From contig CAIFEX010000007.1 in NCBI GenBank assembly GCA_903789665.1, positions 1 to 64,000 on the forward strand: a stretch of 64,000 nucleotides of DNA. The letters run 5' to 3'. Made by a program: the position numbers and the translations under genes. The notes under the pieces were generated by a model, which saw only the letters and a list, made by a program, of their open reading frames with translations, did no database searches and was not told where the DNA came from. This DNA comes from an uncultured Clostridium sp. (lineage in GTDB: Bacteria; Bacillota; Clostridia; Clostridiales; Clostridiaceae). This document shows, in pieces, positions 1-64,000 of this stretch (its first letter is position 1; the number at the start of each line of letters is the position of its first letter).

Positions 1-76
1 TCCAAATGGATTTTACTCTATCTATTCTATTTTACACAAATCTATGAACGTTCCCTGTTATGCGCAATTCTGTTTG

Positions 77-1042
77 TTAGATTATTGAAAATTGATCTAC
101 ATTCTTTTTCATTTTACTTAATTGCCTTGTATCAACGTGGTACTGTTCCCCGCTGGCGATCATATCATTTACCATGCTTTTCATCTCATTTAAAGAATGT
201 GTGATATGGCCTTTTATCATTAATTTCGCAGATTCTGTGGCGTACATTTTTTTCATGAAAGGAACCATTACAATTTTGGGAAGGAAATAGTAACATTGAG
301 GTTTGATTTTACTAACCGGTATTCCCCTAGCTTTGCATATACGCAGTCCTTCCCGAATTGCCAGCAGTGTCTGAACTACGACTGTTTTATCCTGGGAAAA
401 ATTAATATAATCATTCGTCTGCATAACTCCCGCAAGCAATCCCGCAGCTTCTGCATAATGGGTATAGATCCAGCCGAGTATATCCTTTGTGATTTTCGGA
501 TTCATGCTTGCGTCTGAAAATGCTTTTTCAACAGATTGTAACGCATTGGATATCGTCCCATCCTTTTCTCCTATCATAGACGGAGCGTCTGGACTTCCAA
601 AAATGGTACAGTAAATGCCCTGTTCATCCCGACCTCCACCCATAATATGCGGAAATCCATACAATACTTTATTTCCGTTGAACCAGCTTTCTATCTCATT
701 GGCATCGATCCAAAGACTTTGAAATATCAATACGGTTGTTTCATTGGCAAGCTTTTTAGAAAAACTTGCTATGATATTGTGGAGTCCATCTGACTTTGCA
801 CTAATAATGAATAAGTCATATACATTTTCTTTTGCAAGTTCCGAAATCACCTCTGGTCGATATAATTCTTCGGTTCTTTTATTGTTATCGCGCCCGTCAA
901 TACAGCGAATCGGAATTCCATGAAGTATGACATCTTGTGATCTTTCTTTTCGAATGAAATGAGTGACATCATAACCGGCCTTAGTAAGTTCATTTCCATA
1001 TACTGAACCGATAACACCATCGCCAAGTATTAATATTTTCAT
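77..1042 (-). CDS. Ketopantoate reductase family protein (ApbA/PanE-like)
   Basis: This 321-residue soluble protein begins with a Rossmann dinucleotide-binding loop (GDGVIGSVYG, residues 7-16) and has the two-domain layout of 2-dehydropantoate 2-reductases, which reduce ketopantoate to pantoate with NADPH. An AGGAG ribosome site lies upstream of the ATG. The length fits the family. The second domain is divergent and I cannot point to the usual catalytic Lys, so the substrate is uncertain; many Firmicute paralogues of PanE have unknown substrates. No pantothenate gene lies next to it. It is a single gene, and its 3' end lies close to the window edge. Confidence 0.75.
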   Translation of the reverse strand: MKILILGDGVIGSVYGNELTKAGYDVTHFIRKERSQDVILHGIPIRCIDGRDNNKRTEELYRPEVISELAKENVYDLFIISAKSDGLHNIIASFSKKLANETTVLIFQSLWIDANEIESWFNGNKVLYGFPHIMGGGRDEQGIYCTIFGSPDAPSMIGEKDGTISNALQSVEKAFSDASMNPKITKDILGWIYTHYAEAAGLLAGVMQTNDYINFSQDKTVVVQTLLAIREGLRICKARGIPVSKIKPQCYYFLPKIVMVPFMKKMYATESAKLMIKGHITHSLNEMKSMVNDMIASGEQYHVDTRQLSKMKKNVDQFSII

Positions 1043-1141
1043 TATTCATTACTCCTCTTAAATTTTTATAATGCGCACCCGCACCGACAGGCTTGGTTTC
1101 AAATATAAAATTGCCCTGTTTCCGTTTACACGCCAAAATCC

Positions 1142-1262
1142 AAAAAACATCTATCCCGTTCTCTCACCAAGCCCCAAAAACGCAAAACATCTATCCTGTA
1201 CACTCGCGAAGTGCCGACATCAATCTCGTTCACTCGCGGACGACATCCGCCCTCTGGACTTG
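1142..1262. repeat. Short degenerate tandem repeat in the gap upstream of the ketopantoate reductase-like gene
   Basis: The 314-bp gap 1043-1356 holds no convincing gene. It contains three to four diverged copies of a unit whose best-conserved part is ACATCTATCCCGTTCTCTCA (at 1147), with related copies at 1187, 1217 and, weakly, 1243 (spacings 40, 30 and 26 bp). The stretch is visibly richer in C than the flanking genes. Open frames across it simply translate the repeat. A short palindrome, CCAGTAaTACTGG, lies at 1328-1340. Confidence 0.55.
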
Positions 1263-1356
1263 TTCCCGCGAAGCGATATTTGGGCAGTTTCGGGACAACG
1301 GATTTTTGCCTCAAAACCCCGAAAGTGCCAGTAATACTGGACTTTTTACACACCCG

Positions 1357-2715
1357 TCAATTTACCCTTGACATCAATACCACGCACTCGACGTGGGCGG
1401 TGTGCGGGAACATATCCATCAGTTTTACCTTGTCTAATTTATATCCGGAACCAATAAATGAGTTCAGGTCATTTACAAGAGATTTTGGGTTGCAGGATAT
1501 GTAAACTATCTGTGAAGCATTGAAAGCTGTAATCTGTTTGATTGCTTTGGGATTGATTCCAGGCCTTGGGGGATCGAGTACTATTATGTCAGGTTTGTCC
1601 TCCAGGGTTTTTATTACGTTAAGCACATCTCCCGCTATAAAACTACAATTTTCTATATTGTTCAATACTGCATTTTCCCTGGCAGATTTCACAGCTTCCT
1701 TTACCAGTTCTACGCCTATCACTTTTTTTGCATGGGAAGACAGTATTTGTGCTATGGTTCCAGTGCCGCAGTAAAGGTCGAAAATTGTCTTTGATGAAGA
1801 ATCCCCTATGAAATTTTTTATTATATCGTATAATTTTTCAGTACCACGGGAATTGGTCTGAAAAAAGGATTGCGGGTAGATTTTAAATTTCAATCCCAAA
1901 ATTTTTTCAATTATAAAACCGTTTCCATATAGTATTTCAATAGAGTCGTTTTTTACTGTATCTGACAGACTGTCATTTATAGTGTGAAGTATACCCTTTA
2001 ATTTGCCGCTGTAATTTAAATCCTTTAATATTTCAGTTATTTCAGTGAAATCGAAATCAATTTGCGAAGTAGTTACAATGTTTATCAGTATTTCCCCCGT
2101 ATTTTTTCCTTTTCTGATTACCAGATTTCTCAGGAATCCTCTATGGCTTCGAACCCTGTAGTAGGACAGCTTTTTTTCCCTGAAATAGAGTACAGTTTTA
2201 TTTAAGATGAGATTGAAATCCTCATCGACTATTTTACATCTGTCAGCATTCACAATCCCGAATGCCTTTCCTTTCATGTGCATTCCCAGGGTAAGAGGTC
2301 CACCCTTTTGTTCATCTCCAAAGGTAAATTCCATTTTATTTCTGTATTGAAATTTATCAGGGCTTTTTTCTATACCCAGGAATTTAAAATTTTTAATAGA
2401 TGATTGCTGGAAAAGATCCAAAACCTGCCGCATTTTTAATTTGACCTGCATATCATAGGGTATAAACTGAAAATTACATCCGCCGCAGAGGTTGAAGTGG
2501 GGGCAGGCCGGATCTATTGCATAATTTACATTTTCAATTATTTCAATTATTTTAGCTTCTGCATATCCATTTCTTTTTTTCGTAATCTGACCTTTTATTT
2601 TCTGACCAGGTACTGAGTTTTTTATATATACTTTCAATCCATCCCTTTGTGCAATTCCCATTGCTGGGAATTGTGATTCCTCTATGGAAAATTCATATTG
2701 ATTTCCCTTTTTCAA
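1357..2715 (-). CDS. rlmD: 23S rRNA (uracil-5-)-methyltransferase RlmD/RumA type
   Basis: This enzyme transfers a methyl group from S-adenosylmethionine to a specific uridine of 23S rRNA. The N-terminal 65 residues look like a TRAM RNA-binding domain. Three cysteines, C71, C77 and C80 (CPHFNLCGGC), with a later Cys in ADRCKIVD, form the Fe-S cluster set of RumA-type enzymes. The SAM loop is FDLYCGTGT, followed by DPPRPG and the catalytic-Cys motif SCNP. Length (452) is normal. The start is TTG at 2715-2713, overlapping the stop of the upstream gene as TTGA, which suggests translational coupling. Firmicutes often carry several RumA paralogues, so the exact target uridine (RlmD versus RlmCD) is not decided here. 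Confidence 0.88.
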   Translation of the reverse strand: MKKGNQYEFSIEESQFPAMGIAQRDGLKVYIKNSVPGQKIKGQITKKRNGYAEAKIIEIIENVNYAIDPACPHFNLCGGCNFQFIPYDMQVKLKMRQVLDLFQQSSIKNFKFLGIEKSPDKFQYRNKMEFTFGDEQKGGPLTLGMHMKGKAFGIVNADRCKIVDEDFNLILNKTVLYFREKKLSYYRVRSHRGFLRNLVIRKGKNTGEILINIVTTSQIDFDFTEITEILKDLNYSGKLKGILHTINDSLSDTVKNDSIEILYGNGFIIEKILGLKFKIYPQSFFQTNSRGTEKLYDIIKNFIGDSSSKTIFDLYCGTGTIAQILSSHAKKVIGVELVKEAVKSARENAVLNNIENCSFIAGDVLNVIKTLEDKPDIIVLDPPRPGINPKAIKQITAFNASQIVYISCNPKSLVNDLNSFIGSGYKLDKVKLMDMFPHTAHVECVVLMSRVN

Positions 2716-3260
2716 TTTCCAATCTGCTCCTTTTTTGATGCTTTAGTAAATTTTTCACCTAAAGTCTTTCTGAATTTGCAGCTTCTCATTATAACAGGAT
2801 ACAGTACTAATACAATTAGGAACAATATTATATACATACCCTTCATATCTGCTATATAATATCCGAACAGAAGCCTTAAAATAAGGTCAAATAAATAAAG
2901 TAGGGCCAATGAAATTACAGCTGGTACAGCCGTATCTATAACTGAGAGTTTTAGATTCTGCGGTATCAGACTCTTTTTCTTATTTGAGTTTTTATCTGAA
3001 TTGGTATTTTCTTTGACCTCTGAAGGTTTGATTTTGGCAGTGTCCTTTTCAAAATTATTTATCTTAGTGTCATCGGTTTTGTCTTTATTGTCCTCTTTCA
3101 TGGTATCTTTAGCTTCAGGCTTTTTATCTTCTTTTTCCTCTTTCTTAGATTCTTCTAGTTTTTTCTTCTCTTCCATATTTTTACTTTTCAGTTCTTCCAA
3201 AAACTGCTTTTTTGCTTTTTCATCTACTGAAAATTTATTATCATCCTTGTTTTCTCCCAT
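2712..3260 (-). CDS. Small membrane protein with charged N-terminal region
   Basis: A 182-residue protein of unknown function. Residues 1-100 are an extreme Lys/Glu/Asp-rich low-complexity segment, probably disordered or coiled-coil. Two hydrophobic segments follow (about 113-138 and 145-160), then a short basic tail with KTLGEKF, reminiscent of RDD-family membrane proteins, although the RDD signature itself is not clear. An AAGGAGG ribosome site precedes the ATG. It forms a two-gene unit with rlmD, overlapping it by 4 bp. Function is not inferred. Confidence 0.75.
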   Translation of the reverse strand: MGENKDDNKFSVDEKAKKQFLEELKSKNMEEKKKLEESKKEEKEDKKPEAKDTMKEDNKDKTDDTKINNFEKDTAKIKPSEVKENTNSDKNSNKKKSLIPQNLKLSVIDTAVPAVISLALLYLFDLILRLLFGYYIADMKGMYIILFLIVLVLYPVIMRSCKFRKTLGEKFTKASKKEQIGN

Positions 3261-3373
3261 GGAATGTATGCCTCCTTCTTCTTTTTAGCTTTTACATGAC
3301 AAATATATTATGCTACACTATGGCATCTATGTAAATAGCTATAAAAGATCTTTTATTATTGTTTACATATTGT

Positions 3374-3402
3374 TTTACAATTTTACCGTTTAGTTTTATA
3401 AT
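3374..3402 (+). promoter_or_regulatory. Predicted promoter of the LTA-synthase-family gene
   Basis: TTTACA (3374-3379) and TATAAT (3397-3402) are separated by exactly 17 bp, matching a housekeeping sigma-A promoter. It lies about 54 bp upstream of the chosen start codon. Confidence 0.6.
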
Positions 3403-3455
3403 TTTAGTATTAAATAATGTTGTATTCAGTTTATCAGTTTAGAGGATATTTAATT

Positions 3456-5306
3456 ATGGATAAATCAAATGTGTTATTTTTAAATTTTTTGGATGTAATA
3501 TTTTTTATAGTATGTGTAACTTTCAAAATATTAGTATATGGAAAACATCTGGAAACAGGACATATGAAATTTGTTTCACTTTTCATTCCAACTATTGCCT
3601 CGGTGATGATTATAGTTTCTATATCATTGTTTTTCAATACAGGGGCTCGTTCCAGAATGCTCTATATATTTAACATTGTAATAAGCTCCTTTATAGTAAG
3701 TGATATTATTTATTTTAGATATTTTAAGGATATAATATCTCTTCCTGTACTTGCAAATGGATTCCAGCTAGGAGCTGTAAAATCAAGTGTATCCAGCCTG
3801 ATGAATATAAAGGATTTTCTATATTTTTTTGACATTGCATTTATTGTGCCCTTTATAAATAGGTACGTCAGGCAGTACGGAAGTAATGTTTTTCCAGATT
3901 ATAAGCTGCCGGTGGTTATGCTTCTTCTTTTATTTGGAATTGTTTTGGACTTTAAAAGCTTTTATGGGCTTTCAAGGGAACAGCCCAGGCTATTGAGTAC
4001 GATGTACAATAAAGTCTACATAACTAGAAAATTGGGTGTATTGAATTATCACTGCCTTGACATATATAATTCAGTTTCAGCAAATATAACGAAATTGGTA
4101 CCTGATTCCGAAAAAAAGATAGATGAGATAAATACATTTATTGATAATAATAAATCGGATGGAAAAAGTTTAAAGGGTTCTGCAGAGGGTAAAAATCTTA
4201 TAATGATACAGGTGGAAGCCCTCCAGGAATTTGTAATGGGAGCTTCTGTAAATGGACAGGAAATAACTCCAAATTTGAACAGGTGGGCCAGAAGATCTGA
4301 ATATTTCAATAATTTTTATTATCAGGTGGCGGCAGGAGGTACTTCTGATGCGGAGTTCATGACCAATAATTCACTTTATCCGGCTTCTGCGGGGTCGGCA
4401 TATTTCTTGTATTCGGGTAATAGATTTCATGCTATGCCTGAAAATTTCAAAAAAAAGGGATACAGCACGGCAGCCTTTCATGCCTTTAGGGAAAATTTTT
4501 GGAATAGAAATATAATGTATAAGAAATTTGGATTTGATACCTTCTACGGCGAGAAGAGTTACAGGGGAAATGAGATAATAGGTATGGGTCTCAGTGACAG
4601 ATCTTTTTTGAACCAGTCACTAATAAAATTGGACAGCATGAAGTCTCCCTATTACGCTTTCCTGATAACACTTACCAGTCATTTTCCGTATGATCAGGTG
4701 AACAAATATGGAAATTTCGATGTGAGAAGCTTGAATGGCACTTTCCTTGGAAACTACTTAAAGGCAATACACTATACGGACCAACAGCTGGGTATGTTTC
4801 TGGATTCTCTGGATGAAAGGGGAACGCTTAAAAATTCAGTTGTAGTACTTTACGGAGATCACTATGCAGTACCTAAGGATAGGGGAAATCAGCTGCTTAA
4901 ATTCTTAAACATAAATTCTACCTCCGATGTAAACTGGGAAAAACTTCAGAAGGTACCTCTTCTGGTACATTTTCCCGATGAATCGGTAAAAGGTGTAAAC
5001 AATACTTATGGAGGAGAAATGGATGTATACCCCACGGTTTGCAATTTATTTAATCTGCCTGAAAAAGATATGCTTGGCAAAGATCTTTTTAACCCCATAA
5101 ATCAAAGGGTGATATTCAGGAATGGTTCCTTTATAGACAAAAATTACTATTATTCTTCTGGGGATAATGTATACTATAGTATGAAGACGGGGAAAAAAGC
5201 AGCTGAAAATGACAGGCTTAGGAAAGAGAAGGAAAATGTGCTGGATCAGCTTGGATATTCTGATTATATATTAAAGCACAATGTAATGGATAAATTGAAA
5301 AAATAG
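3456..5306 (+). CDS. LTA synthase family protein (membrane phosphoglycerol transferase)
   Basis: Enzymes of this family polymerise glycerol phosphate from phosphatidylglycerol into lipoteichoic acid on the outer face of the membrane. The N-terminal ~170 residues contain several membrane helices; the C-terminal sulfatase-fold domain is extracellular. Visible motifs are QVEALQEF, the nucleophile region GGTSDAEF (Thr about residue 296), NSLYP, and the metal-binding YGDHY near residue 466. I chose ATG 3456, which follows AGAGGAT, over an in-frame ATG 39 bp upstream that has no ribosome site. An ABC importer starts 19 bp downstream and may be cotranscribed. LTA synthase proper versus a modifying paralogue cannot be separated by eye. 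Confidence 0.88.
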   Translation: MDKSNVLFLNFLDVIFFIVCVTFKILVYGKHLETGHMKFVSLFIPTIASVMIIVSISLFFNTGARSRMLYIFNIVISSFIVSDIIYFRYFKDIISLPVLANGFQLGAVKSSVSSLMNIKDFLYFFDIAFIVPFINRYVRQYGSNVFPDYKLPVVMLLLLFGIVLDFKSFYGLSREQPRLLSTMYNKVYITRKLGVLNYHCLDIYNSVSANITKLVPDSEKKIDEINTFIDNNKSDGKSLKGSAEGKNLIMIQVEALQEFVMGASVNGQEITPNLNRWARRSEYFNNFYYQVAAGGTSDAEFMTNNSLYPASAGSAYFLYSGNRFHAMPENFKKKGYSTAAFHAFRENFWNRNIMYKKFGFDTFYGEKSYRGNEIIGMGLSDRSFLNQSLIKLDSMKSPYYAFLITLTSHFPYDQVNKYGNFDVRSLNGTFLGNYLKAIHYTDQQLGMFLDSLDERGTLKNSVVVLYGDHYAVPKDRGNQLLKFLNINSTSDVNWEKLQKVPLLVHFPDESVKGVNNTYGGEMDVYPTVCNLFNLPEKDMLGKDLFNPINQRVIFRNGSFIDKNYYYSSGDNVYYSMKTGKKAAENDRLRKEKENVLDQLGYSDYILKHNVMDKLKK

Positions 5307-5325
5307 AAAATCTAAGGTGCTTGGA

Positions 5326-6078
5326 ATGAAGAGATTAAAAAATATTCAAAATAAAATATATCCCGTACTCACAATAGTAGTAGTTGTAGTTATATGGCAG
5401 TTGGTGGTGGGATTCCAGTATATACAGCCGTATATTCTTCCTTCTCCGCTTGATATTGTAAAAACCCTTATTTCGGATTTTGGGAATATAATGAAAGATA
5501 CGGAGGTTACCCTTTATGAGTCCTTTATAGGGTTTTTTATATCCATAGTATTTTCATTTGTATTGGCTATAATAATGGATAGCTTCAATATAGTTAAAAA
5601 ATCATTATATCCTATTCTGCTTATATCTCAGACTATTCCGACTATAGCCATAGCACCGCTTTTCATAATATGGTTCGGATTTGGAGTACTTCCCAAGATA
5701 ATAGTTGTGATAATGGTGTGCTTTTTCCCCATAGTTGTAAACCTTGTGGATGGCCTGGAAAAGATAGACCCGGATTACATAAATTTATTTCATAACATGA
5801 AAGCCTCCAGGCTTCAGATATTTTACCATCTCAAACTTCCCTATGCCATGGTGAATTTCTTTTCAGGCTTGAAGATTGCTGCAACTTACATGATAATGGC
5901 TGCAATTATAGGTGAGTGGCTGGGGGGAGACAGTGGAATAGGCGTGTATATGGTAAGAGCCAAAAACGCCTACCAGCTTGATAAAGTATTTGCTTCAATC
6001 ATAGTTATTGTTGTGATAAGTATCGCAATAATTTATATTATAGATTTCATAGGTAAAAAAGTAATACATTGGAGATAA
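5326..6078 (+). CDS. ABC transporter permease (ThiX/SsuC type)
   Basis: A roughly 250-residue integral membrane protein with about six helices, of the binding-protein-dependent permease type. The EAA-loop region that docks to the ATPase is visible around NMKASRLQIFYHLKLP. The C-terminal GEWLGGDSGIG motif is typical of permeases for NMT1/taurine/aromatic-type substrates. ATG 5326 is preferred over an upstream GTG because AAGGTG sits 6 bp before it. It lies directly upstream of its binding protein and ATPase. Confidence 0.85.
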   Translation: MKRLKNIQNKIYPVLTIVVVVVIWQLVVGFQYIQPYILPSPLDIVKTLISDFGNIMKDTEVTLYESFIGFFISIVFSFVLAIIMDSFNIVKKSLYPILLISQTIPTIAIAPLFIIWFGFGVLPKIIVVIMVCFFPIVVNLVDGLEKIDPDYINLFHNMKASRLQIFYHLKLPYAMVNFFSGLKIAATYMIMAAIIGEWLGGDSGIGVYMVRAKNAYQLDKVFASIIVIVVISIAIIYIIDFIGKKVIHWR

Positions 6079-6090
6079 GAGGGGAAAATA

Positions 6091-7095
6091 ATGAAAAAAA
6101 GAAAATTTATATTTTTGATATTGGCTGTTTTTGTAAGTGTGGTTGTTCTGTCGGGGTGTGGAACAGATAATAAGAATAAAACATCAAATTCTTTGGAAAA
6201 GACTACTGTGATATTGGATTGGACTCCAAATACAAATCATACTGGACTGTATGTGGCCTTGAACAAGGGATATTATAAGAATGAAGGGCTGGATGTTAAG
6301 ATAGTTCAACCGTCTGCCGGAAGTGTTACCAATCTCATAGCTGCCGGGAAGGGTGATTTTGGAGTGAGCTATCAGGAAGATGTTACCTATGCACTTACAG
6401 GCGATAAACCGCTTCCTGTGAAGGCTATTGCTGCAATAATACAGCACAATACTTCCGGATTTGCCGCGCCAAAGAGCAAAAATATAAAAACTCCGAAGGA
6501 TTTTGAAGGAAAAGTGTATGGAGGATGGGGGTCGCCTTCTGAAGAGGCGGTGCTTAAAGCTGTGATGGAAAAGAGCGGCGGTGATTTTAAGAAAGTCAAA
6601 ATAGTAAACATTGGAAGCGATGATTTTTTTGCGGCTACGAAAAAAAACGTGGACTTTGCTTGGATATTTGAAGGCTGGACCGGCATACAGGCTAAATTGA
6701 AGGGAGAACAGCTTGATTACATACCTGTCAGAAATTTGGATCCGTCCCTGGACTACTACACACCTATTCTTATAAGCAGTGATAGAATTATAGATAAAAA
6801 TCCAGAAAAAGTGAAGAAATTTTTAGCGGCTACTGCCAAGGGCTATGAATATTCCATAAAACATCCTGAGGAAAGCGCAGGAATACTTTTGAAGTATGCT
6901 CCGGAGATAGACAAGAATCTGGCTGTTGAAAGTCAAAAGTACATGGCGAAACAGTATGTGGCAGATGCTCCCAGATGGGGAGTTATGAAATCTCAGGTAT
7001 GGCAGCGTTATGCCAAATTTTTGAAAGATAAGGGCCTGATAAAAAAGGAGTTAAATACAAGTGATGCATTTACAAACGAATTCCTTCCCAAATAA
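6091..7095 (+). CDS. ABC transporter substrate-binding lipoprotein, NMT1/THI5-like (ThiY type)
   Basis: A 334-residue lipoprotein: the signal segment ends in the lipobox LSGC at about residue 22, so the mature protein should be anchored to the outer face of the membrane. The start of the mature domain, [19 protein letters not shown], closely matches NMT1/THI5-like proteins, which bind pyrimidine thiamine precursors (hydroxymethyl- or formylaminopyrimidine). The gene sits between the permease and the ATPase. No TPP riboswitch is visible upstream, so the thiamine-precursor assignment rests on the family alone; taurine, sulfonate or riboflavin-like substrates remain possible. Confidence 0.85.
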
Positions 7096-7108
7096 TACAG
7101 GCGATACT

Positions 7109-7813
7109 ATGATTGAGCTTGAGAATGTGTGTAAAAAATTTGGCCAAAGGACAGTACTTCAGAATGTAAGTTTGTATTTGAACAGGGGGGAATTTGTCTC
7201 TATACTCGGTCCGAGCGGCTGCGGCAAGAGTACTCTTTTTAATATAATAACGGGGTTTGTAAAAGAGGACGGCGGCAGTGTCTTTGTAAAAGATGACATA
7301 GGTTATATGCAGCAGAAAGATCTTCTCCTGCCCTGGAAAACGGTAATTTCAAATGTGGTATTGCCCCTTGATATAAGAAAGGTGAATAGGAATAAATCTA
7401 GGAAAATTGCCGAAAAGTATATTGATATGTTTGGACTGGGCGGTTATGAAGATAAATATCCCTATGAACTTTCAGGCGGTATGAGGCAGAGAGCCAGCTT
7501 TTTAAGAACATTTCTTTCTTCAAAGGAGATAATGCTTCTGGATGAGCCCTTTGGTGCACTTGATTCCATAACAAGGGGAAAAATGCAGAGGTGGATTTTG
7601 AATATGAAGAGAAAGCTTGGCAGAAGCGTACTTTTTGTAACCCACGACGTTGAGGAGGCCATTGTTCTTTCGGACAGGATATATGTACTTTCCTCAAAAC
7701 CCAGTAAAGTCAAGAAAGAGATTGCAGTGGATTTCAACAGGGACGACAAGGAAAACAGGTTGTTTTCACAGGAACTTTTAAGTATGAAACAGGATATACT
7801 GAAATTGCTTTAA
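7109..7813 (+). CDS. ABC transporter ATP-binding protein (ThiZ/SsuB type)
   Basis: Cytoplasmic ATPase of the importer encoded by the two preceding genes. Walker A is GPSGCGKST, the Q-loop is in YMQQKDLLLPW, the signature is LSGGMRQR, Walker B is IMLLDEPF and the H-loop is VTHD. Length (234) is normal for SsuB/ThiZ ATPases. An earlier in-frame ATG at 7061 lies inside the binding-protein gene and would add 16 residues of no family character, so I place the start at ATG 7109, although its ribosome site is weak. Confidence 0.86.
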   Translation: MIELENVCKKFGQRTVLQNVSLYLNRGEFVSILGPSGCGKSTLFNIITGFVKEDGGSVFVKDDIGYMQQKDLLLPWKTVISNVVLPLDIRKVNRNKSRKIAEKYIDMFGLGGYEDKYPYELSGGMRQRASFLRTFLSSKEIMLLDEPFGALDSITRGKMQRWILNMKRKLGRSVLFVTHDVEEAIVLSDRIYVLSSKPSKVKKEIAVDFNRDDKENRLFSQELLSMKQDILKLL

Positions 7814-7822
7814 ATAAAATTA

Positions 7823-7862
7823 GTTAAAGCCAGGTGCTACAGAGGCAGGATCTGGCCTTTGA
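7823..7862. terminator. Possible bidirectional terminator between converging genes
   Basis: An imperfect stem (AAAGCCAG pairing with CTGGCCTTT, one bulge) lies between the ends of the ABC ATPase gene and the converging serine hydrolase gene, with T-rich sequence on the plus side (TTTGATTTTATT). Confidence 0.45.
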
Positions 7863-7864
7863 TT

Positions 7865-9658
7865 TTATTCTGTTTTATCTGCATGCAGGTTGAGACCCAG
7901 TGCGGGTTGGGACAGTTCAAGTCCTGTAATTTCACCATTGTTGTCCGTGTCAAATTTAAGGTTCACATCTGCAATCCTGAGGAAAAATTTAACTTGGGAC
8001 TGGGGATATAGCTGATATTTTTCACCTTGGTTGTTCTGCTCGTAAAAGATGGATTTCCCGTCGGTGGTTATGGATACATTTCCAGGGCTATTTTGCAGCT
8101 TGTAACTGCCAATATATTTATCTAAATTTTTAACATTCAGGTTGACTACATGTTTTGCCGCTGGAAGTTCGTAATTTTCTCCCAGAATTATGCCGGCCAG
8201 GGTGTCATTTAGAGGATTTATGTTGTAATAACCTACATTTGTGAGAATGATTATAGTCAGATTTTTGTCGGGATATCTGGCTATATTGCTGGTGAATCCA
8301 ACTGTATTTCCGCCGTGATATATTTTTCTCCCGTATTTTCCATTTGAAAGCATCCATCCGTATCCGTAGTAAGGTCCTGAAGATGTCATTGCCATGTGAT
8401 CTGAAAATATATTGTCCAATGTAGACTTTTTAACAAGTTTTTCCGTATAAAGAGCCCTGTCCCATTTGTATAGATCTTCTGTGCTTGAGTACAGGCATCC
8501 TGCACCGTAGGTCCCCTTAAGTGTTGCTTCATCGTTTACAGAATACACGTCCAGGTAACCTCCGTAGCCTGTTGAAGAATACATTTTTTCACTGCCGTTA
8601 TAGCTTAGTCCTGTATTTTTCATATCCAGAGGCTGGAAGATATTTTTTTGAAGGTAGTCTTCGTAACTCATTTTACTTACTTTTGTAATTATATATTCCA
8701 GAAGTATATATCCTGAATTGCTGTAGCTGAAATTGCTTCCCGGTTTAAATTCCAGAGGCTTATTTTTAAATATATCCATTACTTTGTTTATATCTCCCAA
8801 AGAGTATTGATTCATGCTCCAGAATTCAGGGAGATTGGTGCAATTTACAATTCCTGAACTGTGTGTGAGAAGGTTTCCTATTGTTATGGTATCTCCTCTT
8901 GGAAAATCGGGGATGTATTTTGAAATGGGATCACCTGTGTTTATCAGACCTTTTTCGACCAGCTGCATTATGGCCATTGCCGTAAATTGTTTGGTCATGG
9001 AACCTATGGGAAAGGTGGTGTTTTGGGTATTTTGAATATTTTGCTGAAAATCTGATTTACCATAACCCTTGTCTAAGAGTATCTTTCCATTCCGGGCCGC
9101 GAGTACGCTGCCGTGAAAATTATCCGTATTTTGAAGTGCACTTAAATAGGCGTCCAATTTTTGCGAAATGTAGGAACTTTCTTGATTTATCTGTACTTTT
9201 TCGGGGGTTGTTATTTTAATGCTTTTTGTACTGTTGTCCCAGTTTATGGTCTTACCGAATATTCTGCTGAAAAACTCCAGAGGTACAAATACAAAATTAG
9301 TTTTTATGATTGGAGCTGTTGACAGGATAATATTGTTGTTGTTCACAGATATTTTCTTATTGCTGTTTTTGAGATTTATGGTGTAGGTTGGAGTGATGAA
9401 TTCAGCGGTGTTTGTGCCTACCTTTAAGTTTCCATTTAATTTCCCGGAAAATACATTTAGGGAAACCATGACTGTTGAATTTGAGTCCTGATAAGGTTGT
9501 ACATATTTTGATGGAATGTTTTTCCCGTCAATGCTTACGGTGAATTCAGTGTCATTTGATACCGCCTGGGTGGTACTGGCTTTTACATCTGCTGTAGTTC
9601 CGCCTAGACATACCAGAAAAATTGATATAAGTACGGAGGAAAATACTTTTTTAAACAT
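7865..9658 (-). CDS. Secreted serine hydrolase (beta-lactamase/PBP4* class C fold) with copper-amine-oxidase-N-like domain
   Basis: The protein starts with a signal peptide (about residues 1-28), then a copper amine oxidase N-terminal-like domain (about 40-150; FVPLEFFSRIFGKTINWD is typical), common on clostridial secreted proteins. The rest is a class-C beta-lactamase-like serine hydrolase: SMTK holds the nucleophile Ser/Lys pair, YSNSGY is the second motif and HGGNTVGF replaces the KTG box. A C-terminal beta domain follows. Such enzymes act on peptidoglycan peptides or esters. I use ATG 9658, nine bases after AAAGGAG, rather than ATG 9667, which touches the ribosome site. It is a single gene. 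Confidence 0.85.
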   Translation of the reverse strand: MFKKVFSSVLISIFLVCLGGTTADVKASTTQAVSNDTEFTVSIDGKNIPSKYVQPYQDSNSTVMVSLNVFSGKLNGNLKVGTNTAEFITPTYTINLKNSNKKISVNNNNIILSTAPIIKTNFVFVPLEFFSRIFGKTINWDNSTKSIKITTPEKVQINQESSYISQKLDAYLSALQNTDNFHGSVLAARNGKILLDKGYGKSDFQQNIQNTQNTTFPIGSMTKQFTAMAIMQLVEKGLINTGDPISKYIPDFPRGDTITIGNLLTHSSGIVNCTNLPEFWSMNQYSLGDINKVMDIFKNKPLEFKPGSNFSYSNSGYILLEYIITKVSKMSYEDYLQKNIFQPLDMKNTGLSYNGSEKMYSSTGYGGYLDVYSVNDEATLKGTYGAGCLYSSTEDLYKWDRALYTEKLVKKSTLDNIFSDHMAMTSSGPYYGYGWMLSNGKYGRKIYHGGNTVGFTSNIARYPDKNLTIIILTNVGYYNINPLNDTLAGIILGENYELPAAKHVVNLNVKNLDKYIGSYKLQNSPGNVSITTDGKSIFYEQNNQGEKYQLYPQSQVKFFLRIADVNLKFDTDNNGEITGLELSQPALGLNLHADKTE

Positions 9659-9761
9659 TTGCCCCATCTCCTTTTATAGTAAGATACTATAATCATATCA
9701 CAAAAATATGCAGTATTGCTAAATTTAGTGAATATGTCGGCGGTGATTTTGAAAATAATAA

Positions 9762-9806
9762 GGCTGGCAGAATTATGTTTTAACTGTAAAGCAATATCTG
9801 CCAGTA
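9762..9806 (-). terminator. Possible terminator downstream of bioB
   Basis: CTGGCAGA and TCTGCCAG form an 8-bp stem around a loop of about 25 bases just past the bioB stop. The T-tract on the minus strand is only moderate (CCTTATTATTTTC), so this is tentative. Confidence 0.35.
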
Positions 9807-9833
9807 CATTGGAGAATTAATGTGATCTATCTT

Positions 9834-10820
9834 TTAATATGTTAAATTCAAATCGTTGAGCATTTGAAAATCCTTATTTACTGCTTGCCCCTCTGTAGTT
9901 AGATAATCACCTATGAGCATGCCGTTTATACCGGCAATGAATCCCAGAGGCTGCAGGCTCTTTAGGTTTTTCTCCCTTCCTCCGGCAAATCTCAAATTCT
10001 TGTCAGGGAATATGAATCTCATTATTGCAAAAGTCTTTATTATCTCGATAGGGGCAAGAGGTTTTGCATTCTCGAGTCTTGTACCTTTAACTGGGTTCAG
10101 CACATTCAAAGGCACTGCGTCCACATCCAGTTCCTTTAGTAGGAATGCATGTTCTATACGCTGGTTCATGGTCTCCCCCATGCCCATGATCATGCCTGAA
10201 CATACTTCCATGCCGGCCTTTTTCGCATATCGTATTGTATCAATTCTTTCGTCATATCCGTGAGTTGAAACTATATTGGGATAAAAACTTCTTGCTGTTT
10301 CCAGGTTGTGGTTATAACGTTCAACACCTGCATCTGCCAGCTGTTGTGCCGCATCCATGGTGAGGGTTCCGAGACAGGCGCATAATTTCAAATTTGTATT
10401 TGCCTTCATTCTTCTAAAAGCATTCAATATTATTTTAAAATTTTTTTCATTTCCGGTATAACCTAAACCGCTTGTGCAGATATCACAGTGCTTTGCACCT
10501 GCTTTTTCACGTTTTATTGCTGTTTCCACTATTTTATCCTCGTCTATAAGTGGATAACATTTTACATTGGTGTGGTGGTGGGCGGATTGAGAACAAAATG
10601 CACAGTCTTCAGGGCAGCCGCCTGATTTTGCATTTATAACCGAGCACAGGTCCACCTTGCTTCCGTTGAACTTTTCCCTTATCTTGTTGGCAAAGCTGCA
10701 CAGCAGAAATACGTCACTTTCACTGCATTTCCCCAAATCTTCTGCTTCTTTTCTTGTTATGTTTCCCCCATTTAAAATCCTCTGTCCTATGTCCAATATT
10801 TTGTCCCATAATTCATCCAT
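9834..10820 (-). CDS. bioB: Biotin synthase
   Basis: BioB is a radical-SAM enzyme that inserts sulfur into dethiobiotin to give biotin. The SAM-cluster cysteines are C69, C73 and C76 (CPEDCAFC), and the following HHHTNVKCYPL and CDICTSGLGYTG stretches match the family. Length (328) is typical. The ATG is preceded by AAGGAG. The gene diverges from bioY-bioD-bioA and has its own promoter overlapped by a BirA-type operator, so it should be repressed when biotin is sufficient. Confidence 0.95.
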   Translation of the reverse strand: MDELWDKILDIGQRILNGGNITRKEAEDLGKCSESDVFLLCSFANKIREKFNGSKVDLCSVINAKSGGCPEDCAFCSQSAHHHTNVKCYPLIDEDKIVETAIKREKAGAKHCDICTSGLGYTGNEKNFKIILNAFRRMKANTNLKLCACLGTLTMDAAQQLADAGVERYNHNLETARSFYPNIVSTHGYDERIDTIRYAKKAGMEVCSGMIMGMGETMNQRIEHAFLLKELDVDAVPLNVLNPVKGTRLENAKPLAPIEIIKTFAIMRFIFPDKNLRFAGGREKNLKSLQPLGFIAGINGMLIGDYLTTEGQAVNKDFQMLNDLNLTY

Positions 10821-10844
10821 AAAAATATCTCCTTCTACAGTTTA

Positions 10845-10876
10845 TTGTAAACCCAATTTTATATAAAGGTTAACAA
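10845..10876 (-). promoter_or_regulatory. BirA operator upstream of bioB
   Basis: TTGTAAACC (10845-10853) and GGTTAACAA (10868-10876) are inverted half-sites separated by 14 bp, the layout of the Firmicute biotin-repressor site. It lies immediately downstream of the predicted bioB -10 box (10881-10886), where bound BirA would block transcription. Confidence 0.88.
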
Positions 10877-10880
10877 ATTA

Positions 10881-10909
10881 ATTATAACAATATACATGTG
10901 TAAATTCAA
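10881..10909 (-). promoter_or_regulatory. Predicted bioB promoter
   Basis: Read on the minus strand, TTGAAT (10909-10904) and TATAAT (10886-10881) are spaced by 17 bp. The start of transcription would fall in the BirA operator. Confidence 0.7.
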
Positions 10910-10922
10910 GATATTTTTTGTA

Positions 10923-10951
10923 TTGACAAATATGATTGATAATACTATTAT
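10923..10951 (+). promoter_or_regulatory. Predicted bioYDA promoter
   Basis: TTGACA (10923-10928) and TATTAT (10946-10951) have the ideal 17-bp spacing. The expected start point, about 10958, coincides with the first base of the BirA operator. Confidence 0.78.
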
Positions 10952-10957
10952 ACTAAA

Positions 10958-10989
10958 TTGTCAACCATATCTTGAAATATGGTTGACAA
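10958..10989 (+). promoter_or_regulatory. BirA operator upstream of bioY
   Basis: TTGTCAACC and GGTTGACAA are perfect inverted half-sites 14 bp apart; the palindrome extends to 13-bp perfect arms (10958-10970 and 10977-10989) around a 6-bp centre. It sits just downstream of the -10 box and 22 bp before the bioY start. Confidence 0.92.
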
Positions 10990-11011
10990 ATGAATAAAGG
11001 CAGGTGGTTCT

Positions 11012-11554
11012 ATGAAAACAAGGGACATGGTTTTGATATCAATATTTGCAGCACTTACTGCTATAGGTGCTTTTATAAGAATACCAATACCTTTTGTGCC
11101 TTTCACACTGCAGTGGCTGTTTTGTGCACTGAGTGGAATTGTTCTGGGTGCCAGGCTGGGGGCGCTTTCTCAAATACTGTATGTGAGTATGGGGCTTATA
11201 GGAATCCCTATTTTCACGGAAGGAGGGGGTCTATCTTACATATTTAAGCCTACATTTGGCTATCTTATAGGCTTCATAGTGGCTTCTTATGTAATCGGTA
11301 AATTATATTCCAAAATTCAAAAAAACAGTTTTGTAAAATCTCTTCTGTGTGTTTTAAGTGGTCTGTTCTTTGTTTATCTATTTGGCGTACTGCATCTGTA
11401 TTTGATTTACAATTTATATCTGGGGGACAGGAAAACCATGGGATGGGCTGTATTTTACGGCTTTATCATCTGTGTGGGAGGTGATTTGCTTATAAGTGTA
11501 TCCGTTGCATTTTTATCTTTGAAGCTGAAAGTTTTGAAGGCAGTTCGCAGTTGA
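11012..11554 (+). CDS. bioY: Biotin transporter BioY (ECF S component)
   Basis: A 180-residue membrane protein with six hydrophobic segments. The N-terminal LISIFAALTAIGAFIRIPIPFVPFTLQ and the SMGLIGIPIFTEGGG region are hallmarks of BioY, which binds biotin in the membrane and works with the shared ECF EcfA/EcfA'/EcfT module encoded elsewhere. The ATG follows GGCAGGTGG. It is the first gene of the BirA-controlled bioY-bioD-bioA operon. Confidence 0.92.
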   Translation: MKTRDMVLISIFAALTAIGAFIRIPIPFVPFTLQWLFCALSGIVLGARLGALSQILYVSMGLIGIPIFTEGGGLSYIFKPTFGYLIGFIVASYVIGKLYSKIQKNSFVKSLLCVLSGLFFVYLFGVLHLYLIYNLYLGDRKTMGWAVFYGFIICVGGDLLISVSVAFLSLKLKVLKAVRS

Positions 11555-11586
11555 ATATTGAGTTCGTAGAAAAGGAGGTTATTAAA

Positions 11587-12312
11587 ATGACAAAAGCTGT
11601 TTATGTAGTGGGGACTGATACGGAAATTGGAAAGACACTGGTTACGGGAGCACTGATCTACATTTTACGTAAAAATGGCTGCAGTGCGGTTTATTTTAAG
11701 GCCGCATTGAGTGGAGCTGAATCCATAGACGGGAAAGTTATTCCTGGAGATACGGATTTTGTCTCTTCAATTGCCGGTATTGAGGAAGAATACGAAGATC
11801 TGACGCCTTATATTTATAAAACGGCAGTTTCTCCCTATTTGGCTTCCCAAATTGAAAACAATCCAGTCGACATAGAGGTTGTTAGGGATAAATTCAGTAA
11901 TTTAAGTAAAAAGTATGATTATATAATTTGTGAAGGAAGCGGAGGCGTGACATGCCCAATTGCAGATGTAAATAATCGGGTATATACTTTGGACAACCTA
12001 ATAAGTGATATGGGCATGGATGTTATTTTAGTTGCCAGGGCAGGACTTGGAACTATAAATCACACTCTTTTAACCGTTGATTATCTTAGAAATAGAGATA
12101 TTTCCATAAGTGGGATTGTAGTTAACGGATATAGAGACAGCATGCTCTGTGACGACAATATAAAAATGATCAAAAAAATGACCGGTATCCCTGTACTTGG
12201 GGTTATGCCTTTTGTGGATAAAAAATCGGACAGTTTTATGGAAGATGTTAAGAAAGAATCTGAAAAGGTATTTGAACCAAAAAAAATAATAGAATGCATG
12301 AAGGAAATATAA
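11587..12312 (+). CDS. bioD: ATP-dependent dethiobiotin synthetase
   Basis: BioD closes the ureido ring of 7,8-diaminopelargonate with CO2 and ATP to give dethiobiotin. The P-loop GTDTEIGKT is at residues 9-17, and EGSGGVTCPI matches the substrate/Mg-binding loop EGAGG of the family. Length (241) is normal. ATG 11587 follows AAAGGAGG at the right distance; an upstream in-frame TTG at 11551 would overlap bioY and is not needed. Confidence 0.93.
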   Translation: MTKAVYVVGTDTEIGKTLVTGALIYILRKNGCSAVYFKAALSGAESIDGKVIPGDTDFVSSIAGIEEEYEDLTPYIYKTAVSPYLASQIENNPVDIEVVRDKFSNLSKKYDYIICEGSGGVTCPIADVNNRVYTLDNLISDMGMDVILVARAGLGTINHTLLTVDYLRNRDISISGIVVNGYRDSMLCDDNIKMIKKMTGIPVLGVMPFVDKKSDSFMEDVKKESEKVFEPKKIIECMKEI

Positions 12313-12334
12313 ATTTTATATGGTGGTGAATTAT

Positions 12335-13684
12335 ATGGACGAACTTGAGAAAAAAGATTTGAAGTACATATGGCATCCCTGTACTCAGATGAAGGATTGT
12401 GAAGAGCTGCCTCCAATCATAATAAAAAGAGGTAAGGGATGTTATTTATATGATATACACGGTAACTCCTATTTGGACTGTATAAGTTCTTGGTGGACAA
12501 ATATATTTGGACACAGCAACCCCAGGATCAACAGGGCCATTGAGAAACAGCTGGATCAGATTGAACATGTGATTTTTGCACATTTCTCAAATACGCCTGC
12601 TGTCAAATTGGCAGAAAAACTTGTTGAAATTACACCAGATGGATTGTCCAAAGTATTTTTTTCGGATAATGGATCTTCGGCAGTGGAAATAGCCTTGAAG
12701 ATGAGCTTTCAATATTACCAGCAAATCGGGAAAAACAAAAAGATCAGGTTTGCCGCGATAACCGGGGCTTATCATGGAGAGACAATAGGCGCCCTTTCCG
12801 TGGGGGATCTGGATTTGTACAGTAAAATATACAAGCCTCTTCTGATAGATACTATTAAAGTAAAGGGACCTGACTGTTATAGATGCGAATATGGAAAAGA
12901 CAGACATACCTGCGGTGCCCAGTGTTTTGAACATATGGAAAAATCACTTGAACGCCATCACGATGAACTCTGTGCCGTAATCATAGAGCCTATGGTACAG
13001 GGAGCTGCGGGAATGAGAATGTATTCTCCCGTCTACCTTAAGAAACTTAGAAAGGCCTGTGACTACTATGACATCATTTTGATTGCCGATGAGATAGCAG
13101 TTGGTTTTGGCAGGACGGGAAAGATGTTTGCATGCAACCATGCGGATATAAGCCCGGATATAATGTGTTTGTCAAAGGGTATCAGTGCGGGGTACATGCC
13201 CATGTCTGTGGCTGTGACTACAGATAAAATATATAATGCTTTTTATGACGACTATGTAAAATTGAAGACTTTCATACACAGCCATACCTATACGGGCAAT
13301 GCAATGGCCTGTGCTGCGGCCTGTGAAAGCCTCAATATATTCAAGAATGAAAATATAATTGAAAAAAATATTGAAAAATCCAGGATGATTGGAGAATTGA
13401 CGGTTAAAAAGGCCAGAGGAATGGATTTTGTAGGGGATGTCCGACAGCAGGGAATGATAACGGCTGTAGAGCTGGTTAAGGATAGAAAAACCAAGGAGTG
13501 TTTTGACTGGAAGGACAGGGTAGGCTATGGAATATATAAAATGGCCTTGAAAAAAGGGCTTCTGTTGAGACCGATAGGGGATATACTGTATTTTATGCCC
13601 CCTTATGTTATAAAAAAGGAGGATATAGAATTTATGGTGGATAAATGTTTTGAAAGTATATCAGAATATTTCGATTTAAATTAA
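12335..13684 (+). CDS. bioA: Adenosylmethionine-8-amino-7-oxononanoate aminotransferase
   Basis: PLP enzyme that converts 8-amino-7-oxononanoate (KAPA) to 7,8-diaminopelargonate using SAM as amino donor. The opening WHPCTQMKD and WWTNIFGHSNPRIN are BioA-specific, and the PLP lysine is about K281 in LSKGISAGYMP. Length (449) fits. ATG 12335 after GGTGGTGA is preferred over ATG 12320. It is the last gene of the bioYDA operon and is followed by a strong terminator. No KAPA synthase (bioF) is present in the window. Confidence 0.94.
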   Translation: MDELEKKDLKYIWHPCTQMKDCEELPPIIIKRGKGCYLYDIHGNSYLDCISSWWTNIFGHSNPRINRAIEKQLDQIEHVIFAHFSNTPAVKLAEKLVEITPDGLSKVFFSDNGSSAVEIALKMSFQYYQQIGKNKKIRFAAITGAYHGETIGALSVGDLDLYSKIYKPLLIDTIKVKGPDCYRCEYGKDRHTCGAQCFEHMEKSLERHHDELCAVIIEPMVQGAAGMRMYSPVYLKKLRKACDYYDIILIADEIAVGFGRTGKMFACNHADISPDIMCLSKGISAGYMPMSVAVTTDKIYNAFYDDYVKLKTFIHSHTYTGNAMACAAACESLNIFKNENIIEKNIEKSRMIGELTVKKARGMDFVGDVRQQGMITAVELVKDRKTKECFDWKDRVGYGIYKMALKKGLLLRPIGDILYFMPPYVIKKEDIEFMVDKCFESISEYFDLN

Positions 13685-13691
13685 TGAATTA

Positions 13692-13726
13692 TGCACTGAT
13701 TAGTCAGCTGAATCAGTGCATTTTTG
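13692..13726 (+). terminator. Rho-independent terminator of the bioYDA operon
   Basis: A perfect 10-bp stem (TGCACTGATT, 13692-13701, with AATCAGTGCA, 13711-13720) with a 9-base loop is followed by TTTTTG, just after the bioA stop. Confidence 0.9.
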
Positions 13727-13765
13727 CTAAATTTAATTTATAATAATAAAAAGAGGTGATGATTT

Positions 13766-14251
13766 TTGAAAATCAAAAAAATAATTATTCTGGCATTTTT
13801 TATAGCACTGAGTTTTATAGGTGCCAATATAAAGATTGCGGGAAGTATAGCTTTCGATTCCACGGCAGGATTTTTGGGAACATTGATTATGGGTCCTTTT
13901 TACGGGGCGGTAATAGGTGCATTTGGTCATCTGCTGTCGGCGGCCATCAGTGGGTTTCCACTCAGCTTGCCGGTACATATGATTATTATGGTGGATATGG
14001 CACTTACTATGTTTTTATTTGGAATTACATATAAATTTTTTATAAAGTCAAATAGATTGCTGGCAATAATTATATCTTCTGCAGCAGGTGTTTTGATAAA
14101 CGGACCTGTGTCGGTATTTATGCTAGTACCCATAATAGGTAAGGCTGTACTGGCCATGCTGCCGCTTCTGGTTCTGGCAGCTGCACTTAACATTCTGGTG
14201 GCATATCTGGTATATAAATTTTTACCGGGGAGTGTAAAACAATGGAAATAA
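13766..14251 (+). CDS. cblT: ECF transporter S component, probable alpha-ribazole transporter CblT
   Basis: A 161-residue hydrophobic protein with five or six membrane segments and the small-S-component character (FIALSFIGANIKIAGSIAFDSTAGFLG). It overlaps by 10 bp a gene for an AIR-synthase-like kinase. This pairing matches the CblT/CblS alpha-ribazole salvage system known from Geobacillus and Listeria, in which CblT imports alpha-ribazole and CblS phosphorylates it for the lower ligand of cobamides. The start is TTG 13766 after AGAGGTGATG. There is no cobalamin riboswitch upstream. The substrate is inferred from context and family resemblance. Confidence 0.68.
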   Translation: MKIKKIIILAFFIALSFIGANIKIAGSIAFDSTAGFLGTLIMGPFYGAVIGAFGHLLSAAISGFPLSLPVHMIIMVDMALTMFLFGITYKFFIKSNRLLAIIISSAAGVLINGPVSVFMLVPIIGKAVLAMLPLLVLAAALNILVAYLVYKFLPGSVKQWK

Positions 14252-14988
14252 AAAAAATAAGGGATTTGAGTTTGATAAGGCTGGATGAAACCAGGACTAT
14301 GGTAGTGGCCTGCGACAGCTGCGGGGGCGTTGGAAGTAAAAAGTGGGACGCTTATAAAGTACCTCCCGTTTATGTAGGGGGTTTCTCTGCACGGGTTGTT
14401 TTGCTGGAGTTGATCTGTGCAGGTGCAAAAGTAGTTGCACTTACAGATAATATCTGCAATGAAATGGATAATACCGGGAAAGAAATAATTGCGGGAATAA
14501 AAAAAGAGCTTAAAGCTGCGGGAATTGAAGATGTGATCCTTACGGGGAGCACAGAGGAAAATTTTGCAACTGTTTCTACAGCTGTTGGAATGACTGCTGT
14601 GGGTTTGGCGGATCAGAAAGATCTGAAGGTAAACAGTGTAAGGGGGGAAGCGGTTATAATAAGTGCAGGTGTGCCCAAAGTTGGAAAGGAGATAGATTTA
14701 GAAGGAGATAGTGAAATAATCGATTATAAAACATTATATGGACTGTTGAAGAATCCCTCCGTATATGAAATAGTTCCGGTAGGATCCAGGGGCATAGCCT
14801 ATGAAGCTGGACAACTTGCTTTGTACAACAATTTGAGATGCCATATAAATGATGATTGCGGTGTGGATGTCCAAAAGTCAGGCGGTCCGGAAACTTCGGT
14901 GATTGCAGCAGTAGACGGGAAAGCTGTAAGGGACATACTGCAAGATGTCCCGGAAACACATGTCATAGGATATCTGCGGTTTCTGTGA
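14242..14988 (+). CDS. cblS: AIR-synthase-related protein, probable alpha-ribazole kinase CblS
   Basis: A 248-residue cytoplasmic protein resembling the PurM/ThiL/HypE ATP-binding fold: LDETRTMVVACDSCGGVGSKK near residues 11-31 matches the Asp/Gly-rich nucleotide region, and GGFSARVVLLELICAGA parallels the helix after it. The overlap with the S-component gene indicates coupled translation. By analogy with characterised CblS, it would phosphorylate alpha-ribazole to alpha-ribazole phosphate for cobamide assembly. A thiamine-phosphate or other small-molecule kinase is the alternative. It is shorter than full-length PurM or HypE. Confidence 0.65.
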   Translation: MEIKKIRDLSLIRLDETRTMVVACDSCGGVGSKKWDAYKVPPVYVGGFSARVVLLELICAGAKVVALTDNICNEMDNTGKEIIAGIKKELKAAGIEDVILTGSTEENFATVSTAVGMTAVGLADQKDLKVNSVRGEAVIISAGVPKVGKEIDLEGDSEIIDYKTLYGLLKNPSVYEIVPVGSRGIAYEAGQLALYNNLRCHINDDCGVDVQKSGGPETSVIAAVDGKAVRDILQDVPETHVIGYLRFL

Positions 14989-14998
14989 ACATAATTTC

Positions 14999-16522
14999 TC
15001 ATGCAAGCGGAGCAAACATCCTGAGTACGGATTCCAGAACTTTTTTGAAGAAACATCTTTTCTCCCAGGTACTTTTTTCTATTTTCCTGCACTGTTTCAT
15101 GGTGTTTACAAAGTCGCTGTAAATGTCATTTATTATGGGAACGTCATACATGTATACGGCACATTCAAAATGCAGGTACAGACTCCTGTAGTCCATGTTT
15201 ATGGTTCCTACCACCGCACACTCGCCGTCGGAAACGAAAGTCTTGCCATGTATGAATCCAGGGGTGTATTCATATATTTTCACGCCTGAATCGAGAAGCT
15301 TGTCATAATGAGATCTTGTAAGGACCTGTATGGTCTTTTTATCGGGTATGGAAGGTGTTATTATTCTCACGTCCACTCCACGTTTTGCAGCCAGAGTCAG
15401 TGCAAGTATCATTTCATATCCTATTATCAAGTATGGGGTTGTGATGTAGACATAATTTTTGGCACTGTCTATAATGCTCAAATACACGTTTTGTGCCACA
15501 TCGTTGTTTTCCTCCGGGTTGCTGTTGTAAGGCAGTATGACACCTGTATATTCATTTAGCTTATTTTCAAACTTGTATTTTTCAAAATCCTCTCTTTTTT
15601 TTGTTATTGACTGCCACATTCTCAAAAACATGGATGTAAAGCTGTAAACGGCATCTCCCTTCAGACACACTCCCATGTCTTTCCAGTAGCCGTATTTGCT
15701 GTAGGAGTTTATATATTCGTCTCCTATATTCATTCCTCCAGTAAATGCGATTTTACCGTCAATTATCGCCATTTTTCTGTGATCCCTGTAGTTGAGCATG
15801 ACATTCAGTATTATTTTTATAGGGTTGAATATTTTGTATTTTATGTTGTTTTTCCTCAGGGATTTTTCAAAATCCCTTGGAAGGACAAACATTGATCCTA
15901 TGTAATCAACCAGGATTCTGACCTCTACCCCGTTTCGTGCCTTTTCTTTTAATATTTCAAATATATTGTCCCATACCTCTCCTCTGGAAATTATAAAATA
16001 CTCGAGAAATATGAATTTATCGGCTTTTTTCAATTCTTCCAGCAATTTTTTATACATACTTTCCCCCGATGGGAAATAGATTATTTTTGTATTGAAATAG
16101 GCCCCATAGCCACTTGTATTTTTAATCAACCTTGTTTGATTGTATCGAGTTTTATTTTTCTCCTTTAGAAGCGAGAGCATGGCTTGATCTTCTTTGGGAA
16201 ATATTTTTTCATCCAGTTCCATTTTGTTCATTTTGTTGAAATTGCGTTTGATTCCAATTCTGGATAGGATATAGATAATGACTCCCACTACCGGGATCAG
16301 GAGTATCAAAGTAATCCAGCATATTTTATAGGATGTATTTTTATCCTTATAGTTCAGGTGTATTACGGAAATAGCGCTGAGAATTTCAAAAAATATAAAA
16401 TAGTATATAAAAAATATGTTAAATATGTTGTATATGAGTACTATTGCTATAAATTGAAATACCAACCAGAATATAAAAACTATGAATTTTAAAATTGAAA
16501 CAAATATTTTTCTTTCTCCCAA
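14999..16522 (-). CDS. cls: Cardiolipin synthase (phospholipase D family)
   Basis: Condenses phosphatidylglycerol to cardiolipin at the membrane. Two N-terminal membrane helices (about 8-30 and 35-85) precede two phospholipase-D HKD motifs: HRKMAIIDGK with GGMNIGDEY, and HGKTFVSDG with GTINMDYRS. Length (507) is standard. The start is TTG 16522, preceded by AGGTG; I see no better ATG. The gene converges on cblS with a gap of only 10 bp. Confidence 0.93.
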   Translation of the reverse strand: MGERKIFVSILKFIVFIFWLVFQFIAIVLIYNIFNIFFIYYFIFFEILSAISVIHLNYKDKNTSYKICWITLILLIPVVGVIIYILSRIGIKRNFNKMNKMELDEKIFPKEDQAMLSLLKEKNKTRYNQTRLIKNTSGYGAYFNTKIIYFPSGESMYKKLLEELKKADKFIFLEYFIISRGEVWDNIFEILKEKARNGVEVRILVDYIGSMFVLPRDFEKSLRKNNIKYKIFNPIKIILNVMLNYRDHRKMAIIDGKIAFTGGMNIGDEYINSYSKYGYWKDMGVCLKGDAVYSFTSMFLRMWQSITKKREDFEKYKFENKLNEYTGVILPYNSNPEENNDVAQNVYLSIIDSAKNYVYITTPYLIIGYEMILALTLAAKRGVDVRIITPSIPDKKTIQVLTRSHYDKLLDSGVKIYEYTPGFIHGKTFVSDGECAVVGTINMDYRSLYLHFECAVYMYDVPIINDIYSDFVNTMKQCRKIEKSTWEKRCFFKKVLESVLRMFAPLA

Positions 16523-16561
16523 TTACAGCACCTACTTTTATATTATATTTGGCTTGTATGT

Positions 16562-16948
16562 CTATGATCTTCTCTTAAAAGTGGTTCCGCATTTTCTACA
16601 GGTTATAGTTATTTTTCCCTTATGCCGCGGGACCCTCATTTTTTGAGAACAATTTGGGCATCTGAATATTTTATAGTACCTGCTGTTGTCAAATAAGTTT
16701 TTGTGTGTTTTAACCCGCCTGACAAGAGGTGATATAAAATTTTCATAAGCCTGAAGTTCTTTGTACCTCCTGTACTTGTTTCTTGAAAGACACCTCCATG
16801 TAGAATATATTATGCAGACAAAGCCAAAAGTGGCACTGTACCTAAATAGGGAAAATATGAATCCAGCTATGTAAAGATGGGTTGAAAGTTTATCAATTCC
16901 ATAGCTGTCCCTGAAATAATAGAGAATTTTATTTAAATATTTATTCAA
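16562..16948 (-). CDS. Small membrane-associated protein with C-terminal zinc ribbon
   Basis: About 128 residues. The middle contains one or two hydrophobic segments (LYIAGFIFSLF, FGFVCIIYS), followed by a basic stretch and a zinc-ribbon-like end with CPNCSQKMRVPRHKG and CRKCGTTF (two CxxC pairs). Similar 'zinc ribbon, membrane anchored' proteins occur widely in clostridia without known function. TTG 16948 lies 8 bases after GGAG and is preferred to GTG 16957, which touches it. It lies just downstream of the divergent ABC exporter promoter region. Confidence 0.72.
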   Translation of the reverse strand: MNKYLNKILYYFRDSYGIDKLSTHLYIAGFIFSLFRYSATFGFVCIIYSTWRCLSRNKYRRYKELQAYENFISPLVRRVKTHKNLFDNSRYYKIFRCPNCSQKMRVPRHKGKITITCRKCGTTFKRRS

Positions 16949-17054
16949 ATATATCACTCCTGTAAATTAGGCTTTATATAGTTATTATACCAGTGTTATA
17001 TGATATAGTAATATTATAATAACATAATTTTGTGATTCATAGGGGTGTGTTTGC

Positions 17055-18776
17055 TTGAAATTCATGAGAAAATATGTAGATAGATACTGGAAGGGGTTTT
17101 CCCTTGCAATAATATGTCTTACGGTGGAGGCACTGTGCGATCTTATGCAGCCCACTATAATGTCCAGCATAGTGGATGTAGGTGTAGCGTACAGAGATAT
17201 AAATTATATAGTTAAGAAGGGGCTTGTAATGCTCGGCATTACTGCTGTTGGTGCCATTGGGGCTTCCGGGAGAAACATATTGTCGGGAACTGTATCACAG
17301 AATTTCAGCGCAGATCTCAGGGAGGATTTATTTAGAAAGGTACAGAGTTTTTCTTTCAAAAGTATTGATAAATTTGAAAGGAGCTCGCTTATAACACGGC
17401 TTACCAATGATGTAACTCAGATTCAGAACTTTGTAAACAGCCTTATGAGGATAGCCGTAAAGGCACCTATTTTGTGTGTAGGAAGTATAATTATGGCATC
17501 CAGGCTGAACCTCCGTCTTTCAGTGATAATTTTTATTGCAATATCGGTTGTGGGGGTACTTATATTTTTAAACATGCATATAGGGTATCCATATTTTATG
17601 AGAGTGCAGCAGGCCTTGGATAAGGTGAATTCCGTAATGAGGGAATACCTGTCAGGGGTGAGGGTAGTAAAGGCATTTAACCGCTCGGATTATGAAAATA
17701 AAAGGTTTGAAGGTTTCAATGAAGAACTTGGCAATTTATCCACCAGGGCAATGCAGGTTATGTCCATATTTTCCCCGGGCATAAATTTTGCCATAAATGC
17801 GGGAATAGTATCCGTGCTCTGGATTGGGGGAATATATGTAAGCAGGGGTACTATGAAAGTTGGGCAGATAATTGCATTTACAAACTATATGACACAGATA
17901 CTGTACTCAATTATGATCATATCTTCGGTTTTTAACACATTTGTAAAATCCAAGGCTTCTGCCAGCAGGATCTCTGAGGTGTTTGAAGAGGAAAACAGTT
18001 CCAGCCCCGGCGGATCTGGATTGGGCCTCGATAAAATAGGAGAGATAAGATTTGAAAATGTGAGTTTTGCCTATGACGATAATCACCGGGTTGTTCAAAA
18101 TGTCAGCTTTACATGTACTCCGGGGGAGACACTTGGGATAATAGGGTCGACGGGTTCGGGCAAAAGCACTCTGGTAAGTTTGATTCCGAGGTTTTACGAC
18201 CCCACCTGCGGAACTATTAGGATTGATGGTCTGGATATAAGATACATGGATAAAAAGGCATTGAGGGATAAAATAGCTCTTGTGCCCCAGAAAACATTGC
18301 TGTTTACGGGAAGTATACTTGAAAATATAAAGTGGGGAGATGAAAATGCCTCTCTTGAAGAAATTGAAGAAGCCGCCTGGGCTGCGGAGGCAGATGGATT
18401 TATTTCAGAGTTTCCGGAAAAATACGATACCAAGCTTGGCCAGGGAGGGGTAAATCTTTCGGGAGGTCAGAAACAGAGAATTTCTATAGCCAGGGCACTT
18501 GTAAAAAAGCCCGAATTACTGATTCTTGACGATTGTACCAGTGCGGTAGATGCCTCTACAGAATCAAGGATCAGAAAAAAATTGGGAAAGTATTCGGATC
18601 ACCTCACCTGTATAGTAATTGCACAGAAAATAGCTTCCGTCATGTCTGCAGACAGGATAATTGTTATGGAGAATGGCAAATTGGCAGGCATGGGAAAACA
18701 CAGAGAACTTATGAAAGATTGTCAGGTATATAGGGATATATTCTTATCCCAGGTTGGAAGAAGGGGGAAATCATGA
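17055..18776 (+). CDS. Heterodimeric ABC exporter, subunit with degenerate ATPase motifs
   Basis: A 573-residue half-transporter: six membrane helices (residues 1-310), then a nucleotide-binding domain with Walker A GSTGSGKST and intact signature LSGGQKQR. Walker B ends in ILDDCTS, so the catalytic Glu is replaced by Asp, and the switch His is replaced by Gln in IAQKIAS. These are the usual changes in the non-catalytic partner of heterodimeric exporters such as TM287/288 or BmrC. The gene overlaps its partner by 4 bp. The TTG start follows AGGGGTG. Likely export of drugs, lipids or peptides; the substrate is unknown. Confidence 0.88.
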   Translation: MKFMRKYVDRYWKGFSLAIICLTVEALCDLMQPTIMSSIVDVGVAYRDINYIVKKGLVMLGITAVGAIGASGRNILSGTVSQNFSADLREDLFRKVQSFSFKSIDKFERSSLITRLTNDVTQIQNFVNSLMRIAVKAPILCVGSIIMASRLNLRLSVIIFIAISVVGVLIFLNMHIGYPYFMRVQQALDKVNSVMREYLSGVRVVKAFNRSDYENKRFEGFNEELGNLSTRAMQVMSIFSPGINFAINAGIVSVLWIGGIYVSRGTMKVGQIIAFTNYMTQILYSIMIISSVFNTFVKSKASASRISEVFEEENSSSPGGSGLGLDKIGEIRFENVSFAYDDNHRVVQNVSFTCTPGETLGIIGSTGSGKSTLVSLIPRFYDPTCGTIRIDGLDIRYMDKKALRDKIALVPQKTLLFTGSILENIKWGDENASLEEIEEAAWAAEADGFISEFPEKYDTKLGQGGVNLSGGQKQRISIARALVKKPELLILDDCTSAVDASTESRIRKKLGKYSDHLTCIVIAQKIASVMSADRIIVMENGKLAGMGKHRELMKDCQVYRDIFLSQVGRRGKS

Positions 18777-20608
18777 TGAATGGCAATGTCAGGGTCCCCA
18801 TAGGCGGCAGGAGAGGTGTGAAGGGAAGGGGCAGCATCAGACCGGTTGAAAAACCCAAAAATTTCAAAAAAACTTTATTTAGGCTGTGGAAATATTTTGG
18901 CAGTGAAAGAAGACTTTTAATCATAATTTTTGTATTTATAATATTGGATTCTGTGGTATCTTTTTTAGGACCTTATCTAATAGGAAAATCAATTGATGCC
19001 ATATCCGGATTGAAAGTAAGGGCCGATTTTAGCCTGCTGTCCATAATGGTTATCCTGCTTTTACTTACGTATATAGTAGATGGGATACTGACTTTTTTTC
19101 AAAGCTGGCTTATGGCCGGCACAGCCCAGAGAATAATAGTAAGGCTTAGAGAAAATTTGTTCAACAAACTGCAGAAACTCCCCATATCTTTTTTTGATAA
19201 AAATACCCACGGGGAAATAATGAGCAGGCTTACCAACGATATAGAAAATGTTAGTTCTACCATATCCCAGTCAACTACACACCTTATGTCATCAGCTGTG
19301 ACAGTGCTTGGATCCTTTATAATGATGCTTGTTTTAAGCCCTCTTTTGACACTCGTAACCCTCATTGTAGTTCCAATGGTGTTTTTACTTACCAGAAGTA
19401 TAGCGGGGAGTACGAACAAATTGTTTAAAGATCAGCAGACGGAACTTGGAATATTAAATGGACATATAGAGGAATCCATATCCGGACTTCAGGTGGTAAA
19501 GGCTTTTAACCATGAAGGGAAGATTATAGATGAATTTAATGTGATGAACCGAAAATTGTGCAAAATAGGACTTAAAGCTCAGATCTTATCCGGATTTTTA
19601 ATGCCTCTTATGAACGTTATAAACAATATAGGATTTGCTGCAGTAGCTGGAGTCGGTGGAGTTCTGGCCGTGAAGGATATCATAACTGTTGGGACCATAG
19701 CCAGTTTTTTAAACTATTCAAGGCAGTTCACACGTCCTTTAAACAGTATAGCCAGTATATTCAATACACTCCAGTCGGCGGTTGCAGGTGCTGAAAGGGT
19801 ATTTGAAATACTGGACGAGACGGAGGAGTCGGAGGATGTACCCGGTGCTAAGGTACTTGAAAGTGCCAGAGGGCATATTGTTTTTAAAAATGTGTGCTTC
19901 GGATACAGAAAAGATGTGGAAGTATTGAAAAACGTAAATTTTGAGATAAGACCAGGTACAAGTGTCGCATTGGTTGGACCTACCGGGGCAGGTAAAACTA
20001 CTATCGTGAACTTGCTCAACAGGTTTTATGACGTATCCAGCGGTGAGATTTTCATAGATGGCGTGGACATAAGAAATTATACCAGGGACAGTCTTAGAAA
20101 ATGCTTTGGAATAGTTCTTCAGGATACCTATCTTTTTACGGGTACCATATTTGAAAATATTAAGTATGGCAATCTTGACGCCGATTATTTTAAAGTTAGG
20201 GAAATTGCAAAATCGGTAGGGGCAGATCAGTTTATTGAAAAGCTCCCCATGGGATATGATACCGTGATTCAAGAGGGAGGAGGAAATCTGAGCCAGGGTG
20301 AAAGGCAGATAATATCCATAGCAAGAACTGTACTTTCCAATCCTTCCATACTCATCTTGGATGAGGCTACCAGCAATATAGATACAAGGACTGAAATTAA
20401 AATCCAGAAAGCCATGTTCAAACTTATGGAAAACAGGACCAGTTTTATTATTGCCCACAGGCTCAGTACTACAAAGTATTCAGATATTATAATGGTAATA
20501 GATAATGGCAGGATAGTTGAATTTGGGAACCATGAGGATCTGATGGATAAAAGGGGAATATATTATGACATGTATTGTGCTCAAATGGTTCCGGAAAACG
20601 GTAAGTGA
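18773..20608 (+). CDS. Heterodimeric ABC exporter, catalytic-site subunit
   Basis: A 611-residue half-transporter with a basic N-terminal tail, six helices and a nucleotide-binding domain. Walker A is GPTGAGKTT, Walker B ILDEATSNID keeps the catalytic Glu, and the H-loop IIAHRLST is intact, but the signature is LSQGERQI instead of LSGGQ. Paired with the preceding subunit, the degenerate ATP site is built from the other subunit's Walker B/H-loop and this subunit's altered signature, while the second site is canonical. This is the classic asymmetric arrangement. It overlaps the preceding gene at ATGA. Confidence 0.88.
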   Translation: MMNGNVRVPIGGRRGVKGRGSIRPVEKPKNFKKTLFRLWKYFGSERRLLIIIFVFIILDSVVSFLGPYLIGKSIDAISGLKVRADFSLLSIMVILLLLTYIVDGILTFFQSWLMAGTAQRIIVRLRENLFNKLQKLPISFFDKNTHGEIMSRLTNDIENVSSTISQSTTHLMSSAVTVLGSFIMMLVLSPLLTLVTLIVVPMVFLLTRSIAGSTNKLFKDQQTELGILNGHIEESISGLQVVKAFNHEGKIIDEFNVMNRKLCKIGLKAQILSGFLMPLMNVINNIGFAAVAGVGGVLAVKDIITVGTIASFLNYSRQFTRPLNSIASIFNTLQSAVAGAERVFEILDETEESEDVPGAKVLESARGHIVFKNVCFGYRKDVEVLKNVNFEIRPGTSVALVGPTGAGKTTIVNLLNRFYDVSSGEIFIDGVDIRNYTRDSLRKCFGIVLQDTYLFTGTIFENIKYGNLDADYFKVREIAKSVGADQFIEKLPMGYDTVIQEGGGNLSQGERQIISIARTVLSNPSILILDEATSNIDTRTEIKIQKAMFKLMENRTSFIIAHRLSTTKYSDIIMVIDNGRIVEFGNHEDLMDKRGIYYDMYCAQMVPENGK

Positions 20609-20637
20609 AAATTCACCATCCCTTTTGTATTTTTGAT

Positions 20638-21207
20638 TTAACAGAATTTTATCTGTCCATGTTCTAAGCTTCTGATTCTGGCCAGGGAATAGATCTTATA
20701 CCCTTTTGATTCCAGCAGCTTTCTTCCGGGTTGAAAGGATTTCTCAATAACTATGCCTATACCCGAAACTTTGGCCCCGGCGGATTCAACCAGGCGTATA
20801 GCTCCTGATGCGGCCTCTCCCTTTGCCAAGAAATCATCTATGATTAAAATTCTGTCCTCGGTGCTGATGTATTTTTTAGATAAAGTTAGGTTGTAATCCA
20901 CAGATTTGGTAAAAGAGTGTATTACAGTCTGATATATGTTGTCATTTAAAATTTTTGAAGTTTTCTTTTTTAATATTACCATCGGGAGCTTCATTTGAAG
21001 TGCCGTCATAGATGCCGGTGCAATTCCGGAACTTTCAATCGTAAATATTTTTGTGGGTTTATATTCCTCAAAATAATTTTTAAAATAAGTGCCTATTTCG
21101 TACATCAAGTTTAAATCAACCTGATGATTTAAAAAGGAATCTACTTTTAATATATTTTTATCAACTACAATTCCATCTTTTACAATTTTTCTTTTTAATG
21201 AATCCAT
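20638..21207 (-). CDS. xpt: Xanthine phosphoribosyltransferase
   Basis: Salvages xanthine (and often guanine) to the nucleotide using PRPP. The PRPP-binding motif [16 protein letters not shown] and the [10 protein letters not shown] flexible-loop region match Xpt closely; length (189) is exact for the family. The ATG is preceded by AAGGTGG. Unlike Bacillus xpt, there is no purine riboswitch between promoter and gene, and no pbuX follows it. Confidence 0.93.
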
Positions 21208-21340
21208 TTTTTACCACCTTATATAATTATTTTGTATTTTCAACTGTTATACAATAATATTAATTTATAACTTCGACTGGTGTCAATATTGGAAAATATA
21301 TGATTTAGGAATATAATATACCTGTAAACAATATTTTATG

Positions 21341-21380
21341 AAAAAACAGGTCTGCTGCACAATTGAATTTGTGCAGCAGT
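21341..21380 (-). terminator. Terminator downstream of the TauE-family gene
   Basis: A perfect 11-bp stem (21352-21362 with 21369-21379, loop of 6) is followed on the minus strand by a T6 run (21346-21341). Confidence 0.85.
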
Positions 21381-22136
21381 TTATTTTACAATACCGTAAA
21401 ATATTTTTACGGAAAGACACAGAGATATTGTTATGAATATCGGTTTTATGAGTTTTGAACCTTTTAAAATGGCTGTACTGGCTCCTAGTCTTGAGCCTAT
21501 GATCATGGAAATGGCCGCAGGTATTCCGAGCCTGTAATCAATTTGTCCGTTGATTAAAAATACTGACAGGGATGTTATGTTGCTGGTAAAATTCAATACC
21601 TTTGAATTTCCGCCGGAGCGGACAAAGTCAAAATTGAAAATATATATGAGTCCGAATATTAAAAAGGAACCTGTACCAGGACCGAAAAAACCATCGTAAA
21701 ATCCCAGTGAAAATGCCAGTAAAATACCGAGAAAGATGGATTTTTTCTTCAATACTTTAAATTTGTCCTCCATGCCTACATTTTTGGAAAATACACTGTA
21801 TATGCTTACAAAGAGAAGGAGTACCATGACTATGCTGTTTAGGTATCCTGCATTGATCTTTAACATAGTATGCGTACCCATCACAGCTCCAACCAAAGTA
21901 AACGGGAGTAGAAACTTTAATATTTTGAAATCCACCTTGCCGGACTGTGCAAACTTTATTGAACTGGTAAAAGAAGCGCAGGTTGACGAGAATTTATTTG
22001 TACCCAGTGCCATGTGGGGAGAAATACCTGTTATCATAAAGGCCGGAAGGCTTATAAGTCCTCCGCCTCCTGCTATGGAGTCCACAAATGCAGCAAAAAA
22101 TGCCGCGACACACAGTAATGCAATTTCTGTCATCAT
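21381..22136 (-). CDS. TauE/SafE family membrane permease (sulfite/anion exporter family)
   Basis: About 251 residues with eight predicted membrane segments arranged as two similar halves (DUF81 repeats); the N-terminal FVDSIAGGGGLISLPAF and mid-protein DGFFGPGTGSFL glycine-rich motifs define the family, which is linked to transport of sulfite, sulfoacetate or other organosulfur anions. ATG 22136 lies 8 bases after AGGCGG; a GTG at 22145 overlaps the ribosome site. No sulfur genes are adjacent, so the substrate is open. Confidence 0.88.
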   Translation of the reverse strand: MMTEIALLCVAAFFAAFVDSIAGGGGLISLPAFMITGISPHMALGTNKFSSTCASFTSSIKFAQSGKVDFKILKFLLPFTLVGAVMGTHTMLKINAGYLNSIVMVLLLFVSIYSVFSKNVGMEDKFKVLKKKSIFLGILLAFSLGFYDGFFGPGTGSFLIFGLIYIFNFDFVRSGGNSKVLNFTSNITSLSVFLINGQIDYRLGIPAAISMIIGSRLGASTAILKGSKLIKPIFITISLCLSVKIFYGIVK

Positions 22137-22194
22137 AAAGAACACCGCCTATAGAAACATATATTGTAAATTATAGAACTGGACGCTTCAAAGA

Positions 22195-22242
22195 TCAACT
22201 TAAAATAAATCTAGTGGACAGACTTAGCTGTTCACTAGATTT
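22195..22242 (-). terminator. Terminator of the 2-hydroxyacid dehydrogenase gene
   Basis: A 15-bp stem with one G-T pair (22207-22221 with 22228-22242) overlaps the stop codon of the minus-strand dehydrogenase and is followed on that strand by TTTATTTT. Confidence 0.8.
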
Positions 22243-23177
22243 ATGGGACTCTTGTTTATAAAGGCTTCAATGTTATTACCAAGGAGATCCGCCAATCTCT
22301 GCCTTGCCTCGATGCATTTACAGCCTATATGTGGAGTCAGTATAACGTTTTTCATGGAAAAAAGAGGATTGTCTATATCAAAAGGTTCTTTTTCCTGGAC
22401 GTCAAGGGCGGCCCCTGCGATTGTCCCGTTTTGCAGTGCCTCTATCAGATCTTTTTCATCTATTATGGCTCCCCTTGCGGTGTTTATAATGAATGAAGTT
22501 GATTTCATGAGATTGAATTTATCTCTGTTGATAAGGTGTTTTGTGTCTTTTGTAAGAGGACAGTGAATCGATACGAAGTCGCTCTTTGACAGAAGCTCGT
22601 CTAATGATACAAATTTTACGTTGGAAATTGGTTTGATACTTCTATTGTAGACTAGAATCTTCATACCCAGAGCCAAGGCTGTTTTTATAACACGCTGACC
22701 TATGGCACCAGCTCCAATTATACCAAGGGTTTTACCTTTTATCTCTGCATGAGGTACATGAAGATCATCGGTGAAATTGCTGAAATCACCCTTTCTGAGC
22801 ATTGTCTGCTGCAGTATTAGAGATGAGCATAAATTCAACATGAAAGTTATGGCAAGCTGTGCTACTGCATCTGTACTATAACCTGGTACGTTGCAAACAA
22901 GGATATTCTTTTTGCGGGCAGCTTTTATGTCTATATTGTTGTAGCCTGTGCCGGCTTCACATATGAGCTCTACAGAAGATGGAAATTTATCTATTAGATC
23001 TCTGCTTAAAGGAAGTTCTTTGGTCACTACAATATTTTGTTCTTTAACCCTCTCCAGAATTTCATATTTGTCGCTGCTGTCATACAATTTGACCTTGGTA
23101 AATTTATTTAGTTTTGAAAGATTGATTTTACCGTCGAAGTTTATTTTTTTTGAATTTAAAAATACAGTGTTTTTCAT
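22224..23177 (-). CDS. D-isomer-specific 2-hydroxyacid dehydrogenase
   Basis: A 317-residue NAD-dependent dehydrogenase. The Rossmann motif is GIIGAGAIGQRV, the catalytic Arg lies in NTARGAIIDEKDL, the Glu in LDVQEKEP and the His in LTPHIGC. The CEAGTGYNNID loop matches hydroxypyruvate/glycerate dehydrogenases better than D-lactate dehydrogenases, but the substrate cannot be fixed. The ATG has GGGAAGGGG upstream. It is a single gene, with a terminator overlapping its stop. Confidence 0.88.
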   Translation of the reverse strand: MKNTVFLNSKKINFDGKINLSKLNKFTKVKLYDSSDKYEILERVKEQNIVVTKELPLSRDLIDKFPSSVELICEAGTGYNNIDIKAARKKNILVCNVPGYSTDAVAQLAITFMLNLCSSLILQQTMLRKGDFSNFTDDLHVPHAEIKGKTLGIIGAGAIGQRVIKTALALGMKILVYNRSIKPISNVKFVSLDELLSKSDFVSIHCPLTKDTKHLINRDKFNLMKSTSFIINTARGAIIDEKDLIEALQNGTIAGAALDVQEKEPFDIDNPLFSMKNVILTPHIGCKCIEARQRLADLLGNNIEAFINKSPINLVNS

Positions 23178-23263
23178 AATAATCCCCTTCCCATGTTGCC
23201 GAATATTCTAAATTTAGTATAACTTTTGTGAAAATTGCTGTCAAACCCCATTTGAACCTGCTG

Positions 23264-23291
23264 TTGAATTCTGGTTTTATAAGTATATAAT
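23264..23291 (+). promoter_or_regulatory. Predicted rarA promoter
   Basis: TTGAAT (23264-23269) and TATAAT (23286-23291) with a 16-bp spacer, about 39 bp upstream of the rarA start. Confidence 0.55.
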
Positions 23292-23329
23292 TAAAACATT
23301 ATATGCTTGATATTTTGAGGGGTGAGATT

Positions 23330-24583
23330 ATGAAACCATTAGCAGAATTGATGAGACCGGATTCACTGGATGATTTTATTGGGCAAAGTCAGATATTGGG
23401 TAAAGGCAAACCGCTGTATAACCTGATAATTAAGAAAATGATACCAAATTGCATACTCTATGGTCCTCCGGGGACCGGTAAAACGACGCTGGCCAATATT
23501 ATGGCAAATTATATGGACAAAAAATTTTACAAGCTCAATGCCACAACGGCATCTTTAAAGGAAATACAAAATATTATTTCAAGCTTGGGTACTTTGCTTA
23601 ATTATAAGGGAATTGTCATATACATAGATGAGCTGCAGTATTTCAACAAGAGGCAGCAGCAGTCTCTGCTGGAATTTATTGAAAATGGAAAAATAACTTT
23701 GATAGCAAGTACTACTGAAAATCCGTATTTTGCCATACACAAGGCTGTTTTGAGCAGGTGTGACATATTTAAGTTTTTGCCGCTGTCCGTAGATGAGATA
23801 GTAACCGGACTTAAAAGATCGCTGAATAGATTGGCTGAAAATAATATGAATATTGAATGCCCCGGTAATGCTTTAAAATATATAGCGGAAATTTCTCAGG
23901 GAGATTACAGGAAGGCCTATAACATACTGGAGCTGGCAGTTAATTCCCAGCTTGAAGAAAAAAAGGTTATATCTGTAGAATATGTTGAAAGCCTGAAGCA
24001 GTCACATATGCGTGCGGATTCCAGCGGTGATGAATTTTACAATGTTTTAAGTGCCCTGCAGAAGAGTATCAGGGGAAGCGACCCGGATGCATCTGTTCAT
24101 TATCTGGCCAGACTGATAAACAGCGGCAATATGCTGGCCGTAGCCCGCAGATTATCGGTAATTACTGCGGAAGATGTTGGATTGGCATATCCCAATGCCC
24201 TTTCAGTAGTCAATTCGGGTTTGGAACTTGCTTTAAAAGTTGGATTTCCTGAAGCCAGGATAATACTTTCTGAAATTGTAATATATCTGGCCACTTTGCC
24301 TAAGTCGAATAGCGCATATCTGGCTGTAGATGCCGCCATTGATGATCTTAAACACAGGAGCGTGGGCGATGTGCCGGATCACTTGAAAGATGCCCATTAT
24401 GCCGGATCAAGCAAACTTGGTGTAAAAGGTTATAAATATCCTCACGACTATCACAACAATTATGTGAATCAGGAATATATGCCCAAAGAGTTAAGAGGGA
24501 GGAAATATTATACTGCTCAGTGCAATAAATATGAAAAAAGTATCGAAAAATATTGGAACTCCGTTAAAAAGGCCCATAAATAG
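23330..24583 (+). CDS. rarA: Replication-associated recombination protein A (RarA/MgsA)
   Basis: AAA+ ATPase acting at stalled replication forks. The N-terminus LAELMRPDSLDDFIGQSQILG is typical, Walker A is GPPGTGKTT, Walker B is YIDELQ, and the arginine-finger region is ENPYFAIHKAVLSRC. The C-terminal half carries the MgsA tetramerisation region, ending with GYKYPHDYHNNYVNQEYMP, a RarA hallmark. ATG 23330 follows GAGGGGTGAG and is preferred to ATG 23303. Length is 417. Confidence 0.94.
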   Translation: MKPLAELMRPDSLDDFIGQSQILGKGKPLYNLIIKKMIPNCILYGPPGTGKTTLANIMANYMDKKFYKLNATTASLKEIQNIISSLGTLLNYKGIVIYIDELQYFNKRQQQSLLEFIENGKITLIASTTENPYFAIHKAVLSRCDIFKFLPLSVDEIVTGLKRSLNRLAENNMNIECPGNALKYIAEISQGDYRKAYNILELAVNSQLEEKKVISVEYVESLKQSHMRADSSGDEFYNVLSALQKSIRGSDPDASVHYLARLINSGNMLAVARRLSVITAEDVGLAYPNALSVVNSGLELALKVGFPEARIILSEIVIYLATLPKSNSAYLAVDAAIDDLKHRSVGDVPDHLKDAHYAGSSKLGVKGYKYPHDYHNNYVNQEYMPKELRGRKYYTAQCNKYEKSIEKYWNSVKKAHK

Positions 24584-24670
24584 AAAATTTGCCATTTGAA
24601 TAATTTAAGGAAGCTATATATACTTAAATTGTTGATACTTGATGGGACCGGGGGTGTTTAAAGAGATACT

Positions 24671-25834
24671 ATGGTAAAAAAATTATATAAAAGTTTGCTG
24701 ACTCTGATAGTACTTTTGCTGTTGTCTGTGGGAAACAATTGCTATGCGGCGGAAAATTATAAGGTTTGGAACAACGGATCCATAGCCAATGTGAATGAAA
24801 ACAAGACATGGACTGTAACCTTTAATAAAAATGTAGATGTAAATTCAATTAAGGGTTCTATCAAGGTATATGAACTGGATAATAATCAGCCTGTTGAGAT
24901 TAAAATTGAGAATTCAGGTTCTAATTCGGTAAAGGTTTCTCCCGAGAATTCATATGTTACTGGTAAAAATTATGTACTTGTGGTAGATGATGCTTTAAAA
25001 TCCACTTCCGGGAAGCAGTTAAAACAAGGTGTAAAATATAATTTTACGATAGATGGGGATTCTTCTCAAGATGAAATTCCTATTGAGAATTATGATCAAT
25101 ATTATAGCGCACTGAAAAATGCTCTGGCAAATTATAAGAGCAAACTGGTCCTGAACATAGAAAATTACAATAGAGACACTTATGATTTAAATGTAATAAA
25201 TGATGTGCTCTATGACAATCCCAACCTGCGCGATTGGTATTTAAGTGCAGAGGCAAATCTTCAGGGCAGCGGCCCCGTGAAGATGATTATTAATTTTAAC
25301 TACAGCGATACCAAGCAGAACCTCATAGAAAAGGATAATGAAATCCAGAACAAAGTCGATGAGATAGTGAAAAATGTTACAAATCCAAGTATGAAGGATT
25401 ATCAAAAGGAGCTTGCCCTTCATGATTATGTGGTCAGGAATGCAAATTATGATAACAGTACAGATGTTCCCAACGATTCCTATACGTCTTATGGCGTTTT
25501 GATAAAGGGAGTTGGTGTCTGCGAAGGATATGCAGATGCAATGGACAGGCTTCTTACGGCAGCGGGTATAGAATGCAGAATGGTGACTGGAAAGGCGAAT
25601 GGAGGATCCGGATGGGTGGATCATGCCTGGAATATAGTAAAGATCCAGGGTGAGTATTATCATCTTGATTCTACCTGGGACGATCCAATTATGGGTGACG
25701 GTTCCCATATAATTTCTCATTCCTATTTCAATGTAACAGATAGTAAAATGGCACGAAGCCATATATGGGATACTTCAAAATATCCTAGATGCAATAGTAA
25801 TGATTATAGTTTTGGCAATATTATTTCAAAATAA
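24671..25834 (+). CDS. Secreted transglutaminase-like protein with Ig-like domain
   Basis: A 387-residue protein with a signal peptide (about 1-27), an SbsA-like Ig domain (about 30-125, with TVTFNKNVD), and a C-terminal transglutaminase/protease-like core. The Cys-His-Asp triad is visible: C284 in GVCEGYADAM, H318 in VDHAWN and D333 in HLDSTWDD. Such proteins work outside the cell, perhaps as peptidases or cross-linkers, but their substrates are unknown. A strong terminator follows, so it is a single-gene unit. Confidence 0.87.
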   Translation: MVKKLYKSLLTLIVLLLLSVGNNCYAAENYKVWNNGSIANVNENKTWTVTFNKNVDVNSIKGSIKVYELDNNQPVEIKIENSGSNSVKVSPENSYVTGKNYVLVVDDALKSTSGKQLKQGVKYNFTIDGDSSQDEIPIENYDQYYSALKNALANYKSKLVLNIENYNRDTYDLNVINDVLYDNPNLRDWYLSAEANLQGSGPVKMIINFNYSDTKQNLIEKDNEIQNKVDEIVKNVTNPSMKDYQKELALHDYVVRNANYDNSTDVPNDSYTSYGVLIKGVGVCEGYADAMDRLLTAAGIECRMVTGKANGGSGWVDHAWNIVKIQGEYYHLDSTWDDPIMGDGSHIISHSYFNVTDSKMARSHIWDTSKYPRCNSNDYSFGNIISK

Positions 25835-25865
25835 GAGCCATTTTTTTGATGGCCCTTATTTTATA
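25830..25865 (+). terminator. Terminator of the transglutaminase-like gene
   Basis: A 12-bp stem with one G-T pair (AATAAGAGCCAT, 25830-25841, with ATGGCCCTTATT, 25849-25860) overlaps the stop codon and is followed by TTATATT; the loop itself is T-rich. Confidence 0.75.
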
Positions 25866-25873
25866 TTAACTTA

Positions 25874-25902
25874 TTGACAAGTTGAGAAAATAATAATATG
25901 AT
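25874..25902 (+). promoter_or_regulatory. Predicted flavodoxin promoter
   Basis: TTGACA (25874-25879) and TATGAT (25897-25902) have a 17-bp spacer. The start point would be about 25909, the first base of the Fur box. Confidence 0.75.
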
Positions 25903-25908
25903 ATAAAT

Positions 25909-25927
25909 GAAAATGATTATCATTATT
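25909..25927 (+). promoter_or_regulatory. Fur box
   Basis: The 19 bases beginning GAAAATGATTATC match the classical GATAATGATAATCATTATC Fur consensus at 16 of 19 positions and lie directly over the expected start point. This indicates iron-responsive repression of the flavodoxin and the gene overlapping it. Confidence 0.85.
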
Positions 25928-25949
25928 ATTTAGATATGAGGTGACCAAA

Positions 25950-26381
25950 ATGAGTAAGGTGAATATTATTTATTGGAGCGGAACGGGCAACACGAAGGCC
26001 ATGGCCAATCTGATAGCGGAAGGTGCCGGGGGAAAAGGGGCCGATGTCAGCGTATTGAATGTTGCTGAGGCTTCTGAAAAAGATGTTGAAGATGCAGATA
26101 TAGTTTTATTTGGATCCCCCGCCATGGGAACTGAGGTGATTGAAGAAGAAGAAATGGATCCTTTTGTTGAATCCATATCTTCCTGTGTATCCGGGAAAAA
26201 AGTGGGATTGTTTGGTTCTTACGGCTGGGGAGATGGAGAATGGATGAGAAATTGGGTCAAGAGAATGGAAGATTACGGTGCAAATGTACTTAATGAGGGG
26301 CTGATTGTCCAGGAGGCACCGGAAGGAGAGACAGAAGAGGACTGCAGAAATTTTGGAAGGCAAATAATGGATGAAGGATAA
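25950..26381 (+). CDS. Flavodoxin, iron-regulated
   Basis: A 143-residue FMN electron carrier of the short-chain type. The phosphate-binding loop WSGTGNTKAMA is at residues 9-19, and the isoalloxazine loops are near GSPAMGTE and GSYGWGDGEW. Flavodoxins replace ferredoxin when iron is scarce; the Fur box at its promoter fits that role exactly. ATG 25950 lies after GAGGTG; an in-frame GTG 9 bp upstream falls in the ribosome site. The gene overlaps the next one by 11 bp. Confidence 0.92.
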   Translation: MSKVNIIYWSGTGNTKAMANLIAEGAGGKGADVSVLNVAEASEKDVEDADIVLFGSPAMGTEVIEEEEMDPFVESISSCVSGKKVGLFGSYGWGDGEWMRNWVKRMEDYGANVLNEGLIVQEAPEGETEEDCRNFGRQIMDEG

Positions 26382-26991
26382 TGGTTTCAGGACATTTATC
26401 TATGAAAAAGACGATAAAAAATATATGATGACACTTATAACTTACAGTATATCTCCCACTCTTTCCGGATACAAACCGGCAACTTTGATCAATGTGTCCA
26501 ATAAATACAAGAACATGTATGATCTTTGGTGCAAATATGGAAAGGAATATATAAAAAACATAAATTTAGAAGTATTTGAGATTTTCAGGACAGATAGTTC
26601 ATCAATACTTTTATTTTACAACGAGATATTTCTGTCCAGAGTTTTATCCAGTAAAGCCAATTCTGACTTTTTGAATAAATTTGGTTATTCCAGGGATATG
26701 TCTCTAAAAGATAGTTTGGGATTGCTTAAAGATAGATATTATTATAATTTCTGTCCCCATGAGATGGGTATTTTTCTTGGTATACCTCTTCAGGACGTCA
26801 AGGATTTTATATGTAAGGACAGGAAAGAATGTATATGCTGTGGGTACTGGAAAGTTTATAATAATCGGGAATATGCATTGAGAATCTTTAAAAACTATGA
26901 CAAGTCAAAACATGATTTTATGAAGTTGATTGAAAAAAATATAGGCATTGCTAAAGCTGTAGAAATGCTTTCTTCTTGTTCCCGGTTTTAG
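26371..26991 (+). CDS. DUF3793-type protein coupled to flavodoxin
   Basis: A 206-residue soluble protein of unknown function that I place in the DUF3793 family by the SILLFYNEIFLSRVL, CPHEMGIFLGIPLQDVKDFI and CICCGYWKVY stretches. It overlaps the flavodoxin gene by 11 bp, so it should be translationally coupled and under the same Fur control. The CPHE and CICCGYW segments hold cysteines that could bind a metal or take part in redox chemistry. Proteins of this kind are often found beside flavodoxins and iron-transport genes, but no activity is known to me. Confidence 0.78.
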   Translation: MKDNGFRTFIYEKDDKKYMMTLITYSISPTLSGYKPATLINVSNKYKNMYDLWCKYGKEYIKNINLEVFEIFRTDSSSILLFYNEIFLSRVLSSKANSDFLNKFGYSRDMSLKDSLGLLKDRYYYNFCPHEMGIFLGIPLQDVKDFICKDRKECICCGYWKVYNNREYALRIFKNYDKSKHDFMKLIEKNIGIAKAVEMLSSCSRF

Positions 26992-27000
26992 CGAAGTTTA

Positions 27001-27032
27001 CTGCCGCACAGCTCATTGTGCGGCAGATTTTT
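27001..27032 (+). terminator. Terminator of the flavodoxin-DUF3793 operon
   Basis: A perfect 10-bp stem (CTGCCGCACA with TGTGCGGCAG, loop of 6) followed by ATTTTT. Confidence 0.92.
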
Positions 27033-27187
27033 ACTCAATGTGTGGGAAAGCAGTCTATTAAATTCTTTTTCCACAAGTTTTATATTTTATTTATAATTTT
27101 ATACTTATTTTGTTAATAAATATAGTATATTATAATATAGTGATATGTATTTTAAATATATTCCATTTGGAAAAGGAGTTTTGAATT

Positions 27188-28057
27188 ATGAAGTTTAAAA
27201 CGATTTTTAGCAAGTTTATCATTGCAATTATGGTTCTAGCATTATCTGCATCTTTTGGAAGCTCCAGGGTTTATGCGGATGCCTATAAAGTTGTAACTCT
27301 GGGGGGAGATCTTACAAATGACCAGAAAGAGGATATGCTTAAATATTTTGGAGTTACCAGACAGGATGCAAATGTAATAGAAGTGAATATAGATGAAGAG
27401 AGAAAATATCTGGGAAATATCGCAACCAGCCAGCAGATAGGTACGAAGTCCATATCCAGTTCTTATGTAGAGCCGACATCGAGCGGTGGACTGAATGTGA
27501 GTACCAATAATATATACTGGGTAAGCAGCAGCATGATAAAGAATGCACTTATAACTGCAGGTGTGAAAAATGCCAATGTAAAAGTTTCTGCACCTTTCAA
27601 TGTATCGGGCACTGCAGCCCTCACGGGAATTTTGAAGGGATTTGAAAACAGCGGCAGCGGAAATAAAATCGATGAAGCCAAGAAGCAGGCTGCCAATGAC
27701 GAGCTCATGACTACAGGAGATCTTGGAGACAAAATAGGAAAAGACAAAGCTGCCGGTCTTATAAATGATATAAAAACTCAAGTGGTGAAAGAAAAACCCA
27801 GCACAGAAGAGGGAGTTAGAAAAATAGTTGAAAATGTGACAAATAATTATAATTTAAATTTAAGTACAGGAGATATTGATAAGATAACTACACTTATGAC
27901 GAAAATAAATGGGCTGAATCTAAATTTCAACGATATAAAGGGACAGCTTGGAGGCGTGGCGGATCAGCTTAAAGGAAGCTTGTCTAGCAGCGAAACCCAG
28001 GGATTTTTTCAGAAAATAGCAAATGCAATTAAAGAGTTTTTCTCAAATCTTTTTTGA
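27188..28057 (+). CDS. Secreted DUF1002 (YpuA-like) protein
   Basis: A 289-residue protein with a signal peptide (about 1-30, ending SRVYADA). The TLGGDLTNDQKEDMLKYFGV opening and the TGVKNANVKVSAPFNVSGTAALTGILKGFE-type core match the DUF1002 family of Firmicute secreted proteins, named after Bacillus YpuA. Its function is unknown; the fold may be associated with the envelope. The C-terminus ends in a short amphipathic stretch (FFQKIANAIKEFFSNLF). The ATG has AAAAGGAG upstream, and a TATAAT at 27131-27136 is a likely -10 box. Confidence 0.85.
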   Translation: MKFKTIFSKFIIAIMVLALSASFGSSRVYADAYKVVTLGGDLTNDQKEDMLKYFGVTRQDANVIEVNIDEERKYLGNIATSQQIGTKSISSSYVEPTSSGGLNVSTNNIYWVSSSMIKNALITAGVKNANVKVSAPFNVSGTAALTGILKGFENSGSGNKIDEAKKQAANDELMTTGDLGDKIGKDKAAGLINDIKTQVVKEKPSTEEGVRKIVENVTNNYNLNLSTGDIDKITTLMTKINGLNLNFNDIKGQLGGVADQLKGSLSSSETQGFFQKIANAIKEFFSNLF

Positions 28058-28090
28058 TATAGAGTACAGGATCACAGAGGGGGAATTATT

Positions 28091-28969
28091 GTGAAGACAG
28101 AAAAACCAGTTATAGGATTTATTGGATTAGGAGTGATGGGAAACAGCATGGCTTCTAATATTTTAAAAGCTGGTTATGATTTGCTCGTATATAACAGGAC
28201 AAAATCAAAGAGTGACAGCCTGGTTGCAAAAGGGGCAAAATGGAAGGACAGCCCGGCGGATATTGCCGTGAATTCGGATCTTGTTATTTCCATGGTAGGA
28301 TATCCGGGAGATGTGGAAGAAATTTATTTTGGAGAATGTGGAATAATTGAGAATATGAAAAAAGGCGGTATAATAGTGGATATGACTACATCCAAACCTT
28401 CTCTTGCAGAGAAGATATATGATGAAGCCAAAAAGAGGGGTATATATTCACTGGATGCCCCCGTTTCAGGAGGTGATATAGGTGCAAGAGATGGAACCCT
28501 GTCTATTATGGCTGGAGGCGACAGGAAAGTATTTGAAGAGGTACTTCCTGTTTTCAAACTTATGGGGAAAAATATAGTCTGGCAGGGAAAAGCCGGCTCG
28601 GGGCAGCATACAAAGATGTGCAACCAGATAGCCATAGCGGGAAATATGATGGGAGTATGTGAAATGCTTGCCTATGCAGAAAAAGCCGGATTGGATCCCA
28701 AAAGGGTCCTTGAGAGCATAGAGACCGGGGCTGCAGGAAGCTGGTCCTTGAGCAACCTTACTCCAAGGATGATAGATGGAGATTTTAAACCGGGTTTTTA
28801 TGTAAAGCATTTTATAAAGGACATGAACATAGCTCTGGAGGAAGCACGCAGTATGCAATTGAATACACCGGCATTAAAACTTGCAAAATCTCTCTATGAT
28901 TTGTTGGAAAAAGAGGGAAAGGGAAACTGCGGAACCCAGGTACTGTATGAGTTGATAAGCAGATACTGA
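28091..28969 (+). CDS. NAD(P)-dependent beta-hydroxyacid dehydrogenase (3-hydroxyisobutyrate/tartronate-semialdehyde reductase family)
   Basis: A 292-residue dehydrogenase. The Rossmann motif is GFIGLGVMGNSMASN, the substrate loop is DAPVSGGDIGARDGTLSIMAGG, and the catalytic Lys is in GSGQHTKMCNQI. The start is GTG after AGAGGGGG. The substrate could be 3-hydroxyisobutyrate, tartronate semialdehyde or succinic semialdehyde; sequence alone does not decide. It is followed by a small NIF3/CutA-like gene. Confidence 0.88.
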   Translation: MKTEKPVIGFIGLGVMGNSMASNILKAGYDLLVYNRTKSKSDSLVAKGAKWKDSPADIAVNSDLVISMVGYPGDVEEIYFGECGIIENMKKGGIIVDMTTSKPSLAEKIYDEAKKRGIYSLDAPVSGGDIGARDGTLSIMAGGDRKVFEEVLPVFKLMGKNIVWQGKAGSGQHTKMCNQIAIAGNMMGVCEMLAYAEKAGLDPKRVLESIETGAAGSWSLSNLTPRMIDGDFKPGFYVKHFIKDMNIALEEARSMQLNTPALKLAKSLYDLLEKEGKGNCGTQVLYELISRY

Positions 28970-29007
28970 TCTTGTGTTTTATTAAAACTATGTGGAGGTG
29001 GGATCTG

Positions 29008-29343
29008 GTGAACTATAAGGTGTTTAAAATAGAGACATTTATACCGGAAAATTATGTTGACAGACTTCGGGAGAGGCTTAATTCCATTGGAGCTCTCAGT
29101 ATTGGGGGAAATTATGACAATTGTATGTCTGTTTCCAAAGTCATGGGATGCTGGCGTCCTCTAAAGGGTGCAAAACCTTTTCTGGGAAATGTAGGAGAGG
29201 TTAGCAGGGAAATGGAATGTAAAATGGAATTTTGCTGTAAAGGCGGCATTGTGAAAAGAGCTGTGGAAACCATAAAAGACGTACATCCTTATGAGGAGCC
29301 TGTTATAAATATAATTCCCCTCAGCAATTTCACATCTATGTGA
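29008..29343 (+). CDS. Small NIF3 C-terminal/CutA-like domain protein
   Basis: About 111 residues. The pattern (FKIETFIPENYVDRLRERLNSIGA, then GNYDNCMSV, and a C-terminal VHPYEEPVINIIPL) is that of the YqfO-type insert domain of NIF3 proteins, which resembles CutA. Standalone versions are common in Firmicutes and have unclear function, possibly metal or ligand sensing. GTG 29008 lies after GGAGGTGGG; the longer reading from 28972 has no ribosome site. It is probably cotranscribed with the preceding dehydrogenase. Confidence 0.72.
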   Translation: MNYKVFKIETFIPENYVDRLRERLNSIGALSIGGNYDNCMSVSKVMGCWRPLKGAKPFLGNVGEVSREMECKMEFCCKGGIVKRAVETIKDVHPYEEPVINIIPLSNFTSM

Positions 29344-29352
29344 AGTTATAAT

Positions 29353-29452
29353 ATGGACATTTATCCGAACGCTGCCAGTGCTAATACTCCCAGCTTCTCA
29401 AAGTGGGAGATAAGCGCTGCTGCGCGCCTGGATAAGTTTTCCCCATGGACAT
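29353..29452. repeat. Palindrome-rich element bounded by ATGGACAT direct repeats
   Basis: An 8-bp direct repeat, ATGGACAT, occurs at 29353-29360 and 29445-29452. Between them are the inverted pair TTATCC/GGATAA (29361-29366 and 29430-29435), an inner hairpin CTCCCA...TGGGAG around 29388-29409, and GC-rich short palindromes (AGCGCTGCTGCGCGC). The composition stands out from the AT-rich neighbourhood. It could be a remnant of a small transposable element or a structured RNA; I did not identify a family. Confidence 0.5.
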
Positions 29453-29464
29453 AAAAACCACTTT

Positions 29465-29579
29465 ATGCATAACTTTGATTTTTAGTAAATTTTATGATAA
29501 CATATGATCTGTAAAAATATCTATTATTAAAAGATAGATATTGTCAGACATATGTTACTGTAAAATTTGAACTTATGCA
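29465..29579. repeat. Long imperfect palindrome upstream of the chemoreceptor
   Basis: Arms of about 35 bases (29487-29523 and 29535-29568) pair in order through AAATTTTA/TAAAATTT, TAACATATG/CATATGTTA, TCTG/CAGA and AATATCTA/TAGATATT, with small bulges; TGCATAA and TTATGCA extend it outward. Its right end reaches to 14 bp before the receptor start codon. It could be a miniature element or a leader hairpin. Confidence 0.55.
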
Positions 29580-29592
29580 GAGGGGTGTATTT

Positions 29593-31356
29593 ATGAGAAA
29601 AAAATTAAAATACAATGAATTGGGCAGGAGTTTTTTAAAATCCTATTTGCAGTTTTTTCTACTGATTGTTTTTTCTGTAGTTCTGATAGGATTTATTTCT
29701 TTTTTTAGTGCAAAAAGTGCATTGACTACATTGGGACAGACTGCCATAAAAAATAAAGTGCAAATGGGACTTGCCATGATGAATGGTCTGGAAAATCAAG
29801 TTAAGAAAGGCAAAATTACAAGGGCTGATGCACAGGAAGTATTTAGAAGCGAGATGCTTAATCCGAAGAAATCCGGCGGAAAGACGAGAGGGCTGAATTC
29901 AAAACTTGAACTGGACGTACAGGCGTACATGTATGCCATAAACAGCAAGGGTATAGAAACGATGCACCCTTATAAGGAAGGAGAGGATATTTCAAAGGTG
30001 AAGGATTCGGACGGCAACAATTTAATGCAGCTTGTGATTAATGAGGCCAGAAATCCTAAAAATGGAGGAATAATTCATTTTAATTGGAAAAATCCGGGGG
30101 AGTTCCATGAACGCCCCAAGGTAAATGCAGTGGCATATTTTCAGCCCTGGGACTGGTACATAAATGTGGGATGTTACGATGAAGATTTTTACAGACCCGT
30201 ATATAAGGTTTTGGCTGTGATAATCGGAATATCTGCAGCTATTATATTGATTTCCATATTGTATATAATGAAACTCATGAAGAAAAAGGTAAATCCGTTA
30301 AGTGAGATAGTGAACTCCATGGGCATGGCGGCAAAGGGAGATATGTCTGTGAAAGTCGATGTTACCGGCACGGACGAGATAGGTTATATAGGCAGGACAT
30401 TTAATAATATGATAGATGAGATACGGGGGCTGCTGGCAAATATAAAGAAACTGTCTGACGATATAGATGAAAGGACTGCACTTATAACTTCATCCACTAC
30501 TACTGCTTTTGAGAATTCCGACGGGATAAAGGAGGCTGTGGAAGAGGTTTCCTCTGCCATAAATGACTCGGCAAAGGATATGCAAAATAGTGTTGATAAT
30601 ATGGATATTTTATCAAAAAATATAGACGAAGTGAAAAAAAGCGGCATAGATATGAAAAGCAGAGCTTCAAATGCAGGCAAGCTGAATTCAAATATTGTAG
30701 ATGTACTCACAGAACTGGGGAACAAGAGCTCACAAAATATTGATGCGGCCCGGAAGACAAATAGCAACATAAAACATTTGATAAAAAAGTCCAGTGATAT
30801 AGTGGGCATAGTGGGCACCATAGAAGAAATATCAAATGAGATAAACCTGCTTTCACTGAATGCTTCCATAGAATCAGCCAGGGCGGGAGAAGCAGGCAGA
30901 GGATTTGCCGTGGTTGCAGAGCAGATCAAAGAACTTTCCAACCAGACTTCTGATTCCGTTAAGCAGATCAATTCGCTCATAGAGGATCTTACAGATACTG
31001 TGAATATCTCGGCAAATGACATGGAAGCTTACGGGAAAATTGCCAGGTCGCAGGTAGACACCATAAACAGGACAAAACGGATTTTGGATAATGTAGTTGA
31101 ATTTATAGAAGGTATACCGAAGACAATTGAGAAAAATGTGGATAAAATAAACGAAGTATATAAGAACAAGGATGTGGTGAATTCATCCATGGATTCAATA
31201 CTTTCTGTAACTGAGGAAATATCGGCTTCTTCGGAAGAAGTAACTGCTTCGACATCGGAAGTAAAACAAAAAATGGGAAGTGTAAAAGATCTGGTAAAGG
31301 AACTGGATCAGTCCTCAAGAGCTTTGAAGGAAATGATGGGCAAATTTTCTTTATAA
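29593..31356 (+). CDS. Methyl-accepting chemotaxis protein with single Cache sensor domain
   Basis: A 587-residue transmembrane chemoreceptor. TM1 is about 18-42; the extracellular domain (about 45-205) has the sCache_2 ending [17 protein letters not shown]2 is about 208-232, followed by HAMP and a long signalling coiled coil. The hairpin tip contains [35 protein letters not shown], the region that contacts CheA and CheW. The Cache ligand is unknown (often small organic acids). ATG 29593 after AGAGGGGTG is preferred to ATG 29575. The chemotaxis kinase operon lies 27 kb downstream. Confidence 0.92.
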
Positions 31357-31378
31357 ATAAAAAAATTTTAAATATGTA

Positions 31379-31407
31379 TTGACATTGAAAATAATCTATA
31401 TTATACT
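31379..31407 (+). promoter_or_regulatory. Predicted leu operon promoter
   Basis: TTGACA (31379-31384) and TATACT (31402-31407) with a 17-bp spacer, just upstream of the first T-box leader. Confidence 0.75.
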
Positions 31408-31414
31408 TAATGAT

Positions 31415-31643
31415 AATTTAAAGTTGATATAAAAACTGAGATAAGGAATAGTAAACATGTCATGTATTTTAGAGAGAGCGGGAGAAGGTGGAAGGACCGT
31501 AAATAATGCGTGTTGAACTCACCTTTGAGTTGCAGGCTGAAATAACAGTAGGCTGTGCCGACAAATGCCGTTAATGGATTGAGTACAAAATTGGGTGGTA
31601 CCGCGAACAGATTTCTCGCCCCATAGAGAAATCTGTTTTTTTA
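31415..31643 (+). promoter_or_regulatory. T-box leader 1, Leu (CUC specifier)
   Basis: The T-box sequence TGGGTGGTACCGCG is at 31592-31605 and is followed by a terminator with an 11-bp perfect stem (31607-31617 with 31626-31636) and a T7 run. In stem I the specifier-loop pattern GAA-CTC-ACC places the specifier codon CTC at 31518-31520, reading tRNA-Leu(GAG). Uncharged tRNA-Leu would bind and favour the antiterminator. Confidence 0.93.
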
Positions 31644-31671
31644 TATTAACTTATATAGATATTGACAAGCT

Positions 31672-31880
31672 GTGAAGGGAAGCAGTAGGTATAATTTCTA
31701 TTTCAAAGAGAGCAGGTTTTTTGGTGAAAGCCTGTAAGTAGAGTTTGCTGAACTCGTCCTGGAGCTGGAAGCTGAAATTACAAGTAGGCTTTACCGGTTA
31801 AAAACCGTTATTTAATTGAGTATAAAATTGGGTGGTACCGCGAACAGACTTCTCGCCCCAAGGAGGAGCCTGTTTTTTTA
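31672..31880 (+). promoter_or_regulatory. T-box leader 2, Leu (CUC specifier)
   Basis: A second complete T-box directly follows the first: TGGGTGGTACCGCG at 31829-31842, then a 12-bp terminator stem with one mismatch and a T run (31843-31880). GAA-CTC-GTC places the specifier CTC at 31753-31755, again Leu. I see no well-spaced promoter of its own, so both leaders are probably read from one transcript. Confidence 0.92.
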
Positions 31881-31997
31881 TTCCCTAATTTTAAATTAGA
31901 GAATATTGGGAATATTATAAAAATTATAGAAAATTTCAATTGGCCAGTTGAGATAATTCCAAGAAAATTATGAAAATAAAGTAGAGGAGAAATTATT

Positions 31998-33536
31998 ATG
32001 AAAAATAATAAAATATATATTTTTGATACTACATTGAGAGATGGAGAACAGACACCCAGGGTAAGCTTGAATATGAATGACAAACTCAATATTGCAAGGC
32101 AGCTTGAAAAGCTGAATGTAGATGTTATAGAAGCTGGATTTCCAGCAGCTTCCAATGGAGATTTTGAGGCGGTTGAAGCTGTGGCAAGGGAAATTAGATC
32201 GCCATATATAGTAGCTCTTGCCAGAGCTTTGAAAGGTGATATAGAATCCGCCTGGAATGCAATCAAGGATGCTGAAAAACCGAGGATTCACGTTTTTATT
32301 GCCACTTCAGATCTTCACATGAAATATAAATTGAAAATGAAGCCGGAAGAGGTTTTGAAGAGGACGGTGGATATGGTCAAATATGCGAAAAGCTTGTGTC
32401 CAAGTGTAGAATTTTCACCGGAGGATGCCACGAGGACGAGGCCGGAGTTTCTGTATCAGGTCCTGGAAGCTGCAATAGATGCCGGTGCCGATATAGTGAA
32501 TATACCTGATACCGTCGGATATTCCATGCCCCAGCAGTTCGGCACATTCATAGGGAAAATTAAAGATAATGTGTCCAATATAGACAGGGCGGTTATAAGT
32601 GTCCATTGCCATGACGATCTTGGCATGGCGGTGGCAAACTCGCTGGCAGCTGTGGAAAACGGCGCCAGGCAAGTGGAATGCGCTATGAACGGACTTGGTG
32701 AAAGAGCGGGGAATGCGGCCCTTGAAGAAGTGGTAATGGCAATTAAGACCAGGTCTGATATTTTTAGTTGCAGCACGGAAATTGTAACCGAGGAACTGAC
32801 GAGAACCAGCAAGCTTGTAAGTCATATAACAGGAATGCAAGTTCAGAACAATAAAGCAGTAGTGGGTGCCAATGCCTTTGCACATGAATCCGGCATACAC
32901 CAGCACGGGGTTTTAAACTGCAGGGAAACTTATGAAATTATGACTCCTGAATCCGTGGGGTTAAAAAAGAGTTTTATAGTACTTGGGAAACATTCCGGAA
33001 GACATGCTTTTGTCAAACGCCTTGAGGAACTTGGATATAAAAATTTGAATCAGGACAAGATAAATCAAATCTTTGAGGAATTTAAAGATCTTGCAGACAA
33101 GAAAAAAACTGTCTCTGATGAGGATATAGAAAGTCTTGCAAAAAATGAAATATTTAAAGTACCCGAAGTGTTCAAATTGAAATATTACCAGGTGTCTACG
33201 GGAAATACCACAGTGTCTACGTCTACTGTGAGATTGGAACGTGAAGGTAAAAGTGTAAGTGAAGCTTCCTGCGGCGACGGGCCTGTGGATGCCACTTTTA
33301 AAGCTATTGAAAAGGCTTCTGGAATTGAAGTGAAATTAAATGATTATTTTATAAAATCAGTGGGATACGGCAAGGATGCGCTGGGTGAAGCTACTGTAAA
33401 GGTGGAGAGGGACAATAAGATTTTTTCAGCCAAGGGATTGAGTACCGATATAGTAGAGGCCAGTGCAAGAGCCTTTATAAATGCAATGAACAAGATGTAC
33501 CATGAAATTTCTTTGAAAAAGGCAGTTTCCTATTAA
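31998..33536 (+). CDS. leuA: 2-isopropylmalate synthase
   Basis: First committed step of leucine synthesis: acetyl-CoA plus 2-ketoisovalerate gives 2-isopropylmalate. The catalytic opening is DTTLRDGEQT, the metal-binding HCHDDLGMAVANSL motif is intact, and the C-terminal ~130 residues form the LeuA dimer regulatory domain (about 385-500) that confers leucine feedback inhibition. Length (512) is normal. The T-P-R-V sequence after DGEQ differs from the common S-P-G-A, but the operon (leuCDB) and Leu T-boxes make LeuA the best call over citramalate or homocitrate synthase. Confidence 0.93.
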   Translation: MKNNKIYIFDTTLRDGEQTPRVSLNMNDKLNIARQLEKLNVDVIEAGFPAASNGDFEAVEAVAREIRSPYIVALARALKGDIESAWNAIKDAEKPRIHVFIATSDLHMKYKLKMKPEEVLKRTVDMVKYAKSLCPSVEFSPEDATRTRPEFLYQVLEAAIDAGADIVNIPDTVGYSMPQQFGTFIGKIKDNVSNIDRAVISVHCHDDLGMAVANSLAAVENGARQVECAMNGLGERAGNAALEEVVMAIKTRSDIFSCSTEIVTEELTRTSKLVSHITGMQVQNNKAVVGANAFAHESGIHQHGVLNCRETYEIMTPESVGLKKSFIVLGKHSGRHAFVKRLEELGYKNLNQDKINQIFEEFKDLADKKKTVSDEDIESLAKNEIFKVPEVFKLKYYQVSTGNTTVSTSTVRLEREGKSVSEASCGDGPVDATFKAIEKASGIEVKLNDYFIKSVGYGKDALGEATVKVERDNKIFSAKGLSTDIVEASARAFINAMNKMYHEISLKKAVSY

Positions 33537-33557
33537 AACTTTAAAGGAGGTATATGT

Positions 33558-34823
33558 ATGGGTATGACGATGACGCAGAAAATACTGGCCTGCCATGCGG
33601 GGGAGGATTCCGTAAAAGCCGGGCAATTGATAAAGGCCAAATTGGATCTTGTACTTGGAAATGACATAACTACGCCGGTAGCTATAAATGAATTTAATAA
33701 AATTGGAGTTGGCAGAGTTTTTGACAGAGGCAAGATAGCTATTGTCCCGGATCATTTTACTCCCAACAAGGATATAAAGTCAGCACAGCAGTGCAAATGT
33801 GTAAGAAAGTTTGCACGGAATATGAAAATTGAAAATTATTTTGAAATAGGACAGATGGGAATTGAACATGCTCTTATTCCCGAAAAGGGTCTGGCGGTTT
33901 GTGGAGACGCAATAATAGGGGCGGATTCACACACCTGCACCTACGGAGCACTTGGTGCTTTTGCCACAGGTGTTGGGAGCACGGACATGGCCGCGGGAAT
34001 GGCCAAAGGAGAGGCATGGTTCAAAGTTCCCGGTGCCATAAGATTTGTGCTTTACGGGAAGCTCCCTGAATGGGTGAGTGGAAAAGATGTCATTTTACAC
34101 ATCATAGGGATGATAGGTGTAGACGGAGCTCTTTACAAGTCCATGGAATTTACAGGCAGGGGTGTAGGCGAACTCTCCATGGACGATCGCTTTACCATCT
34201 CCAACATGGCAATAGAAGCAGGAGCCAAAAACGGCATTTTCCCCGTGGATGACAGGACCATAGATTACGTCGGGAAACATTCAAAGAGAAAGTACAGTAT
34301 ATATGAAGCGGACAGGGATGCTGAATATGAAAAATCAGTGGATATAGATTTAAGCAATATCCGCCCTACAGTGGCATTCCCGCATAGCCCTGAAAATACC
34401 AGGACTATTGACGAGGTGGGAAACATAAAAATAGATCAGGTAGTTATAGGATCCTGTACCAATGGGAGAATAAGCGACTTGAGATCTGCAGCCAGTGTTT
34501 TAAAGGGAAGGAAAGTGAATAAAAATGTAAGGGCAATCATATTTCCTGCAACACAGAGAATATATCTCCAGGCACTGCGGGAGGGAATTATAGAAACTTT
34601 CATAGAATCAGGGGCTGTGGTGAGCACTCCTACCTGCGGGCCTTGCCTCGGGGGACACATGGGGATACTTGCAGAAGGGGAGAGAGCCGTTTCAACTACA
34701 AATAGAAATTTTGTGGGAAGAATGGGACATGTTAAAAGCGAGGTATACCTTGCAAGCCCCGCTGTGGCTGCGGCTTCAGCTGTAACTGGCAGAATTTCCT
34801 CACCGGAGGAGGTGGTAAAATGA
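33558..34823 (+). CDS. leuC: 3-isopropylmalate dehydratase, large subunit
   Basis: Aconitase-family subunit carrying the [4Fe-4S] cluster that isomerises 2- to 3-isopropylmalate together with LeuD. Cluster cysteines are visible in GSCTNGR and in [10 protein letters not shown]. The 421-residue length is that of the shorter bacterial/archaeal type LeuC, which goes with a ~165-residue LeuD. AAAGGAGG precedes the ATG. It overlaps leuD by 4 bp. Confidence 0.95.
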
Positions 34824-35314
34824 TAGGTGGAAAAGTGATTAAATATGGAGATAATGTGGATACAGATGTCATAATACCTGCCAGATATTTAAATACAAGC
34901 GATGAAAAGGAACTTGCCTCTCACTGTATGGAAGATCTGGATAAGGGATTTTCCTCGAAAGTCAAAAACGGTTCTGTACTGGTGGCAGGCAGGAATTTCG
35001 GATGTGGATCTTCCAGGGAGCATGCACCTATAGCTATAAAAGCGTCAGGTATTTCCTGTGTAATAGCAGAGACCTTTGCCAGAATATTTTTCAGGAATTC
35101 CATAAATATAGGCCTTCCCATAATTGAATGCAGGAAGGCGGCCCGTGAAATAGAAGAAGGTGACGAAGTATCGGTGGATTTGACCTCTGGAATCATAAAA
35201 AATATTACAGGGGGAAAAACATACAGGGCAGTTCCTTTTCCGGATTTTATGCAGGAAATCATAGAATCCCGGGGACTTATAAATTATTTGAGAAAAGAGG
35301 GGGCGGACAAGTGA
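34820..35314 (+). CDS. leuD: 3-isopropylmalate dehydratase, small subunit
   Basis: The swivelling-domain partner of LeuC (164 residues). [15 protein letters not shown] at the N-terminus and [14 protein letters not shown], which binds substrate, are diagnostic. ATGA overlaps with leuC upstream and GTGA with leuB downstream, so the three genes are translationally coupled. Confidence 0.95.
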
Positions 35315-36375
35315 AGATAGCTGTTATACCAGGGGATGGAATAGGTAGTGAAATAACAAAACAGGGAAAAAAAGTGCTGAGGACTGTTGCTCATAAATAT
35401 AAATTTGATCTTGAATATGAAGATGTGCTTCTTGGGGGGAGCGCACTTGATGAAAAGGGGACGCCGCTTCCCGAAGAAACTATAAGGATATGCCAAAACA
35501 GCGAAGCTGTACTTTTAGGTGCAGTAGGGGGACCCAAATGGGATCATTTTCCCGGTAATTTGAGACCGGAGGCTGGACTTTTAGGTATAAGAAAAGCTCT
35601 TGGCGTATTTGCAAACTTGAGGCCTGCCATATTGTTTCCTGAACTTAAATCCGCTTCAAATTTAAAAGATGAAGTTCTTGGAAAAGGGCTTGACATAATG
35701 ATAGTCAGGGAATTGTTGGGCGGAGCTTATTTTGGAGAAAAGAATACGGTAAATATAAAAGGGGGGCAAAAAGCGTGGGATACTATAAGTTATTCCAGCT
35801 TTGAGATAGATAGAATAACGAGAAAATCTTTTGAAATTGCGAGAAAGAGAAATAAAAAACTCACTTTGGTGGATAAATCCAATGTGCTTGAAAGTTCAAA
35901 ACTCTGGAGGAAAATCGTCGGTAAAATTTCAAGGGAATACAGTGATGTTGAAGTCAGCTGTATGTATGTTGACAATGCCGCAATGCAGCTTATAAGAGAT
36001 CCCGCCCAGTTTGACGTGATCCTGACCGAGAACATGTTTGGCGACATTTTAAGCGATGAGGCTTCAATGCTGACAGGATCTCTCGGAATGCTGCCTTCAG
36101 CCAGTGTAAGGGGTGATTCTTTTGGACTTTATGAACCGGTACATGGTTCCGCACCGGATATTGCCGGCTGTAATAAAGCAAATCCCATTGGTACGATCAT
36201 GAGTGCTGCAATGATGCTTAAATATAGTTTCAACAGGGCGGATATTGCAGAAAATATAAAAAATGCAGTATCTGAAGTCCTAAGTGGGGGCTACAGAACT
36301 CCGGATATTGCTGTAAAAAATTCAAAAATCGTTGGGACAGAAGAGATGGGAGACTTGATATGTAAAAAAATATAG
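35311..36375 (+). CDS. leuB: 3-isopropylmalate dehydrogenase
   Basis: Oxidises and decarboxylates 3-isopropylmalate to 2-ketoisocaproate with NAD. Motifs include [16 protein letters not shown], the substrate-binding R in [20 protein letters not shown], and the metal/NAD region [21 protein letters not shown] with [12 protein letters not shown]. Length (354) is typical. The start is GTG 35311, overlapping the leuD stop. No clear terminator follows before the converging phospholipase-type gene. Confidence 0.95.
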
Positions 36376-36388
36376 CTGAAATTGAAAA

Positions 36389-36970
36389 TCAGGAAATTTT
36401 TCTAATATTTTCAAAACTGCTATAACCTAAGTTTTTCTTGTTTACTATTAGATCCATAACCATCATTGCTGTTGAAACGGCATAGACTATATCCCTGAAA
36501 TAGGATTTATTTTCCATACTGTATTTTTCATGCATGTGGTATATGATGTCAGGTATGCTTTTTTCGGAGACATTCTGTGTATCCATGGTAATCTTAGATC
36601 TTTTGAATATAAAAATATTTATGGATGCAAAATGAAGACGCACTTCATACATGAAATGTTCAAAAAGGCTTTTGTCTCTGTATTCTTTTGTATGGTATAG
36701 ACAAAAATAATCACAGATCAAATGACACACGATACCTAGAGTAAGGGAGTATGTTTTTATTGACATTTTGGTGTTGATAAGCTGGCTGCAGTAATCACAC
36801 ACTACGTCCATGCTTTCGTCCATGCAATGGTGGTAATTGGATTTACCACTTGTAAAATCCGGTTTTATATTGCCGTATAGAAAATTAAATTTATTCAATT
36901 TAGTGTCCAATTTTTTTGAGCAGTACTTGAATAGTACACGGGACATCAATAAATGTGTATTTGTTATCAT
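36389..36970 (-). CDS. Zinc-dependent phospholipase C family protein
   Basis: A 193-residue protein related to the ZnC/PLC fold: His and Asp residues that could bind zinc are seen in NTHLL, GNIKPDF, YHHCMDES, HLICDYFCLYHTKE and FEHFMYE. There is no signal peptide, unlike secreted alpha-toxin-type enzymes, so this is the short intracellular version common in clostridia whose substrate is unknown. It converges on leuB with a gap of 13 bp. Confidence 0.75.
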   Translation of the reverse strand: MITNTHLLMSRVLFKYCSKKLDTKLNKFNFLYGNIKPDFTSGKSNYHHCMDESMDVVCDYCSQLINTKMSIKTYSLTLGIVCHLICDYFCLYHTKEYRDKSLFEHFMYEVRLHFASINIFIFKRSKITMDTQNVSEKSIPDIIYHMHEKYSMENKSYFRDIVYAVSTAMMVMDLIVNKKNLGYSSFENIRKIS

Positions 36971-37097
36971 TTTAAAATCACCCTATTTGATTTTGTTATT
37001 TTTAACTCATCTATATTATAATATATACGCTTATAAAGTTAAAACAAGGTTAAAATGGGGTTAATCTTAGTGCGGTTTAAAAATTTTATCGATATAT

Positions 37098-37126
37098 TTG
37101 CATAATCTCATCTATATATATATAAT
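37098..37126 (+). promoter_or_regulatory. Predicted promoter of the parE-parC pair
   Basis: TTGCAT (37098-37103) and TATAAT (37121-37126) with a 17-bp spacer. The leader from about 37133 to the start codon is about 160 bases. Confidence 0.6.
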
Positions 37127-37156
37127 AATTTTGAAGTTTAAACTTTAAATCTTATA

Positions 37157-37184
37157 CCTTCTCCGGTGTTTCAGAAGGCTTTTT
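37157..37184 (+). terminator. Hairpin with T-tract in the parE leader (possible attenuator)
   Basis: CCTTCT (37157-37162) pairs with AGAAGG (37173-37178) and is followed by CTTTTTTAAA. It lies between the predicted promoter and the gene, so it may attenuate transcription. The stem is short. Confidence 0.4.
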
Positions 37185-37295
37185 TAAATTCTGTTGAAAT
37201 TGCTGCCGGCAAATGGGAAGGAATTTGCTGGCTATTATTGGAATATTATATGGGAATACGGATAGAAGATAATTATTTTGGAGGAAACTGTATAG

Positions 37296-39251
37296 ATGAA
37301 AAATATGGATGAGAAAAATGAAGTTTATGATGTAACTTCCCTGACCTCTTTGGAAAAACTGGAACCGGTTCGTGTTAGACCGGGTATGTATATAGGTTCC
37401 ACGGGGAGCAGGGGTCTTCATCACTGTATATGGGAAATATTGGATAATTCTATAGATGAAATTTCCAATGGGTTTGGAGACAGGGCCTGTGTGACATTAA
37501 ACGAAGATGGAAGTGTGTCTGTAGAGGATAATGGCCGGGGGATACCTACCGGCATTCACCCTGTAAAAAAAATAAACGGAGTGGAAATGGTGTTTACGGA
37601 GCTGCATACCGGAGGGAAGTTCAACAATAAGGTTTACAAGACCTCGGGGGGACTTCATGGTGTAGGTGCAGCTGTGGTTAATGCACTGTCCAGATGGATG
37701 GAAGTGGAAGTGAAAAGGGATGGACATATATATGCACAGAGATTTGAATATGCCTATGACAGGCATTTCAAAAAAAATATGCCGGGCACCCCTGTGACTG
37801 ATCTCAAGATAGTGGGCGACACTGGTGAGACAGGTACCAAAGTCACATTCATGCCTGATGAAAGGGTGTTTTCCACGGTGGAGTTCAAGCCGGACGTTAT
37901 AGAAGAGAGACTTAGAGAACTGGCTTTTCAAAATAAGGGTATAACTTTAAAACTTGTGTGCGGGCTCCGGGGAAATGAAATGCAGAGAGAATATCATTCT
38001 GAAAGGGGTCTTCTGGATTTTATAGAATATTTGAACGAGAGCAAGACACCCCTTCATAAGAAACCAATATTTTTTGCGGGAAAAAGACATGTAGGTGATT
38101 TGACAATGGAAGGAGAAGTGTGCATCCAGTTTACCGACTCGACTAACTACCATATAGCAAGCTATGTCAACAATATTCCCACAACTGAATCGGGAACCCA
38201 TGAAAGCGGTTTTAAGGCAGGTATGACCAGGGCTTTTAAAGAAGGGGCGAGAAAACTGAATTTACTTAAGGAAAAGGACAGGGAATTTGACGGGGATGAT
38301 CTTCGGGAAGGAATGACTGCCATAATTAAAATAAAGATAAACAATCCCATATTTGAGGGCCAGACCAAAACCAAACTGGGAAATACGGAAGCCTATACCA
38401 TGATGAATGACATTTCCTATACAAAACTTTCTGAATGGATAGAAGATAACAGGGATGTGGCTTCGAATATAATAAACAATGCCCTCGATACTGCTTTGAG
38501 AAGGGAAAAAATAAGAAAAATAAATGATGCCGAAAAGAAGAAAGTGGGTAAGGGAACAGCACCTCTTGCAGGAAAAATTGCGGTGTGTACTTTAAAAGAT
38601 CCGTCCGAATGTGAATTTATAGTGGTAGAAGGAGATTCGGCAGGAGGTTCTGCAAAGCAGGCCAGAGACAGACGATTCCAAACCATAATGCCATCTAAAG
38701 GCAAGATAATGAATACCGAAAAACAAAAGCTGGAAAACGTACTTGGAAGTGAGGAACTGAAGATATTCAACACGGCTATAGGTACTGGCATACTTAAAAA
38801 CTACAGGGAGGAGGATTTGAAGTACAACAAGATCATAATACTCAGCGATGCAGATGTGGACGGATATCATATAAGGGCGTTGTGGATGACTTACATATAC
38901 AGATATATGAGGCAGCTTATATCAAATGGACATCTGTATATAGCACTTCCGCCGCTTTACAAGGTCTATAGAAGTGTTAGGGGAAAAGATGTGACAAAAT
39001 ACGCTTACAGCGATGAACAGCTTTTGGGGGCCAAAAAGGAAATTGGATCCGGGGCACTTGTTCAAAGGTACAAGGGTTTGGGAGAGATGAATCCGGACCA
39101 GCTGTGGCAGACTACTTTAAATCCCGAAAGCAGGACACTTCAGCAGATAACCATAGAAGATGCCGTAAAAGCCGAAAAGATGATATCGCTGCTTATGGGC
39201 GACGTAGTGGCACCGAGGAAAAAATATATGTACAAATATGCGCAGTTTTAG
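37296..39251 (+). CDS. parE: Type IIA topoisomerase ATPase subunit (ParE/GyrB-like)
   Basis: A 651-residue GHKL ATPase/TOPRIM subunit. ATP-binding motifs are EILDNSIDE, VEDNGRGIP and GGLHGVGAAVVNALS; the TOPRIM domain has EGDSAGGSAKQARDRRFQTI and SDADVDGYHIRALW. It is paired with a ParC/GyrA-type gene 103 bp downstream, and no dnaA, recF or rRNA genes are nearby, unlike the gyrase locus near the origin. The GKIMNTEKQKLENVLGSEE loop is more gyrase-like, so the ParE label is contextual. AAACTGTATAG separates GGAGG from the ATG. Confidence 0.8.
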   Translation: MKNMDEKNEVYDVTSLTSLEKLEPVRVRPGMYIGSTGSRGLHHCIWEILDNSIDEISNGFGDRACVTLNEDGSVSVEDNGRGIPTGIHPVKKINGVEMVFTELHTGGKFNNKVYKTSGGLHGVGAAVVNALSRWMEVEVKRDGHIYAQRFEYAYDRHFKKNMPGTPVTDLKIVGDTGETGTKVTFMPDERVFSTVEFKPDVIEERLRELAFQNKGITLKLVCGLRGNEMQREYHSERGLLDFIEYLNESKTPLHKKPIFFAGKRHVGDLTMEGEVCIQFTDSTNYHIASYVNNIPTTESGTHESGFKAGMTRAFKEGARKLNLLKEKDREFDGDDLREGMTAIIKIKINNPIFEGQTKTKLGNTEAYTMMNDISYTKLSEWIEDNRDVASNIINNALDTALRREKIRKINDAEKKKVGKGTAPLAGKIAVCTLKDPSECEFIVVEGDSAGGSAKQARDRRFQTIMPSKGKIMNTEKQKLENVLGSEELKIFNTAIGTGILKNYREEDLKYNKIIILSDADVDGYHIRALWMTYIYRYMRQLISNGHLYIALPPLYKVYRSVRGKDVTKYAYSDEQLLGAKKEIGSGALVQRYKGLGEMNPDQLWQTTLNPESRTLQQITIEDAVKAEKMISLLMGDVVAPRKKYMYKYAQF

Positions 39252-39252
39252 G

Positions 39253-39341
39253 CAATTTACAGTGGACAATGGACAATTGACAATTGTGGTTGATTTTTCG
39301 TAGAAAAATCTTCATTAATTGTAAATTGTCAATTGTAAAAA
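39253..39341. repeat. Palindromic intergenic repeat between parE and parC
   Basis: Inverted outer arms ACAATTGACAATT (39273-39285) and AATTGTCAATTGT (39324-39336) enclose a perfect inner hairpin GATTTTTC/GAAAAATC (39292-39299, 39303-39310). The same ATTGTCAATTGTAAA-type sequence recurs at 47398-47430, so this is a dispersed repeat, probably a miniature element. Confidence 0.65.
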
Positions 39342-39354
39342 GGAGGTTTTTTAC

Positions 39355-42219
39355 GTGGCAACTAAAACAGTAATTCCACAAGATCACAATATAATAAAAA
39401 TTCCAATAGAAGAAGCTATGCCGGATAATTATCTTCCCTATGCGGTTGAGGTGGCAAAAGACAGGGCGCTTCCAGACGTCAGGGATGGTCTAAAGCCTGT
39501 ACATAGGAGAATAATATACGGGAGTTATAAATTGAAGGCATTTCCCGACAGACCTTATTACAAATCTGCCAGAATAGTGGGTGACATACTTGGAAAATAT
39601 CATCCTCACGGTGATACTTCCGTATATGATGCCATGGTTATACTGGCCCAGGGTTTTACTACCAGGATGCCCCTCATAGACGGACATGGAAATTGGGGGA
39701 GCCAGGATGGAGACAGCGCTGCAGCTATGCGTTATACGGAGGCAAGGCTTACTCCTATCGCCATGGAGATGATGAGGGATATAGACAAAGATGTGGTAAA
39801 CATGGTAGACAATTATTCGGGTTCCGAAAAAGAACCTGAAGTTCTTCCGGCAAGATATCCCAATCTGCTGGTAAATGGAGCTTTTGGAATAGCCGTAGGC
39901 CTTGCCACTAATATTCCACCACACAACTTGAGAGAAGTGATTGAGGCTGCAGCGGCCTATATAGATAACCCTCACATAACTACTGAAGAGCTTATGGACT
40001 ATGTAAAAGGTCCTGATCTGCCTACCGGCGGAATAATAATAGGTAAGAAGTCCCTCCTTTCCGCCTATGAAACAGGTGAAGGAAGAGTGACATTGAGGGC
40101 CAGGACATCTATAGAAAAGCTGAAAAACGGTAAATTGGCCATAGTTATAACCCAATTTCCCTACAGGAGGAGCAAAGCAAAGTTACTCCAGACTATTTCC
40201 GAGATGACTGCGGACAAGAGACATGCAAAGGTGTTCGAACCTATATCCGATATAAGGGATGAGTCCGACAGGAGAGGTATAAGGGCAGTAATAGAGTTTA
40301 AAAAATCGGCGGATGTTCCACTTGTAAGGAAGATTTTAAAATATCTTTTCAAAAAAACGGATCTGCAGTGCAACCTGTCCTTTAATATGGTGGCTTTGGC
40401 TAATGGAAAGCCCCAGACTATGGGACTTAAGACTATATTGGGCTACTATGTGGATTATCAGAAGGAAATTGTAAGGAGAAGAACGGAGAAAGAGCTGGAT
40501 GCGGCAAAATCGAGGTTTCATATTGTAGAGGGATTTATAAAAGCCATAGGTATAATGGATGAGATCATAAAAACCATAAGGGCTTCCAAATCCAAGAAAA
40601 ATGCCGCCTCCAATCTCATGAATAAATTTCAATTTACGGCCCCACAGGCGGAAGCTATACTGGAACTCATGCTGTATAGGCTTACAGGACTTGAAATAGC
40701 ATCTTTTGAAAAAGAATACAATAAACTTTTAAAGGCCATAAAGAGGCTTACAAAAATATTGGGCAGTGAAAGGGAAATACTTAAAATAATAAAGAGGGAA
40801 CTGAAGAAAATAAGCGAAAAGTACGGTGATAAAAGGAAAACCGCCATTATAGCAGAGGATAGCAAGGCCAAAATAGATGAAGAAGAGATTATGCTGGATG
40901 AAAACATAGTTGTGACGATGTCCAATGAAGCTTTTATAAAGAGAATTTCTGAAAAAAGCTACAGCAGATCCAGTGGAAAAATTGAAGATATAAAATACAG
41001 GGAGGGCGATTTTAACAGGTATCTTATAAATGCCAATACAAAAGATACATTTATGTTCTTTACAGACAAGGGCAATGTCTATAACTTGAAGGGAAGCGGC
41101 ATTCCCGAATTTAAATGGAAGGAAAAGGGTCAGCGGCTTGACAGTATAATAAAAAACCTCGATTTATCTGAAGAGAACATAACTGCGGTCTATAATATTG
41201 GAAACTTGAATTCAAAACAGGATTTTGTATTTTTCACCACCGGTGGGGGAATAAAAAGGACCAAATTGGAATCCTTCATTACAAATTATGTCAGAATTAT
41301 GGCCCTTAAATTGAAAAAGGGAGAGAAACTTTTACGGATGAAACTCTTGGACAGAAATTCTCATATAGGACTTATAGAGATATCTACGAAAATAGGACTT
41401 CATTTTAAGTTGAAAGTGCCTGAAATGGCACCTGGAGGTAGAAATATAGTCACTACAAGCCTCTTTACGCTGCCGGAGGGGGATGCGGTATTGGATGTGA
41501 AGTCCTGCGGCAAATATAAATATGGGGAATTTTATATAAACATGAATAAATCGGGAATGATCAAAGTTTCAAATACCGGAAGGTCAAGCAAAAATGTACT
41601 TACCAATTCAAAATCTGCTGTGCTCATGTTTACTGCAGATGGAAGAGTGTTTTCAATACCTGCATATATGCTCCAGGATATGGGAAATGAGGGAATACAT
41701 ATTACAAAACTTATGGGGAAGATAGATGTGAAAGATGTGCTTGCATTGATTTCCATAGAAAATTTTGACTCGGGGTACATGTACTTTTTTACCGGCGGCG
41801 GAATAGTTAAAAAAACCCCTGCTGCTGAATTTAAAGATATAAATTTATGGGATAGGGCATATAAATTTAAAAACAGGGAAGATTTCCTGATAGATGTAAA
41901 GTACAGCAGGGCTAAAAATCCTCAGGTGCTTCTGGTAAATAACAGTGGTATGGCAATAAAATTCAGGGGGGACTCCATAAGTGCCATGGGAAGGCTGGCT
42001 TCAGGGGTAATAGGAATGAGCCTTAGAGATGATCAGAAAGTTGTATATTCTTTTTTGGCGGACAGTGAAGACAAGATGAATCATGTTTTTATTTTAAATT
42101 CAATTAATGGAAATAGTGCAAAGGTGAAATTAAAAGATATGGCTCTTCAGAACAGGGCCGGCAAGGGTAAAAGCGTTATTTCAATGGATTTGGACGACAG
42201 AGTGGAAAGTATACGTTAA
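39355..42219 (+). CDS. parC: Type IIA topoisomerase DNA-cleaving subunit (ParC/GyrA-like)
   Basis: A 954-residue subunit that cleaves and religates DNA. The active-site Tyr is Y127 in [11 protein letters not shown]; the quinolone-resistance region reads [12 protein letters not shown], with Thr88 at the position of E. coli GyrA Ser83. The C-terminal beta-propeller (about 500-950) lacks a recognisable QRRGGxG GyrA box, favouring a topoisomerase IV-like decatenase over gyrase. It is longer than most ParC proteins (about 800). The start is GTG 39355 after AAAAAGGAGG. The Thr at position 88 is noted as a natural difference only. Confidence 0.82.
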
Positions 42220-42260
42220 AGGATGGATTTTAATAAGATTTGCAATAATTTATAATTGTG

Positions 42261-42289
42261 TTGTAATATTGTGATTATTATATTATAAT
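42261..42289 (+). promoter_or_regulatory. Predicted glpF promoter
   Basis: TTGTAA (42261-42266) and TATAAT (42284-42289), 17-bp spacer. The start point would be about 42296, placing a terminator hairpin inside a ~190-base leader. Confidence 0.65.
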
Positions 42290-42325
42290 GTGTATATGAA
42301 AATCAATAAAGGGCAGAGAAGGGAG

Positions 42326-42378
42326 AGCCGCTTAAAAAAAAGTCAATATGCTTGACTTCTTTTAAGCAGGCTTTTTTT
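42326..42378 (+). terminator. Leader terminator of the glp operon (probable GlpP target)
   Basis: A long stem (GCTTAAAA and AAGTCA pairing with TGACTT and TTTTAAGC, extended by AGCC/GGCT) is followed by a T7 run. It lies between the predicted promoter and glpF, not after parC alone. In Bacillus, GlpP with glycerol-3-phosphate lets polymerase pass such leader terminators; the presence of glpP in this operon supports the same here. It also could serve as parC terminator. Confidence 0.8.
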
Positions 42379-42487
42379 CAGGATAAATATCCGGTTTTTA
42401 ATCTGTAATCGGTTTATCATGTTTTTGTTTTACAATTGTGATGTTAATTTAAATTAACATAATTATTAAGTTAGGGGGAATAATAAC

Positions 42488-43192
42488 ATGTCACACGTAT
42501 TAGCAGAATTTGTTGGAACTGCATTGATGGTCTATTTAGGAGATAGTATATGCGCCAACTGTACCCTTGATAAAACTAAAGGGCACAATGCAGGATGGAT
42601 AGTTATAGCAGCAGGATGGGGTTTTGCAGTAGGGCTTCCTGCGTACTTGTTCTCAAATTTCAGTAATCAGTTTAATCCGGCACTTACCATAGGGCTGGCC
42701 GTTGCCGGCAAGTTTCCGTGGGCACAGGTTCCAGGCTATATTGTAGCCCAGATGCTTGGAGGAATAGTCGGAGGTGTTTTCGTATGGCTTACATATTTAC
42801 CACATTGGGCAGTCACGGAAGATAAAGCTGCAAAATTGGGTATATTCTGTACAGCACCGGCTATAAGAAATTATCCTGCAAACTTTTTGACAGAGTTTTT
42901 GGCTACAGCTACTTTGGTGTTTTCTATAGCTGCAATGGGGGGCGTTAAAGTCGCCGATGGAATGGGTTCCATCGTTGTTGTAAGCGCACTCATCTTTGTC
43001 CTGGGCTGTGCTCTTGGCGGTCCCACTGGATATGCAATGAATCCTGCCAGGGATTTATCACCGAGAATTGCACACGCCATACTTCCAATAGCAGGTAAAG
43101 GCGGTTCGGACTGGTCGTATTCCTGGGTTCCTGTGTTTGGACCAGTGGCAGGGGGAATAGCCGGGGCATTGCTATTTGTGTTAGTATTTTAG
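42488..43192 (+). CDS. glpF: Glycerol facilitator (aquaglyceroporin)
   Basis: A 234-residue channel of the MIP family with six membrane helices. The two pore motifs are FNPAL (N63-P64-A65) and AMNPARDLSPRI; the Asp after the second NPAR is the aquaglyceroporin signature. The first gene of the glpF-glpP-glpK operon, preceded by TTAGGGGGAA. It supplies glycerol to GlpK. Confidence 0.93.
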   Translation: MSHVLAEFVGTALMVYLGDSICANCTLDKTKGHNAGWIVIAAGWGFAVGLPAYLFSNFSNQFNPALTIGLAVAGKFPWAQVPGYIVAQMLGGIVGGVFVWLTYLPHWAVTEDKAAKLGIFCTAPAIRNYPANFLTEFLATATLVFSIAAMGGVKVADGMGSIVVVSALIFVLGCALGGPTGYAMNPARDLSPRIAHAILPIAGKGGSDWSYSWVPVFGPVAGGIAGALLFVLVF

Positions 43193-43232
43193 TGATAGTT
43201 GTTCAGATTAATTAAAAAGGAAGTTTTTGTCA

Positions 43233-43796
43233 ATGCCTAAATTTGAAAAAGAACTCATAGAGAACCCTATTATAGCAGCTGTTAGAAATGAAGAAGATTT
43301 GGATTTTGCTGTTTTGAGCAGGGCGGCTATAGTATTTGTTCTCTATGGAGACATATTGAACATTCCAGATATATGTTCTAAAATCAGGGAAAAGAATAAA
43401 ATGACTTTTATTCACGTTGATTTAATAGACGGATTGAAAGGTGATTTTGCAGGAGTAAAATATATAAAGCACTGTGCAAAACCAACAGGGATAATAAGCA
43501 CCAAATCCTCCACTATCAGATACGGAAATCAGCTGAATCTGCTTACTATACAGAGAATATTCATGCTGGATTCGCTTTCCCTTAAAACGGGAATAAAGAG
43601 CATACGTGAAAACAACCCTGATGCGCTGGAAGTTTTACCTGGTATAGCAAGCAAGATAATAGGAGTCCTCAAAAGAGAGACAAAAATTCCCATCATAGCA
43701 GGTGGGCTTATAAAAGAGAAAAGGGATATAATGGAATCTCTATCTGCAGGGGCCATAGCTATATCTTCTACTACTCGAAAATTGTGGAATTTATAA
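43233..43796 (+). CDS. glpP: Glycerol-3-phosphate-responsive antiterminator GlpP
   Basis: A 187-residue TIM-barrel RNA-binding regulator. NPIIAAVRNEEDL, FIHVDLIDGL, GIISTKSSTIRYGNQ, QRIFMLDSLSLKTGI, DALEVLPGIASKII and IIAGGLIKEKRDIMESLSAGAIAISST are the family's conserved blocks. GlpP binds leader mRNA in the presence of glycerol-3-phosphate and prevents termination. ATG 43233 lies 9 bases after AAGGAAG; a TTG at 43227 is too close. It lies between glpF and glpK, so the regulator is in its own target operon. Confidence 0.93.
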   Translation: MPKFEKELIENPIIAAVRNEEDLDFAVLSRAAIVFVLYGDILNIPDICSKIREKNKMTFIHVDLIDGLKGDFAGVKYIKHCAKPTGIISTKSSTIRYGNQLNLLTIQRIFMLDSLSLKTGIKSIRENNPDALEVLPGIASKIIGVLKRETKIPIIAGGLIKEKRDIMESLSAGAIAISSTTRKLWNL

Positions 43797-43935
43797 ATGG
43801 GAACCGCAGGGACTGCGGGGGTAGCCTGGTAAACGAGAGAAACAGCTGCTTGTAGTGTATGCACTGTAAGTTAAGTATTTTCCTCTGTTCCCGGGAAGCT
43901 CTGACTTTACGTAAAACTAAGTCGGAGCGGTCCAC
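43797..43935 (+). ncRNA. Compact structured RNA candidate between glpP and glpK
   Basis: The 163-bp gap between glpP and glpK folds into a closed multi-branched shape. A long-range stem pairs GGGAAC (43799-43804) with GTTCCC (43887-43892). Inside it are CCGCAG/CTGCGG (43804-43809, 43813-43818), GTAGC/GCTGC (43821-43825, 43845-43849) and AGTG/CACT (43854-43857, 43862-43865). A separate hairpin, GCTCTGACTT/AAGTCGGAGC (43898-43907, 43919-43928), follows. There is no T-run, so it is not a simple terminator. It begins right after the glpP stop and ends 25 bases before the glpK start. Possible identities are a cis-regulatory glpK leader, a GlpP-binding RNA or an independent RNA; some blocks recall the clostridial raiA motif, but I cannot confirm this from memory. 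Confidence 0.65.
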
Positions 43936-43944
43936 TAAAATTAA

Positions 43945-45465
<1,521 letters not shown>

Positions 45466-45475
45466 GACCAATTTC

Positions 45476-45517
45476 AATCCTGAGATGATATTACTGTCGT
45501 CTTGGGATTTTTTTTAT
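45476..45517 (+). terminator. Terminator of the glp operon
   Basis: A 12-pair stem including three G-T pairs, starting AATCCTGAGATG (45476-45487) and ending with GGGATT at 45509, is followed by a T7 tract. Confidence 0.75.
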
Positions 45518-45527
45518 AATCGTACAG

Positions 45528-45539
45528 TTATGGTATAAT
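45528..45539 (+). promoter_or_regulatory. Extended -10 promoter of the DJ-1/PfpI gene
   Basis: TGGTATAAT (TG, one base, then TATAAT at 45534-45539) is an extended -10 element 20 bp before the start codon; no good -35 is needed. Confidence 0.55.
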
Positions 45540-45558
45540 TTATTAGAGGTGATTTATT

Positions 45559-46113
45559 ATGAAAAAAGCTGTAGTTTTACTTGCAAGGGGTTTTGAGGAA
45601 GTGGAAGCCCTTACTTGTGTGGATGTATTGAGAAGGGGCGGAGTACACTGTGTAACCTGTTCCATAAGCTCGGATCGTGATGTAGCCAGCTGCCACGAAG
45701 TACATGTGAGAGCTGATAATTTGTTGAAAGACATGCACACGGACAAATATGATGTAATTATAATACCCGGGGGTATGCCCGGTGCGGAAAATCTCAAGGA
45801 TGACGGTGAAGTTGTAAATCTGGTAAGGAAATTCTATAGTAATAATAAAATAGTGGCGGCAATATGTGCTGGACCAATAGTGCTTGGAAAAGCCGGGATA
45901 ATTGAAGGCAAAAAGGTGACCTGCTATCCCGGATTCGAGAAAGATCTCGGATCTATTGACTTCAGTCGTGAAATTGTAGTTCAGGACGGTAATATAATAA
46001 CCAGCAGGGGTCCTGCTACAGCTGTTTACTTTGCCTTTAGAATACTGCAGAATCTTGCAGATGGGAACACGGTGGAAAATTTGAAAAAGGATATGCTGTT
46101 GAATTTGATTTAG
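45559..46113 (+). CDS. DJ-1/PfpI family protein
   Basis: A 184-residue class-I glutamine amidotransferase-like protein (YajL/ThiJ branch). The opening VVLLARGFEEVEALTCVDVLRRGG contains the conserved Glu, and the reactive Cys is in VAAICAGPIVLGKAG. Family members are proposed as deglycases, chaperones or thiol sensors; no single function is established for this branch. The ATG follows AGAGGTGA. It is probably cotranscribed with the M16 peptidase gene 35 bp downstream. Confidence 0.88.
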   Translation: MKKAVVLLARGFEEVEALTCVDVLRRGGVHCVTCSISSDRDVASCHEVHVRADNLLKDMHTDKYDVIIIPGGMPGAENLKDDGEVVNLVRKFYSNNKIVAAICAGPIVLGKAGIIEGKKVTCYPGFEKDLGSIDFSREIVVQDGNIITSRGPATAVYFAFRILQNLADGNTVENLKKDMLLNLI

Positions 46114-46148
46114 CTTCAGGGTTTACCTGTAGGAAGAGAGGGCAAAAA

Positions 46149-47390
46149 GTGAGAGAATATGTGCTTGAAAATGGAGTGAAGCTCTTATACAAATACAGAT
46201 CGGGAGTACTTACTTCACTGTGTGTGGGATTTAATGCCGGAGCTCTGGAGGAAATCGGGCAGTTTGATTTTGGAACGGCCCACGCCCTGGAGCATGTCAT
46301 ATCCAAGGGGACCAGACATAGGAACGAGAAGCAGATAAACGATGAACTTGACAGTGTATTCGGATTTGAAAATGCCATGACAAATTATCCGTACACCATA
46401 TATTACGGAACCTGTTTTTCGGAGGATTTTGAAAGGGCGCTGGAACTTTACAGCGATGTGCTCCTGAACCCGGTTTTCCCTGAAGAAGGGTTTGGGGAGG
46501 AAATGGATGTAATACTTCAGGAGCGCAAGGATTGGGAAGATGACTTATACAGAAGATGTGAAGATGTCCTCTTTGAGAATTCGTTTGAAAAGAGAAGAAT
46601 AAGGGAGCTCATAGTGGGAAATGAAAAGAGCATAAAGAACATTGATCTGGAAGAAATAAAAAGATTTTACAGCACATTTTATTTCCCTGGAAACTGTACT
46701 ATGTGTTTTTGTTCTTCTCTGGATTTTAAAAGTATAATTTCCATTGTGTGCAGGTATTTCGAAAAATGGAAGGGCATGCCTTTGTCTTGCAGTGCAAAAT
46801 TGCCTCTGTATGAAAAGAACAAGGCAGGGGTATTTGTGGAAAAAGTGCCCGGGGATGCTGGTGCCAAAATCCAGTATATATTTGACATTCATGATTTAGA
46901 TGAAAGGGAATTCAAGGCACTTTGTCTTTTTAATGCTGTTTTTGGTCAGGGAAACGGAAGCCTTCTGTTCAGCAGGCTCAGAACCGATGAGGGCATTGCC
47001 TATGACCTGGGAAGCACTATAAGAGACGAAAGAGGTGTAAAACTTTTTTCTATAAGAATGAGTACTTTGCCCGAACATATAGATAGTGCACTTGACATTA
47101 TAGATGGTGCCGTAGAAAAATCAAAAAGATTGAAGGGATATTTCAGCGGCGATAGAATAAAGAGGATTGGAAGAAGTCTGAAATTGAAAAGGGAAATCAA
47201 GAGGGAAAAGTCCGTTGAATACTGCAAGGAAATCGTGGAATGGGAACTTATGTACAGGAGGTTTCACGACTGCTGTAATTCCTGCAGTGAAGTTCGGTGG
47301 GATGAAATTGATGATGCGGATATAGTCAGAGCTGTGAATAAGGCCCTGCGAAATCCCTCTGTACAGATATTGAGCTCAATTGACGATTGA
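46149..47390 (+). CDS. M16 family zinc peptidase
   Basis: A 413-residue M16-type protein (processing peptidase/YmxG-like). The inverted zinc motif HxxEH is present as HALEH at about residues 40-44, with the downstream Glu expected near ERKDWEDDLYRRCEDVLFENSF. The C-terminal half is the usual second M16 domain (DRLRTDEGIAYDLGS-like stretch is FSRLRTDEGIAYDLGS). The GTG start follows GAGAGGG. Substrate unknown. The last codons run into the repeat upstream of recJ. Confidence 0.85.
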   Translation: MREYVLENGVKLLYKYRSGVLTSLCVGFNAGALEEIGQFDFGTAHALEHVISKGTRHRNEKQINDELDSVFGFENAMTNYPYTIYYGTCFSEDFERALELYSDVLLNPVFPEEGFGEEMDVILQERKDWEDDLYRRCEDVLFENSFEKRRIRELIVGNEKSIKNIDLEEIKRFYSTFYFPGNCTMCFCSSLDFKSIISIVCRYFEKWKGMPLSCSAKLPLYEKNKAGVFVEKVPGDAGAKIQYIFDIHDLDEREFKALCLFNAVFGQGNGSLLFSRLRTDEGIAYDLGSTIRDERGVKLFSIRMSTLPEHIDSALDIIDGAVEKSKRLKGYFSGDRIKRIGRSLKLKREIKREKSVEYCKEIVEWELMYRRFHDCCNSCSEVRWDEIDDADIVRAVNKALRNPSVQILSSIDD

Positions 47391-47432
47391 CGATTTATAA
47401 TTGTCAACTGTAAATTGTCAATTGTAAATTGC
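47382..47432. repeat. Second copy of the ATTGTCAATTG-type intergenic repeat
   Basis: CAATTGAC near 47382 and GTCAATTG near 47417 are inverted, and TGTAAATTGTCAATTGTAAA matches the right arm of the parE-parC repeat (39321-39340) almost exactly. The left arm overlaps the last codons of the peptidase gene. Confidence 0.6.
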
Positions 47433-47442
47433 TATAAGGCTG

Positions 47443-49230
47443 GTGTTGTTTTTGAATGCAAAGTGGATGCTGAGAAGATGCGGTAAAAATATAAAAGCTA
47501 TTTCCAGAAGGACGGGAATAAGTGAAACTATGGCACAAATTCTTGCCAATAGGGGAATAACCGGTGCAGATGATATAGAAAACTTTATAAATCCGTCTCT
47601 GAACAAACTGATTGATCCTGCTATTATGAAGGACATGAAAAAAGGTACTGAAATAATATACAGGGCTATAGAAAAAAATAAAAGCATAGCTGTATACGGC
47701 GACTATGACGTGGATGGAGTTGTAAGCACCTATATATTGTACAGCGGACTTTTGAGGTGCGGTGCAAGAGTAAAATACCACATACCCGACAGGGTTAAAG
47801 AAGGATACGGAATGAATATCCACAGTGTGGAGCAGCTGAAAAGTGAAGGAATTGAAGTTATAATAACCTGTGACAACGGTATTTCCGCCCTGGATCAGAT
47901 CAAAAGGGCAAAAGAACTTGGAATGACCGTGGTAGTTACGGATCATCACGACATACCATTTGATTACTCGGATGAGGGCATCAGGAAATTTCTCATACCA
48001 TCGGCAGATGCTGTCATTGATCCAAAACAGAAAGGCTGTCCTTATCCTTTTAAACAGCTCTGTGGTGCGGGAGTGGCCTTTAAATTTATCCAGATGCTCT
48101 ACAGGAGATTTGGGATGAGAGAGGAAGAAGCCTTTGGATTTATAGAATATGCGGCCATAGGTACCATATGCGATGTGGTGGATTTACTTGGAGAGAATAG
48201 GAGCATAGCTAAAAACGGTCTCAGGATGTTGAATAATACCAAAAATATAGGCATGAGGGCATTGATATATGAAACTTCCCTGAACGGAAAAATTATAAAT
48301 TCCTACCATGTAGGTTTTATTATAGGGCCCTGCATAAATGCTACAGGAAGACTTGACAGCGCGTCTGTGGCCCTTGAGCTTCTGCTGTGCAGAAATTCTG
48401 CCAGGGCACGGGAACTTGCCCGAAAACTTCATGAGCTGAACCTTAAGAGACAGCAGATGACCAATGAAGGGCTGGATAAGGCAATTGAAAAAGTGGAAAA
48501 TTCTGATTTGAAAAAAGACAAGGTACTTGTGGTCCGGGAAGATGATATACACGAAAGTATAGCAGGTATAGTTGCAGGGAGGCTCAAGGAAAGGTACAAT
48601 GTGCCTTCTATAGTTATAACCAAAAGTGCGGACCAGTCTAAAGGCTCGGGAAGATCCATAGAAGGATACAATATGTTTGAGGAACTTTTAAAATGTAAAA
48701 AATTGATGAACAATTTTGGAGGACATCCACTGGCGGCAGGGCTGTCTATAGATACTGAAAATATAGATAATCTGAGGAAAAAACTTAATGAAAACTGCAA
48801 ACTTACAGATGATGATATTGTACCTAGAATTAGAATAGACAAAAGGCTTCCCCTGGAAGATATATCTTTTGGTATGCTTAGGGACATGGGAAAATTGCAA
48901 CCTTTTGGAAAGGGAAATCCGGCACCTATTTTTGGTGAAAAAAATATAGAGGTATTCAGAGTATATTTTTTAGGAAAAGATAAAAATGTGCTGAAATTAT
49001 TTTGCCGACTAAAAAGCAGCCTGAAAAAAATCGACGCGTTGGATTTTAACGGAGGTAAAAAATTCAGGGAATTGATTCTCAGGACATATGGAGACAGGAA
49101 GGGAAACGAAATTTTAAACAATAATTTCCACAGCATAAGAATGGATTTTATATTTTCACCATCTATAAATGAATTTAACGGAAATAAAAGCATTCAGATC
49201 ATAGTGAAGGATTTTAGATTGACTTCTTGA
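47443..49230 (+). CDS. recJ: Single-stranded-DNA-specific exonuclease RecJ
   Basis: 5'-3' exonuclease of recombination and repair. DHH-family motifs are [26 protein letters not shown] and VVTDHHDIP, then the DHHA1 part with [25 protein letters not shown] and [26 protein letters not shown]. Length (595) is typical. The start is uncertain: GTG 47443, TTG 47446 and TTG 47452 are all near AAGGCTGGTG, and TTG 47452 has the most natural spacing to GGTG. It lies upstream of murG with only a small gap. Confidence 0.93.
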
Positions 49231-49277
49231 ATACTGGCATTATGAATATTATATTTTGTAAGGGGAGGAAGTACGCT

Positions 49278-50342
49278 TTGAAAAAGATAATTCTGACGGG
49301 CGGAGGTTCTGCAGGACATGTTACGCCTAATCTGGCACTTGTGCCCAAGTTAAGGGAACTGGGATATGAAATACAGTATATAGGAACTGAAAATGGAATC
49401 GAGAGAAAGATAGTTGGGGATGAGAAAATAAAATACCATGTCATTTCAAGCGGGAAACTGAGAAGGTATTTTGATATAAAAAATTTTACAGATCCTTTCA
49501 GGGTACTGAAGGGAATATTTCAGGCCGCAATTGTAATGAAGAGGGAAAAACCCAATATAGTATTTTCAAAGGGAGGGTTTGTTTCAGTGCCGGTTGTTAT
49601 TGCTGCACATCTGAACAAGGTGCCCGTTATAATCCATGAATCGGACATTACACCTGGACTTGCAAACAGAATATCCATGCCCTATTGTACAAAAGTCTGT
49701 GTTACATTTCCGGAATCCCTGAAAAATATAAAGGGACACGATGCAGTCCTTACGGGAACTCCCATAAGGCAGGAGCTTTTAGATGGAAGCAGGATAATTG
49801 GCAGGAGATTGTGCGGTTTTACAAACGACAGGCCAATTCTTCTTATAATAGGCGGAAGTCTCGGCTCCAGGTTTATAAATAATATGGTTAGGAATTCCTT
49901 GAATGAACTCCTTAGAACATTTAACATAGTTCATATATGCGGGAAGGGGAATACAGACAAATCACTGAACGTGAGAAAGGGTTATATTCAATTTGAATAC
50001 ATAAGCAAAGAGCTTCCTCATATAATGAATGCGGCGGATATAGTTGTATCTAGGGCAGGTGCAAATGTCATATTCGAACTGCTTGCACTTAAAAAGCCCA
50101 ATTTGCTTGTTCCGCTGTCCAAGGCATCCAGCAGGGGGGATCAGATTTTAAATGCGGCTTCCTTTGAAAAGAGCGGATACAGCATGGTGCTGCAGGAGGA
50201 GGGAATGACCCGGGAAATATTTTTGGACAGGATACAGAAACTTTATGATTCCAGAAATAAGTACATAAATAACATGAAAGCGAGTCCGGCCCGACATGGA
50301 GTGGATAAAATCGTAAATCTGATAGAAAAGTACAGTATATGA
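49278..50342 (+). CDS. murG: UDP-N-acetylglucosamine--N-acetylmuramyl-(pentapeptide) pyrophosphoryl-undecaprenol N-acetylglucosamine transferase
   Basis: MurG adds GlcNAc to lipid I, making lipid II on the inner membrane face. The family signatures are [11 protein letters not shown] near the N-terminus, [22 protein letters not shown] and the donor-binding [24 protein letters not shown]. The TTG start at 49278 follows AAGGGGAGGA; a TTG at 49227 inside the recJ end would add 17 residues foreign to the family. Length (354) is right. It stands away from the usual mur/fts cluster. Confidence 0.93.
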
Positions 50343-50474
50343 TCAGTTGACTTTGTGAAAAAAGTATTTATATTTTTGATTTCTGGCAGGAAAAACGGAT
50401 CATGGTGTAGAAATATAAATAATATAGACTGCTGTGGTGTACTTGCTTGATAATAAAAAAGGGGAGGTAATTAT

Positions 50475-50900
50475 ATGAAAAATATTGCTGTAATATATTG
50501 GAGCGACGGTGGAAATGTGGAAGTATTGGCAAATAGCATCATAAAAGGTGCGGAAGGTGAAGGTGCAAAAGTTGCGGCAAAGCATGTGCAGGACGCAAAA
50601 GTCGGGGATGTAACTTCCGCTGACGCCGTGGCCTTTGGAAGTCCGTCCCTTGACAATAACAAAATAGAACAGGATTATATGGCTCCTTTTATTAAGGAAT
50701 TCAAACTTATTCCCCTGCAGGGAAAGAAAGTTGTACTTTTCGGCTCCTACGGCTGGGATGAAGGAAAATTTTTGAAAGACTGGAAGAAGACTGTAGAGGA
50801 TTATGGATTCAAGGTTGTCGGAGAGTTGGCAGTTAAAGAAGCCCCTACCGACGATGAACTGAAAAAGGCTGAAGAACTGGGCAAACTGCTTGCAAAATAG
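50475..50900 (+). CDS. Flavodoxin
   Basis: A 141-residue FMN protein, a second flavodoxin in the window. The phosphate loop is WSDGGNVEVLA, with D-G-G-N in place of the usual T/G-T-G-N-T; loops GSPSLDNNK and GSYGWDEGKF flank the flavin ring. AAGGGGAGG precedes the ATG. Unlike the copy at 25950 it has no Fur box, so it may be expressed constitutively or under other control. Its position upstream of the pyruvate:ferredoxin oxidoreductase makes it a possible electron acceptor for that enzyme, an inference. Confidence 0.9.
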   Translation: MKNIAVIYWSDGGNVEVLANSIIKGAEGEGAKVAAKHVQDAKVGDVTSADAVAFGSPSLDNNKIEQDYMAPFIKEFKLIPLQGKKVVLFGSYGWDEGKFLKDWKKTVEDYGFKVVGELAVKEAPTDDELKKAEELGKLLAK

Positions 50901-50936
50901 TCCGGAAACCCGCCAGATGGGATAGGTGGACGGGCA

Positions 50937-50987
50937 ACCCCCGGGGGTCATGAACAATTTGTAAACAATTGATGAATAATTTGTAAA
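50937..50987. repeat. CCCCCGGGGG element, copy A
   Basis: The palindrome ACCCCCGGGGGT (50937-50948) is followed by CATGAACAATTTGTAAA and then a second, near-identical TGAATAATTTGTAAA starting 22 bp after the first TGAAC. A 28-bp segment from 50937 is shared, with one mismatch, by copy B at 55683. The gap 50901-51439 is otherwise gene-free. Confidence 0.75.
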
Positions 50988-51054
50988 TTAAGATAGATTG
51001 TCTATTTGTTAACGAAAGGATGATCTTTTTTCATGCCCGGTGATTTATCAGGAT

Positions 51055-51098
51055 TCGGGCACTGCCGCCGTGCACCTGGGTAGTAAAGCAGTGCCCGA
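51055..51098. other. Perfect 11-bp stem with 22-base loop
   Basis: TCGGGCACTGC (51055-51065) and GCAGTGCCCGA (51088-51098) form a perfect stem. The loop is 22 bases, followed by CCTTTC, so a terminator is possible but the T-tract is poor. It could belong to an untranslated RNA between flavodoxin and pyruvate:ferredoxin oxidoreductase. Confidence 0.5.
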
Positions 51099-51351
51099 CC
51101 TTTCATATTGCCGCCCGAAAATTATTGTATACAGGCTGTATTTTAAAAAAATTATATCTGTAGTACAGCTAAATCAGTCGAATGATGGATAATCGTATAC
51201 AAAAATTTTTTAAAAATTGTTTTTTGTATTTAAAATTTTGTCGTTTTGCTGTATAGTAAAACTGTAGGGTTAAATAAAAAATAAAAATAAAACTGGATTT
51301 TGTACTTTTTAATTAAAATTTTCACTTGCAGTGCAATTGCTGTACTAATTG

Positions 51352-51360
51352 TGATATAAT
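51352..51360 (+). promoter_or_regulatory. Extended -10 promoter of the pyruvate:ferredoxin oxidoreductase gene
   Basis: TGATATAAT carries the TGn extension before TATAAT (51355-51360), about 80 bp ahead of the start codon. The -35 region (TGCAAT at 17 bp) is weak. Confidence 0.5.
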
Positions 51361-51439
51361 TACTGTATTAGTTTAAATAAAATTAAAAAGCACAAATATT
51401 ATTCAAAATTTACAATAGTTAAAAAGGAGAGGAATTTTT

Positions 51440-54400
51440 ATGAGTAGAATGAAGACTATGGATGGAAATACAGCAGCAGCTTATATTTCCTATGCATTTA
51501 CTGATGTAGCAGCTATCTATCCAATAACTCCTTCATCTCCAATGGCAGAACATGTGGATGAATGGGTAGCCCAGGGCAAGAAAAACTTATTCGGGCAGCA
51601 AGTGAGAGTTATGGAAATGCAGTCAGAAGCAGGAGCATCTGGAGCAGTTCACGGTTCGCTTCAGGCAGGAGCTTTAACTACAACTTATACTGCATCACAA
51701 GGTTTACTTCTTATGATACCTAATATGTATAAGATTGCAGGAGAATTGCTTCCAGGAGTATTCCAGGTAACAGCCAGGGCAGTTGCAGCTAATTCACTTA
51801 ACATATTTGGCGACCACCAGGATGTTATGGCCTGCAGACAGACAGGTTTTGCACTACTTGCGGAGAGTTCGGTACAGCAAGTTATGGATCTTGCCGGAGT
51901 AGCACATTTATCTGCAATAAAAGGAAGAGTTCCATTTTTAAACTTCTTTGATGGTTTTAGAACTTCCCATGAAATTCAGAAAATTGAAATGCTGGAATAT
52001 GAAGATCTGGCAAAATTGGTTGACTGGGATGCATTGAATGCATTTAGAAGAAGAGCTTTGAATCCGGATCACCCTGTAACTCGTGGTACAGCTCAAAACC
52101 CTGATATATACTTCCAGGAGAGAGAAGCACCTAACAAATATTATGATGCTCTACCTGACATAGTTGAAGGTTATATGGGAAAAATAAGCCAACTTACAGG
52201 AAGAGAATATCACCTGTTTAACTATTACGGAGCAAAAGATGCAGATAGAATTATAATAGCTATGGGTTCCGTCTGTGAAGCAGTAGAGGAAGTTGTGGAC
52301 TATCTGACTGCAAAGGGTGAAAAAGTAGGAGTACTTACAGTTCATCTGTACAGGCCATTCTCAATAAAACATTTCTTTAAATATATACCAAAGACTGTTA
52401 AGAAAATTGCAGTTTTAGATAGAACAAAGGAACCAGGATCAATTGGAGAACCTCTTTATCTGGATGTTAAGAATGCATTCTATGGCAAAGAAGGACAACC
52501 TGTTATAGTTGGAGGAAGATACGGATTAGGTTCCAAAGATACACTGCCATCACATATTCTTCCGGTATTTGAAAACCTTAAATTAGATAATCCAAAGAAC
52601 GGATTTACTATAGGAATAGTGGATGATGTTACAAATACATCCTTGAATGTAGGAGAAGATATAGAGACAACTCCAAAGGGAACTACAGCTTGTAAGTTCT
52701 GGGGACTTGGATCCGATGGTACTGTAGGAGCAAACAAGAGTGCAATAAAGATCATAGGAGACCACACAGACATGTATGCACAGGGATATTTCGCATATGA
52801 CTCCAAGAAATCCGGAGGTATAACGGTTTCCCACTTGAGATTTGGTAAATCACCGATAAAATCACCTTATCTTATAGATAAAGCTGATTTCATTGCTGTT
52901 CACAACCAGTCCTACGTTCATAAATACAATGTACTTGAGGGACTTAAAAAAGGCGGCAGATTCCTGTTAAATACAATTTGGACTCCAGAAGAACTTGAAA
53001 AGGAATTGCCTGCTTCGGTAAAGAGATATATAGCAAATAATGATATCGAATTTTATACATTAAACGCTGTGAAAATTGCCAATGATATAGGACTTGGCAG
53101 AAGAATAAACATGATATGTCAGTCCGCTTTCTTCAAGATTACCAACATCATACCTATAGAGGATGCTGTTAAATACCTGAAAGAAGCAGTTGTTACATCT
53201 TACGGCAGAAAAGGACAAAAAATTGTTGACATGAACAATGCAGCTATAGATCAGGGTGTTAAATCTGTAGTCAAGGTAGACGTACCTGCTTCATGGAAGA
53301 ATGCTTCAGAAGAAGCTGCCGCTACAAGAGAAGTTCCTGAATTTATCAAGAAGATAGCAGATCCTATGAACAGACAGGATGGAGACAAACTTCCGGTAAG
53401 CACTTTCGTAGGAATGGAAGATGGTACATTCCCTGCAGGAACTGCAGCTTATGAAAAGAGAGGAATAGCTACATTTGTTCCGGAATGGCAGGTAGATAAA
53501 TGCATAGAATGCAACCAGTGCTCATTTGTATGTCCTCATGCAGCTATAAGACCTATACTTACTACTGAGGAAGAAGCTTCCAAAGCACCTAAGGGATTTG
53601 ATCACAAGGATGCCAACGGAGCAAAGGGACTTAAATTTACCATAGCTGTTTCACCGCTTGACTGTCAGGGATGTGGAAACTGTGCAGACATATGTCCTGC
53701 AAAAGACAAAGCTCTTGTTATGAAGCCAATTGAAACTCAGTTGTATAAATCAAAAGCTTGGGATTACGCTATGTCCGTATCACCTAAGAAAAACCCTATG
53801 AACAAATTCAATGTAAGAGGAAGCCAGTTTGAACAGCCGCTGCTTGAGTTCTCAGGAGCCTGTGCAGGATGTGGAGAAACTCCTTACGTTAAACTTGCAA
53901 CTCAGTTGTTCGGAGATACAATGATGATATCCAATGCAACAGGATGCTCATCAATCTGGGGAGCTTCTGCACCAACAACTCCATACACTACTAATTATAG
54001 AGGACATGGTCCATCTTGGGCTAACTCACTGTTTGAAGACAATGCTGAATATGGACTTGGTATGGTCTTAGGAGTAAAACAGATAAGAGAAAGACTTAAG
54101 CTGAACATGCAGAAAGCCATAGAGGGCAACATAAGCGGAGAGCTTAAAGCTGCTTTGAAAGACTGGATTGAAAATATGTATGAAGGTGAAGGCACAAGAG
54201 AAAGAGCTGACAAGATAACAGCCTTACTTGAAAAAGAAAAAGGAAACGACCCCGTACTCAACAAAATCTATGATAACAGAGATTTCTTAATCAAGAGATC
54301 TCACTGGGTAGTTGGTGGAGACGGCTGGGCTTATGATATAGGATACGGCGGTTTAGACCACGTACTTGCATCGGGAGAAGATATAAATGTACTTGTACTT

Positions 54401-54946
54401 GATACAGAAGTTTATTCAAATACAGGTGGACAATCATCAAAATCTACCCCTGCAGCTGCTGTAGCTAAATTTGCGGCAAGTGGTAAAAAGACAAAGAAGA
54501 AAGATCTTGGAAGAATGGCTATGACTTACGGATATGTATATGTAGCTCAGATTGCCATAGGTTCAGACAAAGCTCAGGCAGTTAAAGCAATGAAAGAGGC
54601 AGAAGCTTATAAAGGACCATCTCTCATAATAGCTTATGCTCCATGTATCAACCACGGACTGAGAGCCGGAATGGGCAAGAGCCAGAGAGAAATCAAGAAA
54701 GCCGTTGATTGTGGATACTGGTCACTTTACAGATACAATCCTCAGTTGAAGGAAGAGGGCAAGAAAGCATTCAGCCTTGATTCCAAAGAGCCAACTGGAG
54801 ATTTCAAAGACTTCTTGATGGGCGAAGTTAGATACTCTTCACTTGTTAAACAGTCTCCTGAAAAAGCAGAAGCTCTGTTTGCAAAGACTAAGAAAGATGC
54901 ATTCGAGAGAATTGAAGGATACAAAAAGCTTGCAAATGAACAATAA
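51440..54946 (+). CDS. nifJ: Pyruvate:ferredoxin (flavodoxin) oxidoreductase
   Basis: The one-chain 1168-residue enzyme that cleaves pyruvate to acetyl-CoA and CO2 and reduces ferredoxin or flavodoxin; in acetogens it can also run in reverse. Domains in order: pyrimidine-binding (NTAAYISYAFTDVAAIYPITPSSPM), transketolase C-like, gamma, two [4Fe-4S] motifs at about 690-745 (CIECNQCSFVCPH and CQGCGNCADICPA), then the TPP domain with GACAGCGETPY, GDGWAYDIGYGGLDH and the C-terminal CINHGLR-type end. An AAAAAGGAGAGG site precedes the ATG. Codon choice here is visibly more biased than in neighbours, as expected for a highly expressed gene. A strong terminator follows. Confidence 0.96.
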   Translation: MSRMKTMDGNTAAAYISYAFTDVAAIYPITPSSPMAEHVDEWVAQGKKNLFGQQVRVMEMQSEAGASGAVHGSLQAGALTTTYTASQGLLLMIPNMYKIAGELLPGVFQVTARAVAANSLNIFGDHQDVMACRQTGFALLAESSVQQVMDLAGVAHLSAIKGRVPFLNFFDGFRTSHEIQKIEMLEYEDLAKLVDWDALNAFRRRALNPDHPVTRGTAQNPDIYFQEREAPNKYYDALPDIVEGYMGKISQLTGREYHLFNYYGAKDADRIIIAMGSVCEAVEEVVDYLTAKGEKVGVLTVHLYRPFSIKHFFKYIPKTVKKIAVLDRTKEPGSIGEPLYLDVKNAFYGKEGQPVIVGGRYGLGSKDTLPSHILPVFENLKLDNPKNGFTIGIVDDVTNTSLNVGEDIETTPKGTTACKFWGLGSDGTVGANKSAIKIIGDHTDMYAQGYFAYDSKKSGGITVSHLRFGKSPIKSPYLIDKADFIAVHNQSYVHKYNVLEGLKKGGRFLLNTIWTPEELEKELPASVKRYIANNDIEFYTLNAVKIANDIGLGRRINMICQSAFFKITNIIPIEDAVKYLKEAVVTSYGRKGQKIVDMNNAAIDQGVKSVVKVDVPASWKNASEEAAATREVPEFIKKIADPMNRQDGDKLPVSTFVGMEDGTFPAGTAAYEKRGIATFVPEWQVDKCIECNQCSFVCPHAAIRPILTTEEEASKAPKGFDHKDANGAKGLKFTIAVSPLDCQGCGNCADICPAKDKALVMKPIETQLYKSKAWDYAMSVSPKKNPMNKFNVRGSQFEQPLLEFSGACAGCGETPYVKLATQLFGDTMMISNATGCSSIWGASAPTTPYTTNYRGHGPSWANSLFEDNAEYGLGMVLGVKQIRERLKLNMQKAIEGNISGELKAALKDWIENMYEGEGTRERADKITALLEKEKGNDPVLNKIYDNRDFLIKRSHWVVGGDGWAYDIGYGGLDHVLASGEDINVLVLDTEVYSNTGGQSSKSTPAAAVAKFAASGKKTKKKDLGRMAMTYGYVYVAQIAIGSDKAQAVKAMKEAEAYKGPSLIIAYAPCINHGLRAGMGKSQREIKKAVDCGYWSLYRYNPQLKEEGKKAFSLDSKEPTGDFKDFLMGEVRYSSLVKQSPEKAEALFAKTKKDAFERIEGYKKLANEQ

Positions 54947-54958
54947 TAGTATTTGAAA

Positions 54959-54991
54959 ATATCGGGCAGGAAATGCCCGATATTTTTTTTA
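54959..54991 (+). terminator. Terminator of the pyruvate:ferredoxin oxidoreductase gene
   Basis: A perfect 10-bp stem (ATATCGGGCA with TGCCCGATAT, 5-base loop) followed by T8. Confidence 0.95.
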
Positions 54992-55055
54992 CTTTTAACT
55001 AAAAAAGGCTTTTATTATACTGCAATTAAGGGTAGAATTAAGATATAACGATAAA

Positions 55056-55191
55056 AAAGGAGGTGAATATCCCCGGTAGGATTATAACTACAAATTATAG
55101 CTTTTAATATACATGCCGGAAGATTTTACAGAAATTCTGCTGCGGTGTGAGCCCAGAACGAGGTTATAATGTTGATAGGATATCCACCTTT
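55056..55191 (+). ncRNA. Paired-end leader RNA candidate upstream of the DUF1292 gene
   Basis: Two stems pair the ends of this 136-base leader in nested order: AAAGG(AGG)TGAATATCC (55056-55072) with GGATATCCACCTTT (55178-55191, with one mismatch and a 3-base bulge), and inside it ATTATAAC (55081-55088) with GTTATAAT (55163-55170). The left arm is a perfect AAGGAGGTG with no start codon after it, so it is not a normal ribosome site. The right arm ends 21 bases before the gene's ATG, and a small 20-codon frame (55169-55231) overlaps that start. The arrangement looks like a cis-acting RNA; I could not match it to a known riboswitch class. Confidence 0.45.
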
Positions 55192-55212
55192 AAGGTTAAC
55201 CGGGTATATATC

Positions 55213-55542
55213 ATGGATGAAGATGAATTAAACAAACAAGGCTGCAATTGCAGCAGTGAAGATGAAAATGTTAATGATTGCGGCTGTGGATGCAGCAGTT
55301 GTGGAGACCATGAACCGCTGATAGTGAACCTGGAAGATGAAGATGGAAATATGGTTCCCTGTGAAGTAGTTGACGGTTTTGAATTCAAGGAAAATGAATA
55401 TGCCATAGTTAAAAATCCACAGGATAGCTCTGTTTATCTATTTAAAGTTGAAGGCAATGAATCAGCAGCTGAGCTCGTTATACCTGAGGAAGATGAATTC
55501 AAGGAAGTTTCAGCTTATTATCAGCAGTTATCGCAGGAATAA
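55213..55542 (+). CDS. DUF1292 family protein with Cys-rich N-terminus
   Basis: An acidic protein of about 109 residues. The C-terminal part (VNLEDEDGNMVPCEVVDGFEFKENEYAIVKNP) is a clear DUF1292 domain of Firmicutes. The first ~35 residues add a Cys-rich segment (GCNCSSEDENVNDCGCGCSSCGDHE) that could bind a metal, an uncommon feature for the family. The ATG at 55213 is chosen; an upstream in-frame GTG at 55147 has no ribosome site and translates leader sequence. Function unknown. A strong terminator follows. Confidence 0.82.
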   Translation: MDEDELNKQGCNCSSEDENVNDCGCGCSSCGDHEPLIVNLEDEDGNMVPCEVVDGFEFKENEYAIVKNPQDSSVYLFKVEGNESAAELVIPEEDEFKEVSAYYQQLSQE

Positions 55543-55558
55543 ACTCATATGAAACTGT

Positions 55559-55614
55559 AAAGTTCAAATTTGGTGAATTTTCAATTGAAAGTCACCAATA
55601 TTTGAACTTTTTTT
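55559..55614 (+). terminator. Terminator of the DUF1292 gene
   Basis: An 18-bp stem with one bulge (AAAGTTCAAATTTGGTGA pairing with TCACCAA and ATTTGAACTTT) and a 15-base loop, followed by a T run. Confidence 0.92.
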
Positions 55615-55651
55615 TGCTGGGTTGGCGGAGCTTCTGGGTTGCAGAGTGGTT

Positions 55652-55677
55652 GGGTGGCTCGGGTGGCTCGGGTGGCC
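55652..55677. repeat. 9-bp tandem repeat (GGGTGGCTC)3
   Basis: GGGTGGCTC occurs at 55652, 55661 and, as GGGTGGCC, at 55670. The core GCTCGGGTGG is the reverse complement of the CCACCCGAGC motif seen in the array at 56.8-57.4 kb. Confidence 0.8.
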
Positions 55678-55682
55678 AAGCT

Positions 55683-55733
55683 ACCCCCGGGGGTCATGAA
55701 CAAATTGTAAATGAATTATGAACAAACAATGAA
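55683..55733. repeat. CCCCCGGGGG element, copy B
   Basis: ACCCCCGGGGGT (55683-55694) followed by CATGAACAAATTGTAAA and a second TGAACAAACAATG starting 22 bp after the first TGAAC. It shares 28 bp with copy A with one mismatch. Confidence 0.75.
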
Positions 55734-55756
55734 TATAAAAACTGTAAATTCACTCT

Positions 55757-56401
55757 TTACTTCCAATTCAGCACCTTTATGTTATACGGATTATTTTTCT
55801 TGTAATTTATCAGATATGGATTTCCCACTGCATTGAATAATGGAAGATCCGCCAGGGAGTCAGAGAACATATATGAATTTTTGAAATCAACTTTTATGCC
55901 ATCATTTTTCAGGGATTCCTTGAGCCTCCTCACTTTTTCATCCCCTTTGCAGTTTTTACCTATGATTTTATTGTAGTGTTTACCATTTTTGATTAAAAAT
56001 GTGGTACCTATTATTTTGTCCACTTCTTTTATTCTATAAAGTTCTCTCAGGTAAAATTCTGCAGATGCAGAGATGAGATATATTTTGTAGCCCTTATTTT
56101 TAAATTTTTTCATTGTATCAAGGGCATCGCTGTAGAATATTTTGCACATCCTCTTTTTATAAAATTCTGCTGTTAAATGTTTCATTTTTTCTTCATTTAT
56201 TCCATTTATGAATGAAATAAAATTTTCCTTGGCTCTTTTTGCACTGAATAAACCAATTATAAATAAAAAGGCAGATATAATTCCAAAAGGTGCGTACAAT
56301 ATGAGTTTTGGATTTTTTTTCAACATGAATGTGTAAAATTCCACAAGGGTTTCCCGGTTTGTTAAAGTAAAGTCAACGTCGAATATGGCAAGTTTTGTCA
56401 A
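55757..56401 (-). CDS. HAD superfamily IB phosphatase
   Basis: A 214-residue hydrolase. Motif I is FDVDFTLTN, with the nucleophile Asp; motif II is ISASAEFYL; motif III is SDSLADLPLFNAVG. The inserted hydrophobic segment (about 30-50, FGIISAFLFIIGLF) is characteristic of the PSPase-like/HAD-IB group and suggests membrane association. Probable phosphatase for a small phosphorylated metabolite, perhaps lipid-related. The start is TTG after GAGGTG. It is a single gene; its upstream side is the long repeat region. Confidence 0.85.
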   Translation of the reverse strand: MTKLAIFDVDFTLTNRETLVEFYTFMLKKNPKLILYAPFGIISAFLFIIGLFSAKRAKENFISFINGINEEKMKHLTAEFYKKRMCKIFYSDALDTMKKFKNKGYKIYLISASAEFYLRELYRIKEVDKIIGTTFLIKNGKHYNKIIGKNCKGDEKVRRLKESLKNDGIKVDFKNSYMFSDSLADLPLFNAVGNPYLINYKKNNPYNIKVLNWK

Positions 56402-56664
56402 AGAATCACCTCATTTGTTTTTAAGCTTTGAATTTTGTTCTTTTCTATAATATCATATAGGCAGTTTAAAGTTCAAACTTCTATTTTCTGGAGGTTACCT
56501 GGCTGGACAGTGTTTCCCACTCATGTTTAGTTCAAAATTCGGGGATATTGCAAAAAACCCATAAGTTTTAGCTGTGATGTGAATGTTGTCCTCTTGTATC
56601 TTTGAGATTATTTACCTGAGAATATTCTCGCGTTGGTCATACATAAATTGCATGATGTCCTATT
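56402..56664. other. Gene-free stretch upstream of the HAD gene
   Basis: The whole gap between the divergent HAD and aminotransferase genes is 56402-57673, about 1.27 kb. The first 260 bases contain no coding region, recognisable terminator or RNA that I can support. Confidence 0.6.
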
Positions 56665-56716
56665 TTGTTTACAGTTTGTTAACAGCCCCCGGGGGCTGTT
56701 AACAAACTGTAAACAA
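56665..56716. repeat. 52-bp perfect palindrome centred on CCCCCGGGGG
   Basis: The two 26-base halves are exact reverse complements with no spacer (centre between 56690 and 56691). Each half reads TTGTTTACAGTTTGTTAACA and then GCCCCC from the outside in. The right half resembles the CCCCCGGGGG elements A and B, as if this copy had them in head-to-head form. Confidence 0.95.
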
Positions 56717-56730
56717 GAAGTACTCCAATC

Positions 56731-56808
56731 TGCAGAGCAGCTTGTTTTGCCAATTCAACATTTATTTTCCGCCCGTTCACTCATTTATATGCCAGCTGCT
56801 GCTCTGCA
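56731..56808. repeat. 11-bp inverted repeat (TGCAGAGCAGC/GCTGCTCTGCA)
   Basis: Perfect inverted repeats at 56731-56741 and 56798-56808, 56 bases apart. Confidence 0.7.
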
Positions 56809-56842
56809 TATTTTGCAGTCTTGTTTCCTCTGCAGTGGCATG

Positions 56843-57420
56843 GAATGTCCACCCGAGCAATTATCCCTCCGATCAATTATCTCCTTGTGGAGTCCTCTAT
56901 CTGTAAAGTAGCCGCCTATCCAGATAATCTACATCTCCTTGTTGAAAGTTCTTTCTCCATAAGGCAGTCTTTTCCCTGTGTGGTGGCATGTCCCTCCGGC
57001 TTAGTTCTCTTTTTGAGGGGTAGGCATGTCTCCCCAAGCAATTTTTTGAACAGTAAGCAGTCCATCCGGGCAATTTTCTCTACGATGACGTGTCCTTTCA
57101 GCTAGTTCCCTCTTTGAAACGTTAGATGTGCCCAACTGGCAATTTTCTCTGTATAATGGCATGTCCCTCCGGATGTTTCTCTCTTTGGGATGGTAGGCAT
57201 ATTCACCAAAGCAATTTTCTCTTTATGATGCATGCAGTGCATGTCCGCTTAAGTAATTTCCTATCCTATTCTATGGTGGCATGTCCATCCGGGCAATTCT
57301 ATTACGATGCACTGCATGTCCACCCGAGCAATTCTCTTTTTATGATGCAGTGCATGCCTCCGGCTAGTTCTCCATCTATAAAAGACAAGCTTTGTCCGGG
57401 CAGTTCTCTCTCCCTGTAGT
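56843..57420. repeat. Degenerate ~37-bp tandem repeat array
   Basis: At least twelve diverged units share a core GCATGTCC-NNCCGGGCAATTTTCT with TATGATG near the end. Units begin near 56986, 57024, 57057, 57087, 57124, 57159, 57197, 57239, 57279, 57314, 57352 and 57389 (spacings 30-42, mean about 37), with an outlying copy at 56843. The best pair reads CATGTCCATCCGGGCAATT at 57280 and CATGTCCACCCGAGCAATT at 57315. No protein is encoded convincingly on either strand. Confidence 0.85.
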
Positions 57421-57451
57421 TTATCGATTACTTCCCTATATACCGTGCTAT

Positions 57452-57545
57452 ATATTGATTTGCCCTGCTGTAGGTGGCATACTTTGTGACGGGTCGGAAT
57501 ATTGATTTGCCCTGCCGTAGGTGGCACACTTCGGCGGCCAGGATC
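57452..57545. repeat. 47-bp direct repeat (two copies)
   Basis: ATATTGATTTGCCCTGC starts at 57452 and at 57499; the first 32 bases match with two differences (T/C changes) and the rest diverges. Confidence 0.8.
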
Positions 57546-57673
57546 CTGTTTTCAGCTCATGGATTATTTGCACTTTCATTTGCAATACTCCCGCGGAACT
57601 AAGTGGGAAATTGTCCGGGATAATGATAAAATATAAGTTGATATTTGATTAAATTTTAAAGAAGGTATTTATA

Positions 57674-58513
57674 ATGGATGAGTGTTTCAGTAAATTCTTT
57701 TTAGAAGACAATGAGGTGAAAAACAAGGAGAAATTTAACGATGATGTGTTGGAAAAGGGGAAATCTCTCTATGAAGTAATCCGTATAATAGATGGGAAGC
57801 CTTTATTTTTAAAAGCTCATTTGGATAGGCTGGATAATTCTTTTAATGTAACTGGACTTAAATTGTGGCTTGGCAGGAGAGAAATTGCAGATGAAATACT
57901 TAAATTGATAGATATAAATAAAATCTATGCCGGAAATGTGAAACTTATATTTAATTTCTATAGAGGCCGCAGATTTTTAGCTTATTTCGTAGAACACCAT
58001 TATCCCGTTCCCGAAGATTATAAAACAGGAGTAAGAACTGACTTTTTTCAAGTTGAGAGGGAAAATCCGAATGCCAAGGTGATAAATCAGGAGTACAGGG
58101 CACGGGTTGGCAAAAAGATAAGGGAAAGCAATATATTTGAGGCGATTCTTGTAGACAATAGTGGAAATATAACCGAAGGAAGCAAGTCCAATATATTTAT
58201 GATAAAAGATGAAAAGGTTATAACCCCGCCCCTCAAAAGAGTGCTGCCCGGGACTACGAGGAGCATTATAATTAAGATCTGCGGCAGACTCGGGCTGGAT
58301 GTATTGGAGAAAGATGTGAGCTGTGAGGATATAGATAAATTTGATGCGGTGTTTATATCGGGTACTTCTCCTAAGGTACTTCCTGTAAAAAGTCTGGGAA
58401 ATATTAAATTTAATTCTTCAAATAATGAAATACTTCTCAAGATAATGCAGGCATACGACGAGGAAATAAAAGGGGATATAAATAATTTTAAGAAGACGAA
58501 ATATGTCAGATGA
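57674..58513 (+). CDS. Class IV PLP-dependent aminotransferase/lyase
   Basis: A 279-residue fold-type IV PLP enzyme (4-amino-4-deoxychorismate lyase, branched-chain or D-amino-acid aminotransferase family). SLYEVIRIIDGKPLFLKAHLDRL is the N-terminal block; the PLP lysine is the K in KVINQEYRARVG; then EAILVDNSGNITEGSKSNIFMI and TPPLKRVLPGTTR follow. PabC versus transaminase cannot be settled by eye. The ATG follows GAAGG. It starts a direction shared with the chemotaxis operon but sits after the repeat region. Confidence 0.85.
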   Translation: MDECFSKFFLEDNEVKNKEKFNDDVLEKGKSLYEVIRIIDGKPLFLKAHLDRLDNSFNVTGLKLWLGRREIADEILKLIDINKIYAGNVKLIFNFYRGRRFLAYFVEHHYPVPEDYKTGVRTDFFQVERENPNAKVINQEYRARVGKKIRESNIFEAILVDNSGNITEGSKSNIFMIKDEKVITPPLKRVLPGTTRSIIIKICGRLGLDVLEKDVSCEDIDKFDAVFISGTSPKVLPVKSLGNIKFNSSNNEILLKIMQAYDEEIKGDINNFKKTKYVR

Positions 58514-58588
58514 AGATCAGGACAATTCGGAATTGAGGAGTGCCGGTGAATTTTGTGTTTATGTTGAATGGGGAAGTGATTGATTTAT

Positions 58589-60517
58589 ATGAAGAAAATT
58601 TTTCGGGGAATTTCGCTGGAAGATTGTTTGAAATCTGCCAGTTATGAGCTGAATAAGCCCAAGGAACAGTTGAAATACAGAATATTGAAACAGAAAAAAT
58701 CTTTTTTTAAGAAAAAAACTGTAATTGAGGTTTTTCTGGATGATGCTGAAAGGAATATGGCACCCTTGAATCCTGATGAAAGCAGCGGCACTGTCAGGGT
58801 GGAGCAGGGAAGGATAATTGTAAAGGATCCTGCGGCAAAGGGCAGGCCTGCGGTAATTTGCAGAAGCAAATACATGTCGATTTTTGTAGATGGAGCTGAA
58901 GTTGAAAAAGGATGTGAAGTTTTTTCAAACAGTGATATAAAAGTGGTCTTTCAGGAGGAAGAAGCTAAGAGAGAGTTCAGCATACATGTACCTCACGATA
59001 AAATGAAGGCCTATGCTGAAGTTAGGTATACGCCTAAAAATGAGTATGCATTGAAAGACACGCCTGAAAGCTCCAGATTAACTCTTGAAGCCGGGGTGGT
59101 GAAGAGCACGCAGCCGCCTGAATATACTGCCGAGGAAATTAAAGAAGAGTTATCCAATAATAAAATAGTTTATGGTATAATAGAAGAAAATTTGAAAAAA
59201 GTAGTAAAAACCAATAAAAAAATACTTGTGGCACAGGGGAAAAAGCCGGTAGATGGAGAAGATGATCGGATAGAGGCGAAATTTAAAACTTTTGCAGATT
59301 TAAAGGAAGATATGGTAGGTAATGTGGATTTTAAAAGCATAGGAGCTGTGAATGCGGTTAGAAAAGGGGACGTAATTGCAGTAAAACATGTTGGTACCGA
59401 AGGCGAAAATGGCTGCGATGTATACGGGAAGATTATAAAATGTCAAAAAGGCAAAAAATTGAAACTTAAAGCCGGTACGGGATGTATTCTCAAAGATAAA
59501 AACACAGTTGAGGCAATTATTGATGGCAAACCTTCCGTACAGGGAAACACCTTTTATGTTCACCAGGTTCATGAAATAAACGGCGATGTGGATTTAAGTA
59601 CTGGAAACGTGAAATTTATAGGGGATGTAGTCATACATGGTGGCGTCAAAGAGGGAATGAAAGTAAAGTGCGGAAATGATCTTGTCATAGACAGGGAAGT
59701 TGAAAGGGCCGATATAAGTGCGGCAGGCAGCATAACCATAGGCGGCAGTATTGTAGCGTCCAAGATATACGGCGGCGGAGACAATGTAAAAAAACTTCAT
59801 GCGGTGGAACACCTGAAAAAATTCAACCAAAATTTGGATAAATTGATGCAGGTTGTGGATGAAATAAAATCATATAACTTACTTGGGTGCAACAAAAGCG
59901 ATGGAGAGATAATAAAAATACTTCTGGAAAATAAATTCAAAATTCTTCTGAGGCTCGGAATAAATATAATTGCCGATTTGAATGCCCAGAATGAAGAGGA
60001 TAGTGAAGACGATATAGTCAGGTACATAAAGACCAGACTTATGGGAATGGGACCTGTGAGCATAAAAAATTATCTTGAGCTGAATGAGCTGATAGATGGG
60101 GTAAATGGCAAAATAAAATATTTTGAAAATACACTCGGGCTTCCTGTAAATGTAAATATATCCTACTGTCAGGATTCGAATATACAGAGTTCGGGGAGCG
60201 TGCTTATTACAGGAAAAGGAGAGTACGTATCAACTATTGCAGGAAGTGACTCTATTGAGTTTGAAAGGGAAGGAAGTGTGGCAAGGGGAGGAATTTTGAG
60301 TTCTCAAAAGGAAGTCAGATGCAAGATTGTCGGCAGTATGGCAGGTGTGTCTACGACACTTCAGGTGGGAAGCAAAGGCAGCATATGGGCCGATGTAGCC
60401 TACCACAATACCATATTTAAAGTGGGGGATAGGGAAAAGGTACTGGAGTCCCCGGGTAAAAATGTACATGCCTATTTAAAGGATGGAAATATAATGGTAG
60501 ATAAATTTGTACTATGA
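58589..60517 (+). CDS. FapA (DUF342) family protein with Jag-N-like N-terminus
   Basis: About 642 residues. Residues 1-50 resemble the Jag N-terminal domain (ISLEDCLKSASYELNKPKEQLKYRIL); the rest is DUF342/FapA, with a beta-helical region (about 230-400: GDVDLSTGNVKFIGDVVIHGGVKEGMKVKCGNDLVIDREVERADISAAGSI) and a coiled coil (about 410-520). FapA-type proteins are linked to cell-surface and motility assembly, without a known reaction. It leads the chemotaxis genes. ATG 58589 is preferred to TTG 58580. Confidence 0.85.
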   Translation: MKKIFRGISLEDCLKSASYELNKPKEQLKYRILKQKKSFFKKKTVIEVFLDDAERNMAPLNPDESSGTVRVEQGRIIVKDPAAKGRPAVICRSKYMSIFVDGAEVEKGCEVFSNSDIKVVFQEEEAKREFSIHVPHDKMKAYAEVRYTPKNEYALKDTPESSRLTLEAGVVKSTQPPEYTAEEIKEELSNNKIVYGIIEENLKKVVKTNKKILVAQGKKPVDGEDDRIEAKFKTFADLKEDMVGNVDFKSIGAVNAVRKGDVIAVKHVGTEGENGCDVYGKIIKCQKGKKLKLKAGTGCILKDKNTVEAIIDGKPSVQGNTFYVHQVHEINGDVDLSTGNVKFIGDVVIHGGVKEGMKVKCGNDLVIDREVERADISAAGSITIGGSIVASKIYGGGDNVKKLHAVEHLKKFNQNLDKLMQVVDEIKSYNLLGCNKSDGEIIKILLENKFKILLRLGINIIADLNAQNEEDSEDDIVRYIKTRLMGMGPVSIKNYLELNELIDGVNGKIKYFENTLGLPVNVNISYCQDSNIQSSGSVLITGKGEYVSTIAGSDSIEFEREGSVARGGILSSQKEVRCKIVGSMAGVSTTLQVGSKGSIWADVAYHNTIFKVGDREKVLESPGKNVHAYLKDGNIMVDKFVL

Positions 60518-60554
60518 AATTTAATTTATTTTAATAATTAAGGAGGATTTTATA

Positions 60555-61001
60555 ATGGGCAATAAGGAGATAAAAGTGTTGATATTTAGTATAGGCGATG
60601 AATACTATGCCACGGATATTATGGAGATAGAGAGAATTTTAGGGTATAAAGAAACCACAAAGCTGCCCGACTCACCTGATTTTGTGGAAGGAGTTATAAA
60701 CTACGAGGGAAATATACTCCCTATAATATCCCTCTCTAAAAGATTTAGACTTGGCGCAGATCAGAAGGGGGATCAGTCGAAAATCATAGTCACAAAGCAG
60801 GACGGAAATAAAATAGGGGTAATAGTCGATGAGGTATCTGAAGTAAGAGATGTAAAGGAAAGCGATATAGAAGTACCTCCGGAGATAATAGCGGGAATAT
60901 CAAAGAGATATGTTAAGGGGCTCATAAAGATAGACGAGAAGATAGTGATATTTTTGAACATGGCAAAAATATTGACGGATAAGGAAAAGGAACTCATATG
61001 A
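60555..61001 (+). CDS. cheW: Chemotaxis coupling protein CheW
   Basis: A 148-residue adaptor that links receptors to CheA. VLIFSIGDEYYATDIMEIERIL, LPDSPDFVEGVINYEGNILPIISLSKRF and IGVIVDEVSEVRDV are standard CheW blocks. A TAAGGAGG site precedes the ATG. It is the second gene of the operon. Confidence 0.94.
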   Translation: MGNKEIKVLIFSIGDEYYATDIMEIERILGYKETTKLPDSPDFVEGVINYEGNILPIISLSKRFRLGADQKGDQSKIIVTKQDGNKIGVIVDEVSEVRDVKESDIEVPPEIIAGISKRYVKGLIKIDEKIVIFLNMAKILTDKEKELI

Positions 61002-61028
61002 CTTATATAATTTGAATTGAGAGGTTGC

Positions 61029-61532
61029 ATGTTTATGGAGGTAAGCGAAATAAAGGAAATAAAGGTGGGAATAGCAGATATGAATACTGCAGGCTCTCCA
61101 AACAGGATCATAACTATCGGTTTGGGTTCCTGTGTAGGTATAGCACTATATGACGATAAATCGAACATAGGGGGTCTGGCACATATAATGCTGCCGGACA
61201 GTACCCAGTTCAGCAATAAGAAAAATCCCTTGAAATTTGCTGATCTGGCTATTCCCCTGCTTATAGAAAAATTGGAGAAATTAGGTGTAAATAGAAGAAA
61301 TTTAAAGGCAAAAATAGCTGGAGGAGCATCCATGTTTAACTTTCCGGACAAAAGTGTGATGATGGATATAGGAAACAGGAACGGAAAAGCCGTAAAACAC
61401 ATGCTGGAAAAATGTTCTATCTCCATATTGGCAGAAGATCTGGGCGGCAATAAGGGCAGAACTATGATACTTGATACTTCGGACGGATCAGTTAAAATAA
61501 AGACAGTGGGAATGGGAATAAGGGAAATTTAG
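61029..61532 (+). CDS. cheD: Chemoreceptor glutamine deamidase CheD
   Basis: Deamidates specific receptor glutamines and, in Bacillus, interacts with CheC. The catalytic Cys is in GLGSCVGIALYD and His in GGLAHIMLP; the C-terminal GGASMFN and LGGNKGRTMILDTSDG are conserved. The start is ATG 61029 or ATG 61035; both lie near GAGAGG, with 4 and 10 bases of spacing. About 167 residues. Confidence 0.93.
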   Translation: MFMEVSEIKEIKVGIADMNTAGSPNRIITIGLGSCVGIALYDDKSNIGGLAHIMLPDSTQFSNKKNPLKFADLAIPLLIEKLEKLGVNRRNLKAKIAGGASMFNFPDKSVMMDIGNRNGKAVKHMLEKCSISILAEDLGGNKGRTMILDTSDGSVKIKTVGMGIREI

Positions 61533-61553
61533 AATTGATGGAGTGATGACATT

Positions 61554-62624
61554 TTGAGAAATATTAAAGTTTTAGTGGTAGATGATTCTGCGTTTATGAG
61601 AAAGATAATTTCGGATATGATAAATGACGATCCCTGTATGGAGGTCATTGGCACTGCCAGAAACGGCGAGGATTTTTTAAACAAGCTTTCCTCAAATTTC
61701 TGGAAAGTGTATCCCGATGTAGTGACTCTTGACGTGGAAATGCCCAGGATGGACGGCATAGCTGCCCTCCGTGAATTGAAAAGGAGGGGAATTTTTATAC
61801 CTGTGATAGTTTTAAGCAGCATTTCAAAAGAAGGCACTAAACTTACTATGGAGTGTCTTGAAGCAGGTGCATTTGATTTTTTGCCCAAGCCATCCGGCAC
61901 CATATCGCTGGATATAGAAAAAATAAAAATTAATCTGATAAAGAAAATAAGGGCGGCTTGTAGAAATGTGAAAAAGTCGGTGAATGTTTCTGATGCGGTA
62001 CCGGTATCTGCAGTGCATGGGGAAAACGGTGAAATTGGGGGAACCAGAAAAAATATAGATGCGGTGGTAATAGGTGCATCCACCGGAGGACCCAAGGCAT
62101 TGTATTCAGTTATAACAAAATTTCCCGAAGATATGGGAGTGCCCGTATTTGTTGTGCAGCACATGCCTTCGGGGTTTACAAAAGCCTTTGCGGAAAGACT
62201 CGATTCCAATTCTGACATAAAAGTTATGGAAGCACAGGACAGTATGAATGCGGTCAAAAATACTGTTTACATAGCTCCGGGCGGATTTCACATGGAAGTC
62301 TGGAGAGACAAAAAAATACATCTCAATAAGGAACCTGCAATCTGGGGCGTAAGGCCTTCTGTGGATAAACTGTTTTTATCTGCTTCCAGGGTGTATGGAG
62401 GAAATATCATAAGTGCGGTTCTGACGGGCATGGGACGAGATGGTGCAAATGGAACCGTGGAGATCAAAAAAGGCGGTGGAATTACCATATCGGAAGCTGA
62501 ATCCACCTGCACTATTTATGGAATGCCCAAAGCGGCTTATGCCACCGGCAAAGTTGATCTGGTCCTTCCTGTGGACAAAATAGCCAGCGAAATTTTGAAG
62601 ATAATAAAACTTGGCAGGAGGTAG
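61554..62624 (+). CDS. cheB: Chemotaxis response regulator protein-glutamate methylesterase CheB
   Basis: A receiver domain (phosphorylation site D60 in TLDVEMP, acid pocket D10-D11) is joined to a methylesterase domain that removes methyl groups from receptors. The Ser-His-Asp triad is in GASTGGPKAL, VQHMPSGF and GMGRDGANG. The 356-residue length is normal. The TTG start follows GGAGTGAT. It is cotranscribed with cheR. Confidence 0.95.
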   Translation: MRNIKVLVVDDSAFMRKIISDMINDDPCMEVIGTARNGEDFLNKLSSNFWKVYPDVVTLDVEMPRMDGIAALRELKRRGIFIPVIVLSSISKEGTKLTMECLEAGAFDFLPKPSGTISLDIEKIKINLIKKIRAACRNVKKSVNVSDAVPVSAVHGENGEIGGTRKNIDAVVIGASTGGPKALYSVITKFPEDMGVPVFVVQHMPSGFTKAFAERLDSNSDIKVMEAQDSMNAVKNTVYIAPGGFHMEVWRDKKIHLNKEPAIWGVRPSVDKLFLSASRVYGGNIISAVLTGMGRDGANGTVEIKKGGGITISEAESTCTIYGMPKAAYATGKVDLVLPVDKIASEILKIIKLGRR

Positions 62625-62628
62625 ATCT

Positions 62629-63402
62629 ATGGATGCGGATATGGATTATTTTGAAAGATGGGTATTGAGGGAATTTAATATAAACCTTTCTGCCTACAAA
62701 CCCAAACAGCTTCACAGGCGGATTAGAAGCCTCATGTCCAGAGTCGGGGTGAATACCATAGAGGAGTATATAGCACTTTTGAGAAAGGACGGGGGCCAGA
62801 GACAGAAGTTTCTGGATTTTATAACTATAAATGTATCCGAATTTTTTAGGAACCCGGAAATATTCGGGGAATTCAAGCTAAAGCTGAAAGAAGAACTGCT
62901 TTCCAGGAGCGATTCTCTAAAAATATGGAGTGCAGCCTGTTCAATTGGAGCCGAGCCATATTCGGTGGCCATATATTTATATGAGTTGAACCCCGGCGGG
63001 AAACATAAAATAATTGCAACCGACATAGACAGCACAATAATAGAGAGGGCCAGAAAAGGAGAATATGCTTTATCGGAAATAAAAAATGTAAAAAAGGAAT
63101 ATTTAAATAAGTATTTTATAATAAAAGACGATAAATATATTATAAGCGATAAAATAAAAAAATTGGTTACCTTCAAAAAACACGACTTGATATTGGACAG
63201 TTACGATGACAATTTTGACCTGATAATATGCAGAAACGTGGTGATATATTTTAATCAGGACATAAAGGATAAAATATATAAAAAATTTAGCCGGTCTTTA
63301 AAAAAGGGAGGGCTGCTGTTTGTCGGGGCCACCGAGAGCATTTACAATTACAAGGACTATGGTTTTGAGAAGGCATCTACCTTTATGTACAGAAAGCTAT
63401 AA
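62629..63402 (+). CDS. cheR: Chemotaxis protein methyltransferase CheR
   Basis: Methylates receptor glutamates with SAM. The N-terminal helical domain (about 1-70) includes YKPKQLHRRIRSLMSRVG; the SAM-binding domain has IWSAACSIGAEPYSVAIYL and ICRNVVIYFNQ, GGLLFVGATESIYNY. ATG 62629 follows AGGAGG, 4 bp after the cheB stop; a TTG at 62611 within cheB is not used. 257 residues. Confidence 0.95.
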   Translation: MDADMDYFERWVLREFNINLSAYKPKQLHRRIRSLMSRVGVNTIEEYIALLRKDGGQRQKFLDFITINVSEFFRNPEIFGEFKLKLKEELLSRSDSLKIWSAACSIGAEPYSVAIYLYELNPGGKHKIIATDIDSTIIERARKGEYALSEIKNVKKEYLNKYFIIKDDKYIISDKIKKLVTFKKHDLILDSYDDNFDLIICRNVVIYFNQDIKDKIYKKFSRSLKKGGLLFVGATESIYNYKDYGFEKASTFMYRKL

Positions 63403-63413
63403 GGAGGGAGAAA

Positions 63414-64000
63414 ATGGATACATCACAGTATATGGATATGTTTCTTGAAGAGGCAATGGATAATTTGCAGACGCTGAATGAGTCCTTGCTTCAGCTTGAA
63501 CAGGAACCAGATAATATAGATAAGGTGAATGAAATTTTTAGAGTTGCACATACCATAAAGGGAATGGCAGCCACCATGGGATTTAACAAGGTGACGGAAC
63601 TCACCCATAAAATGGAGGATGTATTATCTGAATTTAGGGATGGACAGCTTAAAGTTACACAGGACGTTGTGACAGTGCTGTTTAAATGTCTGGATACCCT
63701 TGAGAAGATGATAAAAAATATAGAGGACGGGGTAGATGAAGAAGTACCTATTGAAGGCATCATGGGGGAACTTGAAAAGATTTCCGGGAATCCCCAGGCA
63801 GCTTCCAAAGGACAGGAAAATGTAAAAAAGGAAACTGCGGCAAAGCCCGAGCCCGGTGACAAGGATATTGTCGATTCTTCCGTAAAATTAAACGAATATG
63901 ACATAAATGTAGTCAAGCAGGCGAAGGACAAGGGTTTTAATGCCTTTGCAATAAAGATCAACCTCAGTGAAAGTACGCTGCTTAAGTCGGCCAGGGCCTT
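63414..64000 (+). CDS. cheA: Chemotaxis histidine kinase CheA (partial, runs off the window)
   Basis: Only about 195 residues are visible, with no stop before the window end. They are the N-terminal HPt domain, with the phosphorylated His at H46 in VAHTIKGMAATMGF and TELTHKMEDVLSEFRDG downstream, then a linker and the start of the P2 region. The ATG follows AAGGAGGG. It follows cheR by 11 bp; further chemotaxis genes probably lie beyond. Confidence 0.9.
   Translation, partial: MDTSQYMDMFLEEAMDNLQTLNESLLQLEQEPDNIDKVNEIFRVAHTIKGMAATMGFNKVTELTHKMEDVLSEFRDGQLKVTQDVVTVLFKCLDTLEKMIKNIEDGVDEEVPIEGIMGELEKISGNPQAASKGQENVKKETAAKPEPGDKDIVDSSVKLNEYDINVVKQAKDKGFNAFAIKINLSESTLLKSARA

Follow-up and report, generated by a model that had tools for sequence, protein, structure and literature searches.

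What kind of RNA lies between glpP and glpK in a Clostridium operon whose own regulator is an RNA-binding antiterminator? The window, that is, the whole stretch of 64,000 nucleotides analysed here, carries the operon on its forward strand in the order glpF-glpP-glpK. glpF was identified as MIP by Pfam, glpP (43227-43796) encodes the GlpP antiterminator (PF04309, G3P_antiterm, E 2.2e-64), and glpK (43960-45465) encodes a kinase of the FGGY type (PF00370 and PF02782). The element under study occupies 43797-43935 on the same strand. Its first base is right behind the glpP stop codon and its last base is 24 bases ahead of the glpK start, which bears out the position given in an earlier note on this DNA.

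The earlier note had proposed a folded structure in this gap, and the folding calculations agreed. The 154-nt strand folded at -52.1 kcal/mol, compared to a mean of -39.82 for dinucleotide shuffles (z -3.36), and 0 of 200 shuffles were equally stable. The predicted fold contained all the parts drawn in the earlier note: the GGGAAC/GTTCCC closure, the inner hairpins and the 10-bp hairpin at the 3' side. The absence of a T-run, also claimed before, was confirmed in that no strong T-run was seen, and a terminator scan gave only one weak site, at 43848-43871. Reading the element as a terminator was rejected, as there was nothing beyond this weak terminator-like pattern. At the gathering level, Rfam found only two T-boxes in the window, which are tandem leaders at 31429-31626 (110.7 bits) and 31663-31863 (124.6 bits).

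Relatives of the element and their linkage to tnpB

Among phages, blastn located the 5' block of the element in two Brochothrix phage A9 records (43 nt at 88%). The matched segment begins 10 nt past gp191, a 403-aa TnpB with PF01385 (OrfB_IS605), PF07282 (Cas12f1-like_TNB) and PF12323 (HTH_OrfB_IS605). The whole A9 segment has a layout in common with the window element and terminates in GGTTCAC. TnpB is the ancestor of Cas12. A plasmid search with the element gave no match.

Next, a degenerate 25-mer pattern taken from the 5' block was searched for; it occurred at least 119 times in genome contigs and 50 times in viral contigs. The matches listed comprised 163 unique sites after removal of 10 duplicates and the window's own match, and 117 of these 163 were linked to TnpB, with a spacing of 6-19 nt between the stop codon and the motif in 109 of the linked sites listed. 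Among the listed sites with at least 150 upstream bases, an ORF matching a TnpB HMM ended no more than 80 nt away in 114 of 130 (75 of 86 in genome contigs and 39 of 44 in viral contigs). The 33 listed genome sites with fewer than 150 bases upstream were not judged for TnpB. Sixteen listed sites were unlinked despite enough upstream DNA; one of them, L045, looks by eye like a chance match to the pattern and is still counted in the 16, and two others are the mini-elements L126 and L135 described below.

A covariance model, R1, was then built from 16 TnpB-linked relatives, none of them from the genus of the window. Its rows are the long-arm omega-RNAs, located 6-41 nt behind tnpB, of TnpBs from Lysinibacillus, Enterococcus, Staphylococcus microti, Tetragenococcus and Brochothrix phage A9. 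R1 matched the window end to end at 43797-43935 (74.2 bits, E 2.5e-17, model positions 1-147; 74.1 bits unfiltered), so the ends given in the earlier note were returned exactly by an independent model. R1 matches at E up to 0.01 were found in 27 of the 225 genomes of the order. In domain order and core sequence, the window copy agrees with these long-arm omega-RNAs; compared to most of them, its stem 3b is longer and its stem 4 loop is shorter.

Judging from these sequence relatives, the element at 43797-43935 is a TnpB omega-RNA (reRNA) scaffold and represents the right end of an element of the IS200/IS605 type. As in IS200/IS605 elements, tnpB immediately precedes the relatives of this RNA, which end at the right end of the transposon. 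The window copy differs from them in that it has no adjacent tnpB and no detected left end and is located inside a metabolic operon. No TnpB HMM matched beside the element at E up to 1 (window positions 41001-46500), and therefore an orphan omega-RNA is claimed here rather than a TnpB system. The earlier note had considered a GlpP-binding site, a new glp-specific cis-regulator, an independent conserved RNA carried within the operon, and a resemblance to raiA RNA. Only the independent conserved RNA stands, as a member of a family of transposon guide RNAs that includes TnpB-linked RNAs.

The best Rfam relative of the window copy is RF02841, Ref70 (Enterococcus sRNA 70), at 32.6 bits and E 0.00035 on 301 bases, which is far below the Ref70 gathering score of 115. 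Two Enterococcus loci matched Ref70 over the cut-off, L037:2896-3018 (140.3 bits) and L123:5883-6004 (135.6 bits), and these lie 8 and 9 nt, respectively, behind TnpB ORFs. The TnpB protein at the first locus matched OrfB_IS605 and HTH_OrfB over cut-off, with no Cas12f1-like_TNB match listed. Since both of the members tested adjoin TnpB ORFs, Ref70 itself looks like a TnpB omega-RNA. A limited literature search found no publication that identifies Ref70 in this way.

Anatomy of the RNA compared with ISDra2 TnpB

In the cryo-EM structure of ISDra2 TnpB, as described in the cited account, the omega-RNA has stems 1-4, and a pseudoknot is formed between a tract close to the 5' end and the bases immediately preceding the guide (PMC10097598). 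Following that account, the pseudoknot tract of the window-copy family was placed in the loop of the 5' hairpin. The likeness covers a stem 1 loop pseudoknotted with GUUC just before the guide, and stems 2, 3 and 4 (PMC10097598). By this comparison, stems 1, 2, 3a and 4 and the pseudoknot of the window copy reproduce the anatomy solved for ISDra2.

The anatomy was evaluated in an 18-row alignment of the window copy, the copy of a second genome of the genus (G010) and the 16 TnpB-linked rows. The conserved architecture consists of stem 1, the pseudoknot, stem 2, stems 3a and 3b, and stem 4. It was paired in 96.8% of 569 cells, and 10 of its 33 pairs were changed on both sides. No shuffle out of 500 attained these pairing and double-change values, and slid versions of the architecture were 37-49% paired with 0-5 pairs changed on both sides. 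The closing stem GGGAAC/GTTCCC described in the earlier note can form in the window copy, but it was rejected as conserved architecture, since it was paired in 60.2% of cells and 0 pairs were changed on both sides in the same alignment.

Stem 1 (43804-43818) is CCGCA/TGCGG around the loop GGGAC; the family's common U-A pair is C-G here. Its helix was paired in 100% of cells across the 18 rows, and two of its five pairs were double-changed somewhere in the alignment. The 5' strand of the pseudoknot, GGAC (43810-43813), was mapped on that of ISDra2 (PMC10097598) and lies in the stem 1 loop. The 3' strand is GTCC (43930-43933), just ahead of the guide, and reads GTTC in the other 17 rows. The pair concerned is G-C in the window copy and A-U (15) or G-U (2) in the other rows. 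The pseudoknot as a whole was paired in 100% of cells, with one pair double-changed.

Stem 2 is formed by CCTGG (43825-43829) and CCGGG (43891-43895), where the family version is CTTGG/CCAAG. The window row thus has one double change from U-A to C-G and one U-G wobble, and all five pairs are standard. Stem 3a pairs AGAG (43836-43839) with CTCT (43883-43886). Stem 3b, CTTGTAGTG/CACTGTAAG (43849-43870), is a 9-bp hairpin of its own that is longer than in the relatives. Three of its six family pairs fail in the aligned columns, and these are the sole broken family pairs of the window row. Stem 4, the 10-bp right-end hairpin GCTCTGACTT/AAGTCGGAGC (43898-43928), was recovered in both the fold and the alignment. 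This hairpin type is also present in both other copies of the genus, and the genus 3' hairpin pattern occurred only in these three genus copies among the 225 genomes. By homology with ISDra2, the putative guide position would be 43936-43955, TAAAATTAAAAAGGAGGATG, which is the ribosome-binding region of glpK.

Other copies, insertion history and partner proteins

In the element's own genome, a DNA search detected a second significant match, C2:4812-4852 (E 7.4e-4), which is flanked by a Fur-family gene and the gene for RNase J. This fur-rnjA copy has decayed and scored 27.4 bits with R1. These are the only two copies in the genome, and they are dissimilar to each other. Searching 59 genomes gave one more copy, at locus L008 of the same-genus genome G010 (72%, E 8.6e-11), flanked by ORFs that have no Pfam match and are tad/Flp pilus-like by eye. 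That genome also carries another omega-RNA of the family, L246:1501-1658 on its contig C2 (85.6 bits), with no TnpB-HMM match within the 3.2-kb locus.

glpP was found by search in 7 of 13 genomes of the genus. Sister glpP-glpK gaps, the comparison proposed earlier, contained no element in 6 of 6 cases, and neither did any of the 12 other fur-rnjA loci (R1, E up to 10 in both cases). Since the other gaps and loci lack the element, these comparisons indicate that the glp copy is a lineage-specific insertion. In the two closest sister species, G010 (L189) and G008 (L190), the glpP-glpK gap is occupied by a hairpin of another kind, TGGAATTTCA...TGAAATTCCA.

The right flank is common to both states of the site: TTTAC TAAAATTATGAAGGAGGATG stands at the end of the G008 gap, and ...GGTCCAC followed by TAAAATTAAAAAGGAGGATG in the window. 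To the left of the left end, TTTAAC was found in seven of the eight relatives with a clear left end and GTTAAC in one; the left-end match of L017, with 13 differences, had been excluded before this count. Because TTTAAC flanks so many of these left ends, the sequences suggest that TTTAA is the target motif. G008, the closest sister gap, has TTTAC at the expected target site, one base off TTTAA, and an empty insertion site would read TTTAA then TAAAATTA.

Left ends were compared against shuffles. The left end of the copy in G010 matched four intact or mini left ends, with 0 of 300 shuffles as good in each case. Left of 43799 in the window copy no significant left end was found, as 28-198 of 300 shuffles were as good (best 28), and the same was true of the fur-rnjA copy (22-195 of 300). 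TnpB-less mini-elements exist in one Clostridium MAG, where L126 and L135 have the same left end and omega-RNA at two loci, with the IS left-end hairpin about 50 bases ahead of the omega-RNA. The TnpB-bearing genomes G001, G008 and G010 were rejected as direct donors; the TnpB flanks inspected there carry another omega-RNA type.

The own genome was also searched for a partner nuclease. PF01385 (OrfB_IS605) gave no match at E up to 1, and PF07282 (Cas12f1-like_TNB) matched below cut-off only, within a topoisomerase. The A9 TnpB used as a query matched in 8 of 13 genus genomes and had no match in the own genome at 1e-5. A TnpB fragment of another type, with stops, was found at L260:1501-1713 (contig C21 of the own genome, from 18451). 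It has PF12323 at 28.1 bits and resembles a TnpB of G010, and no omega-RNA of the window kind was found near it (best 6.6 bits). Provisionally, then, the own genome appears to have no intact TnpB. This statement is provisional because the assembly is a draft of 63 contigs, and insertion sequences often drop into assembly gaps.

Relic, host element or mobile element

We consider it likely that the element is an orphan TnpB omega-RNA, most probably an immobile relic in the glp mRNA that serves at most as a structured spacer before glpK. An IS200/IS605-type element, or a tnpB-less mini-derivative of it consisting of a left end and an omega-RNA, would have inserted just 5' of the glpK ribosome-binding site. 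All that lay between the glpP stop and the omega-RNA would then have been lost, including the native spacer hairpin seen in the two sister species. What remains would be the right end and a complete guide-RNA scaffold within the glpF-glpP-glpK transcript. Scaffold binding, guide use and cleavage of empty sites are established for TnpB generally. In intact relatives of this clade, TnpB would accordingly be expected to bind the scaffold through stem 1, the pseudoknot and stems 2-4, the guide would be the bases just beyond the right end, and cutting of empty target sites would keep the transposon in place.

This reading is supported directly by the homology, the anatomy, the position of the relatives behind TnpB and the absence of the element from sister loci. 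The route of insertion and deletion is inferred, because the glp copy has no detectable left end, and so is the absence of a present function. A relic is favoured because the structure may have been kept in an active ancestor and only one genome has the insertion. Against this, all core helices have been kept and the pseudoknot pair has been strengthened from A-U or G-U to G-C, while the fur-rnjA copy decayed. The retention of the core helices means that the window copy could still work.

Another possible explanation, which we regard as unlikely though worth weighing, is exaptation, in which TnpB was lost, the scaffold was kept for host use and the native hairpin of the sister type was replaced. 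Such an RNA might stabilise or process the mRNA between glpP and glpK, or shield the glpK ribosome-binding site. With the same low probability, the captured scaffold would be under selection as an mRNA element that sets glpK expression, or as a ready guide, directed by the glpK ribosome-binding region, for any incoming TnpB. In the window row, stem 1, the pseudoknot and stems 2, 3a and 4 are all paired despite 15 substitutions at paired positions. Five window pairs were changed on both sides relative to the consensus, and three were unpaired where 9.6 were expected (simple substitution model, P 0.0006). Also consistent with host use are the trimming of the remnant to its RNA module, with the glpP stop on one side and the glpK ribosome-binding site on the other, the other hairpin in the G008 and G010 gaps, and the decay of the second copy in the same genome. 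However, the compensatory changes may predate the insertion, since the TnpB-less copy of G010 scored P 0.0008 and several TnpB-linked rows scored P 0.01 or lower in the same substitution model. Only one genome carries the insertion, and recency accounts equally well for the intactness of the RNA.

A mobile element would differ from the relic favoured here in still moving as a non-autonomous, PATE- or MITE-like mini-element, with a Y1 transposase acting in trans and TnpB supplied from elsewhere. PATEs are mini-elements without Tnp. We think this improbable. TnpB-less copies with a left end do exist (L126, L135 and the G010 copy), each with a left end and an omega-RNA, and the own genome has one Y1_Tnp domain protein over cut-off (195 aa). 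In contrast to those PATE-like copies, which combine a left-end hairpin with a right end, the glp copy has no detectable left end. Moreover, the Y1 protein may be of the REP-associated type rather than an IS200 TnpA, and the own genome has just two copies, which do not resemble each other.

The location between glpP and glpK, in an operon that encodes an RNA-binding antiterminator (PF04309), had made a GlpP-binding site or another glp-specific cis-regulatory element attractive, but this now seems highly improbable. The element is absent from all six sister gaps, copies occur at unrelated loci, and outside the genus the relatives sit behind tnpB genes. In B. subtilis, GlpP acts on terminators just 3' of its target promoters, according to the cited account (PMC9604022). 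Such an arrangement was found upstream of glpF, where a promoter-like site is followed by a leader, GGCAGAGA...GAGAGCC, and a terminator. The leader with its intrinsic terminator, GGGCAGAGAAGGGAGAGCC..., lies at 42311-42378 on the forward strand, and its blocks are conserved by eye in 7 of 7 glpP genomes of the genus. From these sequences, the likely GlpP target is the glpF leader and not the glpP-glpK gap, and a GlpP conditional terminator at the element, which is not conserved together with glpP, was rejected. Least credible of all is a raiA RNA, which had been suggested by an impression of similar blocks only: the end-to-end match is to TnpB-linked RNAs instead, and Rfam, in a library that we take to include the raiA model, returned three families for 43700-44000 at E up to 10, Ref70, DUF2815 and mir-148, and no raiA.

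A precedent comes from RAGATH-18, a structured RNA that was catalogued without a function and later recognised as an IS607 TnpB guide RNA (PMC11061315). In the cited account, 64% of its copies (10,258 of 16,029) adjoin an IS607 TnpB, and therefore TnpB-less copies are known there as well (PMC11061315). RAGATH-18 differs from the RNA described here in that it belongs to IS607 and not to IS200/IS605, and it is a separate RNA family. As with RAGATH-18, sRNA catalogues may contain further TnpB guides that have not been recognised. In the organism studied here, a folded RNA of unexplained nature within a metabolic operon can now be read as a probable relic of a TnpB guide RNA, and such relics can pass for riboswitch candidates. 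Should the glp copy prove to have a function, it would illustrate how a host can retain a guide RNA after loss of the nuclease.
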